Assembly (NCBI RefSeq): GCF_009498035.1
Contig: NZ_CP034550.1
Coordinates: 8,990,001-9,054,000 of the forward strand
Length of the DNA stretch: 64,000 bases
Reading direction: 5' to 3'
Source of the DNA: Saccharothrix syringae
GTDB lineage: Bacteria; Actinomycetota; Actinomycetes; Mycobacteriales; Pseudonocardiaceae
Position 1 is the stretch's first letter. Every line of letters starts with the position of its first letter. Shown here piece after piece: positions 1 to 64,000 of the stretch. The notes under the pieces were generated by a model. It made no database searches. It was not told the origin of the DNA and worked only from the letters and a program-made list of their open reading frames with translations. The position numbers and the translations under genes were made by a program.

Positions 1-1880
<1,880 letters not shown>

Positions 1881-2670
1881 TCAGGTGGCGAGGGCGAAGT
1901 CGTACCACGACTCCTCGGCGCGCCGGTCCGCGACCACCGCGCGGCCGCCGCGCCGCACCAGCCGGACCTCGCCGGAGACGTGGTGCTGGGTGGTGGTGAT
2001 GAAGGCGTCCAGGGCCTGCTTGAGCGGCGAGGACCACAGGCCCGCGCGGACCAGCTCGGCCCAGCGCCGGTCGACCTGCCGCTTGAAGGCCGCGAGATCA
2101 CCCGCGAGGGTGACCTCCTCCAGCGCCCGGTGGGCGGTGACCAGCGCGTCCCCGCCCACCCGGCGGTCGAGTTCCCGCAGGGCCTGCCAGGCGGTGACGG
2201 TCTCCCGGTCGACGGCCACCGGCACGCCCCGGTCGAAGGTGACGACCAGTTCGTCGGCGTCCGGCGCGTCCTCGGCCGGCGGGGCGGCCGGCTGCTCGGC
2301 GGGCGCGAGGACGGTCAGGTCGGGGGCCAGGGCGGCCACGGCGGCCTCGAAGCGGGCCCGGTCGTCGCCGCCGCGGTCGTGGGCGACGGTGCGCGCGCCG
2401 CGGCGCCGGGCGGTGTCGACGAGGTGCCGGGCGACCAGTGGCGCGGCCAGCGCCGAGCGGTCCGCGCCGAGGGCGTTCGCCTGGAGCGCGGGCAGGCAGT
2501 AGCCGGCGGCGAACTCCTCGCGCGCGTCGACGGCGACCACCTCCACCGCGCCCGGGACCGGGCGCGCGCGACCGCCCAGGTCCAGCACGACCGCGACCAC
2601 CTCGGCGCCGGTCTCGGCGGCGAACCGACCGGGGTCGACGGGCCCGCCGGTGCACGCGAGCACTACCGGC

Positions 2671-2678
<8 letters not shown>
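1881..2678 (-). CDS. ArgG-like protein, shortened and lacking catalytic motifs (candidate pseudoenzyme)
   Basis: This gene occupies the argG position between argR and argH. The 265 residues align by eye with argininosuccinate synthase in blocks: [68 protein letters not shown]-like [65 protein letters not shown]. The ATP-loop YSGGLDTS of the family is replaced by [17 protein letters not shown] is reduced to HDRGGDD. The SPYSIDQNLWGR region and the GRxDxVEDRxVGxKSRE region are missing, and the protein stops at the YDF..AT block. Functional ArgG is about 400 residues. The frame is intact and the ATG at 2678 overlaps argR by 8 bp, so this looks like a kept, non-catalytic derivative rather than simple decay. 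Confidence 0.8.
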
Positions 2679-5255
<2,577 letters not shown>

Positions 5256-5259
<4 letters not shown>

Positions 5260-6151
5260 GCCCCTGCCCCAGTCCGGTCGGCGGGCTCGCCCGCGGTGAC
5301 CATCGTTCCGACACCTTCGGAGGTGAAGACCTCCAGCAACACCGAGTGGGCCAGCCGCCCGTCGATCACGTGCGCCTCGGGGACGCCGCCGCGCACCGCG
5401 CGCAGGCATGCCTCCATCTTGGGCACCATGCCGCTGTCCAGCTCCGGCAGCAGCTTCTCCAGCTGCTCGGCGCCGATCCGGCGCAGCAGCGAGCCGCGGT
5501 CCGGCCAGTCCGCGTACAGGCCCTCCACGTCGGTGAGGACCACCAGCTTCTCCGCGCCCAGCGCCACGGCCACCGCGCCCGCCGCGGTGTCGGCGTTGAC
5601 GTTGTGCACCACGCCGTCCACGTCGGGCGCGACGGTGGAGATCACCGGGATGCGGCCCGCGCGGACGATGTCGAGCACCGCGTCCGGGTTGACGCCCACG
5701 ATGTCGCCGACCAGGCCGATGTCGACCGGTTCGCCGTCCACCACGGCCGGGCGGCGGGCGGCGGTGAGCAGGTTGGCGTCCTCGCCGGACAGGCCGACCG
5801 CGAGCGGGCCGTGCTCGTTGACCAGGCCGACCAGCTCGCGCTGCACCTGGCCGACCAGGACCATGCGCACCACGTCCATCGCCTCGGGCGTGGTGACGCG
5901 CAGGCCGCCGCGGAACTCGGTCTCGATGCCCAGCCGCTTGAGCATGGCCGCGATCTGCGGCCCGCCGCCGTGCACCACGACCGGGTGCAGGCCGGCGAGC
6001 TTGAGGAACACCACGTCCTGCGCGAACGCGCGCTTGAGCGCGTCGTCCACCATGGCGTTGCCGCCGTACTTGACGACCACGACCTTGTCCCGGAAGCGCT
6101 GCAGCCACGGCAGCGCCTCGATCAGGATCTCCGCTTTGGCACCGGGGGTCG

Positions 6152-6155
<4 letters not shown>
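5256..6155 (-). CDS. argB: Acetylglutamate kinase
   Basis: Phosphorylates N-acetylglutamate, the second step of the pathway. 299 residues of the amino-acid-kinase fold: [10 protein letters not shown] at the N-terminus, [39 protein letters not shown] and [15 protein letters not shown]. The stop overlaps the argD start and the ATG at 6155 overlaps the argJ stop, consistent with tight coupling inside the operon. Confidence 0.97.
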
Positions 6156-8406
<2,251 letters not shown>

Positions 8407-9567
8407 TCACCACGCGACCCGCAGCGCCTCCAACCCGTAGACGACCTGCTGGGTGCGGAAGTGCAGCTCCTGGGGAAGGACGTGCAAACCGGGGAACCTG
8501 GCCAGCAGCGCGGGGAACGCCAGCCGCATCTCCATCCGCGCCAGGGGCGCGCCCAGGCAGTGGTGCACCCCGTGGCCGAACGCGACGTGGCCGACCGGCT
8601 CGCGCGACAGGTCCAGCTCGTCCGGGTCGGCCACCAGGTCGGGGTCGCGGTTGGCGGCGGGCAGCGAGCAGACCACGAGGTCGCCCGCGCGCATGACACG
8701 ACCGCCCAGCTCGACGTCGGTCAGGCACACCCGAGGCACGCCGGTGTGCACCACGGTCAGCCAGCGCAGCAGCTCCTCGACCGCGGCGTCGGGCTCCTCG
8801 CACATGCGCTCGCGGCGCGCGGGGTCCTCCAGCAGGGCGAGCACGCCAAGGCCGAGCATGTTCGCCGTGGTCTCGTGGCCCGCGAGCAGCAGCAGGTCGC
8901 CCAGGCCGACCAGCTCGTCGTCGCGCAGGTCCGACGCGACCAGCACGCCCAGCAGGTCGTCGCCGGGCTCGACCCGGGCGCGGGCCACCAGCTCGGTCAG
9001 GTAGGCGCGCGACTCCAGGGCGATGGCGACCCGCTGCTCACCGGACAGCCCCACGTCGAAGAACGTGGCGGCCCGGCGCTGGAAGTCGTCCCGGTCCGCG
9101 TAGGGCACGCCCAGCAGCTCGCAGATCACCAGCGACGGGATCGGCAGCGCGAACCCGGCCACCACGTCCGCCGGCGGGCCGCCGCGCTCCAGCTCGTCGA
9201 GCCGGTCGGCCACGATCCGGTGAATCCTCGGCTGCAGCAGGCGCATCCGGCGGCCGGTGAACTCGCCGGCCACCAGCCTGCGCAGGCGCGTGTGCTCGGG
9301 CGGGTCGAACCCCAGCAGGTTGCCCGGCCGCACCAGGGCCAGCTCCTCCTCGGACAGCGCGGGCGCGCCGGGCACGAGGTGGGGCGCGGAGTTGCCGAAC
9401 CGCCGCGGGTCGCCCAGCACCTCGCGCACGTCGGCGATCCGGGTGACCAGCCACACCCGGTCGCCCTGCGGCAGGTCCACCAGCCGGGCGCCGCCGTCCC
9501 GCACCTCGGCCAGCTCCGGCGCCGGGTCGAAGCCGATCCGGCGCATGTGCAGGGGCGGTGTCGGCAT
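8407..9567 (-). CDS. Cytochrome P450
   Basis: Soluble bacterial class-I type P450 monooxygenase, 386 residues. Seen: NLLGFDPPEHTRLRRLV (C-helix area), oxygen-activation motif AGHETT at residues 229-234, EELLR (ExxR) at 264-268 and the heme loop FGHGVHHCLGAPLARME with Cys337. The ATG at 9567 has a GGAGG ribosome site 5 bp upstream, which decides against longer starts. No ferredoxin or biosynthetic partner is next to it, so the substrate is unknown. It lies directly upstream of argC, 60 bp apart. Confidence 0.95.
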   Translation of the reverse strand: MPTPPLHMRRIGFDPAPELAEVRDGGARLVDLPQGDRVWLVTRIADVREVLGDPRRFGNSAPHLVPGAPALSEEELALVRPGNLLGFDPPEHTRLRRLVAGEFTGRRMRLLQPRIHRIVADRLDELERGGPPADVVAGFALPIPSLVICELLGVPYADRDDFQRRAATFFDVGLSGEQRVAIALESRAYLTELVARARVEPGDDLLGVLVASDLRDDELVGLGDLLLLAGHETTANMLGLGVLALLEDPARRERMCEEPDAAVEELLRWLTVVHTGVPRVCLTDVELGGRVMRAGDLVVCSLPAANRDPDLVADPDELDLSREPVGHVAFGHGVHHCLGAPLARMEMRLAFPALLARFPGLHVLPQELHFRTQQVVYGLEALRVAW

Positions 9568-9803
9568 GGCGACCTCCCGATGGGGTGTCTGAAAAAACGT
9601 AGTAACCCGTGGGAGTGACGCGGCAGCCTTCACCGGGGTGAGGTGGTCGACACGCAGCGTGACGAGAGCACCGGTGGCGCGCCCCGGCGGCCCGGGGCGT
9701 TCCCGCCACCCCGGCGGGCCGCCGTCAGTAGAGTCGGCACCGGATCGGCAGCGCAGGTCCAAGCGCAGGACCGAGAACCGCGGGATCGACAGCGGAGGAC
9801 CCG

Positions 9804-9950
9804 ATGAAGAAGAACATCACCTGCCCGTGCGGCGAGCGCATCGTCGGCCAGGACGAGGACGACCTCGTGGCGAAGACGCAGCAGCACCTGAAGGAGAACC
9901 ACCCCGGCCACGACTACTCGCGCGACGAGATCCTGTTCATGGCCTACTGA
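9804..9950 (+). CDS. DUF1059 small protein
   Basis: 48 residues: MKKNITCPCGERIVGQDEDDLVAKTQQHLKENHPGHDY and so on. The CPCG pair with downstream H-x(4)-H positions (HLKENHPGH) is the DUF1059 pattern and suggests a small metal-binding fold. GGAGG lies 5 bp before the ATG. Divergent from the P450 gene and followed immediately by a strong hairpin. Function of the family is unknown. Confidence 0.85.
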   Translation: MKKNITCPCGERIVGQDEDDLVAKTQQHLKENHPGHDYSRDEILFMAY

Positions 9951-9962
9951 AGCGCCCGCCCG

Positions 9963-9989
9963 GGCGCCCCCGACCCGGTCGGGGGCGCC
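9963..9989. terminator. Bidirectional hairpin terminator
   Basis: 12-bp perfect stem (GGCGCCCCCGAC / GTCGGGGGCGCC) with a 3-nt loop between the convergent DUF1059 gene and the transhydrogenase gene. There is no U tract, as usual in GC-rich actinomycetes. Confidence 0.75.
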
Positions 9990-9998
9990 GGGTCCGCC

Positions 9999-11411
9999 TC
10001 AGCGGCCGAAGCGCTCCAGCGCGCGGATCTTGTTCGTCGCGTCCAGCGCGGCCACCTTGTACGCCTCGGACAGCGTCGGGTAGTTGAACACCGTGTCCAC
10101 CAGGTAGTCCACCGTGCCGCCGCAGGCCATCACCGCCTGCCCGACGTGCACCAGGTCGGTCGCCCCGGTGCCGAACAGGTGCACGCCCAGCAGCTTGCGG
10201 TCCACCGTCGACACCAGCAGCTTGAGCATCCCGTAGGCGTCGCCCACGATCGAGCCGCGCGCCAGCTCCCGGTACCGCGCCAGCCCCACCTCGTAGGGCA
10301 CCGCCGACGAGGTCAGCTCGGCCTCGGTGGCACCGCAGTAGGAGATCTCCGGGATGGTGTAGATGCCGATCGGCTGGAGCGCCGACAGCTCGCGCGCCGC
10401 CTCGCCGAACGCGTGGTACGCCGCGAGCCTGCCCTGGTCCATCGACGTGGCCGCCAGCGCCGGGAAGCCGATCACGTCGCCCACCGCGTAGATGTGCCCC
10501 ACCGCGGTGCGGTAGTGCTCGTCCACCTGGAGCCGCCCGCGCGGGTCGGCCTCCAGGCCCGCGTTGGCCAGCTCCAGCGCCTCGGTGTTGCCCTGCCGGC
10601 CCGCCGAGTACATCACCGCGGCCGCCGGGATGCGCTTGCCGCTCGCCAGCGTGGTCACCGTGCCCTTGTCGGAGACGTCGACGTTGACCACCTTCTCGCC
10701 GAACCGGAAGGTCACCGCCAGGTCGCGCAGGTGGAACTTCAGCGACTCCACGATCTCCGGGTCGCAGAAGTCGAGCATCCGCTCCCGCTGCTCCACCACG
10801 GTCACCCTGGTGCCCAGCGCGGCGAACATCGAGGCGTACTCGATGCCGATCACCCCCGCGCCGACCACCACCAGCGACGACGGGATCTCGTCGAGCGAGA
10901 GCACCTCGTCGGAGTCGAGCACCCGCGCCTCGTCGAAGTCCACCTGGTCCGGCCGCGCGGGCCGGGTGCCGACCGCGATGACGATCTTCTCGGCGGTCAC
11001 CGCGTGGTGCTCGCCCCGCTGCGCGCCGTCGACGGCGACGGTGTGCGGGTCGACGAACCGGGCCGTGCCGGTGAGCAGGTCCACCTGGTTGCGGTGCAGC
11101 TGCGCGCGCACGACCTCGACCTCGCGGCCGATCACGTGCCGGGTGCGGGCCAGCAGGTCGGAGATGGTGATGTCCTGCTTGACGCGGTAGCTGGCGCCGT
11201 ACAGCTCGCGCTGGCTCATGCCCGTCAGGTACATGACGGCTTCCCGCAGCGTCTTCGACGGGATGGTGCCGGTGTTCAGGCACACGCCGCCGACCATGTC
11301 CGTCCGGTCCACGATCGCGACCCGCTTGCCGAGCTTCGCGCCCGCGATGGCCGCCTTCTGCCCGCCCGGGCCGGACCCGATCACGACCAGGTCGTAGTCG
11401 TACTCGCTCAT
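9999..11411 (-). CDS. sthA: Soluble pyridine nucleotide transhydrogenase (SthA-type)
   Basis: FAD protein of the disulfide-reductase fold that balances NADH and NADPH. 470 residues. FAD site [27 protein letters not shown]; second dinucleotide site [30 protein letters not shown] contact [21 protein letters not shown]. The redox disulfide of the superfamily is reduced to [18 protein letters not shown] with only one Cys, and the C-terminal HPT catalytic motif of lipoamide dehydrogenase is absent, which separates SthA from Lpd. Single transcription unit facing a terminator. Confidence 0.92.
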
Positions 11412-11473
11412 GCCGGGAAGCCTCGCACAGCCGGCGGCACCGCGGGTGCCCACCGCGAGCGGCCGGCGCGGCG

Positions 11474-12262
11474 TCACCCGAACAACGACCTCGCCCCGCC
11501 CGCCGGCTTCCGGGCGGTCAGCAGGGGCTGGAAGAACCCCGTCTCCCCCGGCTCGTGCCAGGCGACGTCCACCAGCCCGACCCCGGCGGCGAACCCGGCG
11601 AGCCGGTCGCGGCCCAGCGCCCAGTAGGTCGTGCGGTCGACCCGCGTCTCCCACGCCCCGCCCCGCTCGGCGACCCGGAACAGCTCCAGGTCGTAGTGCT
11701 CGCCGTCGTCGTGCCAGTGCCACAGCTGGAACGTCACCACCCGGCCCGCCGGCGTGTCCGAGCCGTGCGGCGGGGTGCCCGGCGGCCGGGTCGCGCGGAT
11801 CTCGTCGTACGGGCGCGTGCTCACCACCAGCAGCCCGCCGGGCACCAGCACGCGGTGCATCTCGGCCAGCGCGGCGCGCACGTCCGCGGCGGTGAGCAGG
11901 TGCGGCAGCGCGTTGTCGGCGCAGACGACGACCTCGACGGACGCCGCGGGCAGCGGCAGCGCGCGCATGTCGGCCGCCGCGACCGGCAGCCGCAGGTCGC
12001 GGGCCCGCGCCTCGCGCCGCGCGCGGGCGGCCGCGGTCGGGCTGAGGTCGGTGGCCACCACGCGGTGGCCCAGCGCGGCCAGGCCCACGGCCTGCGTGCC
12101 GATGCCGCACGCGCAGTCCAGCACCGACCGCGCGCCCGGCCCCAGGGCGCGCCCGACCAGCGCGTCCAGGGCGTCGGCCTGGCGGTGCGCCGAGGCGTGC
12201 CAGTCCGCGTAGAGCAGGTGGTAGTCGACCGCGAGCCGGTCGTAGAAGCCCCGCGCCGTCAC
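11474..12262 (-). CDS. Class I SAM-dependent methyltransferase
   Basis: 262 residues. Motif I is [28 protein letters not shown] and motif II-III are [15 protein letters not shown] and [18 protein letters not shown]. The start region [19 protein letters not shown] resembles small-molecule/glycine-type methyltransferases. The substrate cannot be read. Only a few bases separate it from the upstream minus-strand gene at 12267, whose 3' end adjoins its start, so the two may be co-transcribed. Confidence 0.85.
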
Positions 12263-12266
12263 CGCG

Positions 12267-12764
12267 TCAGCCCCGGGCGGCGCGACCCGAGTAGGTCAGC
12301 GGGAACACCGAGTCCTTGCACGCGGCGGGCACGTCGTGGGCGATCTGCACGACCATCCGCACGTCCACCGCGCCGGCGGGCGGGATCACCACCGGCTCGG
12401 CCATCGGCGCCACGGTCAGCACCCCGGTCGGGCAGTCCGGCACCCGGTTGTGCGCCTCGTCCAGCGGCTGCCCCGGCACGGCCTGGAGGGTGAGCACCAC
12501 GATGTCCACGGCGTTGGGGTTGGACAGCCGCACCAGCCGCACGCCCTCGCTGCCCGGCGTCAGCTCCACCGGCGCGCCGGAGATGTCGCTGATCTCGAAC
12601 GGCTGGAGGTCGGCCACGCCCGCCTCGGCGTTGCTCACGGAGTAGGCCATCGCCGGCAGCTCGGGCTCGGGCCAGGTCAGGTGCATCGCGGCGACGACGG
12701 CGGCACCGACAGCGAGGATCGTCGAGGCGACGGCGATCTCCATCCGCGGACCCAAGCTGCGCAT
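12267..12764 (-). CDS. Hypothetical protein with N-terminal membrane anchor
   Basis: 165 residues, not recognised. A hydrophobic segment at about residues 10-30 (IAVASTILAVGAAVVAAM) is followed by an extracytoplasmic domain rich in beta-type segments, with two Cys (VPDCPTG and AACKDSV) that could form a disulfide outside the cell. GAGG precedes the ATG at 12764 by about 7 bp. Adjacent to and upstream of the methyltransferase gene. Confidence 0.7.
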   Translation of the reverse strand: MRSLGPRMEIAVASTILAVGAAVVAAMHLTWPEPELPAMAYSVSNAEAGVADLQPFEISDISGAPVELTPGSEGVRLVRLSNPNAVDIVVLTLQAVPGQPLDEAHNRVPDCPTGVLTVAPMAEPVVIPPAGAVDVRMVVQIAHDVPAACKDSVFPLTYSGRAARG

Positions 12765-13071
12765 GAGGCAACCTCACTAGGATTGCTCTTCCAGGCGGTG
12801 GGTTCGCCGCTAGCTCCCCGTCGGACCGGCGACCAGACTCGCCCGGCGGTTCATCGCTTCGCCCCTCGGCCCAGCGGGCCGCGAAGCCAATCTTGGAGAA
12901 CGTTCAACCTCTGCGCAAGGACCAGGCCGGCCCGGAAAAACAGGTCCTTGGACCCCTTGACATCCCACTCTGCGTAGCCTGACCTGCGCGTTCCCCGCGC
13001 TCCGGTGACCGGGACATCACCCGGGCGGAGCAGTCCCGGACCCGCAGCGGTGCGGGTCCGGGTCACCCGGG
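12765..13071. other. Intergenic region downstream of pheT
   Basis: About 307 bp without a convincing gene. It holds the pheT terminator hairpin at 13035-13062 and presumably the promoter of the 12267-12764 gene. A 71-codon open frame on the minus strand runs through the hairpin and is not credible. Confidence 0.6.
13035..13062 (-). terminator. pheT terminator hairpin
   Basis: 12-bp perfect stem (CCCGGACCCGCA / TGCGGGTCCGGG) with a 4-nt GCGG loop, 10 bp past the pheT stop codon. Confidence 0.8.
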
Positions 13072-15549
13072 TCAGCCTCTGAGCACGGCGCCGAAGCGCT
13101 CGGCCGCGGCGGCCACGGCCGCGTCGCGGGCCGCCGTCGCCTCCTCCACGGTCAGCGTGCGGTCCGGCGCGCGGAAGCGCAGCGAGTACGCCAGCGACCG
13201 CTTGCCCTCGCCCACCTGGTCACCGGTGTAGACGTCGAACAGCCGGATGTCCTCCAGCAGCTCGCCGCCACCGGCGCGCAGCACCCGCTCCACCCGCGCG
13301 GCGGGCACGTCCGCGCCCACCACCACGGCCACGTCCAGCAGCACCGGCGGGTACGCCGACACGACCGGCGCGGGCCGGTGGTCGGTCAGCGGCAGCGCGT
13401 CCAGGTCCAGCTCCAGCGCCGCGGTCCGCTTGGGCAGGCCCAGCGCCTCGACCACCTTCGGGTGCAGCTCGCCCGCGTGGCCCACCGGCCAGTCGCCGAC
13501 CCGCAGCTCCGCGCACCGGCCGGGGTGCCACGGCGCCAGGTCGGACGCGACGGCGGTCAGCTCCACGCCGTACGCCCGGCCGACCAGCCGCGCGGCCTCC
13601 ACCGCGTCGGCCCAGTCCGCGGGCCGGCCCTTGCCCCACCAGCCCGGCTGCTCGCGGTGGCCCGTCAGCACGGCCGCCACGTGCACCGGCTGCTGCGGCA
13701 GCGCCGCCTCCAGCGAGGCCAGCTCCTCGGCCGACGGCCGCGCGCCGATCCCCAGGTCGGGCACCGGCACCGGCTGGGCGCGCGGCAGCGTCACCTGCGC
13801 GACGGTGTAGACCGCGAGGTCCCGGTGGCCGCGGGCCAGGTTGCGCTGCACGGTCTCCAGCAGCCCCGGCACCAGCGTGGTGGCCAGCGCGTGCTTGTCC
13901 GCCTCCAGCGGGTTGAGCACGCTCACGGTGTTGCGCCGCACGTCGCCCTCGGGCAGGCCCAGCGCGTCGAACACCGCGGGCGCCACGAACGGGAACGGCT
14001 TGACCTCGACGAACCCGTGCTCGGCCAGCGCGCGCGAGACGGTGCGGCGGCGGCGCTGCCGCTCGGTCAGGCCGCGGCCGGCGGGCGCGGGCGGCAGGAT
14101 CGACGGGATCGTGTCGTAGCCCTCCAGCCGCAGCACCTCCTCGACCAGGTCCGCGGGCTGGGTGAGGTCCGCGCGCCAGGTCGGCGGCACCGCGGTGACC
14201 AGGGTCGAGCCGTCGTCACCGGTGCCGACCTCCACCTGGCAGCCGATCTGGCCCAGCCGCCGGGCGGTCACGCCGCGCGCGTAGTTCACCCCGGCGACCC
14301 GGTCGGGCAGGTTGATCGGCATGGTGACCGGCCGCGGCTGCGCGGGCGTGCCCACGTCCGTGCGGCCGGGCCGGATGGTGCCGTCGGCGAACATGTCCAG
14401 CAGCCGGGCCGCGCGCTCCAGCGCCACCGGCGCCAGCGCCGGGTCGACGGTGCGCTCGAACCGCTTCGCCGCCTCGCTGGGCAGCTTGTGGCGGCGCACC
14501 GTGCGGGCGATGGACGCCGGGTCCCAGTTGGCCGCCTCCAGCAGGATGTCCGAGCTGGTGTCGCGGACCTCGGTGCTCGCGCCGCCCATGACGCCGGCCA
14601 GCGAGATCACGCCGCTGTCGTCGGCGATCACCACGTCGTCCGGGTCGAGCGCGCGGACCTGGTCGTCCAGCGTGGTCAGCTTCTCGCCGGCCGCCGCGCG
14701 CCGCACCACCAGGCCGCCGCGCACGGACGCGCCGTCGAAGGCGTGCAGCGGCTGGCCCAGCTCCAGCATCACGTAGTTGGTGACGTCCACCGGCAGCGAG
14801 ATCGACCGGATGCCCGCCAGCATCAGGCGGCGGCGCATCCACCACGGGGTGGGCGCGGTCGGGTCGACCCCGGTCACCCGGCGGGCCACGAACCGCGAGC
14901 ACGCGGTCGGGTCCTCGATGGCGACCGGCAGCTCCTCGACCTCGGTCTCCGGCACCTCGGCCAGGCCCGGGTCGCGGAAGGGCACGTCGAACGCGCAGGC
15001 CAGCTCGCGGGCCAGGCCGCGCACGGAGAACGCGTAGCCGCGGTCCGGCGTCGGGGCGACCTCGATCACCGTGTCGCCCAGGCCCAGCAGCTCGACCGCG
15101 TCGTCACCGGGCTGCGCGGTGCCGCTGGGCAGCACCATGATCCCGGCGTGGTCGTCGCTCAGGCCCACCTCGCGGGCCGAGCAGATCATGCCGTTGCTGA
15201 CCCGGCCGTAGGTCTTGCGGGCGGCGATGGCGAAGCCGCCGGGCAGCACCGCGCCGGGCAGCGCCACCACGACGGTGTCGCCCTCGCGGAAGTTCCGCGC
15301 GCCGCAGACGATGCCGCTGACCTCGCCGGGGCCGACCTCCACCTGGCAGTAGCGGATCGGCTTCTTGAACTCGGTCAGCTCCTCGATCTCCACCACGCGG
15401 CCCGCGACCAGCGGACCGGTGACGCCGTTGAGCCGGTGGACGTCCTCGACCTCGATGCCGATCCGCACGAACGCCTCGGCCAGCTGCTCGGGCGTCGGGG
15501 TCTCGGCGAACTCCAGGTTCTCGACCAGCCAGGTAACCGGGATACGCAC
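13072..15549 (-). CDS. pheT: Phenylalanine-tRNA ligase beta subunit
   Basis: 825 residues, full length. N-terminal tRNA-binding domain (VAGRVVEIEELTEFKKPIRYCQVEVG), B3/B4 editing domain, B5 (VNYARGVTARRLGQIG) and the C-terminal anticodon-binding FDX-ACB domain (PVVSAYPPVLLDVAVVV, SLAYSLRFRAPDRTLT). Forms the alpha2-beta2 synthetase with PheS, 3 bp upstream in the same operon. Confidence 0.97.
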   Translation of the reverse strand: MRIPVTWLVENLEFAETPTPEQLAEAFVRIGIEVEDVHRLNGVTGPLVAGRVVEIEELTEFKKPIRYCQVEVGPGEVSGIVCGARNFREGDTVVVALPGAVLPGGFAIAARKTYGRVSNGMICSAREVGLSDDHAGIMVLPSGTAQPGDDAVELLGLGDTVIEVAPTPDRGYAFSVRGLARELACAFDVPFRDPGLAEVPETEVEELPVAIEDPTACSRFVARRVTGVDPTAPTPWWMRRRLMLAGIRSISLPVDVTNYVMLELGQPLHAFDGASVRGGLVVRRAAAGEKLTTLDDQVRALDPDDVVIADDSGVISLAGVMGGASTEVRDTSSDILLEAANWDPASIARTVRRHKLPSEAAKRFERTVDPALAPVALERAARLLDMFADGTIRPGRTDVGTPAQPRPVTMPINLPDRVAGVNYARGVTARRLGQIGCQVEVGTGDDGSTLVTAVPPTWRADLTQPADLVEEVLRLEGYDTIPSILPPAPAGRGLTERQRRRRTVSRALAEHGFVEVKPFPFVAPAVFDALGLPEGDVRRNTVSVLNPLEADKHALATTLVPGLLETVQRNLARGHRDLAVYTVAQVTLPRAQPVPVPDLGIGARPSAEELASLEAALPQQPVHVAAVLTGHREQPGWWGKGRPADWADAVEAARLVGRAYGVELTAVASDLAPWHPGRCAELRVGDWPVGHAGELHPKVVEALGLPKRTAALELDLDALPLTDHRPAPVVSAYPPVLLDVAVVVGADVPAARVERVLRAGGGELLEDIRLFDVYTGDQVGEGKRSLAYSLRFRAPDRTLTVEEATAARDAAVAAAAERFGAVLRG

Positions 15550-15552
15550 CGG

Positions 15553-18916
<3,364 letters not shown>

Positions 18917-18920
<4 letters not shown>

Positions 18921-21727
18921 ACCCGGAGAACGACGCCACGAAGGACGCCGCCGAGCGCCGGTTCGTCGAGGCGTATCATATGCCCGAGGGCATGCCCAGG
19001 CACGAGGCGCTGGAGCGCGCGGCGCGGGCCGCGGACGCCGTCGACCACCTGCCGCTGGGCGTGAGCTGCCGGATCGCGCTGATCCGCTCGGCCTACGACC
19101 TGGGCCGCTACGACCTGATGCTCGCGCCGTTCGCGTGGTGCGGCACGGCCGAGCAGCGCGACCCGACCGCGTTCGACGACTGGGAGCTGCACAGCTTCGA
19201 CTGGGCGCACAAGTGGATCGTGTCCGGCCTGCTGGCCGACCCCCGGTTCACCCTGGCCCAGATCGGCTCGTTCGTCGACCAGCTCGCGTCGCGCTACCAG
19301 CGGCTCGGGTACTCGATGCAGCCGGTGCACGGCGCCCGCGCCGAGCTGGCCGCGCACGTCGGCGACGACGAGGCGTACCGGGAGCACTTCGCGCGCTACC
19401 TGGCCACCGACCGGGGGCCGATGAGCGACTGCGAGGCGTGCGTGGTGGAGGAGCAGGCCGGGCACCTGATCCGGCAGGGCCGCCACGCCGAGGCCGTCGC
19501 GCACGCCGAGCACCAGTTGGCGCGCGACACCGGCTGCGCGACCCAGCCGCAGGGCATCCTGACCACGCTGACGCCCGCGTTCGTGGCGCTGGGCGAGCTG
19601 GACCGGGCCCGGGACGCGCACGTGGTCGCGCACCGGCTGGTCCGCGACGACCTCGTCGGCGGCTACCTGGACGACCACCTGGTGTTCTGCGCGACCTCCG
19701 GCAACGTGGCGCGGGGCGTGGAGCTGCTGCGCGCCCACCTGCACCGGGTGCACCACTCGACCAGCCCGTCCCGGGCCATGGACTTCGCCGCGGGCGCGGC
19801 GCTGCTGCTGAGCCGGGTGGACGGCGCCGAGGAGTTCACCGTGCCGCGGGACGGGATCACCACCCCGGTGCGCGCGGCCGAGCTGCGCGCGCAGCTGGAG
19901 GAGCTGGCGCTGGGGATCGCGGAGCGGTTCGACCGGCGCAACGGCACCGACGCGGTGAGCAGACGGGTCCGGCAGACCCTGGCCACCCCGGACACCGCGC
20001 CGGTGCCGCTGGTCGTGCCGGTCGCCGCGCCCGCGCCGCCCGAGTCCGCCGAGGAGGAACCCCCGGTGGAGGTCGCCGACCCGGTGGAGCTGGCGCGGCG
20101 GATGTGCGACGCGTTCGACCGCGGCGAGTTCACCACCGGCATGCGGCTGCTGCGGTCGCTGCCGCCGGACCTCGACCCGCTGCTGCCCGAGTCGCTGGCC
20201 GCGCTGGTCGCGGCGCGCCGGGCCATCGTCGCCGGGCACTCGCGCCCCCAGGACGAGGTGCTGGCCGAGCTGGGCGCGGCGGTCGACCGGCTGGTCGCGT
20301 GCGGCGAGCACGACCTGGCCAACCGGTACCGGGCGCGGGGCGCCTCGCTCCTCGGCGAGGAGGAGGGCGTCGCGGCGGCCCGCGCGTGCCTGGCCGAGGC
20401 GGACGCCGCCGGCACCCCGTACACCAGGGTGCTGACCAGGCTGCTGCTGGCCGACCTGCTGGCCGAGGGCGACGACGGCGAGTCCGACGAGCCGCGCGTG
20501 CTGGCCGCCGAGGCGCTGGGGCTCGCGGAGGGGGGCGCGCCGGAGCTGGTGGCGCGGGCGCGGTGCGACCTGGCCCAGCACCTGGCCACCACCGGTCGGC
20601 TCGACGAGGCGCAGGACGAGGTGACCGACGTGCTGGTCGGCGACCCGTCCGCGTCCGTGCGGTTCGACGCGCTGCGGCTGCTGCTGAAGATCCAGACCGT
20701 GCGGGGCGACGAGGCGGCGGTGGCCACGGGCGCGGAGTTCGTCGGCTCGTTCAGCTCGCCGCGCGGGCCGTGGACGGCCGAGGCGCACCGGCAGCGGGTG
20801 GCCTCGATCGAGCGGCTGGGCCTGGAGGCCGAGCACCTGGCGGAGCTGCGCGACGCGGTGGCCGCGGGCCGCGAGGTAGGCGTGCCGGACGACGTGGCCA
20901 AGGCGTGCTACGCGCTGGCGGGCGGCTACCTGAAGGCCGGTCGGTTCGTGGAGGCCGCGGAGGTGCTGGAGGAAGCGGTCCGCGTGATCGGCACCGACGA
21001 GGTCGACCCGGACGCGGTCGTGCCCGTCCACTACCGGCTGGGCCAGGTGTGCGCGCGGCTGGACGAGACCGAGTCGGCGCGGCGCCACCTGGAGACCGCG
21101 CTGGGCCTGGTGCCGCCGGACGAGCCGTGGCGGCGGGCGATGGTGCTGGACGTGCTGGCGGGCGTCCTGCGGCGGCTGGACCGCCCGCGGGAGGCGGCCT
21201 CGGCCTACCAGGGCGCGGCGGCCGGGTGGCAGGAGGTCTCGGAGTTCGCCGAGGCGGCGGGTTCCCTGGTCGAGGCGGCGGCCGCGCTGCCCGACGAGGA
21301 GGCGGCCGGGTGCGCCGCCGTGCTCGCCTCGGCCGAGGCGCTGCTGCCGCGGGTCGAGGACGTCGAGCAGCGCACCCACCTGACCGCGCGGATCGCCGCG
21401 ATCCGGGCGTTCCTGCACGGCCAGTCCGGCGACCTCACCGCGGCGGTCGAGCAGAACGGCGTCGCCGAGGAGTTGGCCGCCCAGCTCGGCGACGACACCT
21501 GGCGGACGTTCCTGGTCACGCGCGGCGCGCGCTTCCTCCTCCAGGCGGGCGACCCGGCCAACGCCGAGGCCGAGGCCCGCCGCGCGGGCACCCTGATCAC
21601 CGACGACACCCCGCTCCAGCTCCTCGGCGACACCGCCAACGTCCTGGAAGAGGCCCTGCGCACCCAGTCCAAACCCACCACCGGCGACCCACTCCTGCGA
21701 GCCCTGCAGTCCCGCCTGGACTCCTGA
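18917..21727 (+). CDS. Large tetratricopeptide-repeat protein, partner of HSP90-like protein
   Basis: 936 residues, alpha-helical throughout. TPR-like helix pairs are visible, e.g. ACYALAGGYLKAGRFVEAAEVLEEAVRVIG, VHYRLGQVCARLDETESARRHLETALGLVP, VLDVLAGVLRRLDRPREAASAYQGAAAGW in the last third. The N-terminal 330 residues form a second helical block (MPEGMPRHEALERAARAAD and on), joined to the C-terminal block by a Pro/Val/Ala-rich linker (about residues 355-385). GTG at 18917 overlaps the upstream stop by 3 bp. Eukaryotic HSP90 uses TPR co-chaperones, so an HSP90-TPR pair is a reasonable inference; no catalytic motif was seen here. Confidence 0.85.
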
Positions 21728-21773
21728 CCCGCACCCACGCCCGGGCCACGCGGCCCACCCACGTGCCCCGGGC

Positions 21774-21861
21774 GTGTCCTCCACTCAGACACCGCGAGTC
21801 GAACGTTCAGGACCCTCGTGTCGAACGTTCGGGACCCCTGAGTTCCACGTTCGGGCCCAGC
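21774..21861. repeat. Tandem array of four degenerate 22-bp units (site 1)
   Basis: Four 22-bp units begin at 21774, 21796, 21818 and 21840 with the cores GTGTCCTCC, GAGTCGAAC, GTGTCGAAC and GAGTTCCAC. The spacing is exactly 22 bp each time. The units lie between the convergent TPR gene and tsnR and are followed by the tsnR 3' end. The first unit is 21/22 identical to a reverse-complement unit at site 2 (24875-24896). Confidence 0.85.
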
Positions 21862-21877
21862 GGGACGACCCGGGCGT

Positions 21878-22645
21878 TCAGGCGCGTTGGGCGCGGGCCG
21901 AGGCGTAGAGGCAGACGGCGGCCGCCGTGGCGAGGTTCAGGCTCTCGGCGCTGCCGTAGATCGGGACCTTGAGGGCGGCGTCGAGGCTGTCGACGACCTC
22001 GTCGGGCAGCCCGTGCGCCTCGCTGCCGAACACCCACGCCGTGGGCGCGGCCAGGTCACCGCGCAGGTCGGCGGTCACCAGGTCCTCCGGCGCGTACCCG
22101 TCGGCGGCGACCAGGCGCAGGCCCGCGCCCCGCAGGGCGGCGAACACCCCGTCCGCGTCCCGCGCCCGCGCGATCGGCAGGTGGAACACGCTGCCCGTGG
22201 ACGCGCGCACGCACTTGCCGTTGTGGGGGTCGACCGCGTCGCCGGCGAAGACCACCGCGTCGGCACCGGCCGCGTCCGCGACGCGCACCACCGTGCCCGC
22301 GTTGCCGGGGTCCGCCACGCCGTGCAGCACCGCCACCAGCCGCGGCCCGCCCGCCAGCGCCACGTCCAGCGGCACGTCCACCGACGAGCACACCGCGACC
22401 ACGCCCTGCGGCGTCACCGTCTCCGACAGCACGGCGGCGGCCTTGTCGGTCACCCCGCTCACCCGCACCCCGGCGGCCGCGGCCTCCCGCACCAGCTCGG
22501 GGTTGCGGGCCCCGGCCGTGGCCGTGACGAACAGCTCGTGCACCCGGCCGCGCCCGGCGGCGGCCCAGGCCAGCGCCTCGCGCACCGCCTGCGCGCCCTC
22601 GGCGAGGAAGCGCTCCGCGCGGTCGCGACCGGAACGCCTGGTCAA
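21878..22645 (-). CDS. tsnR: TrmH/SpoU-family RNA 2'-O-methyltransferase
   Basis: SPOUT-class RNA ribose methyltransferase. Motif 1 VLHGVADPGNAGTVVRVADAAGAD, motif 2 WVFGSEAHGLPDEVVDS and motif 3 VPIYGSAESLNLATAAAVCLYA form the knot. 255 residues from TTG at 22645. However, the frame continues upstream through FTERTPRVVAARRLTRRSGRDRA, a segment typical of this family, and the only codon that could start it is CTG at 22726, overlapping the rplT stop. The true protein may therefore be 282 residues (21878-22726). Position after infC-rpmI-rplT matches mycobacterial tsnR. The exact RNA target is unknown. Confidence 0.9.
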   Translation of the reverse strand: MTRRSGRDRAERFLAEGAQAVREALAWAAAGRGRVHELFVTATAGARNPELVREAAAAGVRVSGVTDKAAAVLSETVTPQGVVAVCSSVDVPLDVALAGGPRLVAVLHGVADPGNAGTVVRVADAAGADAVVFAGDAVDPHNGKCVRASTGSVFHLPIARARDADGVFAALRGAGLRLVAADGYAPEDLVTADLRGDLAAPTAWVFGSEAHGLPDEVVDSLDAALKVPIYGSAESLNLATAAAVCLYASARAQRA

Positions 22646-22722
22646 CCGCCGAGCGGCAACGACCCGGGGAGTCCGTTCGGTGAACGGAGCATCCCCGGGT
22701 CGTGGTGCGCGTTCGTCCGCGC

Positions 22723-23112
22723 TCAGACCTTGTCCTCGACCGGCGCGTTGACGTCGCTGGGCAGGGCGGCCTTGGCGGCCTCCACCAGCGCGGTGAACGC
22801 ACCCGCGTCGTTGACGGCCAGCTCAGCCAGGATCTTGCGGTCCACCTCGATGCCCGCGAGGCGCAGGCCCTGGATGAAGCGGTTGTAGGTCATGCCGTTG
22901 GCACGCACGCCCGCGTTGATGCGCTGGATCCACAGCTTGCGGAAGTCACCCTTGCGGGCGCGGCGGTCCCGGTAGGCGTAGTTGAGCGAGTGGAGCACCT
23001 GCTCCTTGGCCTTGCGGTACAGCCTCGAACGCTGGCCGCGGTAGCCGCTGGCGAGCTCAAGGGTGGTACGGCGCTTCTTCTGGGCGTTCACTGCCCTTTT
23101 GACGCGTGCCAC
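22723..23112 (-). CDS. rplT: 50S ribosomal protein L20
   Basis: 129 residues, [79 protein letters not shown]: the complete L20 family core. GTG start at 23112. Binds 23S rRNA early in 50S assembly and in some bacteria represses its own operon. Third gene of the infC operon, 62 bp after rpmI. Confidence 0.98.
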
Positions 23113-23174
23113 GGGTCCATCCTGTCGATCTCGTGGGGCCGGTCAGGCCCCGGGTGTTCATGGGGACGCGGGTC

Positions 23175-23369
23175 TCAGATACCCAGCAGCTTCTTGATGC
23201 GCGACGCGTCGTTCTTGGCGACTTCGGTCGTGCCGGAGAGACGGCGGGTGAGCTTGCTGGACTTCTTCTCCAGCAGGTGGCGCTTGCCGGCCTTCTCGCG
23301 GACCAGCTTGCCGCTGCCGGTGACCTTCACGCGCTTGGAGGTCCCGCTGTGGCTCTTGTTCTTGGGCAT
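23175..23369 (-). CDS. rpmI: 50S ribosomal protein L35
   Basis: 64 residues: [50 protein letters not shown], the standard L35 sequence. The ATG at 23369 is chosen over an upstream in-frame start because L35 begins MPK. Sits between infC and rplT. Confidence 0.98.
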
Positions 23370-23468
23370 TAGTCGTCCTTGGTCTCGTGCAGCCACCGGG
23401 GGTAAGGGCGGCCGTGCCTGCTCCCGGGCCCAGGGGCCCGGGAGGTCACCGGCCCGAGGGCCGGGAGA

Positions 23469-24065
23469 TCACTGTTCGACGACGTCGTCCGCCTGGGTCT
23501 CCTGCTTGACCGGGCGGGTCTTCGTCGTCTTGTGCGGGGCCAGCACCATGATCATGTTGCGGCCGTCCTGCTTCGGGTTGGACTCGACGAACCCCAGCTC
23601 CGCGACGTCCTCCGCGAGCTTCTGCAGCAGTCGGTAACCCAACTCCGGCCGGGACTGCTCACGGCCGCGGAACATGATGGTCACCTTGACCTTGTTCCCG
23701 TGCGACAGGAAGCGGGCCACGTGGCCCTTCTTCGTCTGGTAGTCGTGCGGGTCGATCTTCGGGCGGAGCTTCTGCTCCTTGATGACCGTCAGCTGCTGGT
23801 TGCGACGCGACTCACGGGCCTTCTGCGCGCTCTCGTACTTGTACTTGCCGTAGTCCATGAGCTTGCAGACCGGCGGCCGAGCCTGCGCGGCGACCTCGAC
23901 GAGGTCGAGATCCGATTCCTGGGCGAGTCGGAGCGCGTCCTCGATGCGAACGATCCCGACCTGCTCGCCGTTCGGCCCGACCAGTCGAACCTCGGGCACG
24001 CGGATGCGGTCGTTGATGCGCGGCTCGGTGCTCGCGGGAGCACCTCGGTTCGAGGGACTTGTCAT
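23469..24065 (-). CDS. infC: Translation initiation factor IF-3
   Basis: 198 residues. N-domain [63 protein letters not shown], linker and C-domain [30 protein letters not shown]. Prevents premature subunit joining and checks start codons. ATG at 24065. First gene of infC-rpmI-rplT-tsnR and preceded by a terminator-like leader hairpin. Confidence 0.98.
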
Positions 24066-24093
24066 TCACGTCCTTTGTGACTCGTTGTGCGCC

Positions 24094-24130
24094 AAAGACA
24101 AGAGGCCCCACACCTGCCCGGTGTGAGGCC
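24094..24130 (-). promoter_or_regulatory. Attenuator-like hairpin in the infC leader
   Basis: On the minus strand GGCCTCACAC, a 7-nt loop (CGGGCAG) and GTGTGGGGCC form a 10-bp RNA stem in which one pair is a U-G wobble, directly followed by TCTTGTCTTT. It lies 29-65 nt upstream of the infC ATG. A hairpin followed by a U-rich run before a ribosomal-protein operon is the layout of transcription attenuation. The wobble pair would be a C-A mismatch on the other strand, which supports a function in the infC transcript. Confidence 0.65.
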
Positions 24131-24238
24131 CGCTTCCGACCGATCGCACAACGAAGGGCGCAGTCCACCCCTCGCAGGACCGGACCCGGCCACCTGCTCG
24201 AAGCGGCAGACTCGGGTGGGAGCGGGGCTCCACTTGCC

Positions 24239-24258
24239 GTCCCCACACGGGTGGGGAC
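24239..24258. promoter_or_regulatory. Upstream hairpin in the infC leader
   Basis: Perfect 8-bp inverted repeat GTCCCCAC-ACGG-GTGGGGAC. It could be part of an alternative leader fold with the terminator-like hairpin at 24104-24130. A TATGAT sequence on the minus strand at about 24269-24274 is the best -10 candidate for the operon; a TTGACA just upstream of it is spaced only 11 bp, so the promoter assignment is tentative. Confidence 0.45.
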
Positions 24259-24340
24259 TGGTCGCTCGAAAAATCATAGCAGACGGTCTTGTCAACCCCC
24301 GAACCGGCGAGCCCACCGGCGGGGTTGCGAGAATGGTCCC

Positions 24341-24682
24341 GTGACCGACCTGCCTCCGAACAACGTCCGCGAGCTGTCCGATGTTCCCAGCGTCGAGGTG
24401 ATCAGCAAGGCGGCGATCATGCTGCTGTCCTCGGCCGCCGAACGGCTCGGCCTGGCCGACGAGGACCCGGCGTCGAGCCCGCACCGGGACCTCGACGAAG
24501 CCCGCCGCCTGATCACCGCCCTGGCCGGCCTGGTCACCGCGTCCGTCGAGTACCTGGGGCCGCACGCGGCGCCGCTGCGCGAGGGGCTGCAGTCGGTGCA
24601 GCGGGCCTTCCGCGAGGCTTCCGCCTACCCCGACGAGCCGGGCCAGGGCCCGGGCGAGAAGTACACCGGCCCCGTCTACTGA
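24341..24682 (+). CDS. DUF1844 protein
   Basis: 113 residues: VTDLPPNNVRELSDVPSVEVISKAAIMLLSSAAERLGL..DLDEARRLITALAGLVTASVEYLGPHAAPLREGLQSVQRAFREAS, matching the actinobacterial DUF1844 family whose gene is often divergent from infC. GTG at 24341 follows GAGAAT by 6 nt and has no ribosome-binding site, so the transcript is probably leaderless. The role is unknown. Confidence 0.88.
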   Translation: MTDLPPNNVRELSDVPSVEVISKAAIMLLSSAAERLGLADEDPASSPHRDLDEARRLITALAGLVTASVEYLGPHAAPLREGLQSVQRAFREASAYPDEPGQGPGEKYTGPVY

Positions 24683-25081
24683 CCCGCCGACCCGCGAGTC
24701 GAACCCCCGGACCTCGCGAGTCGAACCTCCAGGACCCCCGAGTTCCACGTTCGCGCACCGCCTGCCGGTCGCGAACGTGGAACTCGGGGGTCCTGTGCGT
24801 TCGACACGGGGGTGCCGGAGGTTCGACACGGCGGTGCCGAGCGTTCGACTCACGGTGTCGGAGTGGAGGGCTCGCGGTGCCTGAGTGGAGGACACGCGGT
24901 GTTCCAGTGGAGGACACGCGGGGGGTGGGTGGGTACTGGGGGTGGGTGGCCGAAGGGGGTGGGGGTGGTGGCCGAAGGGGGGTGGGCGAGAAGGGTGGGA
25001 CGGCGCGGGAGGGGGAAATAGGGTCTGGAGTCGTTCGCGCGAACCCCTGTCCTTCCGACCCTGCTGGAAGAGAGCGGATCC
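24683..25081. repeat. Opposed 22-bp repeat arrays (site 2) and G-rich upstream region of the subtilase gene
   Basis: The left arm has three units in one orientation (cores GAGTCGAAC 24696, GAGTCGAAC 24718, GAGTTCCAC 24740). The right arm has seven units in the opposite orientation (cores starting 24777, 24799, 24821, 24843, 24865, 24887, 24909). Every step is exactly 22 bp. The two arms meet in a 24-bp perfect inverted repeat (24732-24793). Bases 24930-25030 are strongly G-rich on the plus strand (runs such as GGGTGGGTGGG) and run into the promoter area of the S8 peptidase gene. No gene is supported here; 22 is not a multiple of 3, which argues against a coding repeat. Confidence 0.88.
24732..24793. 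terminator. 24-bp perfect inverted repeat, probable terminator downstream of the DUF1844 gene
   Basis: Arms at 24732-24755 and 24770-24793 are exact reverse complements over 24 bp with a 14-nt loop. It starts 50 bp after the DUF1844 stop. The arms are made from two opposed 22-bp units carrying the GAGTTCCAC core. Confidence 0.75.
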
Positions 25082-26602
25082 ATGGTTGAGTTTCGCGCGT
25101 CCTGGGCTCGGTTAGCGGGTGCCGGCGCGGCTGCGGTGGTGGCCGCGGCGCTGGTGGCGGCACCCGCGCAGGCTGCCGAAGGCGTGGTTCGGGACGCCGG
25201 TGCGCCCGACGCGGTGGCCGGTAGTTACATCGTGGTGTTGAAAGACGCCGTAGGTGTGCAGTCTTTCACCGAGAAGATTGATGCTGAGGTCACGCACCGC
25301 TACAGCGCGGCGGTCAACGGGTTCGCCGCGCGGATGGACGCGGGAGCGGCCCGGAAGCTGGCCGCGGACCCGGCGGTCGCGTACGTGGCGCAGGACCGGC
25401 GGGTGCGCCTGCTCGCGGACCAGCCGAACCCGCCGTCGTGGGGCCTGGACCGCGTCGACCAGCGCGACCTGCCGCTGAACCGCAACTACAGCTACGGCAC
25501 CACGGCGGGCAACGTGCACGCCTACATCATCGACACCGGCATCCGGACCACCCACGCCGACCTGGGCGGCCGGGCCACCTTCGACGCCAACACCACCGGT
25601 GACGGCAACAACACCGACTGCAACGGCCACGGCACGCACGTCGCCGGCACCGTCGGCGGGTCCGCGCACGGCGTGGCCAAGGGCGTCCGCCTGCACGCCG
25701 TCAAGGTCCTGACCTGCGGCGGCTCCGGCACGATCGCGGGTGTCGTGGCGGGCGTGGACTGGGTGACCGCCAACGCGCAGAAGCCCGCCGTGGCCAACAT
25801 GAGCCTCGGCGGCGGCGCCAACGACACCCTGGACGCGGCCGTGCGCCGCTCGATCCTGTCGGGCGTGACCTACGCCGTCGCCTCCGGCAACTCCAACGCC
25901 GACGCGTGCTCGTTCTCCCCCGCCCGGGTGGCCGAGGCCATCACGGTCAACGCCACCGACCAGGCCGACAACCGGGCGTCGTTCTCCAACTGGGGCGGCT
26001 GCACGGACCTGTTCGCGCCGGGCGTCGGCATCACCTCGGCCTGGAACACGGGCGACACCGCCACCAACACCATCAGCGGCACGTCCATGGCCAGCCCGCA
26101 CGCCGCCGGTGCCGCCGCGCTGGTGCTGGCGAACAACCCCGGCGCCACCCCGCAGGTGGTCCGGGACACCCTGGTGGGCGCCGCCACCCCGAACAAGGTG
26201 GTCAACCCGGGCGCCGGCTCGCCGAACCTGCTGCTGTTCACGGGCACCGCGCCGCAGCCCCAGCCGGGCCGCGACACGCTCGTCCGCGGCGAGACGCTGC
26301 AGATCGGCCAGACCAAGGTCTCCCAGGACGGCCGCTACACGCTGGTCATGCAGGGCGACGGCAACCTGGTCCTCTACGCGGCGGGCGGCCAGGCGCTGTG
26401 GCACACCAGCACCTACGGCACGGGCGCGACCTACGCGGTGCTCCAGTACGACGGCAACTTCGTGGTCTACACCGCGGCGGGCGTGGCGAGGTGGCACACC
26501 GGCACCCACGGCACCGCGGCCGACCGGCTGATCGTGCAGAACGACTCGAACCTGGTCCTCTACGGGCCGACCGGGCAGGTGTTCTGGCACCGGCTGCAGT
26601 GA
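25082..26602 (+). CDS. Secreted subtilisin-like serine protease (S8) with C-terminal bulb-type lectin domain
   Basis: 506 residues. Signal peptide 1-32 (hydrophobic core then AQAA), I9-type pro-domain about 46-113 (SYIVVLKDAVGVQSFTEK..VAYVAQDRRV), S8 catalytic domain with Asp151 (IIDTGIR), His183 (NGHGTHVAG) and Ser335 (GTSMASPH). The oxyanion Asn is in ASGNSN. After a Gln/Pro linker (about 392-397) comes a B_lectin domain with three repeats of the QxDxNxVxY type: MQGDGNLVLYA, LQYDGNFVVYT, VQNDSNLVLYG. The lectin part likely binds a glycan or cell wall. Purine-rich ribosome site before ATG 25082. Confidence 0.95.
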   Translation: MVEFRASWARLAGAGAAAVVAAALVAAPAQAAEGVVRDAGAPDAVAGSYIVVLKDAVGVQSFTEKIDAEVTHRYSAAVNGFAARMDAGAARKLAADPAVAYVAQDRRVRLLADQPNPPSWGLDRVDQRDLPLNRNYSYGTTAGNVHAYIIDTGIRTTHADLGGRATFDANTTGDGNNTDCNGHGTHVAGTVGGSAHGVAKGVRLHAVKVLTCGGSGTIAGVVAGVDWVTANAQKPAVANMSLGGGANDTLDAAVRRSILSGVTYAVASGNSNADACSFSPARVAEAITVNATDQADNRASFSNWGGCTDLFAPGVGITSAWNTGDTATNTISGTSMASPHAAGAAALVLANNPGATPQVVRDTLVGAATPNKVVNPGAGSPNLLLFTGTAPQPQPGRDTLVRGETLQIGQTKVSQDGRYTLVMQGDGNLVLYAAGGQALWHTSTYGTGATYAVLQYDGNFVVYTAAGVARWHTGTHGTAADRLIVQNDSNLVLYGPTGQVFWHRLQ

Positions 26603-26603
26603 G

Positions 26604-26622
26604 GCCGGACCCCCGGTCCGGC
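26604..26622. terminator. Hairpin terminator of the S8 protease gene
   Basis: 8-bp perfect stem GCCGGACC-CCC-GGTCCGGC, one base after the stop codon. A second 9-bp stem (26684-26692 with 26704-26712) follows 60 bp later. Confidence 0.6.
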
Positions 26623-26858
26623 GGGCGCCCATCCGGTGCGCACCCGCGGGCGGACCGGTAACCGTTGAGATCACGTCCCGCGGCGCCGGGGCCCGCCAAG
26701 CGAGCCCCGGCGTCGTGCTTGACAGAACCCGCCCGCCGTTCAGCGCAAGCGCGGCGCGTGTCCGGTCGATTGCCTTCAGTATCGATTCAGTCCTAGCGTG
26801 GCTCGACGTTCGCGCGAACTCCTTCGTCATCCGACACCGCCATGGAGGAGTGCCAGCC

Positions 26859-27056
26859 ATGCCACGCACCGCCCTGGGCACGGCGTTGACCGCCCTCGCC
26901 CTCGTCGCAGCCGCGACACCAGCACACGCGTCGGGGACCGCGCCGACGAGTCCGCCCGACGCCACCCAGATGAGCAGCACGATCCAGGACGCCACCCAGA
27001 TGGGCGACCCCGGGGCGACCCAGATGGTCGTCGTGCCCGACGGGTCCCGCGGCTGA
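26859..27056 (+). CDS. Small secreted peptide with three ATQM repeats
   Basis: 65 residues, not recognised. Signal peptide 1-24 (MPRTALGTALTALALVAAATPAHA). The mature part of about 41 residues contains DATQM (34-38), DATQM (44-48) and GATQM (52-56), then VVVPDGSRG. No Cys or transmembrane segment in the mature part. GGAGGAG at 26844-26850 lies 8 bp before the ATG. TTGCCT-N18-TAGCGT at 26770-26799 could be its promoter. It follows the secreted protease gene in the same direction, so a link as substrate, signal or inhibitor is possible but not shown. Confidence 0.7.
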   Translation: MPRTALGTALTALALVAAATPAHASGTAPTSPPDATQMSSTIQDATQMGDPGATQMVVVPDGSRG

Positions 27057-27073
27057 CCACCGCCGGGAGCCGG

Positions 27074-27670
27074 TCAGGGTCGGACGCCGCCCGCCCGGAG
27101 CAGGCGGCCCGCCAGGGCTTCGACGACCTCGGGGTCCTGGCGCCGCCAGCCCTCGGTCGGGTCCTCCGGGAAGACCGCGAGGTCGCGCAGCGACAGCCCG
27201 TTCAACGCGCGCAGGGCCAGCAGGTCGACCCGCCCCTGGTCGCGCAGCCGCCGCAGCGCCCCCGCCCGCCGGGCGAACCGCAGGCGCAGCGGCAGCCAGG
27301 TGACGAGCAGGAACGCCACCGGCACGGCGATCAGCGCGACGGTGAGCCACAGCGCCGTGGTCTCCACCGCCTCGACCTGGGTGGTGCCCGCGTCGGACAG
27401 CGTGGTGCCCGCGTCGCGGCCCTTGTCCAGCGCGGCACCCAGCCGCCCGCCGACCAGCGGCACGTCGCGCGCGTTGCCGGCGGCGTCGCCGAAGGTGTCG
27501 CTCAGGCCCCGGCCCGCGGCCACCAGCCGGTCGCCGGGTGCGCGCAGCCCGCGGACCGCGTCGCCCGCCGCCAGGGCCACCACCACCCAGGCCCACACCC
27601 ACGCGACGGCCACGAGGTCGGCCACCACCTGCCGCGCCAGCCTGGCCGGTTGGTCCGCGTACCACTTCAT
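27074..27670 (-). CDS. Membrane protein with two transmembrane helices
   Basis: 198 residues, unrecognised. Helix 1 about residues 15-37 (VVADLVAVAWVWAWVVVALAAG), a soluble loop of about 65 residues (DRLVAAGRGLSDTFGDAAGNARDVPLVGGRLGAALD), helix 2 about 107-128 (ALWLTVALIAVPVAFLLVTWLPL), then a basic cytosolic tail. ATG at 27670 preferred over an upstream TTG. Convergent with the small peptide gene (18-bp gap). Confidence 0.75.
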   Translation of the reverse strand: MKWYADQPARLARQVVADLVAVAWVWAWVVVALAAGDAVRGLRAPGDRLVAAGRGLSDTFGDAAGNARDVPLVGGRLGAALDKGRDAGTTLSDAGTTQVEAVETTALWLTVALIAVPVAFLLVTWLPLRLRFARRAGALRRLRDQGRVDLLALRALNGLSLRDLAVFPEDPTEGWRRQDPEVVEALAGRLLRAGGVRP

Positions 27671-27814
27671 GCGCAAGGTCTACCAGCCCGCCCACCGGAC
27701 GCCGCGGGGCGACCGTTCGGCGCACGGGGTGCGCCCGGGTCGAGACGTTGCCCGAGAGTGCTGTTGGCAATACCACAGGGTGGTCGTGGTACTGCCGGCC
27801 ATTAATGTCGTGGT

Positions 27815-30109
27815 GTGGGGACGACGTTCGGTGACTTGCTGCGTGCGCACAGGTTGCGGGTGAAGCTGACCCAGGAGGAGCTGGCGGAGGGGTCCGGGGT
27901 CAGCGTCCGGGCGATCAGCGACATGGAACGCGGACGCGCGAAGGGGCCGCAACGACGCACGGTCGAGGCGTTGGCGGGCGTGCTGGCCCTGTCCCCGGCG
28001 GAAACCCGCGAGCTGCTGGACGCGGCCAAGGAGGGCCGGGTGCGGCGGCCGGTGGACGTGGCGCCCTCGGCGCTGCCGCCCGACGTGCCGGACCTGACCG
28101 GGCGCGAGCAGGAGCTGGCCGACCTCGTCTCCGTGGCCGAGCAGGCGCGCACCACGTCGCTGGTGGTGGTGCACGGCCCGCCGGGTGCGGGGAAGACGAC
28201 GCTGGCGGTGCGGGCCGCCTACCGGCTCGCGCCGCGGTTCGCGGACGGCTGCTTCTTCTTCAACCTGCGCGGGATGGACGTGCGGCCGCTGCACCCGTCC
28301 GAGGTGGTGCACCGGATGCTGCTCGCGCTGGGCGTGGCCGACAAGCAGGTCCCGGCCAGCGAGGCCGAGCGCTCGGACCTGTACCGGGCGCTGATGCGGG
28401 AGCGGTCCACGCTGCTGGTGCTCGACAACGCCTCCGACGAGGCCCAGGTGCGCCCGCTGCTGGCGACCGGGCGCGGCTCGGTGGTGCTGGTGACGTCCCG
28501 GCAGGTGCTCGGCGGCCTGGAGGCGGGTCGGCGGCTCGGCCTGGACGTGCTGGACCCGGTGGCCGCGTTCGACCTGCTCGGCGCGATCGCGGGCCGGGCG
28601 CGCGTCGGCGCGGAACCGGTGGCCGCCGCCCGGGTGGCGAAGCTGTGCGGTCACCTGCCGCTGGCGCTGCGCATCGCGGGCAACCGGCTCGCCAGCCGTC
28701 CGAAGTGGACGATCGGGCACCTGGCCGGCCAGCTCGTGGACGAGCGCCGCAGGCTGTCCGCGCTGACGGCGGGCGACCTGCGGGTGCGCACCGCGTTCGA
28801 GATGTCCTACCGGCAGCTCAGCGACAAGGCCGCGGTGCTGTTCCGCAGGCTGTCGCTGGTGCCGGGGGCGGACTTCGGGCCGGACGTGGCCGCGGTGCTG
28901 GCCGACGTGGACCGGTTCGCCGCCGAGGACACGCTGGAGGAGCTGGTCGACATGAGCCTGCTCGACACCGCCGAGGTGCCCGGCCGGTACGCCTTCCACG
29001 ACCTGATCCGGGTGTTCGCGGGCGAGCGGCTGGTCGACGAGGAGCCCGCGCCGGTGGTCGGGCAGGTCCGGGAGCGGGTGGTGGACTGGCTGCTGGACAC
29101 GGCGGTCGGGGCGGCCGGGTTCTTCGGGCCGGACGCGCGGAGCACGCCGGTGGGCGCGGTGCGCAACCAGGAGGACGCCGACGCGTGGCTCACCGCGGAG
29201 ACCGCGAACTGGTTGGGCGCGCTGCGGTGGGCGGGGTCCGCGGGGCGGCACGACCGGGTGCTGCGGGTGGCCACGGCCATGCACTGGTACTCCGACCAGC
29301 GGGGGCGCGGCGAGACGTGGGAGGAGGTGTTCACCGCCGGGGTGGCCGCGGCGCGTGCGCTGGGCAGCGTGCGGGACGAGGCCGTGCAGCTGAACTTCCT
29401 GACGTGGACGCTGGCCGTGCTGCTGCGGCGGTACGACGACGCGCTGGGGCTGCACGACGAGGCGTGGCGCGCGGCGGTGGCGGCGGGGGACCTGCGGGAG
29501 CAGGGGTGGGCGATGCACTACCGGACGGTGTCGGAGCTGCGGTCCGGGCGGTTGGAGGAGGCGCGGGTCGACGCGCGGCGGGCGCAGGAGCTGTTCCGGC
29601 GGGCGGGGTACGCGTTAGGCGAGCACATCTCGCTGTCGGCCCTGGGGTTGGTGCTGCACGAGTTGCGGCGGTACGAGGACGCGGTGCTCGTGCACCGGGA
29701 GCTGCTGGGGCGGGTGCGGTCGGGCGAGCTGGACCTGGCCCCGGTGATGGCGGCCGAGATGTCCGCGACGCTGCTGTTGCGGCAGGCGGACAGCCTGGTG
29801 CGGTTGGAGCGGTGGCCCGAGGTCCTGGCCACGGCCGACGACGCGCTGAACAGGCTGCGCGGCGCGGCCGCGCCACCCAGCCTGTGCGGCGCGCACCACC
29901 TGCGCGGGCTCGCGCTGCACCGGTTGGGAGATCCGGCGGCGGCGCGGCCCGAGCTGGTGCGGGCGGCGGAACTGGCCGAGTCCCACCACGACCGGCGGTT
30001 GCCCGCGGTGCTCGACGCGTTGGCGGACGTGCACGACGCGCTCGGCGACCCGGTCGCCGCGGGCGGTGTGCGCGACCGGGCTGCCGAGGCGCGGTCATCC
30101 GATCGGTGA
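27815..30109 (+). CDS. HTH / NB-ARC / TPR regulator (STAND, AfsR-like without SARP domain)
   Basis: 764 residues. N-terminal Xre helix-turn-helix (FGDLLRAHRLRVKLTQEELAEGSGVSVRAISDMERGRAKGPQRRT), then an NB-ARC ATPase with P-loop GPPGAGKTT at 121-129, Walker B STLLVLDNASDEAQVRPLL, VVLVTSRQ, and the GLPL-like CGHLPLALRIAGNRLA. A winged-helix segment (AFEMSYRQLSDKAAVLFRRLSLVPG) and C-terminal TPR helices follow. Such proteins couple an effector signal to ATP-driven activation; targets are unknown. GTG at 27815 follows ATTAAT by 8 nt, suggesting a leaderless mRNA. No biosynthetic cluster is adjacent. Confidence 0.92.
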   Translation: MGTTFGDLLRAHRLRVKLTQEELAEGSGVSVRAISDMERGRAKGPQRRTVEALAGVLALSPAETRELLDAAKEGRVRRPVDVAPSALPPDVPDLTGREQELADLVSVAEQARTTSLVVVHGPPGAGKTTLAVRAAYRLAPRFADGCFFFNLRGMDVRPLHPSEVVHRMLLALGVADKQVPASEAERSDLYRALMRERSTLLVLDNASDEAQVRPLLATGRGSVVLVTSRQVLGGLEAGRRLGLDVLDPVAAFDLLGAIAGRARVGAEPVAAARVAKLCGHLPLALRIAGNRLASRPKWTIGHLAGQLVDERRRLSALTAGDLRVRTAFEMSYRQLSDKAAVLFRRLSLVPGADFGPDVAAVLADVDRFAAEDTLEELVDMSLLDTAEVPGRYAFHDLIRVFAGERLVDEEPAPVVGQVRERVVDWLLDTAVGAAGFFGPDARSTPVGAVRNQEDADAWLTAETANWLGALRWAGSAGRHDRVLRVATAMHWYSDQRGRGETWEEVFTAGVAAARALGSVRDEAVQLNFLTWTLAVLLRRYDDALGLHDEAWRAAVAAGDLREQGWAMHYRTVSELRSGRLEEARVDARRAQELFRRAGYALGEHISLSALGLVLHELRRYEDAVLVHRELLGRVRSGELDLAPVMAAEMSATLLLRQADSLVRLERWPEVLATADDALNRLRGAAAPPSLCGAHHLRGLALHRLGDPAAARPELVRAAELAESHHDRRLPAVLDALADVHDALGDPVAAGGVRDRAAEARSSDR

Positions 30110-30260
30110 TGCGTTCCTCGCCATCGCCGGGGTCCTTCCATGCCGTGCTCACGGGGGGTGGCCACAGTCAACCCGGTTCGGGGTGGTGGCACCACGCAGA
30201 ACAACCAGCAGAAGTACGCGGGAGTGGCCATTCGAGACGGTCGCGGGACGCTGGAGCCGG

Positions 30261-30375
30261 TTGACGGCCGGGCTGCTTGACGGCCGGACTGGTTGACGGC
30301 CGAGACGGTTGACGGCCGAGACGGTTGACGGCCGGGCCGGTGGAGCTGGTCGACGGCCGAGGCGGTGACGCAGGG
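30261..30375. repeat. 16-bp tandem repeats (TTGACGGCCG units)
   Basis: TTGACGGCCG begins at 30261, 30277, 30293, 30309 and 30325, exactly 16 bp apart, with 6 variable bases after each. A further variant (TCGACGGCCG) starts at 30350. Confidence 0.9.
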
Positions 30376-30406
30376 CCTGGCTGCACGGGACCGAGGCCAA
30401 CCACGC

Positions 30407-30580
30407 CAATGTCAACAATCGACATCCATGCCCCGCGAACCGCTTGACCTGCCGGGCAATGTCAACAATCAACATTCGCGTTCCGCAGGATCAACCCGGC
30501 GGGGCGCAATGTCAACAATCGACATTCGCGTCTTGCGAGACCGAACTGGGCAACGCGGCAATGTCAACAATCGACTTTCG
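30407..30580. repeat. Four repeats with 50-bp period containing the dyad AATGTC-N7-GACATT
   Basis: CAATGTCAACAATC occurs at 30407, 30457, 30507 and 30559 (steps 50, 50, 52). In most copies it continues into GACATTCGCG, making a 6-bp inverted repeat AATGTC/GACATT around AACAATC. The intervening 25 bases are only loosely similar. On the minus strand each copy contains TTGACA. No cas gene is present in the window. Confidence 0.85.
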
Positions 30581-30659
30581 CAAGATCGGCTTGTGGCGGG
30601 CGGACCTCGCGAGGGCGGACCTGAAAGGGACAAGGTCGGGTGGGGCGGACCTGGGCTAG

Positions 30660-30915
30660 GTCGGACAGAGCCGGGCCGAACGGGGCGGGGCTGGCTCGGG
30701 CAGGGCGGAGCCGGGCAGGGCAGGGCGAGGCGGGGCCAGGCGGGGCCGGGCGGGGCCGGGCCGGGCCGGGCTGGACAGAGCCGGGCTGGGCGGGGCCGGG
30801 CAGAGCCAAGCCGAGCCGGGCTGGGCAGGGCTGGGCGGGGCGGGGCGGGGCGGGGCGGGGCCGGGCTGGGCTGGGCTGGGCCGGGCTGGGCTGGGCCGGG
30901 CCGGGCGGATCGGAA
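30660..30915 (+). repeat. Low-complexity (GGGCN)n stretch
   Basis: A 5-bp periodic run of GGGC plus one variable base (C, T, A or G) on the plus strand, continuous for about 250 bp with minor breaks. Strong G/C strand asymmetry. Probable G-quadruplex or R-loop forming DNA. Confidence 0.85.
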
Positions 30916-30924
30916 ACGGGCGGG

Positions 30925-31005
30925 GCGAAACCAAGCGGGGCGGGGCGAAACCAAGCGGGGCGGGCGAACCAAGCGGGGCGGGGCGAAACCAAGCGGGGCG
31001 GGCGT
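30925..31005. repeat. 20-bp repeat GCGAAACCAAGCGGGG
   Basis: GCGAAACCAAGCGGGG or a one-base-deleted form begins at 30925, 30945, 30964 and 30983 (steps 20, 19, 19). It forms the end of the repeat island, about 65 bp before the ridA stop. Confidence 0.8.
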
Positions 31006-31068
31006 CGAGCAAGCGAAACTGCCGCCCGACGCGCCGCCCCGCTGACGCCTACACCTACCGCCTACCGC

Positions 31069-31467
31069 CTACCCCACCACCGCGAGCGCGTCGATCTCCA
31101 CCAGCAACCCCTCGGGCAACCCCACGTACACCGTCGTCCGCGCCGGGAACGGCTGCTCGGTCACGAACTCCCCGTAAGCCTCGTTCATCTCGGCGAAGTG
31201 GCCCGTGTCGGTCAGGTAGACGCGCAGCATCACCACGTCCGCCAGCGACGCGCCACCGGCCTCCAGCACCGCCACCACGTTGCGCAGCGCCTGCCGGGTC
31301 TGCTCGGCCACGGTGGACCCGACGACCGCACCGGTCGCGGGGTCGAACGCGACCTGCCCCGCCACCTGCAGGATCCCACCCTTGCGAACGCCCTGCGAGA
31401 AGGCCGCCACCGGGGTGGGCGCCGCGTCGGTGCGGATCTCGGTCTTCGGGTTCTCCGTCTTGGACAT
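31069..31467 (-). CDS. RidA-family enamine/imine deaminase
   Basis: 132 residues of the YjgF/YER057c/UK114 fold: PVAAFSQGVRKGGILQVAGQVAFDPATGAVVGSTVAEQTRQALRNVVAVLEAGGASLADVVMLRVYLTDTGHFAEMNEAYGEFV. The substrate-contact Arg follows VVMLR. RidA proteins hydrolyse reactive enamines/imines released by PLP enzymes. Next to an IclR-kinase pair and across from a PLP deaminase, so it probably clears the deaminase's product. 12 bp after the IclR stop. Confidence 0.93.
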   Translation of the reverse strand: MSKTENPKTEIRTDAAPTPVAAFSQGVRKGGILQVAGQVAFDPATGAVVGSTVAEQTRQALRNVVAVLEAGGASLADVVMLRVYLTDTGHFAEMNEAYGEFVTEQPFPARTTVYVGLPEGLLVEIDALAVVG

Positions 31468-31479
31468 GCGTTTCCTCTC

Positions 31480-32229
31480 TCAGTCGCGCGGCGACCAGCC
31501 GCACTCGACAGACGCCGCCCGCGCGGTCGCGAGCAGGTCGGGCAGGTGGCCCATCAGGCCCTCGAAGTCCAGCAGCACCTTGGGCACGGACATCGACACG
31601 GCGGCCACGACCTCGCCACGCGCACCGCGCACCGGGGCCGCGATGCAGTGGATGAAGTCCTCGTGCTCGGCGTTGTCCACCGCGTACCCGGCCGCCCGCA
31701 CGCGCTCCAGCTCGGCCAGGTACGCCTCGGGCGCGGTGATGGTGTTGGCGGTCAGCGGCACGTAGTCGATGGCGCGGGCGACCTCGCGGCGGCGCGGTTC
31801 GGGCAGGTCCGCGAGCAGCACCTTGGCCACGGCGGTGCAGTGCAGCGGCGCGCGCCGCCCGATGCGGGAGTACATGCGCATCGGGTGGGTGCTGTCGTAC
31901 TTGTCGATGTAGATGACCTCGCCGCCCTCATAGGACGCCAGGTGCACCGTGTACCCGGTGCGGTTGTTCAGCTCGCGCAGCGCGGCCTCGGCGCTGCGGC
32001 GCACGTCCCGCTCCTCCAGCGCCCGGTGCGCCAGGTCGAACAGCGCCGTGCCCAGCCGGTAGTGGTGCACGCCCTCGCGCTGCACGAACCGGTGCGCCTC
32101 CAGCGTGCGCAGCAGCCGCAGGACCGTGGACTTGTGGACCTCGATCACGCCGGACAGCTCGTCCAGCGTCTTCGGCCCGGTCGCCAGCTCACCCACCAGG
32201 GTCAGCGCCCGGTCCAGGCTCTGGCTCAT
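31480..32229 (-). CDS. IclR-family transcriptional regulator
   Basis: 249 residues. N-terminal winged helix (RALTLVGELATGPKTLDELSGVIEVHKSTVLRLLRTLEAHRFV) and C-terminal effector domain (YTVHLASYEGGEVIYIDKYDS..RAPLHCTAVAKVLLADLP, DNAEHEDFIHCIAAPVRGARGEVVAAVSMSVP). The start overlaps the kinase stop by 4 bp. It likely senses a metabolite of this locus and acts on the divergent promoter region at 33195-33343. Confidence 0.94.
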   Translation of the reverse strand: MSQSLDRALTLVGELATGPKTLDELSGVIEVHKSTVLRLLRTLEAHRFVQREGVHHYRLGTALFDLAHRALEERDVRRSAEAALRELNNRTGYTVHLASYEGGEVIYIDKYDSTHPMRMYSRIGRRAPLHCTAVAKVLLADLPEPRRREVARAIDYVPLTANTITAPEAYLAELERVRAAGYAVDNAEHEDFIHCIAAPVRGARGEVVAAVSMSVPKVLLDFEGLMGHLPDLLATARAASVECGWSPRD

Positions 32230-33194
32230 CGACGTCTCCTCAGGTGTGCGGCGGCCCAGGTGGCCGGGTCCGCGTCCAGCAGCGGCGCGGTCACCTCGGG
32301 CGGCAGTGGTTCGCCGACATCCTCCCTGGTGAGCAGGGCGGCGGCCGCCTGGAGGTGCCCGGCGCGCAGCCGGCGCGCCGGCGCGCAGCCCGCCAGGTGC
32401 GCGGCCAGGTACCCGGCGGCGAACGCGTCACCGGCGCCGACCGGCTCGACCACCTCCACGCGCAGCCCCTCCTGGAACGTCGAAACACCGCCCTCCACCA
32501 CGGTCGCGCCGCGCGCGCCCTGCTTGACCACCAGCGTCGTCGGGTTCGGCAGCAGCGCGCGCAGGCCGTCCGGGTCGCCGGTCCCCCACACGGCCTCGGC
32601 CTCGTCGGACCCGACCAGCACCACGTCGGCGGCGTCGGCCAGCTCGCGCAGCACCGCCGGGTCCCGGTCGCGCCACAGCGCGGGCCGCCAGTTGAGGTCG
32701 AACGAGACCGGCACCCGCCGCGGCCGCGCCAGCACCGCGCGCAGCAGGGCCAGGCAGCTGTCGGACAGCGCCGCGGTGATGCCGGTGACGTGCACCAGCG
32801 CCACGTCGTCGGTCACCAGCCCGGCCGACACCTCGGGGCCCATCGCCGAGGCCGCCGAGCCGCGCCGGTAGTAGCGCACGGGGCTGCCCGCCGCGTTGGC
32901 CTCCTTGACGTACAGGCCGGTCGGGCGGTCGGGGTCGACCCGCACGCCGCCCACGTCCACGCCGGCGCCGCCGACCGCGTCGAGCACCGCGCCGCCGAAG
33001 GCGTCGTCGCCGACCGCGCCGACCCACCGGCTGCGCACGCCGAGCCGGGCGAGGTGGACGGCCACGTTGGACTCGGCGCCGCCGATCGCCCGCAGCCACG
33101 TGCGCACCCCGCGCACCGGGCCGGGCGCGGCGGGCACCAGCACCGCCATGGTCTCGCCCAGGCACACCACGCACCCCGGTAGCTCGAACCGCAT
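32226..33194 (-). CDS. PfkB-family sugar kinase, probably 2-keto-3-deoxygluconate kinase type
   Basis: 322 residues. N-terminal GAESNVAVHLARLGVRSRWVGAVGDDAFG, then VDPDRPTGLYVKEAN..PVRYYRRGSAAS, a pattern seen in KDG kinases (contact residues YYR). The C-terminal PfkB signature VEPVGAGDAFAAGYLAAHLAG carries the catalytic Asp. The KDG assignment rests on the YYRRGSAAS segment and on linkage to IclR and GntP. Other 2-keto sugar acids or ribose-type sugars cannot be ruled out. Confidence 0.85.
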   Translation of the reverse strand: MRFELPGCVVCLGETMAVLVPAAPGPVRGVRTWLRAIGGAESNVAVHLARLGVRSRWVGAVGDDAFGGAVLDAVGGAGVDVGGVRVDPDRPTGLYVKEANAAGSPVRYYRRGSAASAMGPEVSAGLVTDDVALVHVTGITAALSDSCLALLRAVLARPRRVPVSFDLNWRPALWRDRDPAVLRELADAADVVLVGSDEAEAVWGTGDPDGLRALLPNPTTLVVKQGARGATVVEGGVSTFQEGLRVEVVEPVGAGDAFAAGYLAAHLAGCAPARRLRAGHLQAAAALLTREDVGEPLPPEVTAPLLDADPATWAAAHLRRRR

Positions 33195-33311
33195 CCGCGC
33201 TCCTCCTGACGGTGACGTTCGCTGGGCGGCGCAGCTCCTCGGCGGGGGCTGCTCGATTGACGGGGCGGCGAGCGAATGTTACACACTTCGACATCACATC
33301 GCGCAATAGCC

Positions 33312-33328
33312 GTTGCGACATGTGCAAC
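33312..33328. promoter_or_regulatory. Candidate operator in the divergent kinase/deaminase promoter
   Basis: Perfect inverted repeat GTTGC-N7-GCAAC just upstream of the deaminase, inside the only AT-richer part of the divergent region. IclR regulators bind such palindromes. An ATG inside it (33320) is therefore unlikely to be the real start of the deaminase. Confidence 0.5.
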
Positions 33329-33343
33329 GTGAGGAGCGAGCAC

Positions 33344-34600
33344 GTGGACCTCGACGCAGTGGCCGCCATCCGCCGCGAACGGGTGGACTGGCGGTTCAAG
33401 GGCCTGCCCGCCGACGTGTTCGGCGAGACGGTGGAGGAGGTGGCCGCCCGCCGCCTCGACCTGTTCGCCGACGGGTTCGTCGGGCCGCTGGTGGTGCTGG
33501 ACGCCGCGGCCCTGGAGCACAACCTGGCCACCATGGCGCGGTGGTGCGCCGAGCGCGGCGTGCTGCTCGCACCGCACGGCAAGACGACCATGGCCCCCCA
33601 GCTGTTCGCGCGCCAGTTGGCGCACGGCGCGTGGGGCATCACCGCGGCCAACACCAGCCAGCTGCGCGTCTACCGGGCGTTCGGGGTGCCGCGGGTGCTG
33701 CTGGCCAACCAGCTCGTGGACCCGGCCGGGCTGCGGTGGCTGGCGGGCGAGCTGGCCGCCGATCCCTCGTTCGAGTTCACCTGCTGGGTGGACTCCACCG
33801 CGGGCGTCGCGCGGATGACCGAGGCCCTGGGCTCCCCCGCCCGGCCGGTGGACGTGCTGGTCGAGCTGGGCGCGCCCGGCGGCCGGACCGGTGCCCGCGA
33901 CCTGGCCACCGCGGTGGAGGTGGCGCGGGCCGCGCACGCCAGCCCCGCGCTGCGGCTGGTCGGCGTCGGCGGCTACGAGGGCGCGCTCGCGCACGACGCG
34001 TCGGACGGGGCGCGGTCCACCGTGGACGGCTACCTGGACGGCCTGCGCGCGCTGGCCCTGGAGATCCACCGGCTGTTCGAGGTGGACGAGCCGATCGTGA
34101 CCGCGGGCGGCAGCGCGTACTTCGACCAGGTGGCCGCGAAGATCACCGGTTCGTGGCCGTTCCCGGTGCGGCCGGTGCTGCGCAGCGGCGCGTACGTCAC
34201 CCACGACGACGGCTTCTACCGGGCGATCTCGCCGCTGGGCCGCACGCCCGGCGCGGAGCCGTTCCGCAGCGCGCTGCGGGCCTGGGCGCAGGTCACCTCG
34301 CGCCCGCAGGACGACCTGGCGCTGCTGACCCTGGGCAAGCGCGACGCCTCGTTCGACGAGGGCCTGCCCGAGCCGCAGGTGGTGCGCGGCCGCGACGGCG
34401 CCGTGCGGCCGTTCGACGCCGAGGTCACCGCGCTGAACGACCAGCACGCGTTCGTGCGGCTGCCCGCGGGTTCCGACGTCGAGGTGGGCGACTGGGTGGG
34501 CCTGGGCCTGTCCCACCCGTGCACGGTGTTCGACAAGTGGCAGCTGCTCCCGGTGGTCGAGGGCACCACCGTGGTCGACCTGGTGCGCACCTACTTCTAG
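33344..34600 (+). CDS. PLP-dependent D-amino acid deaminase/aldolase (alanine racemase-type fold)
   Basis: 418 residues. Fold-type III PLP barrel: GPLVVLDAAALEHNLATMARWCAERGVLLAPHGKTTMAPQLFARQL, with the probable Schiff-base Lys80 in HGKTTM. Further blocks VGVGGYEGAL, ITAGGS-like IVTAGGSAYFDQV and the D-threonine aldolase/D-serine dehydratase C-terminal metal-site segment NDQHAFVRLP..VGDWVGLGLSHPCTVFDKW (His and Cys). GTG at 33344 is preferred because GAGGAG lies 7 bp upstream; an earlier ATG overlaps the operator. Likely converts D-Ser/D-Thr type substrates. 11 bp before the D-aminoacylase gene. Confidence 0.87.
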   Translation: MDLDAVAAIRRERVDWRFKGLPADVFGETVEEVAARRLDLFADGFVGPLVVLDAAALEHNLATMARWCAERGVLLAPHGKTTMAPQLFARQLAHGAWGITAANTSQLRVYRAFGVPRVLLANQLVDPAGLRWLAGELAADPSFEFTCWVDSTAGVARMTEALGSPARPVDVLVELGAPGGRTGARDLATAVEVARAAHASPALRLVGVGGYEGALAHDASDGARSTVDGYLDGLRALALEIHRLFEVDEPIVTAGGSAYFDQVAAKITGSWPFPVRPVLRSGAYVTHDDGFYRAISPLGRTPGAEPFRSALRAWAQVTSRPQDDLALLTLGKRDASFDEGLPEPQVVRGRDGAVRPFDAEVTALNDQHAFVRLPAGSDVEVGDWVGLGLSHPCTVFDKWQLLPVVEGTTVVDLVRTYF

Positions 34601-34611
34601 GGAGGGTGGCC

Positions 34612-36201
34612 GTGGACATCGTCTTCAGGGGTGCGCGGGTGGTGGACGGCACCGGCGCGCCCGCCTACCGGGCGGACGTGGGCGTGCTCGACGGGCGGAT
34701 CGCGGAAATCGGCGACCGGCTCGACGGGCGGCGGGTGGTCGACGCCGACGGCCGCGTGCTCGCGCCGGGGTTCATCGACATGCACTCGCACTCCGACCTC
34801 CAGGTGCTGGCCAACCCCGAGCACCTGGCCAAGGTCACCCAGGGCGTGACCACGGAGGTGCTGGGCCAGGACGGGCTGTCCTACGCGCCCGTGGACGACG
34901 ACGTGCTGGCCGCGCTGCGCGCCCAGCTCGCCGGGTGGAACGACGACCCGGCCGGGTTCGACTGGGACTGGCGCTCGGTCGGCGAGTACCTGGACCGGCT
35001 GGACCGGGGCATCGCGGTCAACGCCGCCTACCTCGTGCCCCAGGGCACGCTGCGGATGCTGTGCGTGGGCTACGAGGACCGGCCCGCCACGCCCGCCGAG
35101 CTGGACCGGATGCGCGAGGTGCTGGCGCGGTCGCTGCGCGAGGGCGCGCTGGGCATGTCCTCGGGCCTGACCTACACCCCCGGCATGTACGCCGACACCG
35201 CCGAGCTGACCGAGCTGTGCCGCGTGGTCGGCGAGCTGGGCGGGTTCTACAGCCCGCACCACCGCAGCTACGGCGCCGGCGCGCTGGAGGCGTACGCGGA
35301 GATGGTGCGCGTGTCGCGGGACTCCGGCTGCCCGCTGCACCTGGCCCACGCCACGATGAACTTCGAGGTCAACCGGGGCCGGGCGGGCGAGCTGCTGGCG
35401 CTGCTGGACGAGGCGATCGCGGCGGGCGCGGACATCACCCTGGACACCTACCCGTACCTGCCCGGCGCGACCTACCTGTCCGCGCTGCTGCCCAGCTGGG
35501 CCGGCGAGGGCGGGCCGGACGCCACGCTCGCCCGGCTGTCCGATGTGGACACCCGCGAGCGCATCCGGGTGGAGATCGAGGAAACCGGCTCCGACGGGTG
35601 CCACGGCGTGCCGGTGGACTGGTCGACCATCGAGGTCAACGGCGTGCGGCGGGCCGAGAACGCGCACCTGGTCGGGCTGTCCGTGGCCGAGGCCGCCCGC
35701 CGGGCCGGGCGCCCGCCCGCCGAGCTGTACTTCGACGTGTTGGTCTCCGAGCGGCTGGGTACCTCGTGCCTCATGCACGTGGGCCACGAGGACAACGTCC
35801 GGGCGATCATGCGCCACCCCGCGCACACCGGCGGCAGCGACGGGCTGCTGGTCGGCGACCGGCCCCACCCCCGCGCCTGGGGCACCTTCCCCCGCTACCT
35901 CGGCCGGTACGCGCGCGAGCTGGGCGTGCTGGGCCTGGAGGAGTGCGTGCACCACCTGACCGGGCGGGCCGCGCGCCGGCTGCGGCTGGCCGACCGCGGC
36001 CTGGTGCGCGAGGGGTACGCCGCCGACCTGGTGCTGTTCGACCCGGACACCGTCGCCGACACCGCGACCTTCGACGAGCCCCGGCAGGCCGCCGCGGGCA
36101 TCACCCACGTCGTCGTCAACGGGGTGCCCGTGGTCGACGAGGGCGGGCGCACCGACGCCCTGCCCGGCAAGTCCCTGCGAAACCCCGGGAGCCGCGCATG
36201 A
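34612..36201 (+). CDS. N-acyl-D-amino-acid deacylase (D-aminoacylase)
   Basis: 529 residues of the amidohydrolase superfamily. VLAPGFIDMHSHSDLQ gives the metal HxH-x-D motif; GLTYTPGMYAD, LHLAHATMNFEVN and TLDTYPYLPGATYLSALLPSWAGEGG are typical of D-aminoacylases, as is the block HTGGSDGLLVGDRPHPRAWGTFPRYLGRYARELG near the end. GTG at 34612 with GGAGGG upstream. Releases free D-amino acids, which the upstream deaminase could use. The stop overlaps the gntP-like ATG as ATGA. Confidence 0.93.
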   Translation: MDIVFRGARVVDGTGAPAYRADVGVLDGRIAEIGDRLDGRRVVDADGRVLAPGFIDMHSHSDLQVLANPEHLAKVTQGVTTEVLGQDGLSYAPVDDDVLAALRAQLAGWNDDPAGFDWDWRSVGEYLDRLDRGIAVNAAYLVPQGTLRMLCVGYEDRPATPAELDRMREVLARSLREGALGMSSGLTYTPGMYADTAELTELCRVVGELGGFYSPHHRSYGAGALEAYAEMVRVSRDSGCPLHLAHATMNFEVNRGRAGELLALLDEAIAAGADITLDTYPYLPGATYLSALLPSWAGEGGPDATLARLSDVDTRERIRVEIEETGSDGCHGVPVDWSTIEVNGVRRAENAHLVGLSVAEAARRAGRPPAELYFDVLVSERLGTSCLMHVGHEDNVRAIMRHPAHTGGSDGLLVGDRPHPRAWGTFPRYLGRYARELGVLGLEECVHHLTGRAARRLRLADRGLVREGYAADLVLFDPDTVADTATFDEPRQAAAGITHVVVNGVPVVDEGGRTDALPGKSLRNPGSRA

Positions 36202-37592
36202 TCGACTGGTTGCAGGAGTCCACGGGAGGTCTGCTGACGCTGTCCGCGCTCAGCATCGCCCTCCTGCTGGCGATGATCATCAGGTGGAAGGTCGAGCCCT
36301 TCATCGCCCTGATCATCGTCGGCCTGCTGGTGGCGCTGGCCGCGGGCGTCCCGGTGGAGACCCTGGTCGGGTCGGCGCAGAAGGCGTCGGAATCGCTGCT
36401 GGAGAAGGGTTTCGGCGGCATCCTCGGGCACGTCGCGGCCATCATCGGCCTCGGCACGCTGCTCGGCGCGGTGCTGGAGGCATCCGGCGGCGCGGAGGTG
36501 CTGACCCGGTCGCTGCTGCGGGCGTTCGGCGAGAAGCGCGCCCCGCTGGCGATGGGCCTGGCCGGCCTGATCTTCGGCGTGCCGGTGTTCTTCGACATCG
36601 GCATCTTCGTCCTCGCGCCGCTGGTGTACGTGGCCGCCAAGCGCAGCGGCCGGTCGATCGTGCTGTACGCGATGCCGCTGCTGGCCGGCCTGTCGGTGAT
36701 GCACGCCTTCATGCCGCCGCACCCCGGACCGGTCGCCGCGGCGGGCCTGCTCGGCGTCGAGCTGGGCTGGATCATCCTCATGGCGCTGGCCGTGGCGATC
36801 CCGGCGTGGCTGGTCGGCGGCGTGCTGTTCTCGGCGTGGGCGGGCAAGCGCCTGCACGTGCCGGTGCCCGAGGAGATGCTGGCCGCCGCCGAGAAGCTGC
36901 GCGGCGACGAGCAGAAGGGCGAGCCGCCGCTGGGCCTCGTGCTCGGCATCATCGCGGTGCCGCTGGTGCTGATCCTGGCGGGCACGTTCGGCAGCATCCT
37001 GCTGGCCAAGGGCTCCGTGCCCTACGGCGTGTTCACCTTCCTCGGCACGCCCGCGGTGGCGCTGACCATCGCCGTGCTGCTGGCGTTCTGGCTGCTCGGC
37101 TTCCGCCGGGGCATGTCGCGCGAGCAGGTCACCGAGCTGTCCGCCGCGTCGCTGCGCCCGGTGGCGATGATCCTGCTGGTGGTCGGCGCGGGCGGGTTCT
37201 TCGGCGCGGTGCTCGCCGCGACCGGCGTGGGCAAGGTGCTCGCCACGTCGCTGTCCGACCTGGGGCTGCCGGTGATCGCGCTGTCCTACGTGATCAGCTG
37301 CGGGCTGCGGATCGCCCAGGGCTCGGCCACCGTGGCGATCGTGACCACGACCGGCATCGTGGCGCCCGTGGTGGCCGACCTGGGCTACTCGCAGCCGCAG
37401 CTCGCGCTGGTGGTCATGGCGATCGCGGCGGGCTCGATCATCGCCTCCCACGTCAACGACGGCGGGTTCTGGATCGTGTCCCGGTACTTCGGGCTGTCGG
37501 TGAAGGAGACGCTGCAGACGTGGACCGTGCTGGAGACGATCCTGTCGGTGGTGGGCTTCGCGATGGCGATGCTGCTGAGCCTGGTGGTGTGA
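36198..37592 (+). CDS. GntP-family permease
   Basis: 464 residues, about 12-14 hydrophobic helices, usual GntP length. Family blocks: LIIVGLLVALAAGVPVETLV, GFGGILGHVAAIIGLGTLLGAVLEASGGAE, LAGLIFGVPVFFDIGIFVLAPLV, MHAFMPPHPGPVAAAGLLG and the end GSIIASHVNDGGFWIVSRYFGLSVKETLQTWTVLETI. Gluconate and D-serine transporters both belong here, matching either the KDG-kinase side or the D-amino-acid side of the locus. Confidence 0.93.
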   Translation: MIDWLQESTGGLLTLSALSIALLLAMIIRWKVEPFIALIIVGLLVALAAGVPVETLVGSAQKASESLLEKGFGGILGHVAAIIGLGTLLGAVLEASGGAEVLTRSLLRAFGEKRAPLAMGLAGLIFGVPVFFDIGIFVLAPLVYVAAKRSGRSIVLYAMPLLAGLSVMHAFMPPHPGPVAAAGLLGVELGWIILMALAVAIPAWLVGGVLFSAWAGKRLHVPVPEEMLAAAEKLRGDEQKGEPPLGLVLGIIAVPLVLILAGTFGSILLAKGSVPYGVFTFLGTPAVALTIAVLLAFWLLGFRRGMSREQVTELSAASLRPVAMILLVVGAGGFFGAVLAATGVGKVLATSLSDLGLPVIALSYVISCGLRIAQGSATVAIVTTTGIVAPVVADLGYSQPQLALVVMAIAAGSIIASHVNDGGFWIVSRYFGLSVKETLQTWTVLETILSVVGFAMAMLLSLVV

Positions 37593-37600
37593 GGGCGGTT

Positions 37601-38470
37601 TCAGGCCCGGCTCCCGTCGGTCCGGGCGGCGAACCACACGCCGTCGAGGCCCTGGCCCCCGGCGTCGCCGCACAGCCGGTCGCCGGCGAACAGGTACAGC
37701 GGTCGCCCGGCGACGGTGACCTGGAGCCGCCCGTCCGCGCGGGTGGTGGTGCCGACCAGCGACCGGTCCACGCCCTGGACGCCGAAGTCCGGCGAGCCCA
37801 CCAGCAGCGGCGGCCAGCGGAGGGCGCAGGCGTCCTCGCAGGTCGACGTGGGCGGGTCGGTGGTGTCCCGCTCGGAGCGGTACAGGGTCATGCCGGTCCG
37901 GTCGGTCAGCACGGTGCCGAGCGCGCCGACCGAGGCGGTGGCCAGGGCGAGGTCCGCGGTGGGCGGGAGGGCCTTGCGGCCGTTCGGCGCGGCGGCGAAC
38001 CACGTGCCGTCCGCGCCCTGGCCGCCCGCCCGGCCGGGGGCGGTGTCCGCGGCGAAGTGGTAGACCGGCCAGCCGGCCACGGTGACCTGCCTGGTGCCGT
38101 CCGGGCGGTCGAGCGTGCCGAGCAGGGCCTGGTCGACGCCCTGCGAGCGCACGTCCACCGAGTCGGCCAGGGCGGGCGGCCACCGGCGCGCGCAGTCGCC
38201 GTCGCAGGTGGAGGTGGGCGGGTCGTTGGTGTCGCGGTCGGAGCGGTAGAGGGTCAGGCCGTCGCCGTCGGCCAGGACGGTGCCCAGGTCCGGCACCACG
38301 GCGGTGGTCAGCTCCGGGGCACCCGGGACGATCTCCCCGCCGGCCGCGGCGGCGACCCGGTCGGGGCCGGCGGGCACGGCCGCCCCGGGTCGTCCCGGTT
38401 GGCCGCACGCGCCGAGCAGGGCGCCGAGCAGGGCGGTGGTCGCCAGGGCGACCGCACGGGTGCGCGTCAT
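37601..38470 (-). CDS. Secreted lipoprotein with duplicated Lipoprotein_15-type repeats
   Basis: 289 residues. Lipobox LLGALLGACG with Cys at about residue 22. Two copies of a domain, each with GTVL(A/T)D..G(L/M)TLYRS(D/E)RDT(N/T)DPPTSTC(D/E)..CA.RWPP and then VTVAG(W/R)P(V/L)Y.FA.D..........GGQG.DG.WFAA. The paired Cys in STC..(D/A)CA probably form disulfides. Known for surface proteins of unknown function in actinomycetes. Convergent with the permease gene (8-bp gap). Confidence 0.85.
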   Translation of the reverse strand: MTRTRAVALATTALLGALLGACGQPGRPGAAVPAGPDRVAAAAGGEIVPGAPELTTAVVPDLGTVLADGDGLTLYRSDRDTNDPPTSTCDGDCARRWPPALADSVDVRSQGVDQALLGTLDRPDGTRQVTVAGWPVYHFAADTAPGRAGGQGADGTWFAAAPNGRKALPPTADLALATASVGALGTVLTDRTGMTLYRSERDTTDPPTSTCEDACALRWPPLLVGSPDFGVQGVDRSLVGTTTRADGRLQVTVAGRPLYLFAGDRLCGDAGGQGLDGVWFAARTDGSRA

Positions 38471-38556
38471 GGTGTGGACCTCCCGCGGGTTCGGGTGCGC
38501 CCACGACACGTGCGGGGGTGGGGAGGGGTTCAGAAGGATCTCCGGACCCGCGCGGG

Positions 38557-39051
38557 TCACCCGATCGGCCGGCCCTCGCGGGCGCCGGCGCGGAAACCGG
38601 CCAGGTAGGTGCGCAGGCCGCGCCGGCCGCTGCGCATCATCAGTTCGTGGTTGGCCTTCAGCAGGGGGCGGCTGATCAGGGCCAACGCGCGCAGCAGCGG
38701 CTTGCGCACCACCACTTCCTGCTCGTAGACCAGCCGCGTGCCCCGGCCCTCGGGCTCCAGGCGCCAGCTCGCCGTGCCGTCCAGGTCGCCGACCAGGTCG
38801 GCGCGCAGCAGGCCCGTGCGGGGGTCCTTGGTGTTGTGGTGGGTCTGGAACACCAGGTCGTAGGGCAGCACGGACCGGCACCGCAGCTCGGCCGCGTCCT
38901 CGGCCACCTGGCGGGCCTCGCGGACCTCGCGCCACCAGTGCGGGTAGGCGGCCAGGTCGGCCAGGACGTCGAAGGTCTGCTCCGGCGGGCTGTCGACCGA
39001 CCAGACGCTGCGGAAGCGGTAGTGGTTCAGCGGCATGTCGACCATGCTCAC
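38557..39051 (-). CDS. SRPBCC-fold protein (polyketide cyclase/START-like)
   Basis: 164 residues: YRFRSVWSVDSPPEQTFDVLADLAAYPHWWREVREARQV is the usual N-terminal helix-grip segment, followed by strands and a long C-terminal helix (MMRSGRRGLRTYLAGFRAG). Binds a hydrophobic ligand in related proteins. Start uncertain between GTG 39051 and ATG 39045. Confidence 0.8.
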   Translation of the reverse strand: MSMVDMPLNHYRFRSVWSVDSPPEQTFDVLADLAAYPHWWREVREARQVAEDAAELRCRSVLPYDLVFQTHHNTKDPRTGLLRADLVGDLDGTASWRLEPEGRGTRLVYEQEVVVRKPLLRALALISRPLLKANHELMMRSGRRGLRTYLAGFRAGAREGRPIG

Positions 39052-39169
39052 GCATCCCGGGTGGTGGCGCCGGCCACCACCCGGGGAAACGCGTCAACGG
39101 ACGGGCGCGACCGGACGACCGGGCTCGGACAACCGGGCCGGTCGGACGGGCTCAGCCGCAACGCTCGCC

Positions 39170-39250
39170 CACGCCGCACCCGGTCACGCGGCGCCCGACC
39201 GAGCCGCGCCCGACCAAGCCGCGTCAAGCCGAGCCACGTCCGACCAACTA
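39170..39250. repeat. 15-bp degenerate tandem repeat downstream of uvrA
   Basis: Units of 15 bp start at 39170, 39185, 39200, 39215 and 39230 with variations of CGAGCCGCGCCCGAC. Lies within the 200 bp between uvrA and the SRPBCC gene; the last unit touches the uvrA stop region. Confidence 0.7.
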
Positions 39251-39254
39251 CAGC

Positions 39255-42128
<2,874 letters not shown>

Positions 42129-42157
42129 AGCGATTCCCTTCGGTTCTTGACCATCCC

Positions 42158-42173
42158 CCGAACAGGCGTTCGA
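42158..42173. promoter_or_regulatory. LexA/SOS box upstream of uvrA
   Basis: On the minus strand TCGAACGCCTGTTCGG, 15 of 16 bases match to the actinobacterial consensus TCGAAC-N4-GTTCGA (one outer mismatch), 30-45 bp upstream of the uvrA start. Confidence 0.8.
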
Positions 42174-42361
42174 AAAAGCGTATCGGAACACCGTCGCGGG
42201 CCTGTCGGGGAGGGTGCGCACCATGCTAGGTGCGACCACCGACAAAAACCTGACGAGCGGGTACCCGCGATCGTGCGCCAACGGCCCTACCGAGCGGTAC
42301 TCGACGCCCCTACGCTGGGGCGATAGGCCGTTCGGCCGCATATACGCGGGATGAGGTGCCC

Positions 42362-43153
42362 ATGAGCTTCACTGATGCCGCACAGGCCCGATCCGCCCAG
42401 ACGAGCGTACCCGCGCCGCGCGGGCACTCGCCCTCGGTCCGGGAAGCCCTCGCCGGGCTCGCCGGGGTGGAGCGGGCCACCGAGGCGTTGTACGAGGTGG
42501 TGGCCGGTATCGACCAGACCTCGATGCGGGGTCCGAGCCTGCTGCCCGGCTGGAGCCGGGGGCACGTGGTGACGCACCTCGCGCGCAACGCCGACGCCCT
42601 GGTCAACCTGCTGAGGTGGGCGAAGACCGGGGTCGAGCACCCCATGTACCTGAGCAAGGCCGACCGGGACGCCGACATCGAGGAGGGCGCGGGCAGGCTG
42701 CCGCAACTGCTGCGCGCCGACCTGGACGCGGCGTGCCAGCGGTTCACCGCGTACGCGCGCGAGCTGCCGCCCACCGCGTGGGAGGCGGAGGTGGACCACC
42801 CGCGGCTGGGCGTGCTGCCGGCGCACCGGGTGCCGTGGATGCGGCTGCGCGAGGTGTGGTGCCACCTGGTCGACCTCGACCGCGGCGTCGGGTTCGGCGA
42901 CCTGCCGCCGGAGCTGGTGGAGGAGCTGGTGGACGACGCGGTCGCCCTGTACGCGGACCGGCCGGGCGTGCCCGCGGTCCGCGTGGAGGCGGTGCTGCCG
43001 GACGGGCGTCAGCGCGGCTGGGCGCTCACCGGGGCCGGCGAGGCGTCGCCGGTGGTGAGCGGCGCGGCCGCCGACGTGCTGGGGTGGCTGACCGGCCGCC
43101 ACAGCGGGGCCCGGCTGGACGGTGCGGCGCCGACGCTGCCGAAGTGGCTCTGA
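42362..43153 (+). CDS. Mycothiol-dependent maleylpyruvate isomerase family protein (DinB-like)
   Basis: 263 residues. [56 protein letters not shown] is the N-terminal DinB-like metal-binding helix bundle (His in [10 protein letters not shown]). A second metal-site His is in [14 protein letters not shown]. The short C-terminal domain ends [10 protein letters not shown]. Members act with mycothiol, the actinobacterial thiol; the reaction is not readable here. ATG 42362 has GAGG 5 bp upstream. Divergent from uvrA. Confidence 0.88.
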
Positions 43154-44223
43154 GCGGTGAGCAGCAGGCCGACCACGGCGGTGCGGCGGTTCGCGGTGAG
43201 GGCGCGGTGGGCGGGCCGTTCGACGAACCTGGTCAGCAGCCAGCCCAGCAGCACGGCGGTGCCGGTGAACGCCGCCAGCTCGGCCAGCGGGCCGAAGGTC
43301 GAGACCGACGCCATGACCACGTAGCCGATCTCCTGGTGCACGAGGTAGACGCCGTAGGAGATGCCGGCCAGCCACCTGATGGGGCGCCGCAGCGCGCGCA
43401 CCGGGGCGACGTCCCAGTCCGGGCCGCCCGCGGCGGCGCACACGCCGACCAGCAGCACGCCCAGCGCGGTGGTCGAGGCCAGGTCCGCGCTGTGCACGGC
43501 CTGGGCCAGCAGGGAGGAGGTGAGCAGGGCGAACAGGTGGCGGTCGCCGAGCCGTGAGCGGGACCACAGCCAGATGGCGATGCCAATGGCGAACAGCTGG
43601 GCGCGGTGCACGCCCAGGCCGTCGTAGAGGGTGCGGACCAGGCCGGGTTCGGCGGTCCAGGAGCGCAGCAGCAGGGGGCCGGCGACGAGGGTCCACAGCA
43701 GCGCCTTGACCGCCGGGCCGCGCACCCGGGAGGCCAGCAGGGCGCCCGCGGCGAAGCCCGTGACCTGCACCGGGAGCGTCCAGTAGGAGAAGTCGACCAG
43801 GCGGACCTCGGGGAACCAGTTCTGCAGCATCAGCGCGTTGAACAGCAGGTCGCGCGGCTCCAGGTGGCTCCAGCCGGGCGGGGCGGCGTACCGGAGCACG
43901 GCGTAGGTGCAGGTCGCGGCGACGACGTAGGCGGGGATCAGGCGGGCGAGGCGGTGGCGCAGGAAGCGCGCGGGTGCGCCCTTGGCCAGGGAGGCGCAGG
44001 CGAAGAAGGCGGAGATGACGACGAGCGCGCTCGCGCCGAACTCCAGGTCGAAGACGAACAGCGGTGCGCTCAGCTCGGGGTGGACCGAGGGGCCGGCGTG
44101 GGTCGCGTGCTGGAGGACCACGCAGAGCACGGCCAGGATGCGCAGGACGTCCCAGTTGATGCGACGTTGGGTAGGCACGAGGTGGAGAACCCTATTCGGT
44201 GGAGCGGCGGAGGGCGTTGCCAC
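43009..44223 (-). CDS. Acyltransferase 3 family membrane protein
   Basis: 404 residues with about 10 hydrophobic helices. N-terminal INWDVLRILAVLCVVLQHATHAG carries the His of the acyltransferase_3 (OafA/NodX) family (LxVxxxH), and the last helices contain ISYGVYLVHQEIGYVV. Transfers acyl groups to sugars or other cell-surface acceptors. The last 48 codons overlap the opposite-strand isomerase gene by 145 bp and lie beyond the conserved RFVERPAHRAL end, so the tail is unusual. GTG start at 44223; GTG 44178 is an alternative. Confidence 0.87.
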   Translation of the reverse strand: MATPSAAPPNRVLHLVPTQRRINWDVLRILAVLCVVLQHATHAGPSVHPELSAPLFVFDLEFGASALVVISAFFACASLAKGAPARFLRHRLARLIPAYVVAATCTYAVLRYAAPPGWSHLEPRDLLFNALMLQNWFPEVRLVDFSYWTLPVQVTGFAAGALLASRVRGPAVKALLWTLVAGPLLLRSWTAEPGLVRTLYDGLGVHRAQLFAIGIAIWLWSRSRLGDRHLFALLTSSLLAQAVHSADLASTTALGVLLVGVCAAAGGPDWDVAPVRALRRPIRWLAGISYGVYLVHQEIGYVVMASVSTFGPLAELAAFTGTAVLLGWLLTRFVERPAHRALTANRRTAVVGLLLTAQSHFGSVGAAPSSRAPLWRPVSHPSTSAAAPLTTGDASPAPVSAQPR

Positions 44224-44282
44224 CCTAGGAGGTCGACCTGTGCGGAACCTGAAGGGTGCCCCGTCGGCTACCGTCGGCCACT

Positions 44283-44960
44283 GTGGACGTACTAGAGGAC
44301 TACACCGGGCACGTGTCGCCGGGCGGCCCGGCGACCCGACGCACCCTCGACGCGCTGACCATCACGAAGGTCTCGGTGGGGCCGATGGACAACAACGCGT
44401 ACCTGCTGGTGTGCCGCGCGACCAACGAGGGGCTGCTCGTCGACGCGGCCGCCGACCCCGGGCGCCTGTCCGACGTGATCGGGCACTCGGTCGACCGGCC
44501 CAGGCTCAAGACGGTGGTCACCACGCACCAGCACGCCGACCACTGGGGTGCGCTGGGGGCGGTGGCCGGGGCGAACGGGTCGAACACCGTCGCGCACGAG
44601 CTGGACGCGGGCGTGCTGCCGATCCCGCCGGACGTGCTGGTGGAGCACGGGGACGTGGTGCGGGTGGGCGAGGTGCCGCTGGAGGTGGTCCACCTGCGCG
44701 GCCACACGCCGGGTTCGATCGCCCTGCTGTACCGCGACCCGGGCGGGCACCCGCACCTGTTCACCGGTGACTCGCTGTTCCCGGGCGGGGTGGGGCGGAC
44801 CACGTCGCCGGAGGACTTCACCTCGTTGATCGACGACGTGTCGTCGCGGGTGTTCGACGTGCTGCCGGACGACACGTGGTTCTACCCCGGTCACGGGGAC
44901 GATTCCACCCTGGGGAGTGAAAGACCTCACCTGGACGAGTGGCGTTCGCGCGGTTGGTGA
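44283..44960 (+). CDS. MBL-fold metallo-hydrolase (glyoxalase II-like)
   Basis: 225 residues. TTHQHADHWGALGA is the HxHxDH zinc motif, with HLRGHTPGSIALLY, FTGDSLFPGGVGRT and YPGHGDDSTLG supplying the other metal ligands. A similar hydrolase gene adjoins uvrA in mycobacteria (Rv1637c type). Start GTG 44283 follows TACCGT by 8 nt with no ribosome site, so a leaderless transcript is likely; an internal GTG at 44313 is an alternative. Confidence 0.9.
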   Translation: MDVLEDYTGHVSPGGPATRRTLDALTITKVSVGPMDNNAYLLVCRATNEGLLVDAAADPGRLSDVIGHSVDRPRLKTVVTTHQHADHWGALGAVAGANGSNTVAHELDAGVLPIPPDVLVEHGDVVRVGEVPLEVVHLRGHTPGSIALLYRDPGGHPHLFTGDSLFPGGVGRTTSPEDFTSLIDDVSSRVFDVLPDDTWFYPGHGDDSTLGSERPHLDEWRSRGW

Positions 44961-44967
44961 TCGCGGT

Positions 44968-45005
44968 GTGAGGTCGGGCAGTCGACACGGATCGCCCGAC
45001 CTCAC
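44968..45005. terminator. Bidirectional terminator hairpin
   Basis: 12-bp perfect stem GTGAGGTCGGGC / GCCCGACCTCAC with a 14-nt loop, between the convergent MBL hydrolase gene and the 649-residue protein gene. Confidence 0.8.
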
Positions 45006-45067
45006 GCAGTACCCGAACCAGGCGGGCAGCCGTGCGGACGAGAGGAGGTACCGCATGTCGGGAGGCG

Positions 45068-47017
45068 TCAGCGGGGGTGGGCGCCGGCCGCCCCTCCGGC
45101 CCGGTCGGCGAGGATCGCGCGAGCCGCGGCGGTGACGTCCCGGTTCGGGTGGTGTTCGGAGATGGCGGACAGCATGTCGTACCGGTCGGGGTGATCGGCG
45201 TCGGCCAGCGCTCGGACGAAGCCGATCTGGTCGTCGAGCGGGTGCCCGGTCAGCTCTTCGACCAGCAAGCCGTGTTCGTGCCTGGCGGCGAGGTTTTCCG
45301 CCAGCGCGAGGACCACCTCGTGCTTCCGCGCGGCGCTCGGCGCCAACTCGCCGTGGCGGACCAGCCACTCGGTGGCCACGGCCCCCGGCACTCCTCCGGT
45401 GGCGCGCAAGCGGCGGGCCTGTTCGACGCCCGGCTCCCCCGTGCGGCTCAGCCCCGACCAGGCCAGCAGGCGGACCGACGGCGACGGCCCGGCCGCGCAG
45501 CACTCCGCCAACTCGGCCGCCGCCCGAGCGGCCTCCCTGCTCCCGACCCAGCTCGTCAACGCCGACTCGACCAGCTCGGGGGCCGCGTGCCGCAATGCCC
45601 CGCACACCTGGTCCAGCGGCCGATCGGCCAGCTCCTCGACCGTCGGGGCGTCGAAGCCCTCCGCCGACAGCGTTTCCCGCACACCCCACAACCCCAGCGG
45701 GGTCAACCCCACGAGCCTCGGGTCGGGGTCCTCCTCACCGGTCAGCTCGGCGATCCCGTCCAGTTCCCACGACTCCGCGGCCACCGCTCCCCCCACCGCC
45801 CCCAGCGTCTCCAGCGCCGCGAGCACGCGGTCGAGGTCCCTGCGCCACATCAGCTCGCGGAAGTCCACCGGGAGCCCCCCGACGCCGAAGTCGAACAGCT
45901 CGGAGAGCAGGTCCCGGACGTCCTGGACCAGCAACTCCACCGGCAACGGGGTCCCGCCCGCGGTGTAGAGGCCCAGCATCAGTTCGGGCACCACCTCGGG
46001 CAGGGCCTCCCCGAGCGGTGAAGGGGCCTCGTAGTGGCTCGTGGGCGCGCACAGCACGTGTCCCACCCCCGGGAAGGCCGCGTACGCCCTCCGCCACAGG
46101 TCCAACGGCCGGTCGAGCAGTCCGACCGCGCTCTTGACCGGCACCAACCGGCCCTTGACCACGCGGAGCACGCGGACCGCCCTGGCCCACTCGATCAACA
46201 ACGACACCTCCGGCAGGTCCGCGCTGCTCCGGGCCCGCTCCAGGAAGGGCTCGTCAACACCCAGCAGTCCGGCCAGCTCACGGGCGTCGGCGACGCGCAG
46301 GCGCTTGGTCGCCGTCAACGCGCGCCCCGCACCCACCCACGTCACCAGCACGCGCAGCCGGGTCACCAGGGCGGAACCACCCGCCATGGCGGCCAGGTCG
46401 TGGTCGGGGGGCAGGACCACCGGCGGCAGGTGACGCTCCACGCCCTCGCCGGAGCCGGGGTCGGGATCGGCGAGGTCGATGACACCGTCGAACGCATCGC
46501 GGCGCATGATCTCGGCCAGCACGTCCTGGTCGTAGTCGACCTCACCGGCCCGCGCCGCCGCCACGAAGCGACGAACACCCCCGCCGTCCCGCGGGTCGAC
46601 GCCGTGCTCGATCATGCGCGTCGCCCAGAACTTCGCCGGTCCGTAGTTGCGCTCGTCGGCCATCCTCGCGAGGAAGACGGGGGCGACCCGGTCGATCGCG
46701 GCGTGCAGCGCGGCCGGGTCGCCCGGCCGGTCGACCGGCGCGGCGGCCAGGAAGTCGACCCAGCGGTGCAGCGTCGACAACACCCCGGGCCACTCGGGCC
46801 GGTTCATCGTCACCTTGCGCGGGAACCACTCGGCCAGCAACTCCCGGAGGTCCTCGGCCTCCCACCGGGCGGGATCGCCACCCCGCGAAACCCGCCACTC
46901 CAACGCCGCCTCCACCACGAAGGGGTCGGCGTCGCCCGCGGCGGCCCAGCTCTCGAACCCGGCCACCAGGTCGTCGGCGGCCGCTTCACGTGCGCGACGG
47001 TCATCGCTCGTGCTCAT
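45068..47017 (-). CDS. Large soluble protein of unknown function
   Basis: 649 residues, no signal peptide or membrane helix. The recognisable stretch LRVLVTWVGAGRALTATKRLRVADARELAGLLG..RARSSADLPEVSLLIEWARAVRVLRVVKGRLVPVKSAVGLLDRPLDLWRRAYAAF resembles a conserved segment I associate with large hypothetical proteins of streptomycetes and relatives, possibly winged-helix-like. The C-terminal 150 residues are helical and may form HEAT-like repeats (LADRPLDQVCGALRHAAPELVESALTSWVGS). ATG 47017. No function can be assigned. Confidence 0.75.
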   Translation of the reverse strand: MSTSDDRRAREAAADDLVAGFESWAAAGDADPFVVEAALEWRVSRGGDPARWEAEDLRELLAEWFPRKVTMNRPEWPGVLSTLHRWVDFLAAAPVDRPGDPAALHAAIDRVAPVFLARMADERNYGPAKFWATRMIEHGVDPRDGGGVRRFVAAARAGEVDYDQDVLAEIMRRDAFDGVIDLADPDPGSGEGVERHLPPVVLPPDHDLAAMAGGSALVTRLRVLVTWVGAGRALTATKRLRVADARELAGLLGVDEPFLERARSSADLPEVSLLIEWARAVRVLRVVKGRLVPVKSAVGLLDRPLDLWRRAYAAFPGVGHVLCAPTSHYEAPSPLGEALPEVVPELMLGLYTAGGTPLPVELLVQDVRDLLSELFDFGVGGLPVDFRELMWRRDLDRVLAALETLGAVGGAVAAESWELDGIAELTGEEDPDPRLVGLTPLGLWGVRETLSAEGFDAPTVEELADRPLDQVCGALRHAAPELVESALTSWVGSREAARAAAELAECCAAGPSPSVRLLAWSGLSRTGEPGVEQARRLRATGGVPGAVATEWLVRHGELAPSAARKHEVVLALAENLAARHEHGLLVEELTGHPLDDQIGFVRALADADHPDRYDMLSAISEHHPNRDVTAAARAILADRAGGAAGAHPR

Positions 47018-47159
47018 GCGACCACTATCGCGGACCGCCGGGGACCGGCTGGACGCCGACCCAAGGGCACACACCGTGACCGGCGCCCGGTGGGTCGTCC
47101 CCGGCTGCACCCTGTCGGCGGTCGGGGCGGACGTCCTGCTGCGCCGCCGGTGGGCGCCC

Positions 47160-48389
47160 TCAGCCGACGACCCGGCGCAGCCGCAGCGTCGCGGGCACGG
47201 CGGCGGCCGAGGTGAGGGTCAGCGCCGCCCACAGCACCGGGTTGCCGAGCGACAGCAGGGCGGTGAGCAGGGCCGGGCCGGTGACCGCCGGGACCGCCCA
47301 GGACAGCTGGAACAACGCACTCGCCCGCCCCTCGGCGCCCGGCGGCGCGGCTGCCGCCGCGGCGGCCGTGGACAGCGGCGCGAAGAGCGCTTCGGCGAAC
47401 GCGAACGTGACGCTGACCGCGAGGACCACCGCGACCGCGGCGCCCACCGGCAGCGCCGCGACCGGGACCAGGGCGGCGAACGAGCAGGCGAACGCGGTCG
47501 CCGCGACGACCAGGCCGGTGCCGCGGGACCAGCGCGCGGCCAGGCGCGTCACGGGTTTCTGCACCAGGACCACGACCGCGGTGCCGATGCCCAACGCCGC
47601 CCCTGGCACCCAGTGCGGTCCCTCCAGGACGTCGAGCACGAGGATCGGCAGCATGGCGTACTTGCTCGCGCTGGCCAGCGTGAACAGCACGTGCACGGCG
47701 CAGAAGGCGGTGTAGGGGCGGTCGCGCAGCACGGTCGTCCAACCGCCGTGCCGCGCGGCCGGCCGGACGCGCGGCACCCGGACGCCGGCGACCAGCAGCG
47801 CGGCCACGCCGAAGCTGCCCGCGTTGAGGTGGGCCAGCAGGTGGTAGGTCGACGGGTCGCCGAGGTCGGGGACCAGCGCGGTGGCGCCGGCGCCGAGGCC
47901 CGCGCCGAGGAAGCGGGCGATCGCCTGCGTGCCCAGCAGGTCCTCGGTGCCCCGGCCGGTGGTCAGCGCGGCGGCGACGGGGGCGTTGGCCGTCCAGAAG
48001 AGGCGGTCGCCCGCGCTGATCGCGGTGGCCACCAGCGCCACCTGCCACGCGGAGGAGGTCGACGGGTAGCAGGCGAAGGCCACCAGGCGGACGAGGTTGC
48101 CCGCCACCAGGACGGCGACCGGGCCGAACCGGTCCACCGGGGAACCCGACAGCGGGCCGGCGGCCAGGCCGAGCAACGCGCCGGTGCTGAGCGCGCCCCC
48201 GGCCTCGACCAGGCCCATGCCCTGGCCGTGGACCAGGAACAGGAGCGTGAAGGGCATCCACAGGCCGCTGCCGAGGGCGTCGATCACCGTGGCCGCCATG
48301 AAGCGCCGTGCGTTCGCGGGGGTCGGCACCGTGGCCACGGTATGGCCCCGCCGCGTGCGGCGCCTGGTGAACTGCGACGACTTCGGCAT
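47160..48389 (-). CDS. Major facilitator superfamily permease
   Basis: 409 residues, about 12 transmembrane helices. N-terminal helix 1 region [77 protein letters not shown] contains the MFS motif A-like loop (GSPVDRFGP). Probably a drug or metabolite exporter. Nothing next to it identifies the cargo. Confidence 0.87.
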
Positions 48390-48549
48390 GAGCCACGAGG
48401 TCGATGCCGCCGTTCGGTCGACCGCGGGATCACCCGCTCGTGCAGCCTGGTGGTGTCATGACCCGTGGCCGCTGCGCCGGCGGCCGGTTCGTGGCGGTCG
48501 CCCCGCCTCGGTCGCCGCGAGGTGGGCCCGCGCCGGTATGTTCCGTCGC

Positions 48550-49029
48550 GTGGAGCAGGTGGTGGAGATCTACACCGACGGCGCGTGCAGCGGGAACCCG
48601 GGCCCCGGCGGGTGGGGCGCCGTGCTGCGGTACGGGGCGCACGAGCGCGACCTGTTCGGCGGGGAGTCCTCGGCCACCACCAACAACCGGATGGAGCTGA
48701 TGGCCCCCATCCGGGCCCTGGAAACGCTCAAGCGGCCCTCGGTCGTGCGGATCTACACCGACAGCACGTACGTGCGCAACGGCGTGCTGTCCTGGATGGC
48801 CAAGTGGAAGGCCAACGGGTGGCTGACCTCCGGGCGGCAGCCGGTCAAGAACGTCGACCTGTGGCGGCGGCTCGACGCCGCCGCGGCGCCGCACCGGGTC
48901 GAGTGGCACTGGGTGAAGGGCCACGCGGGGCACCCGGAGAACGAGCGCGCGGACCGGCTGGCGGTCCGCGGCGTCCGGGCGGCGGTGGAGTCGGACCTGC
49001 GGGCGGACGTCGTCCACGACGGGCGGTAG
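48550..49029 (+). CDS. rnhA: Ribonuclease HI
   Basis: 159 residues. [25 protein letters not shown] (first Asp), [14 protein letters not shown] (Glu), [18 protein letters not shown] (second Asp), [20 protein letters not shown] (His and last Asp): all catalytic carboxylates present. Degrades RNA in RNA-DNA hybrids. GTG 48550 is 7 nt after TATGTT and lacks a ribosome site, indicating a leaderless start; ATG 48538 would lie inside that -10 element. Confidence 0.95.
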
Positions 49030-49077
49030 GCGGGTCGCCCGCCCGCAGGTCCGCGGTTCCCCCCTCCGTCCGCGCCG

Positions 49078-49593
49078 CTAGATCAGCGGGCAGACGTCGT
49101 ACATGACGCGGAACAGGCGGGACGACTCCGGTGACTGCTCCGGCGGCAGGTCGAAGTACGCCTCGGCCGCCTCGGCGCACCGGGTGAGCAGGTCGTGCTC
49201 GCCGCTCAGGGCGGATTCGCGGGAACGGTGGTCGGCCAGGGCCTGGTCGACCTGCTCCTGCTGCTCCGCCACGCCGGTCAGGGCGAGTTCCCGCTGGGCG
49301 CGGGAGACGACGTGCTCGTCGCGCTCGCCCGCCGCGCTCGTGTAGAGCGCGGTGAGCAGGCCGGTGGTGGCGGCGAAGAGCGCGGCCAGGGCGGTCAGGG
49401 CGATCAGCGGGGCCCGGTTCGGGCGCGCGACTGGCAACAAAGGGTCCACAGAGGACGGTTCCGGGGACCGGACGGGTGCGGCTTCGGGCTGGTTGCCGCT
49501 CAACGGCTCCGGCTCGGCCGCGTTCCCCACCGGCTCCGGCAGCCCGGGGTGCGCTCCGTTCAACGACGGCCGGGTCACGTCAGGACTGGTCAC
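49078..49593 (-). CDS. Single-pass membrane protein with coiled coil (paralogue of upstream gene)
   Basis: 171 residues, unrecognised. About 75 Pro/Glu-rich cytosolic residues, one helix around 60-82 (APLIALTALAALFAATTGLLTALY), then an extracytoplasmic coiled coil (RAQRELALTGVAEQQEQVDQALADHRSRESALSGEHDLL) and a Cys-containing end (RCAEAAEAYFDL..VMYDVCPLI). GTG 49593 with GGGAGG upstream. 13 bp after the stop of the similarly built 49607-49972 gene, so a two-gene unit. Confidence 0.75.
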   Translation of the reverse strand: MTSPDVTRPSLNGAHPGLPEPVGNAAEPEPLSGNQPEAAPVRSPEPSSVDPLLPVARPNRAPLIALTALAALFAATTGLLTALYTSAAGERDEHVVSRAQRELALTGVAEQQEQVDQALADHRSRESALSGEHDLLTRCAEAAEAYFDLPPEQSPESSRLFRVMYDVCPLI

Positions 49594-49606
49594 GAGTGCC
49601 TCCCGC

Positions 49607-49972
49607 TCAGCAGTTGTCCGACGCGCGGTCCACGGCGGGCCCCAGCGCGGCGTCGTCGCCGTCACGCGCCGCGATGATCGAGTCCCGGGCCGGTTCGGCG
49701 CACCCGCGCAGCTCGGTGTTGCGCGCCTCCAGGTCGGAGATCCGGCCCAGCACCTCGTCGACCTGCCCGCGGGTGTCGGCCAGCCGCTCCTGCGCCCCGG
49801 TCAGCTCCCGGTCGGCCTCCTCCAGGTGCGCGACCTGCCGGTCCCGGTCGTCCACCACCTCGGCGTACCGGACTCCCATCAGCACCGACGCGCCGACCAG
49901 CAGCACGACGAGCACGCCCAGCACCACGACGGCGGCCCGCGGCCGGGTCGGTGCGGGTGCCTGGTAGGTCAT
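49607..49972 (-). CDS. Single-pass membrane protein with coiled coil
   Basis: 121 residues. Short Pro-rich cytosolic start (MTYQAPAPTRPR), helix about 13-34 (AAVVVLGVLVVLLVGASVLMGV), coiled coil (DRQVAHLEEADRELTGAQERLADTRGQVDEVLGRISDLEARNTEL), then GCAEPARDSI..ASDNC with a Cys pair. Same order helix-coil-CAE-Cys as the next gene. Lies about 130 bp downstream of the two-component genes on the same strand. Confidence 0.75.
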   Translation of the reverse strand: MTYQAPAPTRPRAAVVVLGVLVVLLVGASVLMGVRYAEVVDDRDRQVAHLEEADRELTGAQERLADTRGQVDEVLGRISDLEARNTELRGCAEPARDSIIAARDGDDAALGPAVDRASDNC

Positions 49973-50104
49973 GTGCCCTCCCTCTCGACGACACCGCGAA
50001 AGGTAGGGCGGCCACCGGACCCGCCGGCACCCCGCTCCGCCGCCGCACCACCCGTGACCTGCGGGAACGACCTCCCCGTTCCGGGCCGGACCGGGGACGG
50101 GGGG

Positions 50105-50710
50105 CTACAGCCAGCCGTTGTCCCGGGCGATCAGGAACGCCTCCGGGCGGGACGCCGCGCCGAGCTTGGCCACCGCCGCCGACAGGTGGTTGCGCACGGT
50201 CCCGGCGGACAGGTGCGCCCGGCGCGCGATCCCCGCCACCGGCGTGCCGTACTCGGCCAGCCGCAGCACCTCCAGCTCGCGCGGGGTCAGCGGGCACGGC
50301 GGCGTGGTCAGCGCGTCGGCCGCGAGCGCCGGGTCCACGTACCGCCCGCCGGCGTGCACGCGGCGGATCACGTCGGCCAGGGTGCCGCCCGGCGAGCCCT
50401 TCGGCAGGAACGCCCGGGCACCGGCCAGCAGGGCCCGCCGGAGGTGCGGCGGCTTGCCCCGGCCGGTCAGCACGACCACGGCGCACGCCGGCAGCGCGGC
50501 CGCCAGCTCGGCGGTCACCTCGAACCCGTCGAGCCGGGGCATCTGGAGGTCCACCACGGCCACGTCCGGCCGGTGCGCCAGCGCCTCGTCCACCGCCGCC
50601 CGGCCGTCCGCGGCGTGGGCCACCACCTCGATGTCGGGTTCGAGCCCGAGCAGCGCGGCGACCGCGACGCGGATCAGCTCCTCGTCGTCGGCCAGCAGCA
50701 CGCGTATCAC
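50105..50710 (-). CDS. LuxR-type response regulator
   Basis: 201 residues. Receiver domain IRVLLADDEELIRVAVAALL, phosphoacceptor Asp in DVAVVDLQMPRLDG, VVVLTGRG and AFLPKGSPG (Lys). C-terminal LuxR/NarL HTH: LTPRELEVLRLAEYGTPVAGIARRAHLSAGTVRNHLSAAVAKLGAASRPEAFLIARDNGWL. GTG overlaps the kinase stop (GTGA). Partner of the kinase directly upstream. Confidence 0.95.
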   Translation of the reverse strand: MIRVLLADDEELIRVAVAALLGLEPDIEVVAHAADGRAAVDEALAHRPDVAVVDLQMPRLDGFEVTAELAAALPACAVVVLTGRGKPPHLRRALLAGARAFLPKGSPGGTLADVIRRVHAGGRYVDPALAADALTTPPCPLTPRELEVLRLAEYGTPVAGIARRAHLSAGTVRNHLSAAVAKLGAASRPEAFLIARDNGWL

Positions 50711-51792
50711 GTCCGCACGGTCGCCACCAGCGTGAACACCCCGTCCTCCTCCCCCGCGCGCAGCGTGCCGCCGACCCGCGCCAACCGCTCGGCCAGCCCG
50801 TCGAGCCCCGTGCCGCGACCGCGACCGCGACCGGCCGACGCGCCGTCGTTGGCCACGGTCAGCCGGACGCCCGACGGCTCCAGCGCGACCTCGATCGTGC
50901 ACCACCGGGCCCGGCTGTGCCGCAGCACGTTCGTCCCCGCCTCCCGCAGCGCCCACGACAGCTCGTGCGCCACCGCGGGCAGCGACGGCGGGACCGCCAC
51001 CGTGCACCGCACCCCGGACGAGGTCAACACCCGCGCGATCGCCGCCGCCTGCTCGCCCAACTCCACCGACCGGTAGCCGTCCACGGCCTCGCGCAGGTCG
51101 GCCAGCGCCGCCGCGGCCAGCTCCCGCACCCCGCCGGCCTCCGCACCGGCCCGCGCCGCGTCCGACGGTGCCAGCCGCTCGGCCAGCTCCGCCTTGAGCG
51201 CGATCACGGTCAGCCGGTGCCCGAGCACGTCGTGCAGGTCCCGCGCGAACCGCAGCCGCTCCTCGATCACGGCCAGCCGCGCCCGCGCCTCGCGCCCCTC
51301 CTGCGCCTGCACCATCAGGTCCCACAACCACACCGGCAGCACGTGCACCAGCGCCAGCCCGATGCCCACGCCACCGGCGACCAGCGCCGCCGCCAGGGGC
51401 GCCGACGACACCAGCGCCGCGACCACGACGACCCCCAGCGCGGGCACCCACCAGCGCCGCGCCAGCACGGGCGCCGTGCCGACCAGCGCCGCACCCAGCC
51501 ACGCCCACGTCTCCCACCGCCCGGCCGCGACCGGCGCCACCAGCGGCGGGGACAGCGCGGTCGCCACCGCCAGCGCCACCAGCCGCGGCCCGCGCCGCAC
51601 CGGCGACACCGCCGCGTGCAGCACCGCGGCGTGGGCCGCGGCGAACAGCAGCACGCCCAGGCCACCGAGCCACACCCACCGCGGCCGCGGCTCCAGCAGC
51701 AGCCCGATCCCCGGCCCCACCAGGCTCGTCGACCACGCCACGCCCAGCGACACCAGGGTGAGCACCCGGGCCCGCCGCACCGCGCTCACCAT
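50707..51792 (-). CDS. Sensor histidine kinase (HisKA_3 / NarL-type)
   Basis: 361 residues. Several transmembrane helices in the first 160 residues, then the dimerisation/phosphoacceptor segment EERLRFARDLHDVLGHRLTVIALKAELAERL with its His, and a C-terminal ATPase with LREAGTNVLRHSRARWC (N box), VRLTVANDGASAGRGRGRGTGLDGLAERLARVGG (G boxes). ATG 51792 or GTG 51789, both overlapping the preceding gene's TGA. Signal unknown. Confidence 0.93.
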   Translation of the reverse strand: MVSAVRRARVLTLVSLGVAWSTSLVGPGIGLLLEPRPRWVWLGGLGVLLFAAAHAAVLHAAVSPVRRGPRLVALAVATALSPPLVAPVAAGRWETWAWLGAALVGTAPVLARRWWVPALGVVVVAALVSSAPLAAALVAGGVGIGLALVHVLPVWLWDLMVQAQEGREARARLAVIEERLRFARDLHDVLGHRLTVIALKAELAERLAPSDAARAGAEAGGVRELAAAALADLREAVDGYRSVELGEQAAAIARVLTSSGVRCTVAVPPSLPAVAHELSWALREAGTNVLRHSRARWCTIEVALEPSGVRLTVANDGASAGRGRGRGTGLDGLAERLARVGGTLRAGEEDGVFTLVATVRT

Positions 51793-52175
51793 GCGAGCGA
51801 CACCCCCACGAACGAGTCCACCACCACGCAGCCCAGGGCGTACCAGCGCGGCACGACCAGGTCGGCGCGGAAGTGCGCCAGGTCCCACGCCGCGTGCGCC
51901 AGCCAGCCCGCCGCCACCGCGCACCGGCCGACCCCGGGGTCCACCGCCAGCGCCACCGCGGCCACCCCGCCGAACAGCACCACCCCCGCGACCTGCGCGG
52001 CGAGCACCGCGGGCCGCCGCGCGAAGCCGCGGGCCAGCGCGAACACCAGGTAGGCCAGCGCGCACGCGGGCAGGCCCCACGTGCCGAAACCGGTCCAGTC
52101 GCCGTCGTCGTCCGCGACGATCGCGAACCCCAGCGCGGCGGACACCACCAGGGAGAGCAACGAAGAACGCGTCAT
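51786..52175 (-). CDS. Small polytopic membrane protein in the two-component operon
   Basis: 129 residues with about four hydrophobic helices (LLSLVVSAALGFAIVA, LPACALAYLVFALARG, VLAAQVAGVVLFGGVAAVALAV, ALGCVVVDSFVGVSLAW). Unknown family. First gene of the operon; its stop overlaps the kinase start, so it may be an accessory sensor. Confidence 0.75.
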   Translation of the reverse strand: MTRSSLLSLVVSAALGFAIVADDDGDWTGFGTWGLPACALAYLVFALARGFARRPAVLAAQVAGVVLFGGVAAVALAVDPGVGRCAVAAGWLAHAAWDLAHFRADLVVPRWYALGCVVVDSFVGVSLAW

Positions 52176-52265
52176 GCCCCCACGCTGCGGCCCGCGGCGC
52201 GCAATCCCCACCCCCGCGGTGTCACGGGAAACCCGTGCGGAACGCACGGGTCGCCCATGACACCG

Positions 52266-53396
52266 TCAGAACGCCGACGCGAGCCGCCGCATCCCCTCCG
52301 CGATCTCGGCGGGCGTGGCGGTGGTGAAGGACAGGCGCAGGGTCGAGTGGTCCGGTGTGGTGGCGTAGAACGACGCGCCCGGCACGAACGCCACGTCCCG
52401 CGCCAGCGCCTCGCGCAGCAGCACCGCCGTGTCCACCTCGCCCGGCAGGGTCAGCCACACGAACATGCCGCCGTCCGGGTCGGTCCACGTCGTGCCCGCC
52501 GGGACGGTGTCCGGCAGGGCCGCGAGCATCGCGTCACGGCGCTCGCGGTAGGTCGCGCACAGGCGGGCGACGTGCGCGTCCAGGTCGTGCGCCGCCAGGT
52601 ACACCGCGGCGGCGGCCTGGTCGACCGCGGAGGTGTGCAGGTCCGCCGCCTGCTTGACCACGACCAGCGTGCGCAGGATCGGCTCCGGCGCGCGCAGCCA
52701 GCCCAGGCGCAGGCCGGGGGCGCCGACCTTGGAGAAGCTGCCCAGGTGCAGCACCCGCTCGCCGAACGACGCCAGGGCGGGCACCGGCTCGCCCCGGTAG
52801 CGCAGCTCGCCGTACGGGTCGTCCTCGACGACCCACAGGCCGTGCCGCTCGGCGAGCGCCGCGATGGCCCGCCGGCGGGTCTCGTCGAGGGTGCGGCCGG
52901 TGGGGTTGGCGAAGGTGGGCACCAGGTACAGCAGTTCGGGGCGCTCGCGCTCGACCACCTCGGCGAGGGCGTCGGGGTCCATGCCGCGCTCGTCGCCGGC
53001 GACGGGCACGACCCGCGCGCCCGCGAGCCGGAAGCACTGGAGGGCCGCCAGGTAGGTGGGTTCCTCGACCGCGACCACCGCGCCGGGCTCCAGCAGGGCG
53101 GTGGCGATCAGGGTCAGCGCCTGCTGGGAGCCGGTGGTGACGAGCAGGTCGCCCGTCGCGGTGGGCAGGCCGCGGGCGGTGAGCCGGGCGGCGACCAGGG
53201 CGCGCAGGTCCGGGTCGCCCTCGGTGGGCGCGTACTGGAGGGAGCGCCGGGACACCGCCCGGCCGAACGCCTCGCGCAGGCCCTCGACGTCGAAGAGCTC
53301 GGGGGCGGGCAGGCCGCCGGCGAAGGAGATGACCTCGGGGCGGGCGGTCAGGGCGAGCAGGTCGCGGACCGGTGAGCTGGAGAACGTGCGCGGCAC
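52266..53396 (-). CDS. PLP-dependent aminotransferase (class I/II, LysN/MocR-like catalytic domain)
   Basis: 376 residues. ISFAGGLPAPELFDVEGLREAFGRAV, LQYAPTEGDPDLRALVAARL, TTGSQQALTLIATALLEPGAVVAVEEPTYLAAL, VPTFANPTGRTL, VVEDDPYGELRY and PLP-lysine LGSFSKVGAPGLRLGWLRAP. No GntR-type HTH precedes it, so it is a stand-alone enzyme such as 2-aminoadipate or branched-chain aminotransferase. GTG 53396 with GAGGAG upstream. Divergent from the sigma factor gene. Confidence 0.9.
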   Translation of the reverse strand: MPRTFSSSPVRDLLALTARPEVISFAGGLPAPELFDVEGLREAFGRAVSRRSLQYAPTEGDPDLRALVAARLTARGLPTATGDLLVTTGSQQALTLIATALLEPGAVVAVEEPTYLAALQCFRLAGARVVPVAGDERGMDPDALAEVVERERPELLYLVPTFANPTGRTLDETRRRAIAALAERHGLWVVEDDPYGELRYRGEPVPALASFGERVLHLGSFSKVGAPGLRLGWLRAPEPILRTLVVVKQAADLHTSAVDQAAAAVYLAAHDLDAHVARLCATYRERRDAMLAALPDTVPAGTTWTDPDGGMFVWLTLPGEVDTAVLLREALARDVAFVPGASFYATTPDHSTLRLSFTTATPAEIAEGMRRLASAF

Positions 53397-53505
53397 GGGG
53401 ACTCCTCGGAGAAGACGTGGTCGAACGGGGGTGAACGCGGTGGTGCCACGCCGGGACGGCCGCTCCGAGGGGTCAGGGGCGCCACCACCACCTTACCTTG
53501 GGCGC

Positions 53506-54474
53506 GTGGACCTGGAATCGCACCGCGTGGAGCTGACCGGCTACTGCTACCGCATGCTGGGCGGGCCGTTCGAGGCCGAGGACGCCGTGCAGGAGACGTT
53601 CGTGCGGGCGTGGCGCGGCACCTACGACCCGGCGCGCGGGTCGCTGCGGGCGTGGTTGTACGCGATTGCCACGAACGTGTGCCTCGACCTGCTGCGCACC
53701 GCCCGGCGGCGGGCCGTGGCGATGGACCTGGCCTCGCCCGCGGCCCCGGGCACGCCGCTGGGCGAGCCGCTGCCCGCGTCGGCGTGGGTGCTGCCCGTGC
53801 CGGACGAGCGCGTGCTGCCCGCCGACCAGGTCGCCGCGGACCGGGAGGGCGTGCGGCTGGCGTTCGTGGCCGCGTTGCAGCACCTGCCGCCGCGGCAGCG
53901 GGCGGTGCTGATCCTGCGGGACGTGCTGTGCTGGCGGGCCGCGGAGGTCGCCCGATTGCTGGGGACCACGGTCGCGTCGGTGAACAGCGCGCTGCAACGG
54001 GCCCGCGCCACCATCGCCGACCGCAGGCCGGAGCCGCTGCGGCCGGTGGACCCCGGCCTGCTGGAGCGGTACGCGACGGCGTTCGAGCGGCACGACGTGC
54101 CGGCGCTCGTCGCGCTGCTGCACGAGGACGCCACGACGGCCATGCCGCCGTTCGCGTGGTGGCTGCGGGGGCGGGCGGACATCGCGGCCGTGCTGTCCTT
54201 CGGCGGCAGCGGCTGCGAGACCGCGCGGCTGGTGCCGGCGCGGGCCAGCGGCGTGCCCGCGTTCGGCCAGTACCGGCCGGACGGGGAGGGCGCGTACCGG
54301 CCGTTCGCGCTGGTGGTCGTGGAGTTCTCGGGCGGGTGCCAGCTGGGCGCGACCACGTTCCTGGGCGACGAGCTGTTCGGGTTGTTCGGCCTGCCGATGA
54401 GTTTGCCCGCCGCCGCCCGTAGCAGCGGGTGGGACCACGATCGATCGGGAGGGCTTCGGTGTACGACATCGTGA
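53506..54474 (+). CDS. Sigma-70 family (ECF-like) factor with SnoaL-like C-terminal extension
   Basis: 322 residues. Region 2: HRVELTGYCYRMLGGPFEAEDAVQETFVRAWRGTYDPARGSLRAWLYAIATNVCLDLLR. Region 4: ALQHLPPRQRAVLILRDVLCWRAAEVARLLGTTVASVNSALQRARATI. The C-terminal 120 residues (ERYATAFERHDVPALVALLHEDATTAMPPFAWWLRGRADIAAVL) form the SnoaL-type domain typical of the SigG/SigX5-like group. No anti-sigma gene nearby. GTG 53506 follows TACCTT by 6 nt (leaderless). The end overlaps the hydrolase gene by 16 bp. Confidence 0.92.
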   Translation: MDLESHRVELTGYCYRMLGGPFEAEDAVQETFVRAWRGTYDPARGSLRAWLYAIATNVCLDLLRTARRRAVAMDLASPAAPGTPLGEPLPASAWVLPVPDERVLPADQVAADREGVRLAFVAALQHLPPRQRAVLILRDVLCWRAAEVARLLGTTVASVNSALQRARATIADRRPEPLRPVDPGLLERYATAFERHDVPALVALLHEDATTAMPPFAWWLRGRADIAAVLSFGGSGCETARLVPARASGVPAFGQYRPDGEGAYRPFALVVVEFSGGCQLGATTFLGDELFGLFGLPMSLPAAARSSGWDHDRSGGLRCTTS

Positions 54475-55199
54475 ACGGCGTGCGCACCTGGCACGAGGTG
54501 CGCGGCGAGGGCGAGCCGGTGGTGCTGCTGCACGGCGGGTTCGCCGACTCGCGGGACTTCGGGCCGAACCTGGCCCGGCTGGCGGACCGGTTCCGCGTGC
54601 ACACCGCGGACCGGCGGGGGCACGGCCGCACCCCGGACGTGCCGGGCCCGGTGGGGCTGGACGTGCTGGCGGGCGACCTGGCCGCGTTCCTGGAGCAGGT
54701 CGTCGGCGGGCCGGCGCACCTGGTCGGCTACAGCGCGGGCGGCGTGGTGGCGCTGGGCCTGGCCCAGCGGCGGCCGGACCTGGTGCGCAGGCTGGCGGTG
54801 CTCAACACCGCGTTCGCCAAGGAGGGCTGGATCTTCCTGCCGGAGGTCGGCGGCGAGCTGCCCGCCGAGCTGGCCGACCGGTACGCCGAGGTGTCGCCGG
54901 ACGGGCGCGACCACCTGCCGGTGGTGGTGGAGAAGTACGCGCGGGCCGCGCACTCCGACGAGGCGGTGGACCTCGCCGCGATCACGGCGCCGACGCTGGT
55001 GCTGGGCAGCGACGACGACATCGTCCACCTGGAGCACACCCTCGCGCTGTACCGGGGCATCGCGGACGCGCAGCTGTGCGTGCTGCCCGGGTCCTCGCAC
55101 CTGGTGCTGTTCGAGCGGCCGGAGCTGTGCGCGTCCCTGGTGGCCGAGTTCCTGACCACCACGCCGGAGCCGCTGATGCCCGTGCGGCGCGCCGGTTGA
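54459..55199 (+). CDS. Alpha/beta hydrolase
   Basis: 246 residues. Oxyanion segment VVLLHGGFADSRDFGP, nucleophile elbow LVGYSAGGVVALGLA (Ser), acid Asp in LVLGSDDDIVHLEH and His in LPGSSHLVLFERP. GTG 54459 with GGGAGG 6 bp upstream, overlapping the sigma factor gene, so probably co-expressed with it. Substrate unknown. Confidence 0.9.
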   Translation: MYDIVNGVRTWHEVRGEGEPVVLLHGGFADSRDFGPNLARLADRFRVHTADRRGHGRTPDVPGPVGLDVLAGDLAAFLEQVVGGPAHLVGYSAGGVVALGLAQRRPDLVRRLAVLNTAFAKEGWIFLPEVGGELPAELADRYAEVSPDGRDHLPVVVEKYARAAHSDEAVDLAAITAPTLVLGSDDDIVHLEHTLALYRGIADAQLCVLPGSSHLVLFERPELCASLVAEFLTTTPEPLMPVRRAG

Positions 55200-55226
55200 C
55201 AGCGAATATGCCGTAGCGGCTATATT
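55196..55226 (+). promoter_or_regulatory. Promoter and candidate operator of the arsR-type gene
   Basis: TTGACA (55196-55201) and TATATT (55221-55226), spacer 19 bp, with the ATG 6 nt after the -10, so transcription should start at the ATG. An imperfect dyad, AATAT at 55205 and ATATT at 55222, fills the spacer and covers the -10, the expected place for an autorepressor. The -35 overlaps the hydrolase stop codon. Confidence 0.65.
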
Positions 55227-55232
55227 GCCGAC

Positions 55233-55538
55233 ATGGCATCTACCTTCGCCGTGCTCGCCGACCCGCAGCGGCGTCGCATCCTCGACGTGCTGCGGGCCGG
55301 CGAGCGGCCGGTCAACGACCTGGTCGACGGGCTCTCGGTGAGCCAGCCGACCGTGTCCAAGCACCTGAAGGTGCTGCGCGAGGCGGGCCTGGTCGAGGTC
55401 CGCCGGGACGCGCAGCGGCGCCTGTACCGGCTGCGCCCCGAGCCGCTGGCCGAGGTCGACGCCTGGCTGGCGCCCTACCGGCGCATGTGGGAGCGGAGCC
55501 TGGACGCGTTGGAACGCCGACTGGACGAGGTGGACTGA
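55233..55538 (+). CDS. ArsR-family transcriptional regulator
   Basis: 101 residues: FAVLADPQRRRILDVLRAGERPVNDLVDGLSVSQPTVSKHLKVLREAGLVEVRRDAQRRLYRLRPEPLAEVDAWLAPYRRMWERSLDALERRLDE. No Cys metal site. This is the subgroup usually paired with AHSA1 proteins, and such a gene follows 1 bp after its stop. The dyad at 55205-55226 is its likely target. Confidence 0.95.
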   Translation: MASTFAVLADPQRRRILDVLRAGERPVNDLVDGLSVSQPTVSKHLKVLREAGLVEVRRDAQRRLYRLRPEPLAEVDAWLAPYRRMWERSLDALERRLDEVD

Positions 55539-55539
55539 G

Positions 55540-56517
55540 ATGGGCGCCGAACTGCGCCGGATCGACGGCAGGCCCGTGCTGCGCTTCGAGCGGGTGCTCG
55601 CCCACCCGCCCGCCAAGGTGTGGCGGGTGGTGACCGAACCGCCGGAGCTGGCGCACTGGTTCCCGGCGGCGGTCGAGATCGAGGGGCGGGAGATGCGGTT
55701 CTCCTTCCCCGACGAGGTCCTGACCGACGTCATCGACCCGACGTCCACCGGGGAGGTCCTGGAGCTGGACCCGCCCAGGGTGTTCGCGTTCCGGTGGAGC
55801 ACCGACGTGCTGCGGTTCGAGCTGCTGCCCCACGAGCGCGGCTGCCTGCTGGTGTTCACGGCCGTGCTGGGCGCCGAGCGCGGTGCGGCGCGCGACGCCG
55901 TCGGGTGGGACACCTGCCTGGCCGCGCTGGAGGCCCGGTTGGACGACCGGCCGTTCAGCGGTGGTGGGGAGGTGTTGGGGGCGATCGAGCGGTACACGCG
56001 CGAGTTCGGGCTGGACACCGGGCGGTTCGAGGACGGGGTGGTGCGGTTCGTGCGCGACCTGGTCTGGCGCCCGCTCGACGAGGTGTGGGCGGTGTTGACC
56101 GGGGGCGAAGGCGGGCGCGAGGCCGGGATCGGGACTGCGGCCGGGGCCGGGGCCGGGACTGCGGCTGAAGCCAGGGCCGGGGCTGAAGGCGCTGCCGCGG
56201 GCGAGACCGGAACCGGCGTGCCCGTGCGCGCCACCAACCCGCACGTCCCCGCCGGCCCGCTGGTCGAGCGCACCCCGCCGCGCGTCCTGGTGTTCGACTC
56301 GCCGACCGGGCGCGTCCGCTGGGAGTTCCGCGCCGACCCCGAGCGGGGCACCTCGGTCGAGCTGACGCACGCGCTCACCGACCCGGCGTTCGCCCCTCAA
56401 GCCCTCGCCGCCTGGCACGCGCACCTGGAGCTGTTCTTCGCGGCCACCTTCGGGGAGGTCCGCTGCCCCTGGCCGGAGCGGCGCGTCGCCGAACTGGTCG
56501 AGCACTACGGCAGCTGA
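55540..56517 (+). CDS. Tandem AHSA1/SRPBCC-domain protein with low-complexity insert
   Basis: 325 residues. First AHSA1 domain about 8-130 (RFERVLAHPPAKVWRVVTEPPELAHWFPAAVEIEGREMRFSF..VLELDPPRVFAFRWSTDVLRFEL). A second, truncated one runs about 165-320 (VRFVRDLVWRPLDEVWAVL then PPRVLVFDSPTGRVRWEF..ELTHALTD..WHAHLELFFAATFG). Between VWAVLTGGEG and GVPVRATNPHV lies an Ala/Gly repeat (AGAGAGTAAEARAGAEGAAAG) coded by repeats of GCCGGGGCCGGG type, replacing part of the second domain. Ends 13 bp inside the convergent glycohydrolase gene. Confidence 0.87.
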   Translation: MGAELRRIDGRPVLRFERVLAHPPAKVWRVVTEPPELAHWFPAAVEIEGREMRFSFPDEVLTDVIDPTSTGEVLELDPPRVFAFRWSTDVLRFELLPHERGCLLVFTAVLGAERGAARDAVGWDTCLAALEARLDDRPFSGGGEVLGAIERYTREFGLDTGRFEDGVVRFVRDLVWRPLDEVWAVLTGGEGGREAGIGTAAGAGAGTAAEARAGAEGAAAGETGTGVPVRATNPHVPAGPLVERTPPRVLVFDSPTGRVRWEFRADPERGTSVELTHALTDPAFAPQALAAWHAHLELFFAATFGEVRCPWPERRVAELVEHYGS

Positions 56518-57338
56518 GCGTCCACCGCGGCGAGGTGGTCGCGGCCGTACGGCCCGTTCTCCAACCCCTCCACGAGCACCGGCGGCAGGTCGGCGTCGAT
56601 CTCCGCCGACCACGACGCGGCGGCCAGGGCCACGGTCGCGACCGTGTCCACGTCCCCGGTGAACGCCACGCAGGCCCGCAGCACCGCGCTCTGCGAACCG
56701 CCCGCGGCCAGCGCGGTCAGCGCCGCCCGCACGCTCATCACGCCCTTGGCGCCGACCGGGCCCGACCACGGCCGGGCCCACACCGGTGAGCCCAACCGGT
56801 CCGCGATCCACGCCCCGACGCCGGCCACCGGTCCCAGCCCGAACCGGCAGTAGTGCACGGCGAGCGCCGCCGCGCGGGCCGCGGCCACGCCGTCCGGCGT
56901 GTCGTGGGTGACGCGCGCCTGCACGTCGGTGTGGTGCAGCACGTCCGCGGGCGTCGGCAGCAGGCCGAGCGGCGCGGCCCTCATGGCCGCGCCGCTCTTG
57001 TCGCTGTCCGGGCGGATGCGGGCCAGGAACTCCTCCCCCGAGCGCACCCCCTCCAGGAACGCCTGGAAACCCCGCGCGTACCCCTGCCGGGGATCGCGGT
57101 GGAACGCGGTCACGAACGCCTCGGCCACCGCCTCGCGCGTCCACGGCCGGCCCGACACCAGCAGTTCGGCGAGCGCCAGGGTCATCTGCGCGTCGTCGGT
57201 GTACCGGCCGGGCCCCAGGCGCGGGTGCACCGGGTTGCGCACGTACCCGGCGAGGGTGTTGTGCCTGGTCACGTAGGCCGGGTCGGCGTACTCGAAACCC
57301 GCGCCGTAGGCGTCGGCGACAGCCAGTTCGACGAGCAT
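56505..57338 (-). CDS. ADP-ribosylglycohydrolase family protein
   Basis: 277 residues. GRYTDDAQMTLALAELLVSG carries the N-terminal metal-binding TDD motif and FTGDVDTVATVALAAAS the C-terminal GDxDT motif of the DraG/ARH family; VELAVADAYGAGFEY matches the start of the fold. Removes ADP-ribose from proteins or small molecules in related enzymes. ATG 57338 is preferred to GTG 57347 because a TATAAC element lies just upstream. Confidence 0.9.
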   Translation of the reverse strand: MLVELAVADAYGAGFEYADPAYVTRHNTLAGYVRNPVHPRLGPGRYTDDAQMTLALAELLVSGRPWTREAVAEAFVTAFHRDPRQGYARGFQAFLEGVRSGEEFLARIRPDSDKSGAAMRAAPLGLLPTPADVLHHTDVQARVTHDTPDGVAAARAAALAVHYCRFGLGPVAGVGAWIADRLGSPVWARPWSGPVGAKGVMSVRAALTALAAGGSQSAVLRACVAFTGDVDTVATVALAAASWSAEIDADLPPVLVEGLENGPYGRDHLAAVDAQLP

Positions 57339-57455
57339 GGTGCCCACGTTATAACTGATTCGATATACCCCTTTTCACCCGGTCGAGTGGTACGAATTCC
57401 GTGACCAAAGACACCCTGTGCGCGAGAAATCGCGTGTCTTCGGAAACGAGGAACC

Positions 57456-58166
57456 TTGCGAATCACCAGGTTGATCCCTGCGCTCGCAGCCGCCCTGCTG
57501 TCCGTGCTCGCCATGGCCCCGAACGCCTCGGCGGCGCCGGCCGCCGAGGGCGGTGCCACGCCGTACATCATCGGCGGCGGCTACGCGAGCAACGCCCCGT
57601 GGGCGGCGCGGCTGTTCTCCAACGGCAGGCAGACGTGCAGCGCCACGATCATCGCGCCGACGTGGATCCTGACCGCGAAGCACTGCGTCAGCGGCGGCGG
57701 GCTGTCGTTCCGCATCGGCAGCCTCGACCAGACCTCCGGCGGCACGGTGGCCAACGGCGCGCAGACCTACACGCACTCGTCCGACCTCGCGCTGGTCCGG
57801 CTCGACCGCTCCGTCTCCGGGACCTACGCCCGGCTCGGCGCGGCCGGCTCGGTCACGGTCGGCCAGAGCGTGCAGGTCTACGGCTGGGGCGCCACGTCCC
57901 AGTGCGGCTCCGAGATCAACTGCCAGTCGCAGTACCTGAAGGTCGCCAACGTGACGGTCACCGGCGGGTGCACCGACGCCTACGGCGGCTCAGCGATCTG
58001 CGCCCAGCGCGGCAACGGCATCACCGCGGGCGGCGACTCGGGCGGCCCGATGATGGCGGGTGGCGCCCAGGTCGGCGTCGCCTCCACCAGCGACCGGCAG
58101 ACCACCACCGCGTACACCAACGTGACGCGGTACCGCTCCTGGATCCAGTCGATCGCCGGCGTCTGA
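57456..58166 (+). CDS. Secreted trypsin-like serine protease (S1)
   Basis: 236 residues. Signal peptide about 1-27 (RLIPALAAALLSVLAMAPNASA), short propeptide, mature start near YIIGGGYASN. Catalytic His76 (TAKHC), Asp110 (SSDLALVRL), Ser195 (GGDSGGP). Disulfide Cys pairs at 61/77, 150/156 and 172/182. The residue six before Ser is Ile, not Asp, so trypsin-like Lys/Arg specificity is not expected. TTG start with AGGAA upstream. Confidence 0.92.
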   Translation: MRITRLIPALAAALLSVLAMAPNASAAPAAEGGATPYIIGGGYASNAPWAARLFSNGRQTCSATIIAPTWILTAKHCVSGGGLSFRIGSLDQTSGGTVANGAQTYTHSSDLALVRLDRSVSGTYARLGAAGSVTVGQSVQVYGWGATSQCGSEINCQSQYLKVANVTVTGGCTDAYGGSAICAQRGNGITAGGDSGGPMMAGGAQVGVASTSDRQTTTAYTNVTRYRSWIQSIAGV

Positions 58167-58186
58167 CGCCCGGCGGTTCCCCGACC

Positions 58187-58225
58187 CGGCCCGCTCGCGC
58201 CCGCCCCGGACGCGCGAGCGGGCCG
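58187..58225. terminator. Bidirectional hairpin terminator
   Basis: 13-bp perfect stem CGGCCCGCTCGCG / CGCGAGCGGGCCG with a 13-nt loop between the convergent protease and HxlR genes. Confidence 0.8.
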
Positions 58226-58227
58226 TC

Positions 58228-58614
58228 TCATCGTCCTTTGTGGACCGAGCGGTCGTAGCGCTCGCGGGCGGCGCGCACCTCGTCCGCGTGCTCCGCGATC
58301 CACCGGCCCAGCGGCAGCACCAGTTCCAGCATGGCGCGGCCGAGGTCGGTCGGCGCGTAGGTCACGCCCGCGGCGCGGCCGGGCCGCACCTCGCGGCTGA
58401 CCAGGCCGTCGCGTTCGAGCTGCCGCAGCGTGCGGGTGAGGATGCGGCGGCTCAGGTCGTGGACCGCGCGGTCGAGCTCGTTGAAGCCGTGGGGGCGGTC
58501 GGCGAGCAGGACCAGCACCAGCAGGCTCCACTTGTCGCCCACCCTGCCCAGCACGTCGCCGACGAGGCAGGCGGCGCGGTCGTCCGCCGTGACCGGCACC
58601 GGGACCAGTGACAT
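58228..58614 (-). CDS. HxlR-family transcriptional regulator
   Basis: 128 residues: CLVGDVLGRVGDKWSLLVLVLLADRPHGFNELDRAVHDLSRRILTRTLRQLERDGLVSREVRPGRAAGVTYAPTDLGRAMLELVLPLGRWI, the complete HxlR winged helix with the conserved Cys. Divergent from the SDR gene 48 bp away, which it probably controls. Confidence 0.95.
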   Translation of the reverse strand: MSLVPVPVTADDRAACLVGDVLGRVGDKWSLLVLVLLADRPHGFNELDRAVHDLSRRILTRTLRQLERDGLVSREVRPGRAAGVTYAPTDLGRAMLELVLPLGRWIAEHADEVRAARERYDRSVHKGR

Positions 58615-58662
58615 GGATGTGCCTTCTTTTGCGTCGTCGTGGCGCGTTGCAGGCTCCAGGTT

Positions 58663-59454
58663 ATGGCGAACGCGGTGATCACGGGCGGCACCAACGGGAT
58701 CGGGAGGGCGCTGGCGGAGCGGCTGGCGCGCGAGGGGCACGACGTGGTGGTGGTCGGCCGGTCGGCGACCGCCCCGGCGGGCGCGGGGCTCGTGCGGGGC
58801 GACCTGTCGACGGTGGCGGGCACGGTGGCGGTGGCCGAGGAGCTGGCCGGGCGGTTCGAGGTGGTCGACCACCTGGTGCTGGGCGCGGGGTGGTTCAACC
58901 GGCGGCGGGTGGTGACCGCGGAGGGGCTGGAGCGCACGTTCGCGCTGTACGTGGTGAGCCGGTTCCTGCTGGTGGAGCGGCTGTTGCCGCGGTTGGAGAA
59001 GTCGGGCGCGCCGGTGGTGGTGAGCGTGTGCGGGGTGGGGGGCCTGCACGGGGCCGGCATCCAGTGGGACGACCTGGCGCTCACCCGGCGCTACAGCGGG
59101 TTCCGCGCGGCCATGCAGGGCGCGCGGGCGGCGGACCTGCTCGGCGCGGGGTTCGCCGACCGGCACCCCGGCAGCCCGGTGCGGTACGTGCTGCACAACC
59201 CGATGCTGGTGGACTCGGGCCTGGGGCGGCAGGTCGGTGGGCTCGGCGGGAGGCTCACCGACCTGGGCGCGCGGCTGTTCGGGCGGTCGGTGGACGAGGC
59301 GGCCGGGCAGGTGCGCCGGTTCCTGGTCGAGCCGCCTGCCGCGCCGCTCACCGGGTCGAGGGCCGGGAAACCGCTCGACCTGGCGGGGCCCGACTTCGAC
59401 CGGGACGCCGCCGCGCGGCTCTACCGGGTGCTGGACGGGCTCACCGGCGCCTGA
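58663..59454 (+). CDS. Short-chain dehydrogenase/reductase family protein with altered active site
   Basis: 263 residues. NAD(P) motif [32 protein letters not shown] in place of NNAG, catalytic-Ser strand [10 protein letters not shown]. At the YxxxK position the protein reads [11 protein letters not shown], so the Lys is replaced by Arg; catalysis may be altered. The partner of the divergent HxlR regulator is usually a redox enzyme of this kind. Confidence 0.87.
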
Positions 59455-60724
59455 CCAGCAGGAGCGTCGTCCCGCCCGCCAGGACCAGCAGGGCGCCCAA
59501 CGGGGGCAGCGCGGTCAGGGGGGTGCCGGTGTGGGCCAGGTCGGCGGGTTCGGGCTCGGGTCGGGGGGCCGGCCCGGGTTCGGGGGCCGGCCCGGTGGTG
59601 GGGATCTCCGAGGTGGGGATCTCCGAGGTGGGGCTCGGGGTCGACGGGGTGGGGGCCGTCGGGGTCGTGGTGGGCGCGGCGGTCGTGGTGGTGGTGGTGG
59701 TGGTCGTCGTGGTGCGGCACGAGGGCAGGTCGCCGGTGAACGGGTAGGCGTGGAACTCCTGGCCGCTGTTGGCCGGTCCACCGTGGACCAGTGAGCCGGT
59801 GGTGAAGAACCGGCCCGCGGTGCCGGGCAGGGTCACCACCGTGGTGCTGTCCGGGTTGCCGACCAGCACGCTGCCCTGGAACTGGCCGCTGCCGCCCAGG
59901 GTGACCGCCGCGGCGTCGGGGAAGTTCCACAGCAGCCGCTCGCGCAGCGCGTTGAACGGACCGCCGTCGGTCAGCTCGCCGCTGTAGGTGGCGATCGACC
60001 GGGCGTCGCCCACCAGGTTCACCAGCACGGTCGCGCCGTCCGGCACGCCCTGGAACGCGATGCCCTGCGCCCCGCCGCCCGAGGTGAGGTCGAAGTCCAC
60101 GGTGAACACCTGCAACGCGGAGGTGCCGTCACCGGTGAACAGGGTCCGGTACCCCTGGTTGACCGCGGTGCCGGTGGCGGCGGCGCGGGCGTAGCACCGG
60201 GACGCCCCGGTCAGCTCGGCGGCCACCCCGGCGTAGGGCGCGAACGCCCGCGGGTCCGGCCGGTCGGTGCCGGTGACCTGGCCGGTCAGCGGTCCCGCGT
60301 GGTGCACCACGCCGCCGTCGGCGAGCAGGCGCTGTCCCGTCGCGACGGTCACCGCGCCCCCGGTGACCAGGAAGTCCGAGCCCCCGGGCGGTGGCACGCG
60401 CGAGCCGGCGCCGACCACGCCGACGTTGTAGACCGCCGAACCGGTCTCCTTGGCCTGGTCGAACGTCCCGCCGACCACCACCCTGCCCTCGGCCTCGGCC
60501 GCGCCGCCGCGCACCCGGAAGTCGCGGCCGACGAAGATGGTGACGGCCTCGTCACGACCGGCGAAGTCGCCGTTGCCGACCGGCGGGAACGGGTCGGGGC
60601 AGGCGGGGCCCAGGCACGGGCCGAGCCCGCCGGGCAGCGGGTCGGCCGTCCCGGTGCCGACGAACGCGGCGGCGGCGACCAGCGCGGCCGCGGCGGCGAG
60701 GCCGAGCGGGTGGGTGCGCGACAT
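59441..60724 (-). CDS. Cell-wall-anchored choice-of-anchor A protein, LAHTG sorting signal
   Basis: 427 residues. Signal peptide 1-27, then a choice-of-anchor A domain ([102 protein letters not shown]). A Thr tract and Pro/Thr/Glu stalk follow, then LAHTG, a hydrophobic helix and RRR. LAxTG is the class E sortase motif of actinomycetes. Extracellular role unknown. Its last codons overlap the SDR end by 14 bp. Confidence 0.88.
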
Positions 60725-60871
60725 GCGCCGATGCTGTGGCCGTCGGTGGCCGCGCGCCCGCCGGGAGCGGCGGAACCGCCCGAGGGGGTGACCCGCGCCG
60801 CCGCTGCTCCACGCGGTGGGATTCCCGCTCCCACCACCGCCAGGGGCGATCTTGTCGGGATAATCGACCCC

Positions 60872-61561
60872 ATGGGGGAGCACGAGGAGCACCGGGCCGC
60901 GACGCACAACTCGATGTCCGGCGAGGTCTCCGGGCACTCGGTGCAGGCCGGGTCCGTCCGCAACCTCTACATCGGCACCCCGCCCCGGCGCAGGGCGCTC
61001 CGCGCGGCCCTCTGGATCACGGTGCTCGCGCTCGCCGCGGCCGCCGCCGTGACGCTCGTCGTGCTGGACCCCTTCTCCACCACCCCGTCGGGCACGTCAA
61101 CCGGCACGGCGGGCAGCTCCGGCGCGCCGACCACCGAGCCCACCCCGCCGGCCACCTCCACCCCCGCGGCCGACGCGGTCCGCTGGACGGGCACGGTCAA
61201 CCTGACCTACCTCGACCTCGACGCCAAGCCCGCCGGGGTGTTGTCGAGCAACACCGGTGCCAGCGCGTGGGTCAACTACGACCACGTCCGGGAGGAGGCG
61301 ACGCTGTACGGGTCGGGCGGCGGGTTCCTCACCACCGACCCCACCGTCGCCCGGTGGGACGGCCCGGGCGAACCGGGCCCGGACGAGTGCCGGGAGCTGA
61401 TCGCCACCCAGGGCGTCGAAACCCTGCCCGTCACCGAGGAGAGCCGGTTCTGCGCCTCGACCGCGAAGGGCAGGGTCGCCTTCCTGGACGTGCTGGCGTT
61501 CGACCCCGACAGCGACGCCTACAAGGCCCGGGTGAAGATCTGGGACGCGGGGTCGCGCTGA
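60872..61561 (+). CDS. Membrane-anchored protein with N-terminal VQAG-type motif and extracytoplasmic domain
   Basis: 229 residues. The N-terminus [24 protein letters not shown] resembles a short motif frequent at the start of actinomycete STAND/effector-associated proteins. Transmembrane helix 44-65, Thr/Ser/Pro linker about 69-100, then an unrecognised extracytoplasmic domain with one Cys pair (DECREL and RFCAST). ATG 60872 follows GATAAT by 7 nt, so leaderless. Function unknown. Confidence 0.7.
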
Positions 61562-61597
61562 GCCCCGCGCGACGGCCCGCCGTGCCATGCTGGCGCG

Positions 61598-62005
61598 GTG
61601 CGACCCGAGGAACTGGCCCACCTGCGCCGGGCGCGCGACCTGATGGACCGCGAGTACGCCAAGCCGCTGGACGTCCCCGCGATGGCGCGCGCCGCGCTCA
61701 TGTCGCCCTCCCACTTCACCCGCCAGTTCAAGCTGGCCTACGGCGAAACCCCCTACAACCACCTGATGACCAGGCGGATCGAACGGGCCAAGGCCCTGCT
61801 GCGCCGCGGCGACCTCACCGTCACCGAGGTGTGCGTGGCGGTCGGCTGCACCTCGCTCGGCTCCTTCAGCACCCGCTTCACCGAACTGGTCGGCGAGACG
61901 CCCAGCGCCTACCGGGCCCGGTCGCACCGGGAGCTGGCCCCGGTGCCCGCCTGCTACGCCAAGACCGCCACCAGACCGAGCAGATTTCGAGAAGCCGCGG
62001 TGTGA
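61598..62005 (+). CDS. AraC-family transcriptional regulator (DNA-binding domain only)
   Basis: 135 residues. Two HTH units: PLDVPAMARAALMSPSHFTRQFKLAYGETPYNHLMTRRIERAKALLR and LTVTEVCVAVGCTSLGSFSTRFTELVGETPSAYRAR. No separate effector domain. GTG 61598 follows CATGCT by 6 nt (leaderless). The VOC gene lies 22 bp downstream and is the likely target, a common pairing. Confidence 0.94.
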   Translation: MRPEELAHLRRARDLMDREYAKPLDVPAMARAALMSPSHFTRQFKLAYGETPYNHLMTRRIERAKALLRRGDLTVTEVCVAVGCTSLGSFSTRFTELVGETPSAYRARSHRELAPVPACYAKTATRPSRFREAAV

Positions 62006-62027
62006 CCGACCGGCCTAGGTTCGCCGC

Positions 62028-62438
62028 ATGAACCTCACCCTCTCCCACACCTTCGTGCTCGTCCGCGACCAGGACGAGGCGCTGGCCTTCTACCGCGACG
62101 TGCTCGGCCTGGAGGTCCGCACCGACGCGCGGCTGGAGGACTACCGCTGGGTCAGCGTCGGCCCGGTCGACCAGCCGGAGCTGGAGATCGTGCTGGAGAA
62201 CCCCGGCACGGGCCGTCCCGGGGACGACGCGACCACCCTCGAGGAGCTGCTGGCCAAGGGCTCGCTCAGCGCGCTGATCTTCCGGGTCGACGACTGCGAC
62301 GCCACCTTCGAGAAGCTGCGCGCCGCGGGCGCCGAGGTCATGCAGGAGCCCGTGGACCAGCCGTACGGGGTGCGGGACTGCGCGTTCCGCGACCCGTCGG
62401 GCAACCACCTGCGCTTCTCCGGGCCGCTGCCCGGCTGA
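62028..62438 (+). CDS. VOC (glyoxalase/bleomycin-resistance) family protein
   Basis: 136 residues: SHTFVLVRDQDEALAFYRDVLGLEVRTDARLEDYRWVSVGPVDQPELEIVL..ALIFRVDDCDATFEKLRAAGAEVMQEPVDQPYGVRDCAFRDPSGNHLRFSGP. Two beta-alpha-beta modules; His in SHTF and the PSGNHL end are typical. ATG 62028 is 6 nt after TAGGTT. Confidence 0.93.
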   Translation: MNLTLSHTFVLVRDQDEALAFYRDVLGLEVRTDARLEDYRWVSVGPVDQPELEIVLENPGTGRPGDDATTLEELLAKGSLSALIFRVDDCDATFEKLRAAGAEVMQEPVDQPYGVRDCAFRDPSGNHLRFSGPLPG

Positions 62439-62470
62439 CGCGCCGGGCCGGGTCGTGACACGATCGAGGC

Positions 62471-62914
62471 GTGCCGACCAGCCCGCGTGACCGCGACGAG
62501 CAGGGCCGGGCCCGCAACGCGCGACCGCGCGACGGGCTCGGCCGCCCGCTGCCCCACGGCGCGCCGGGGGTGGAGCGCCAACCCGAGGGCGTGCCGCGCA
62601 CCCCGGCGGAGGCGCTGGCCGAGGCCCAGCGGCTGCTCGACGTCGGGCGCCCGTTCCACGCCCACGAGGTGCTGGAGGACGCGTGGAAGGCCGCGCCCGG
62701 GCCGGAGCGCGAGCTGTGGCGAGGGCTGGCGCAGCTGGCCGTGGGCCTGACGCACGCCGCGCGCGGCAACCCGGCCGGGGCGTCGGCCCTGCTCGGCCGC
62801 GGGGCGCGCAACATCGCACCGTTCCGCGACGACCCGCCGCACGGGGTGGACGTGGCCGGGCTCGTCGCCTGGGCCGCCTCGGGGGTCGGCGTGCCGCGGT
62901 TGACCGGGGGGTAG
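62471..62914 (+). CDS. DUF309 protein
   Basis: 147 residues. A variable Arg-rich N-terminus (about 1-40), then ALAEAQRLLDVGRPFHAHEVLEDAWKAAPGPERELWRGLAQLAVGLTHAARGNPAGASALLGRGARNIAPF, the DUF309 signature with FHAHEVLEDAWK. Helical, possibly metal-binding; function unknown. GTG 62471 follows CACGAT by 6 nt. Confidence 0.88.
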   Translation: MPTSPRDRDEQGRARNARPRDGLGRPLPHGAPGVERQPEGVPRTPAEALAEAQRLLDVGRPFHAHEVLEDAWKAAPGPERELWRGLAQLAVGLTHAARGNPAGASALLGRGARNIAPFRDDPPHGVDVAGLVAWAASGVGVPRLTGG

Positions 62915-62955
62915 GGCGGGCCGTCGTGACGCGGTCCCGGAGTGGCCGTTCGGGG

Positions 62956-63091
62956 TGACCACCCGGTCCGGCGAGGTGGCGCGGCTGCCACCCGGGCCGG
63001 GGCGGTGGCGCGGCGACCACCCGGGCCAGGGCGGTGGCGCGGCTGCCGCCCGGTCCGGCGAGGTGGCGCGGCGACCACCCGGGGCCGGGAA
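62956..63091. repeat. 29-bp tandem repeat, four full copies
   Basis: GTGGCGCGGC begins at 62976, 63005, 63034 and 63063, exactly 29 bp apart, with a partial copy before the first. The three bases after the first 9-10 alternate between CTGCC and CGACC from copy to copy. Lies upstream of a small membrane protein gene. Confidence 0.88.
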
Positions 63092-63165
63092 TTGGGCCGA
63101 ATGCCCGCTTCGGCGAGGTCGCGGCCGGGTAATTCCGGGGCAACGACTAATCCCGGGAGGCTCCA

Positions 63166-63348
63166 GTGCTTGCGATCATCGCCGCGGTCATCTTCGGGTT
63201 GGCCCTCCTGCTGGACCTGGCCAACGCCTCGCTCGGCGTGCTGGACGGCGGCACGCTGGTGGTGGCGGGCCTGCTCTGCCTAGCCCTGCACATGGCCGGC
63301 GTGGGTGCCGGCGCGCGGTCGTTCGGCTTCCGCCGCCGCCGCGTCTGA
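63166..63348 (+). CDS. Small membrane protein
   Basis: 60 residues with two hydrophobic helices (LAIIAAVIFGLALLLDLANA and GGTLVVAGLLCLALHMAGVG) and a basic tail RSFGFRRRRV. GTG 63166 with GGGAGG 5 bp upstream, which supports a real gene. Function unknown. Confidence 0.75.
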   Translation: MLAIIAAVIFGLALLLDLANASLGVLDGGTLVVAGLLCLALHMAGVGAGARSFGFRRRRV

Positions 63349-63365
63349 CCCCACCGGGCACTCCC

Positions 63366-63399
63366 GCGACGGGGGCACTCCACCGGGTGCCCCCGTCGC
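63366..63399. terminator. Hairpin terminator between convergent genes
   Basis: 13-bp perfect stem GCGACGGGGGCAC / GTGCCCCCGTCGC with an 8-nt loop. Confidence 0.8.
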
Positions 63400-63404
63400 G
63401 CCGC

Positions 63405-63641
63405 CTAACCCGCCTCGCGCGGCGGCACCGACAGCAGGCAGGCGACGCACGGCATGCCCTCGGGTTCGGGCAGCAGCTCCGCCGTGCCGACCTCGATCCG
63501 CTCGCCGCACAGCGCCACCAGGGCGGACAGCGTGCCGTCCGGCATCGGCACGAGGTGGCAGCTGCGCTCGCGCTCGCCCCCCGCGTCGTCGCGCCTGCGC
63601 ACGAGCAGCACGGGGTCCCGCGCGCGCTGGGACGCGTTCAC
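63405..63641 (-). CDS. Small protein with Cys motif, unknown function
   Basis: 78 residues from GTG 63641: NASQRARDPVLLVRRRDDAGGERERSCHLVPMPDGTLSALVALCGERIEVGTAELLPEPEGMPCVACLLSVPP. CxxC near the end plus an earlier Cys and CH suggest a small zinc-binding unit. The start overlaps the stop of a 24-codon frame as GTGA. The frame is open up to ATG 63782, so a 125-residue form is possible. Confidence 0.6.
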   Translation of the reverse strand: MNASQRARDPVLLVRRRDDAGGERERSCHLVPMPDGTLSALVALCGERIEVGTAELLPEPEGMPCVACLLSVPPREAG

Positions 63642-63712
63642 GGCGCCACCGGTCCGGCGGGTGGGGTCGTGCGGTCCGCGTTGATCACGTCCGGCTTGGT
63701 CACGCCGCACAT
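63638..63712 (-). CDS. Possible 24-residue peptide
   Basis: MCGVTKPDVINADRTTPPAGPVAP from ATG 63712. Coupled to the next gene through a GTGA overlap and located just after a regulator-like TPR gene, but no ribosome site is convincing. Low confidence. Confidence 0.3.
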   Translation of the reverse strand: MCGVTKPDVINADRTTPPAGPVAP

Positions 63713-63764
63713 CGTGGGCGGCGCGACCGGGCGCACCCCAGGGTCGATGCCGAATCGGAGCCGC

Positions 63765-63785
63765 GGTATGCGGAAAACGCATACC
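63765..63785. promoter_or_regulatory. Perfect palindrome GGTATGCG-N5-CGCATACC
   Basis: 8-bp inverted repeat with a 5-nt loop just past the stop of the right-edge gene and overlapping ATG 63782. Could be a hairpin or a regulator site for the small genes downstream. Confidence 0.5.
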
Positions 63786-63789
63786 GCCC

Positions 63790-64000
63790 TCAGCGCACTC
63801 CCCGCGCGAGTTCGGCGACCTCCGGCGCGCCCTCCCACGGGCCCAGCCGGCCCAGCTCCTGGAGCACCTGCGCGGAGCGGGTGGCGCGGGCGGCGTCCAG
63901 GGCGTCGTAGGCCAGCGACACGGCCTGCTCGGCCTCGCCCGCCATGGCGTGCGCGTGGGCGAGCTTGGCCAGGTGCACGCCCTGCTCCCACAGGCACATC
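63790..64000 (-). CDS. C-terminal part of a TPR-like protein, cut by window edge
   Basis: About 70 residues visible: MCLWEQGVHLAKLAHAHAMAGEAEQAVSLAYDALDAARATRSAQVLQELGRLGPWEGAPEVAELARGVR. The helix pair resembles the end of Xre-type HTH regulators with TPR tails found in actinomycetes. The N-terminus lies beyond 64000, so the family is an inference. Confidence 0.55.
   Translation of the reverse strand, partial: MCLWEQGVHLAKLAHAHAMAGEAEQAVSLAYDALDAARATRSAQVLQELGRLGPWEGAPEVAELARGVR

Follow-up and report, generated by a model that had tools for sequence, protein, structure and literature searches.

Two arrays of a 22-bp unit

The 64,000-nucleotide stretch of the Saccharothrix syringae chromosome that we analyzed (the window) carries a 22-bp unit repeated at two sites, each preceded by a gene end. 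Site 1 lies between the 3' ends of a convergent pair, a TPR-repeat protein gene (18917..21727, + strand) and a SpoU/TrmH-family RNA methylase gene (21878..22645, − strand), and consists of four + strand units starting at 21774, 21796, 21818, and 21840. These are of types B (core GTGTCCTCC, 21774..21795), A1 (GAGTCGAAC, 21796..21817), A2 (GTGTCGAAC, 21818..21839), and T (GAGTTCCAC, 21840..21861), and this one-armed site has no mirrored partner before the methylase stop at 21878. Site 2 lies at the 3' end of a DUF1844 gene (24341..24682, + strand), with an S8 peptidase gene on the + strand downstream. Its forward arm (24696..24761, + strand) starts 13 nt from the DUF1844 stop and has three units, from 24696, 24718, and 24740, with cores GAGTCGAAC, GAGTCGAAC, and GAGTTCCAC. 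Two bases (24762..24763) separate it from a reverse arm (24764..24917, − strand) of seven units that begin at 24785, 24807, 24829, 24851, 24873, 24895, and 24917, with cores that are, on the − strand and starting from the innermost unit, GAGTTCCAC, GTGTCGAAC, GTGTCGAAC, GAGTCGAAC, GAGCCCTCC (the degenerate unit at 24873), GTGTCCTCC, and GTGTCCTCC.

The unit numbers (four and ten), the 22-bp spacing within each arm, and the gene ends before both sites were all re-derived as given in the original prediction, as was the identity at 21 of 22 positions between the first unit of site 1 (21774) and the reverse-arm unit of site 2 at 24895; the end of site 2 had been placed at 24930 and is corrected here to 24917. 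No Rfam family matches at its gathering score in the interval 21500-25300.

The 22-bp period across the genome

The unit is not limited to these two sites, and a scan of the whole genome, in which 40 of 275 candidates were scored, returns at least 91 unit matches at about 40 places. Between 17 and 40 candidates were scored in each genome with matches, and match numbers are lower bounds since in many genomes the candidates outnumbered those scored. Runs of the 22-bp unit exceed chance: 711 sampled intergenic stretches contain 38 runs of at least three units and 25 of at least four at lag 22, whereas 20 dinucleotide shuffles average 0.05 runs of three or more (maximum 1) and have none of four or more. 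Neither outcome that the original prediction named as refuting it, a unit confined to these two sites or an equal period in shuffled intergenic DNA, is therefore observed. A 1.594-Mb sample of the genome has 39 chains of at least three units at lag 22, and none anywhere in it at the eight lags 18-21 and 23-26. Neighboring cores 10 to 36 bp apart are spaced at exactly 22 bp in 153 of 157 cases in this sample and the window, the exceptions being 14, 15, 27, and 33 bp, once each. The same step is seen in relatives (12/12 in G022, 27/27 in G015, 8/8 in G019, and 32/34 in Kibdelosporangium), and Actinophytocola mixes 21-bp (30 of 52) and 22-bp (18) steps. When lags in intergenic DNA are counted without a motif, 22 does not stand out (47 gaps, compared with 50 at lag 15 and 40 at both 18 and 30); we read this histogram as swamped by codon-like and low-complexity matches in this GC-rich DNA, and thus rely on the word-anchored tests.

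The suggestion that two turns of DNA per unit place all cores on one face holds only approximately. Relaxed B-DNA has 10.5 bp per turn, so 22 bp corresponds to 2.1 turns and the cores drift by about 34 degrees per unit. Over ten units this adds up to nearly a full circle, unless the helix is constrained to 11 bp per turn.

Word types, order, and divergence

Each unit comprises a word, GWGTYNNNC, mostly with a C at unit position 13, and a freer linker; the unit model draws on 44 of 48 triples listed from 201 candidates. The word types follow one another in an order, and the arms are often mirrored; among distinct pairs in the genome sample, the window, and loci L001 to L030, A1 is followed by A2 45 times, A2 by T 33 times, B by A1 14 times, M by A1 11 times, and A2 by A1 once. 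When one arm is compared with the other at 23 two-armed sites, drawn from BLAST loci and the sample with GWGT demanded at the neighboring unit, A1 cores are identical at 198 of 207 positions and A1 linkers at 132 of 207. Conservation of GWGT is partly ascertained, as the search patterns require it, and this comparison of core and linker is the one least affected.

Arrays at gene ends

All 27 sampled sites are in gaps bordered by at least one gene 3' end (14 convergent, 13 tandem, and no divergent), compared with 216 divergent gaps among 772 in the background (P = 0.00024). The median distance from stop codon to array is 16 nt, 31 of 41 facing gene ends are no more than 50 nt away (four of them overlapping the array), and 12 of the 13 tandem sites are closer to the 3' end. 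There is no orientation preference, the nearest unit being forward with respect to the gene in 21 cases and reverse in 20. Genes were called with our own script, and the array at 10.065 Mb, called partly inside a gene, probably reflects a miscall. Of 20 loci in Kibdelosporangium, 10 are convergent, 7 are tandem, 2 are divergent, and 1 is at an edge; of 20 in Actinophytocola, 11 are convergent, 8 are tandem, and 1 is at an edge, with overlapping loci kept in these counts.

Folding and the question of transcription termination

The mirrored arms raise the alternative that the arrays act in RNA, as bidirectional terminators or 3'-end stabilizers in which a long hairpin would end or protect the transcript of either gene and the 22-nt step would be two turns of A-form RNA. 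The site 2 region 24690-24836 folds to −115 kcal/mol on the + strand and −121 kcal/mol on the − strand (z = −11 and −12), several convergent gaps are filled from stop to stop by two-armed arrays, and inspection by eye of the ftsY gap in the array-less genomes G004, G012, and G014 shows a compact GC-rich hairpin there. Twelve of the 27 sampled sites are called one-armed, however, including one at 10.76 Mb with a missed second arm, and although 5 of these 12 lie beside a 124-nt hairpin, site 1 itself (88 nt, four units) folds no better than its shuffles (z = 0.07 on + and 0.31 on −), so an RNA hairpin is not the common denominator. Arms that point outward at several sites, and the mixture of 21- and 22-bp steps in Actinophytocola, also count against an action in RNA.

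Linker variation also speaks against RNA pairing, with no compensatory changes between arms in 23 two-armed sites of this genome and 11 of Kibdelosporangium. A2 positions 10-13 match between arms in 41 of 92 comparisons, fewer than in random pairings (56.4 ± 4.7 when permuted), a deficit that was not predicted and that we would guess arises from avoidance of long perfect palindromes. None of six tests shows excess pairing at the 11 Kibdelosporangium sites, and the T-unit cores show slight positive covariation (274/299, P = 0.04). A consensus scan of 21600-25100 for a GC-rich stem followed by a T run (stems of up to 20 pairs, loops of up to 8) calls three sites, none inside the arrays. The proposal of a terminator-derived element thus gains from site 2 and loses at site 1; the huge hairpin of the two-armed site keeps a terminator role under consideration, and we regard RNA-level action as an unlikely account of the arrays, if a serious one.

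Distribution, persistence, and mobility

Related genomes were a suggested check on the unit, and many carry arrays, which are present in 98 of 297 sampled genomes of the family (25 of 46 genera). A draw of 295 further genomes from the class has none. Of 24 Saccharothrix genomes, S. syringae being among them, 16 have matches, with G009 and G010 borderline at two matches each, and neither the DNA search nor the model finds any in the other eight. Orthologous gaps, compared at the ftsY and DUF1844 ends, show arrays kept in place with words that differ between species. The ftsY end has an array in 12 of 24 genomes, which requires two changes on a quick FtsY tree (3 of 21 inner branches starred, support for the array clade 88), and none of 500 shuffles is as low; its outer words are CGAAC, CCTAC, or CCAAC depending on the species. 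At the DUF1844 end, 9 of 24 genomes have an array, with four changes counted without a shuffle control and with the classes and the single-unit array of G007 judged partly by eye. The named Saccharothrix loci L031, L034, L035, L039, and L044 have every 31-mer in common with G020, G013, G001, G018, and G005, respectively; they are the same genomes and not independent evidence.

Concerted recoding of words throughout a genome is not supported, as a single genome often has different words at two of its sites. For eight genomes with arrays at both ends, and with words copied by hand, overlap between these two sites is 0.435 within genomes and 0.306 between them, 3,096 of 20,000 random pairings are as similar, and G013 and G018 have no outer word common to both sites.

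Arrays with different words in one genome are compatible with non-autonomous mobile repeats of a MITE- or REP-like kind. Such repeats would insert close to stop codons, lengthen as units duplicate in tandem, and be tolerated with no host function, word exchange then being replacement of one copy by another at the site. Mobility is supported for a compound sub-family, in which a 124-nt hairpin is present at 13 places, the other 12 being 93 to 99% identical to the query, and is followed by an array at 12 of the 13. Word order is carried along as well where compound copies spread as blocks. Adjacent units are in places exact copies, and several sites have a T unit that overlaps a stop codon. Against mobility as the general explanation, words are far less diverged than linkers, which indicates that two-armed copies are not recent, and the ftsY array follows a clade. 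Of the terminal inverted repeats and target-site duplication expected of a MITE, long inverted ends occur only in the hairpin of the compound sub-family; its weak matches to animal miRNA precursors in Rfam fall below gathering scores and are taken as chance hairpin matches. Unsystematic inspection showed no target-site duplication.

Transposition by RAYT enzymes is not supported as a common cause, since the Y1/RAYT transposase domain PF01797 is absent from S. syringae (G000) and from 11 other array-bearing genomes (G001, G002, G003, G005, G007, G008, G018, G021, G022, G043, and G045). It is present in 10 of 32 genomes, seven with arrays (G013, G015, G019, G020, G040, G041, and G046) and three without (G023, G042, and G047). 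The proposal of a mobile repeat is accordingly supported for the compound sub-family and not shown for the rest, and as an account of the whole family it is doubtful.

A MatS/MatP-like architectural role, with arrays marking the origin-proximal half for a structuring protein, is very improbable: arrays in S. syringae (dnaA at position 45 of the contig) are nearly confined to that half (39 of 40 places returned by DNA search, and 24 of the 25 sites sampled), but among the matches listed for relatives the bias is absent in G022 (11/19 and 6/10) and not significant in G002 (12/18) or G003 (7/8), with 9/10 in G015. An origin-domain role is thus not general, and the terminus half may simply hold younger DNA.

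Putative protein-binding arrays

Of the three readings in the original prediction, a protein-binding array fits best, given the exact spacing, the conserved words with freer linkers, the lack of excess linker pairing, and the lack of orientation preference; a fixed helical step between words is itself a feature of such arrays. We therefore favor modular DNA-recognition arrays at gene ends, with words read as double-stranded DNA by putative proteins and a likely barrier or insulator function, at a probability of about 0.42. One or more sequence-specific proteins would read the words and line up at a constant interval of two turns, presumably cooperatively, so that the array forms an unbroken nucleoprotein patch close to the stop codon. 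Where arms are mirrored, polymerase would meet the same surface whichever side it came from, and the array would therefore likely serve as a barrier or insulator, irrespective of orientation, between transcription units that converge or follow one another. We infer that a barrier role at gene ends is probable, and the arrays may instead be merely tolerated there. Several findings sit poorly with this protein-binding interpretation, including the very stable hairpin of site 2, as an RNA mechanism would want, the covariation of T cores, the unpredicted deficit of A2 matches, the Saccharothrix genomes with no match, and the spread of some copies as blocks. Sites of one genome also need not share words, although sharing would be expected if one changing protein read them all.

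The literature searched (titles and starts of abstracts) turned up no published account of such arrays. REP/BIME elements with RAYT (TnpA-REP) transposases (PMC2817692, PMC8266576, PMC3116915) are similar in several respects, namely extragenic location in high copy number, placement at gene 3' ends, few module types in mosaics of both orientations, and sequences that vary between species. The array module differs in being a 22-bp direct-repeat word with an exact period and not itself a hairpin; a REP unit is a short imperfect palindrome of 20 to 40 nt, site 1 folds no better than its shuffles, and with no Y1/RAYT gene in the genome, membership in this class fails. Bidirectional intrinsic terminators of convergent genes are palindromic and start just after both stop codons. 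The arrays resemble them in both respects and in the stable fold of site 2, and differ in their lack of linker covariation, structureless one-armed versions, conserved word order, exact period, and lack of terminators called within site 1 or site 2. In iteron arrays and plasmid centromere repeats, such as the 22-bp iterons of R6K, proteins bind words that are set in tandem with a fixed helical step. The present arrays share this arrangement, protein binding being presumed; they differ in being dispersed at many chromosomal gene ends, with several word types and mirrored arms. MatS/MatP-type chromosome-domain sites are dispersed, as are the arrays, which in S. syringae are nearly confined to one chromosome half; these are arrays rather than single sites, and the bias is not general in relatives.

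A bolder extension of protein binding, which we consider speculative and improbable, is an address system of exchangeable 22-bp words drawn from a small vocabulary at many gene ends, in which members of a putative family of DNA-binding proteins lock together every two turns and the words at a persistent site are swapped as blocks between species. If true, this would be a new mode of insulating neighboring genes and a natural experiment in the joint change of readers and many dispersed sites. Extrapolation suggests about 170 array sites in the whole S. syringae genome, and a third of the sampled family genomes carry the arrays. U-tailed terminators are thought to be few in GC-rich actinomycetes, and the arrays offer a test case for how transcription units are separated in these bacteria, with the same gene ends bearing exchanged words as a comparative set in which to seek a reader.

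Arrays of 22-bp units in the Saccharothrix syringae genome

Site 1 (21774 to 21861, + strand) contains four units with cores GTGTCCTCC, GAGTCGAAC, GTGTCGAAC, and GAGTTCCAC in order, and lies between convergent genes, flanked by the 3′ ends of those for a TPR protein and a SpoU methylase. Site 2 (24696 to 24917) begins 13 nt past the stop codon of a DUF1844 gene and has three + strand units, a two-base gap, and seven − strand units, one of them degenerate. The original prediction placed both after gene ends, with an exact 22-bp step and near-identical units at the two sites, and all of this is borne out: adjacent units inside each arm are all 22 bp apart, and the paired units agree at 21 of 22 positions.

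Immediately past site 2 is a G-rich + strand stretch (24921 to 24990) of repeated GGGGGTGGGTGGG, a possible G-quadruplex candidate, preceding an S8 peptidase gene. The palindrome GTTCGCGCGAAC (25033 to 25044) is upstream of the same gene, TTCGCGCGAA recurs 3′ of DUF1844 in several relatives (loci L348 to L370), and these are possible candidate operators. A terminator-like hairpin with a T-rich tail (24103 to 24131, − strand) lies upstream of a gene that we take to be infC, and is possibly an attenuator.

The unit is not confined to these two sites: a search with site 2 DNA, in which 40 of 275 candidates were scored, gives at least 91 matches, spread over about 40 places, in the 10,929,570-bp single-contig genome (dnaA at position 45). 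Across 80 evenly sampled stretches (1.594 Mb), GWGTNNNNC words form 39 chains of three or more at lag 22, and none at lags 18 to 21 or 23 to 26. The 711 intergenic stretches contain 38 runs of at least three, and the periodicity is lost on dinucleotide shuffling (20 shuffles; mean 0.05, maximum 1); a motif-free lag histogram does not single out lag 22. Requiring two recognized words yields 27 sites in the sample and window, and extrapolating from the 25 sampled sites, with origin-proximal and distal halves scaled separately, we calculate about 170 sites genome-wide (about 110 to 250 from counting error alone). The origin-proximal half carries 39 of the 40 places and 24 of the 25 sampled sites; among the matches listed, with some genome lengths rounded, it carries 12/18 in genome G002, 7/8 in G003, and 9/10 in G015, and G022 has no such bias (11/19 and 6/10). 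We build no conclusion on the origin bias.

Word order and gene context

The main words are M (GWGTCATGC), B (GWGTCCTCC), A (GWGTCGAAC; A1 with GAGT, A2 with GTGT), and T (GAGTTCCAC or GAGTTCTAC). Their succession is far from random (A1 to A2, 45; M to M, 34; A2 to T, 33; B to B, 27; B to A1, 14; M to A1, 11), with architectures including B-A1-A2-T followed by a loop and its mirror image, T-A-A-M plus M-A-A-T with arms outward, and one-armed M-A1-A2-T-B. Spacing is 22 bp in 153 of 157 neighboring cores (pairs within 10 to 36 bp). The C at unit position 13, which lies outside every search pattern, is conserved in A1 and A2, and occurs in at least 90% of 44 model rows in each of three units. In the 26- to 28-bp centers between outward M or B arms, AGCGCT, which resembles a LacI-type operator, is present at L120, L175, L185, and L188 and absent at the outward-armed L121 and L125 sites.

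The arrays sit behind genes: 14 of the 27 sites are convergent, 13 are tandem, and none is divergent, against a background of 216 divergent among the 772 gaps that are 40 bp or longer (Fisher P = 0.00024). Across 41 facing gene ends, the array lies a median of 16 nt from the stop codon (farthest, 741 nt); 31 of these ends are within 50 nt, including four overlaps, and 12 of the 13 tandem sites are closer to the 3′ end. The T unit overlaps the stop codon of the abutting gene at 1.369, 8.722, and 10.488 Mb, and likewise in single-arm arrays of G001, G002, G005, G018, and G021. There is no orientation preference (nearest unit co-oriented with the gene in 21 cases, opposed to it in 20), and none of the polarity expected of a signal read in the flanking gene's transcript.

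Arrays in related genomes

Searching with site 2 DNA matches 16 of 40 genomes, all from Saccharothrix (16 of 24 in the genus, own genome included, two of them weak). A three-unit sequence model, R1 (E up to 1e-4), applied to relatives as the original prediction had proposed, detects the array class in 98 of 297 family genomes and 25 of 46 genera; in a draw over the whole taxonomic class, which includes the matchless family member G094, 1 of 296 genomes matches, S. syringae itself. On 94 loci, only L067 and L094 match R1 below 1e-4, and L089 is missed at that level. The array of L067 has GTGTCCACC words plus an inner GAAAT unit and is matched in three of five Kibdelosporangium-side genomes tested; that of L094, with GAGTCGCAC words and steps of 21 bp (30) and 22 bp (18) among 52 spacings, is matched in two of six Actinophytocola genomes. 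G022, G015, and G019 have three-unit chains with a 22-bp period, each in its own words, and G009 has none. Two records are possibly mislabeled: L067, titled Rhodococcus rhodnii NRRL B-16535, has a TrmH protein and array that fit Kibdelosporangium relatives, and the TrmH protein of L072, titled Nocardia sp. NRRL S-836, fits Lentzea relatives.

The proposed comparison of orthologous gaps was made at two gene ends, and arrays vary in presence at both. Behind ftsY (SRP54-type GTPase, Pfam), an array lies between the stop codon and a convergent gene in 12 of 24 genomes, with outer words CGAAC in G000 (S. syringae), G001, G013, G018, and G022; mainly CCTAC in G005, G008, G015, and G021; CCAAC plus CCTAC in G020; and mixed in G003, whose two arms differ; G007 has one unit per arm, judged by eye. 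On a quick FtsY tree this trait requires two changes (0 of 500 shuffles as low), the arrays falling in a 13-genome group (support, 88) with G002 as sole exception. The convergent neighbor is an FMN reductase gene in S. syringae and, by eye, a different gene in the other array genomes. Array-less gaps hold what looks by eye like a compact hairpin in G004, G012, and G014, and measure 3 to 30 bp in G009, G011, G016, G017, and G023, with longer ones in G006 (99 bp) and G010 (341 bp); in G002 and G019 the following gene runs in the same direction. At the DUF1844 end, the set rule finds arrays in 9 of 24 genomes (four changes on the FtsY tree), with G022, G015, G008, and G019 scored array-less despite possible remains by eye.

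Word usage in random stretches is mostly CATGC, CGAAC, and CCTCC in S. syringae, CGAAC in G022, CGTGC in G019, and CCTAC with some CGAAC in G015. Eight genomes carry an array at each of the two gene ends; among them, outer-word overlap is 0.435 within and 0.306 between genomes, and 3,096 of 20,000 random pairings are equally similar, leaving concerted genome-wide rewriting unsupported across these two sites; in G001, G013, and G018 the words at the two ends are largely or wholly different. A genus-wide vocabulary is thus common to the genomes and exchanged site by site, and a single drifting reader protein is not the simple answer.

RNA structure and mobility

It is possible that the arrays are hairpin terminators, and site 2 RNA folds at −115 (+ strand) and −121 (− strand) kcal/mol (z = −11 and −12); this fold is strong because the site is near-palindromic, and the fold of one-armed site 1 is no more stable than that of its shuffled versions (z = 0.07 and 0.31). 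When each arm of the 23 two-armed S. syringae sites is compared with its own mirror arm and with arms of other sites, cores are alike within and between all sites, T cores have a slight within-site excess (P = 0.04), and linkers are no more alike within sites than between them. Positions 10 to 13 of A2 are less alike within sites (41/92 versus 56.4 ± 4.7; z = −3.2), and G never opposes G at A2 position 10 of these sites. Across eleven Kibdelosporangium sites, none of six tests gives a pairing excess, and the outer linker has a deficit (P = 0.04). Our guess, post hoc after about twenty comparisons, is that this negative sign comes from avoidance of long perfect palindromes. The arrays as a whole are not a selected RNA hairpin and, lacking polarity as well, are unlikely to be terminators of this kind.

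Some copies have moved or been copied as blocks, as indicated by a compound subfamily in which a 124-nt hairpin (93 to 99% identical to the query) occurs at 13 places (L191 to L203: 14.3, 273, 332, 455, and 558 kb; 4.19, 4.50, and 9.26 Mb; and five further S. syringae places), followed by a 22-bp array at 12. Tandem growth is indicated by exact copies side by side, for example the alternating 44-bp pairs of L004. Y1/RAYT transposases, the partners of REP elements, are absent from S. syringae and eleven other array genomes; of 32 genomes, 10 carry them, and seven of these 10 have arrays. That the arrays are mobile repeats is rather improbable, since linkers at two-armed sites are far more diverged than words, which argues that these copies are old and their words under selection.

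Proposed recognition and function

The exact step, ordered words, freer linkers, lack of orientation bias, and unstructured one-armed forms point to recognition as double-stranded DNA, in which sequence-specific protein(s) would bind the words; one protein is the simple candidate reader, or several related ones, considered because there are several words. The word mismatch between the two gene ends lowers our probability for this explanation from 0.45 to about 0.42, and takes the idea that exchangeable words serve as addresses from doubtful to quite improbable. REP/BIME elements are the closest described kind, and the titles and opening abstracts of open-licence PMC papers (main texts) yielded no description of this array family. 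We infer both reader and function: the position behind stop codons, with convergent gaps often filled, suggests a role as a transcription barrier or insulator, such that the arrays would block or insulate transcription.
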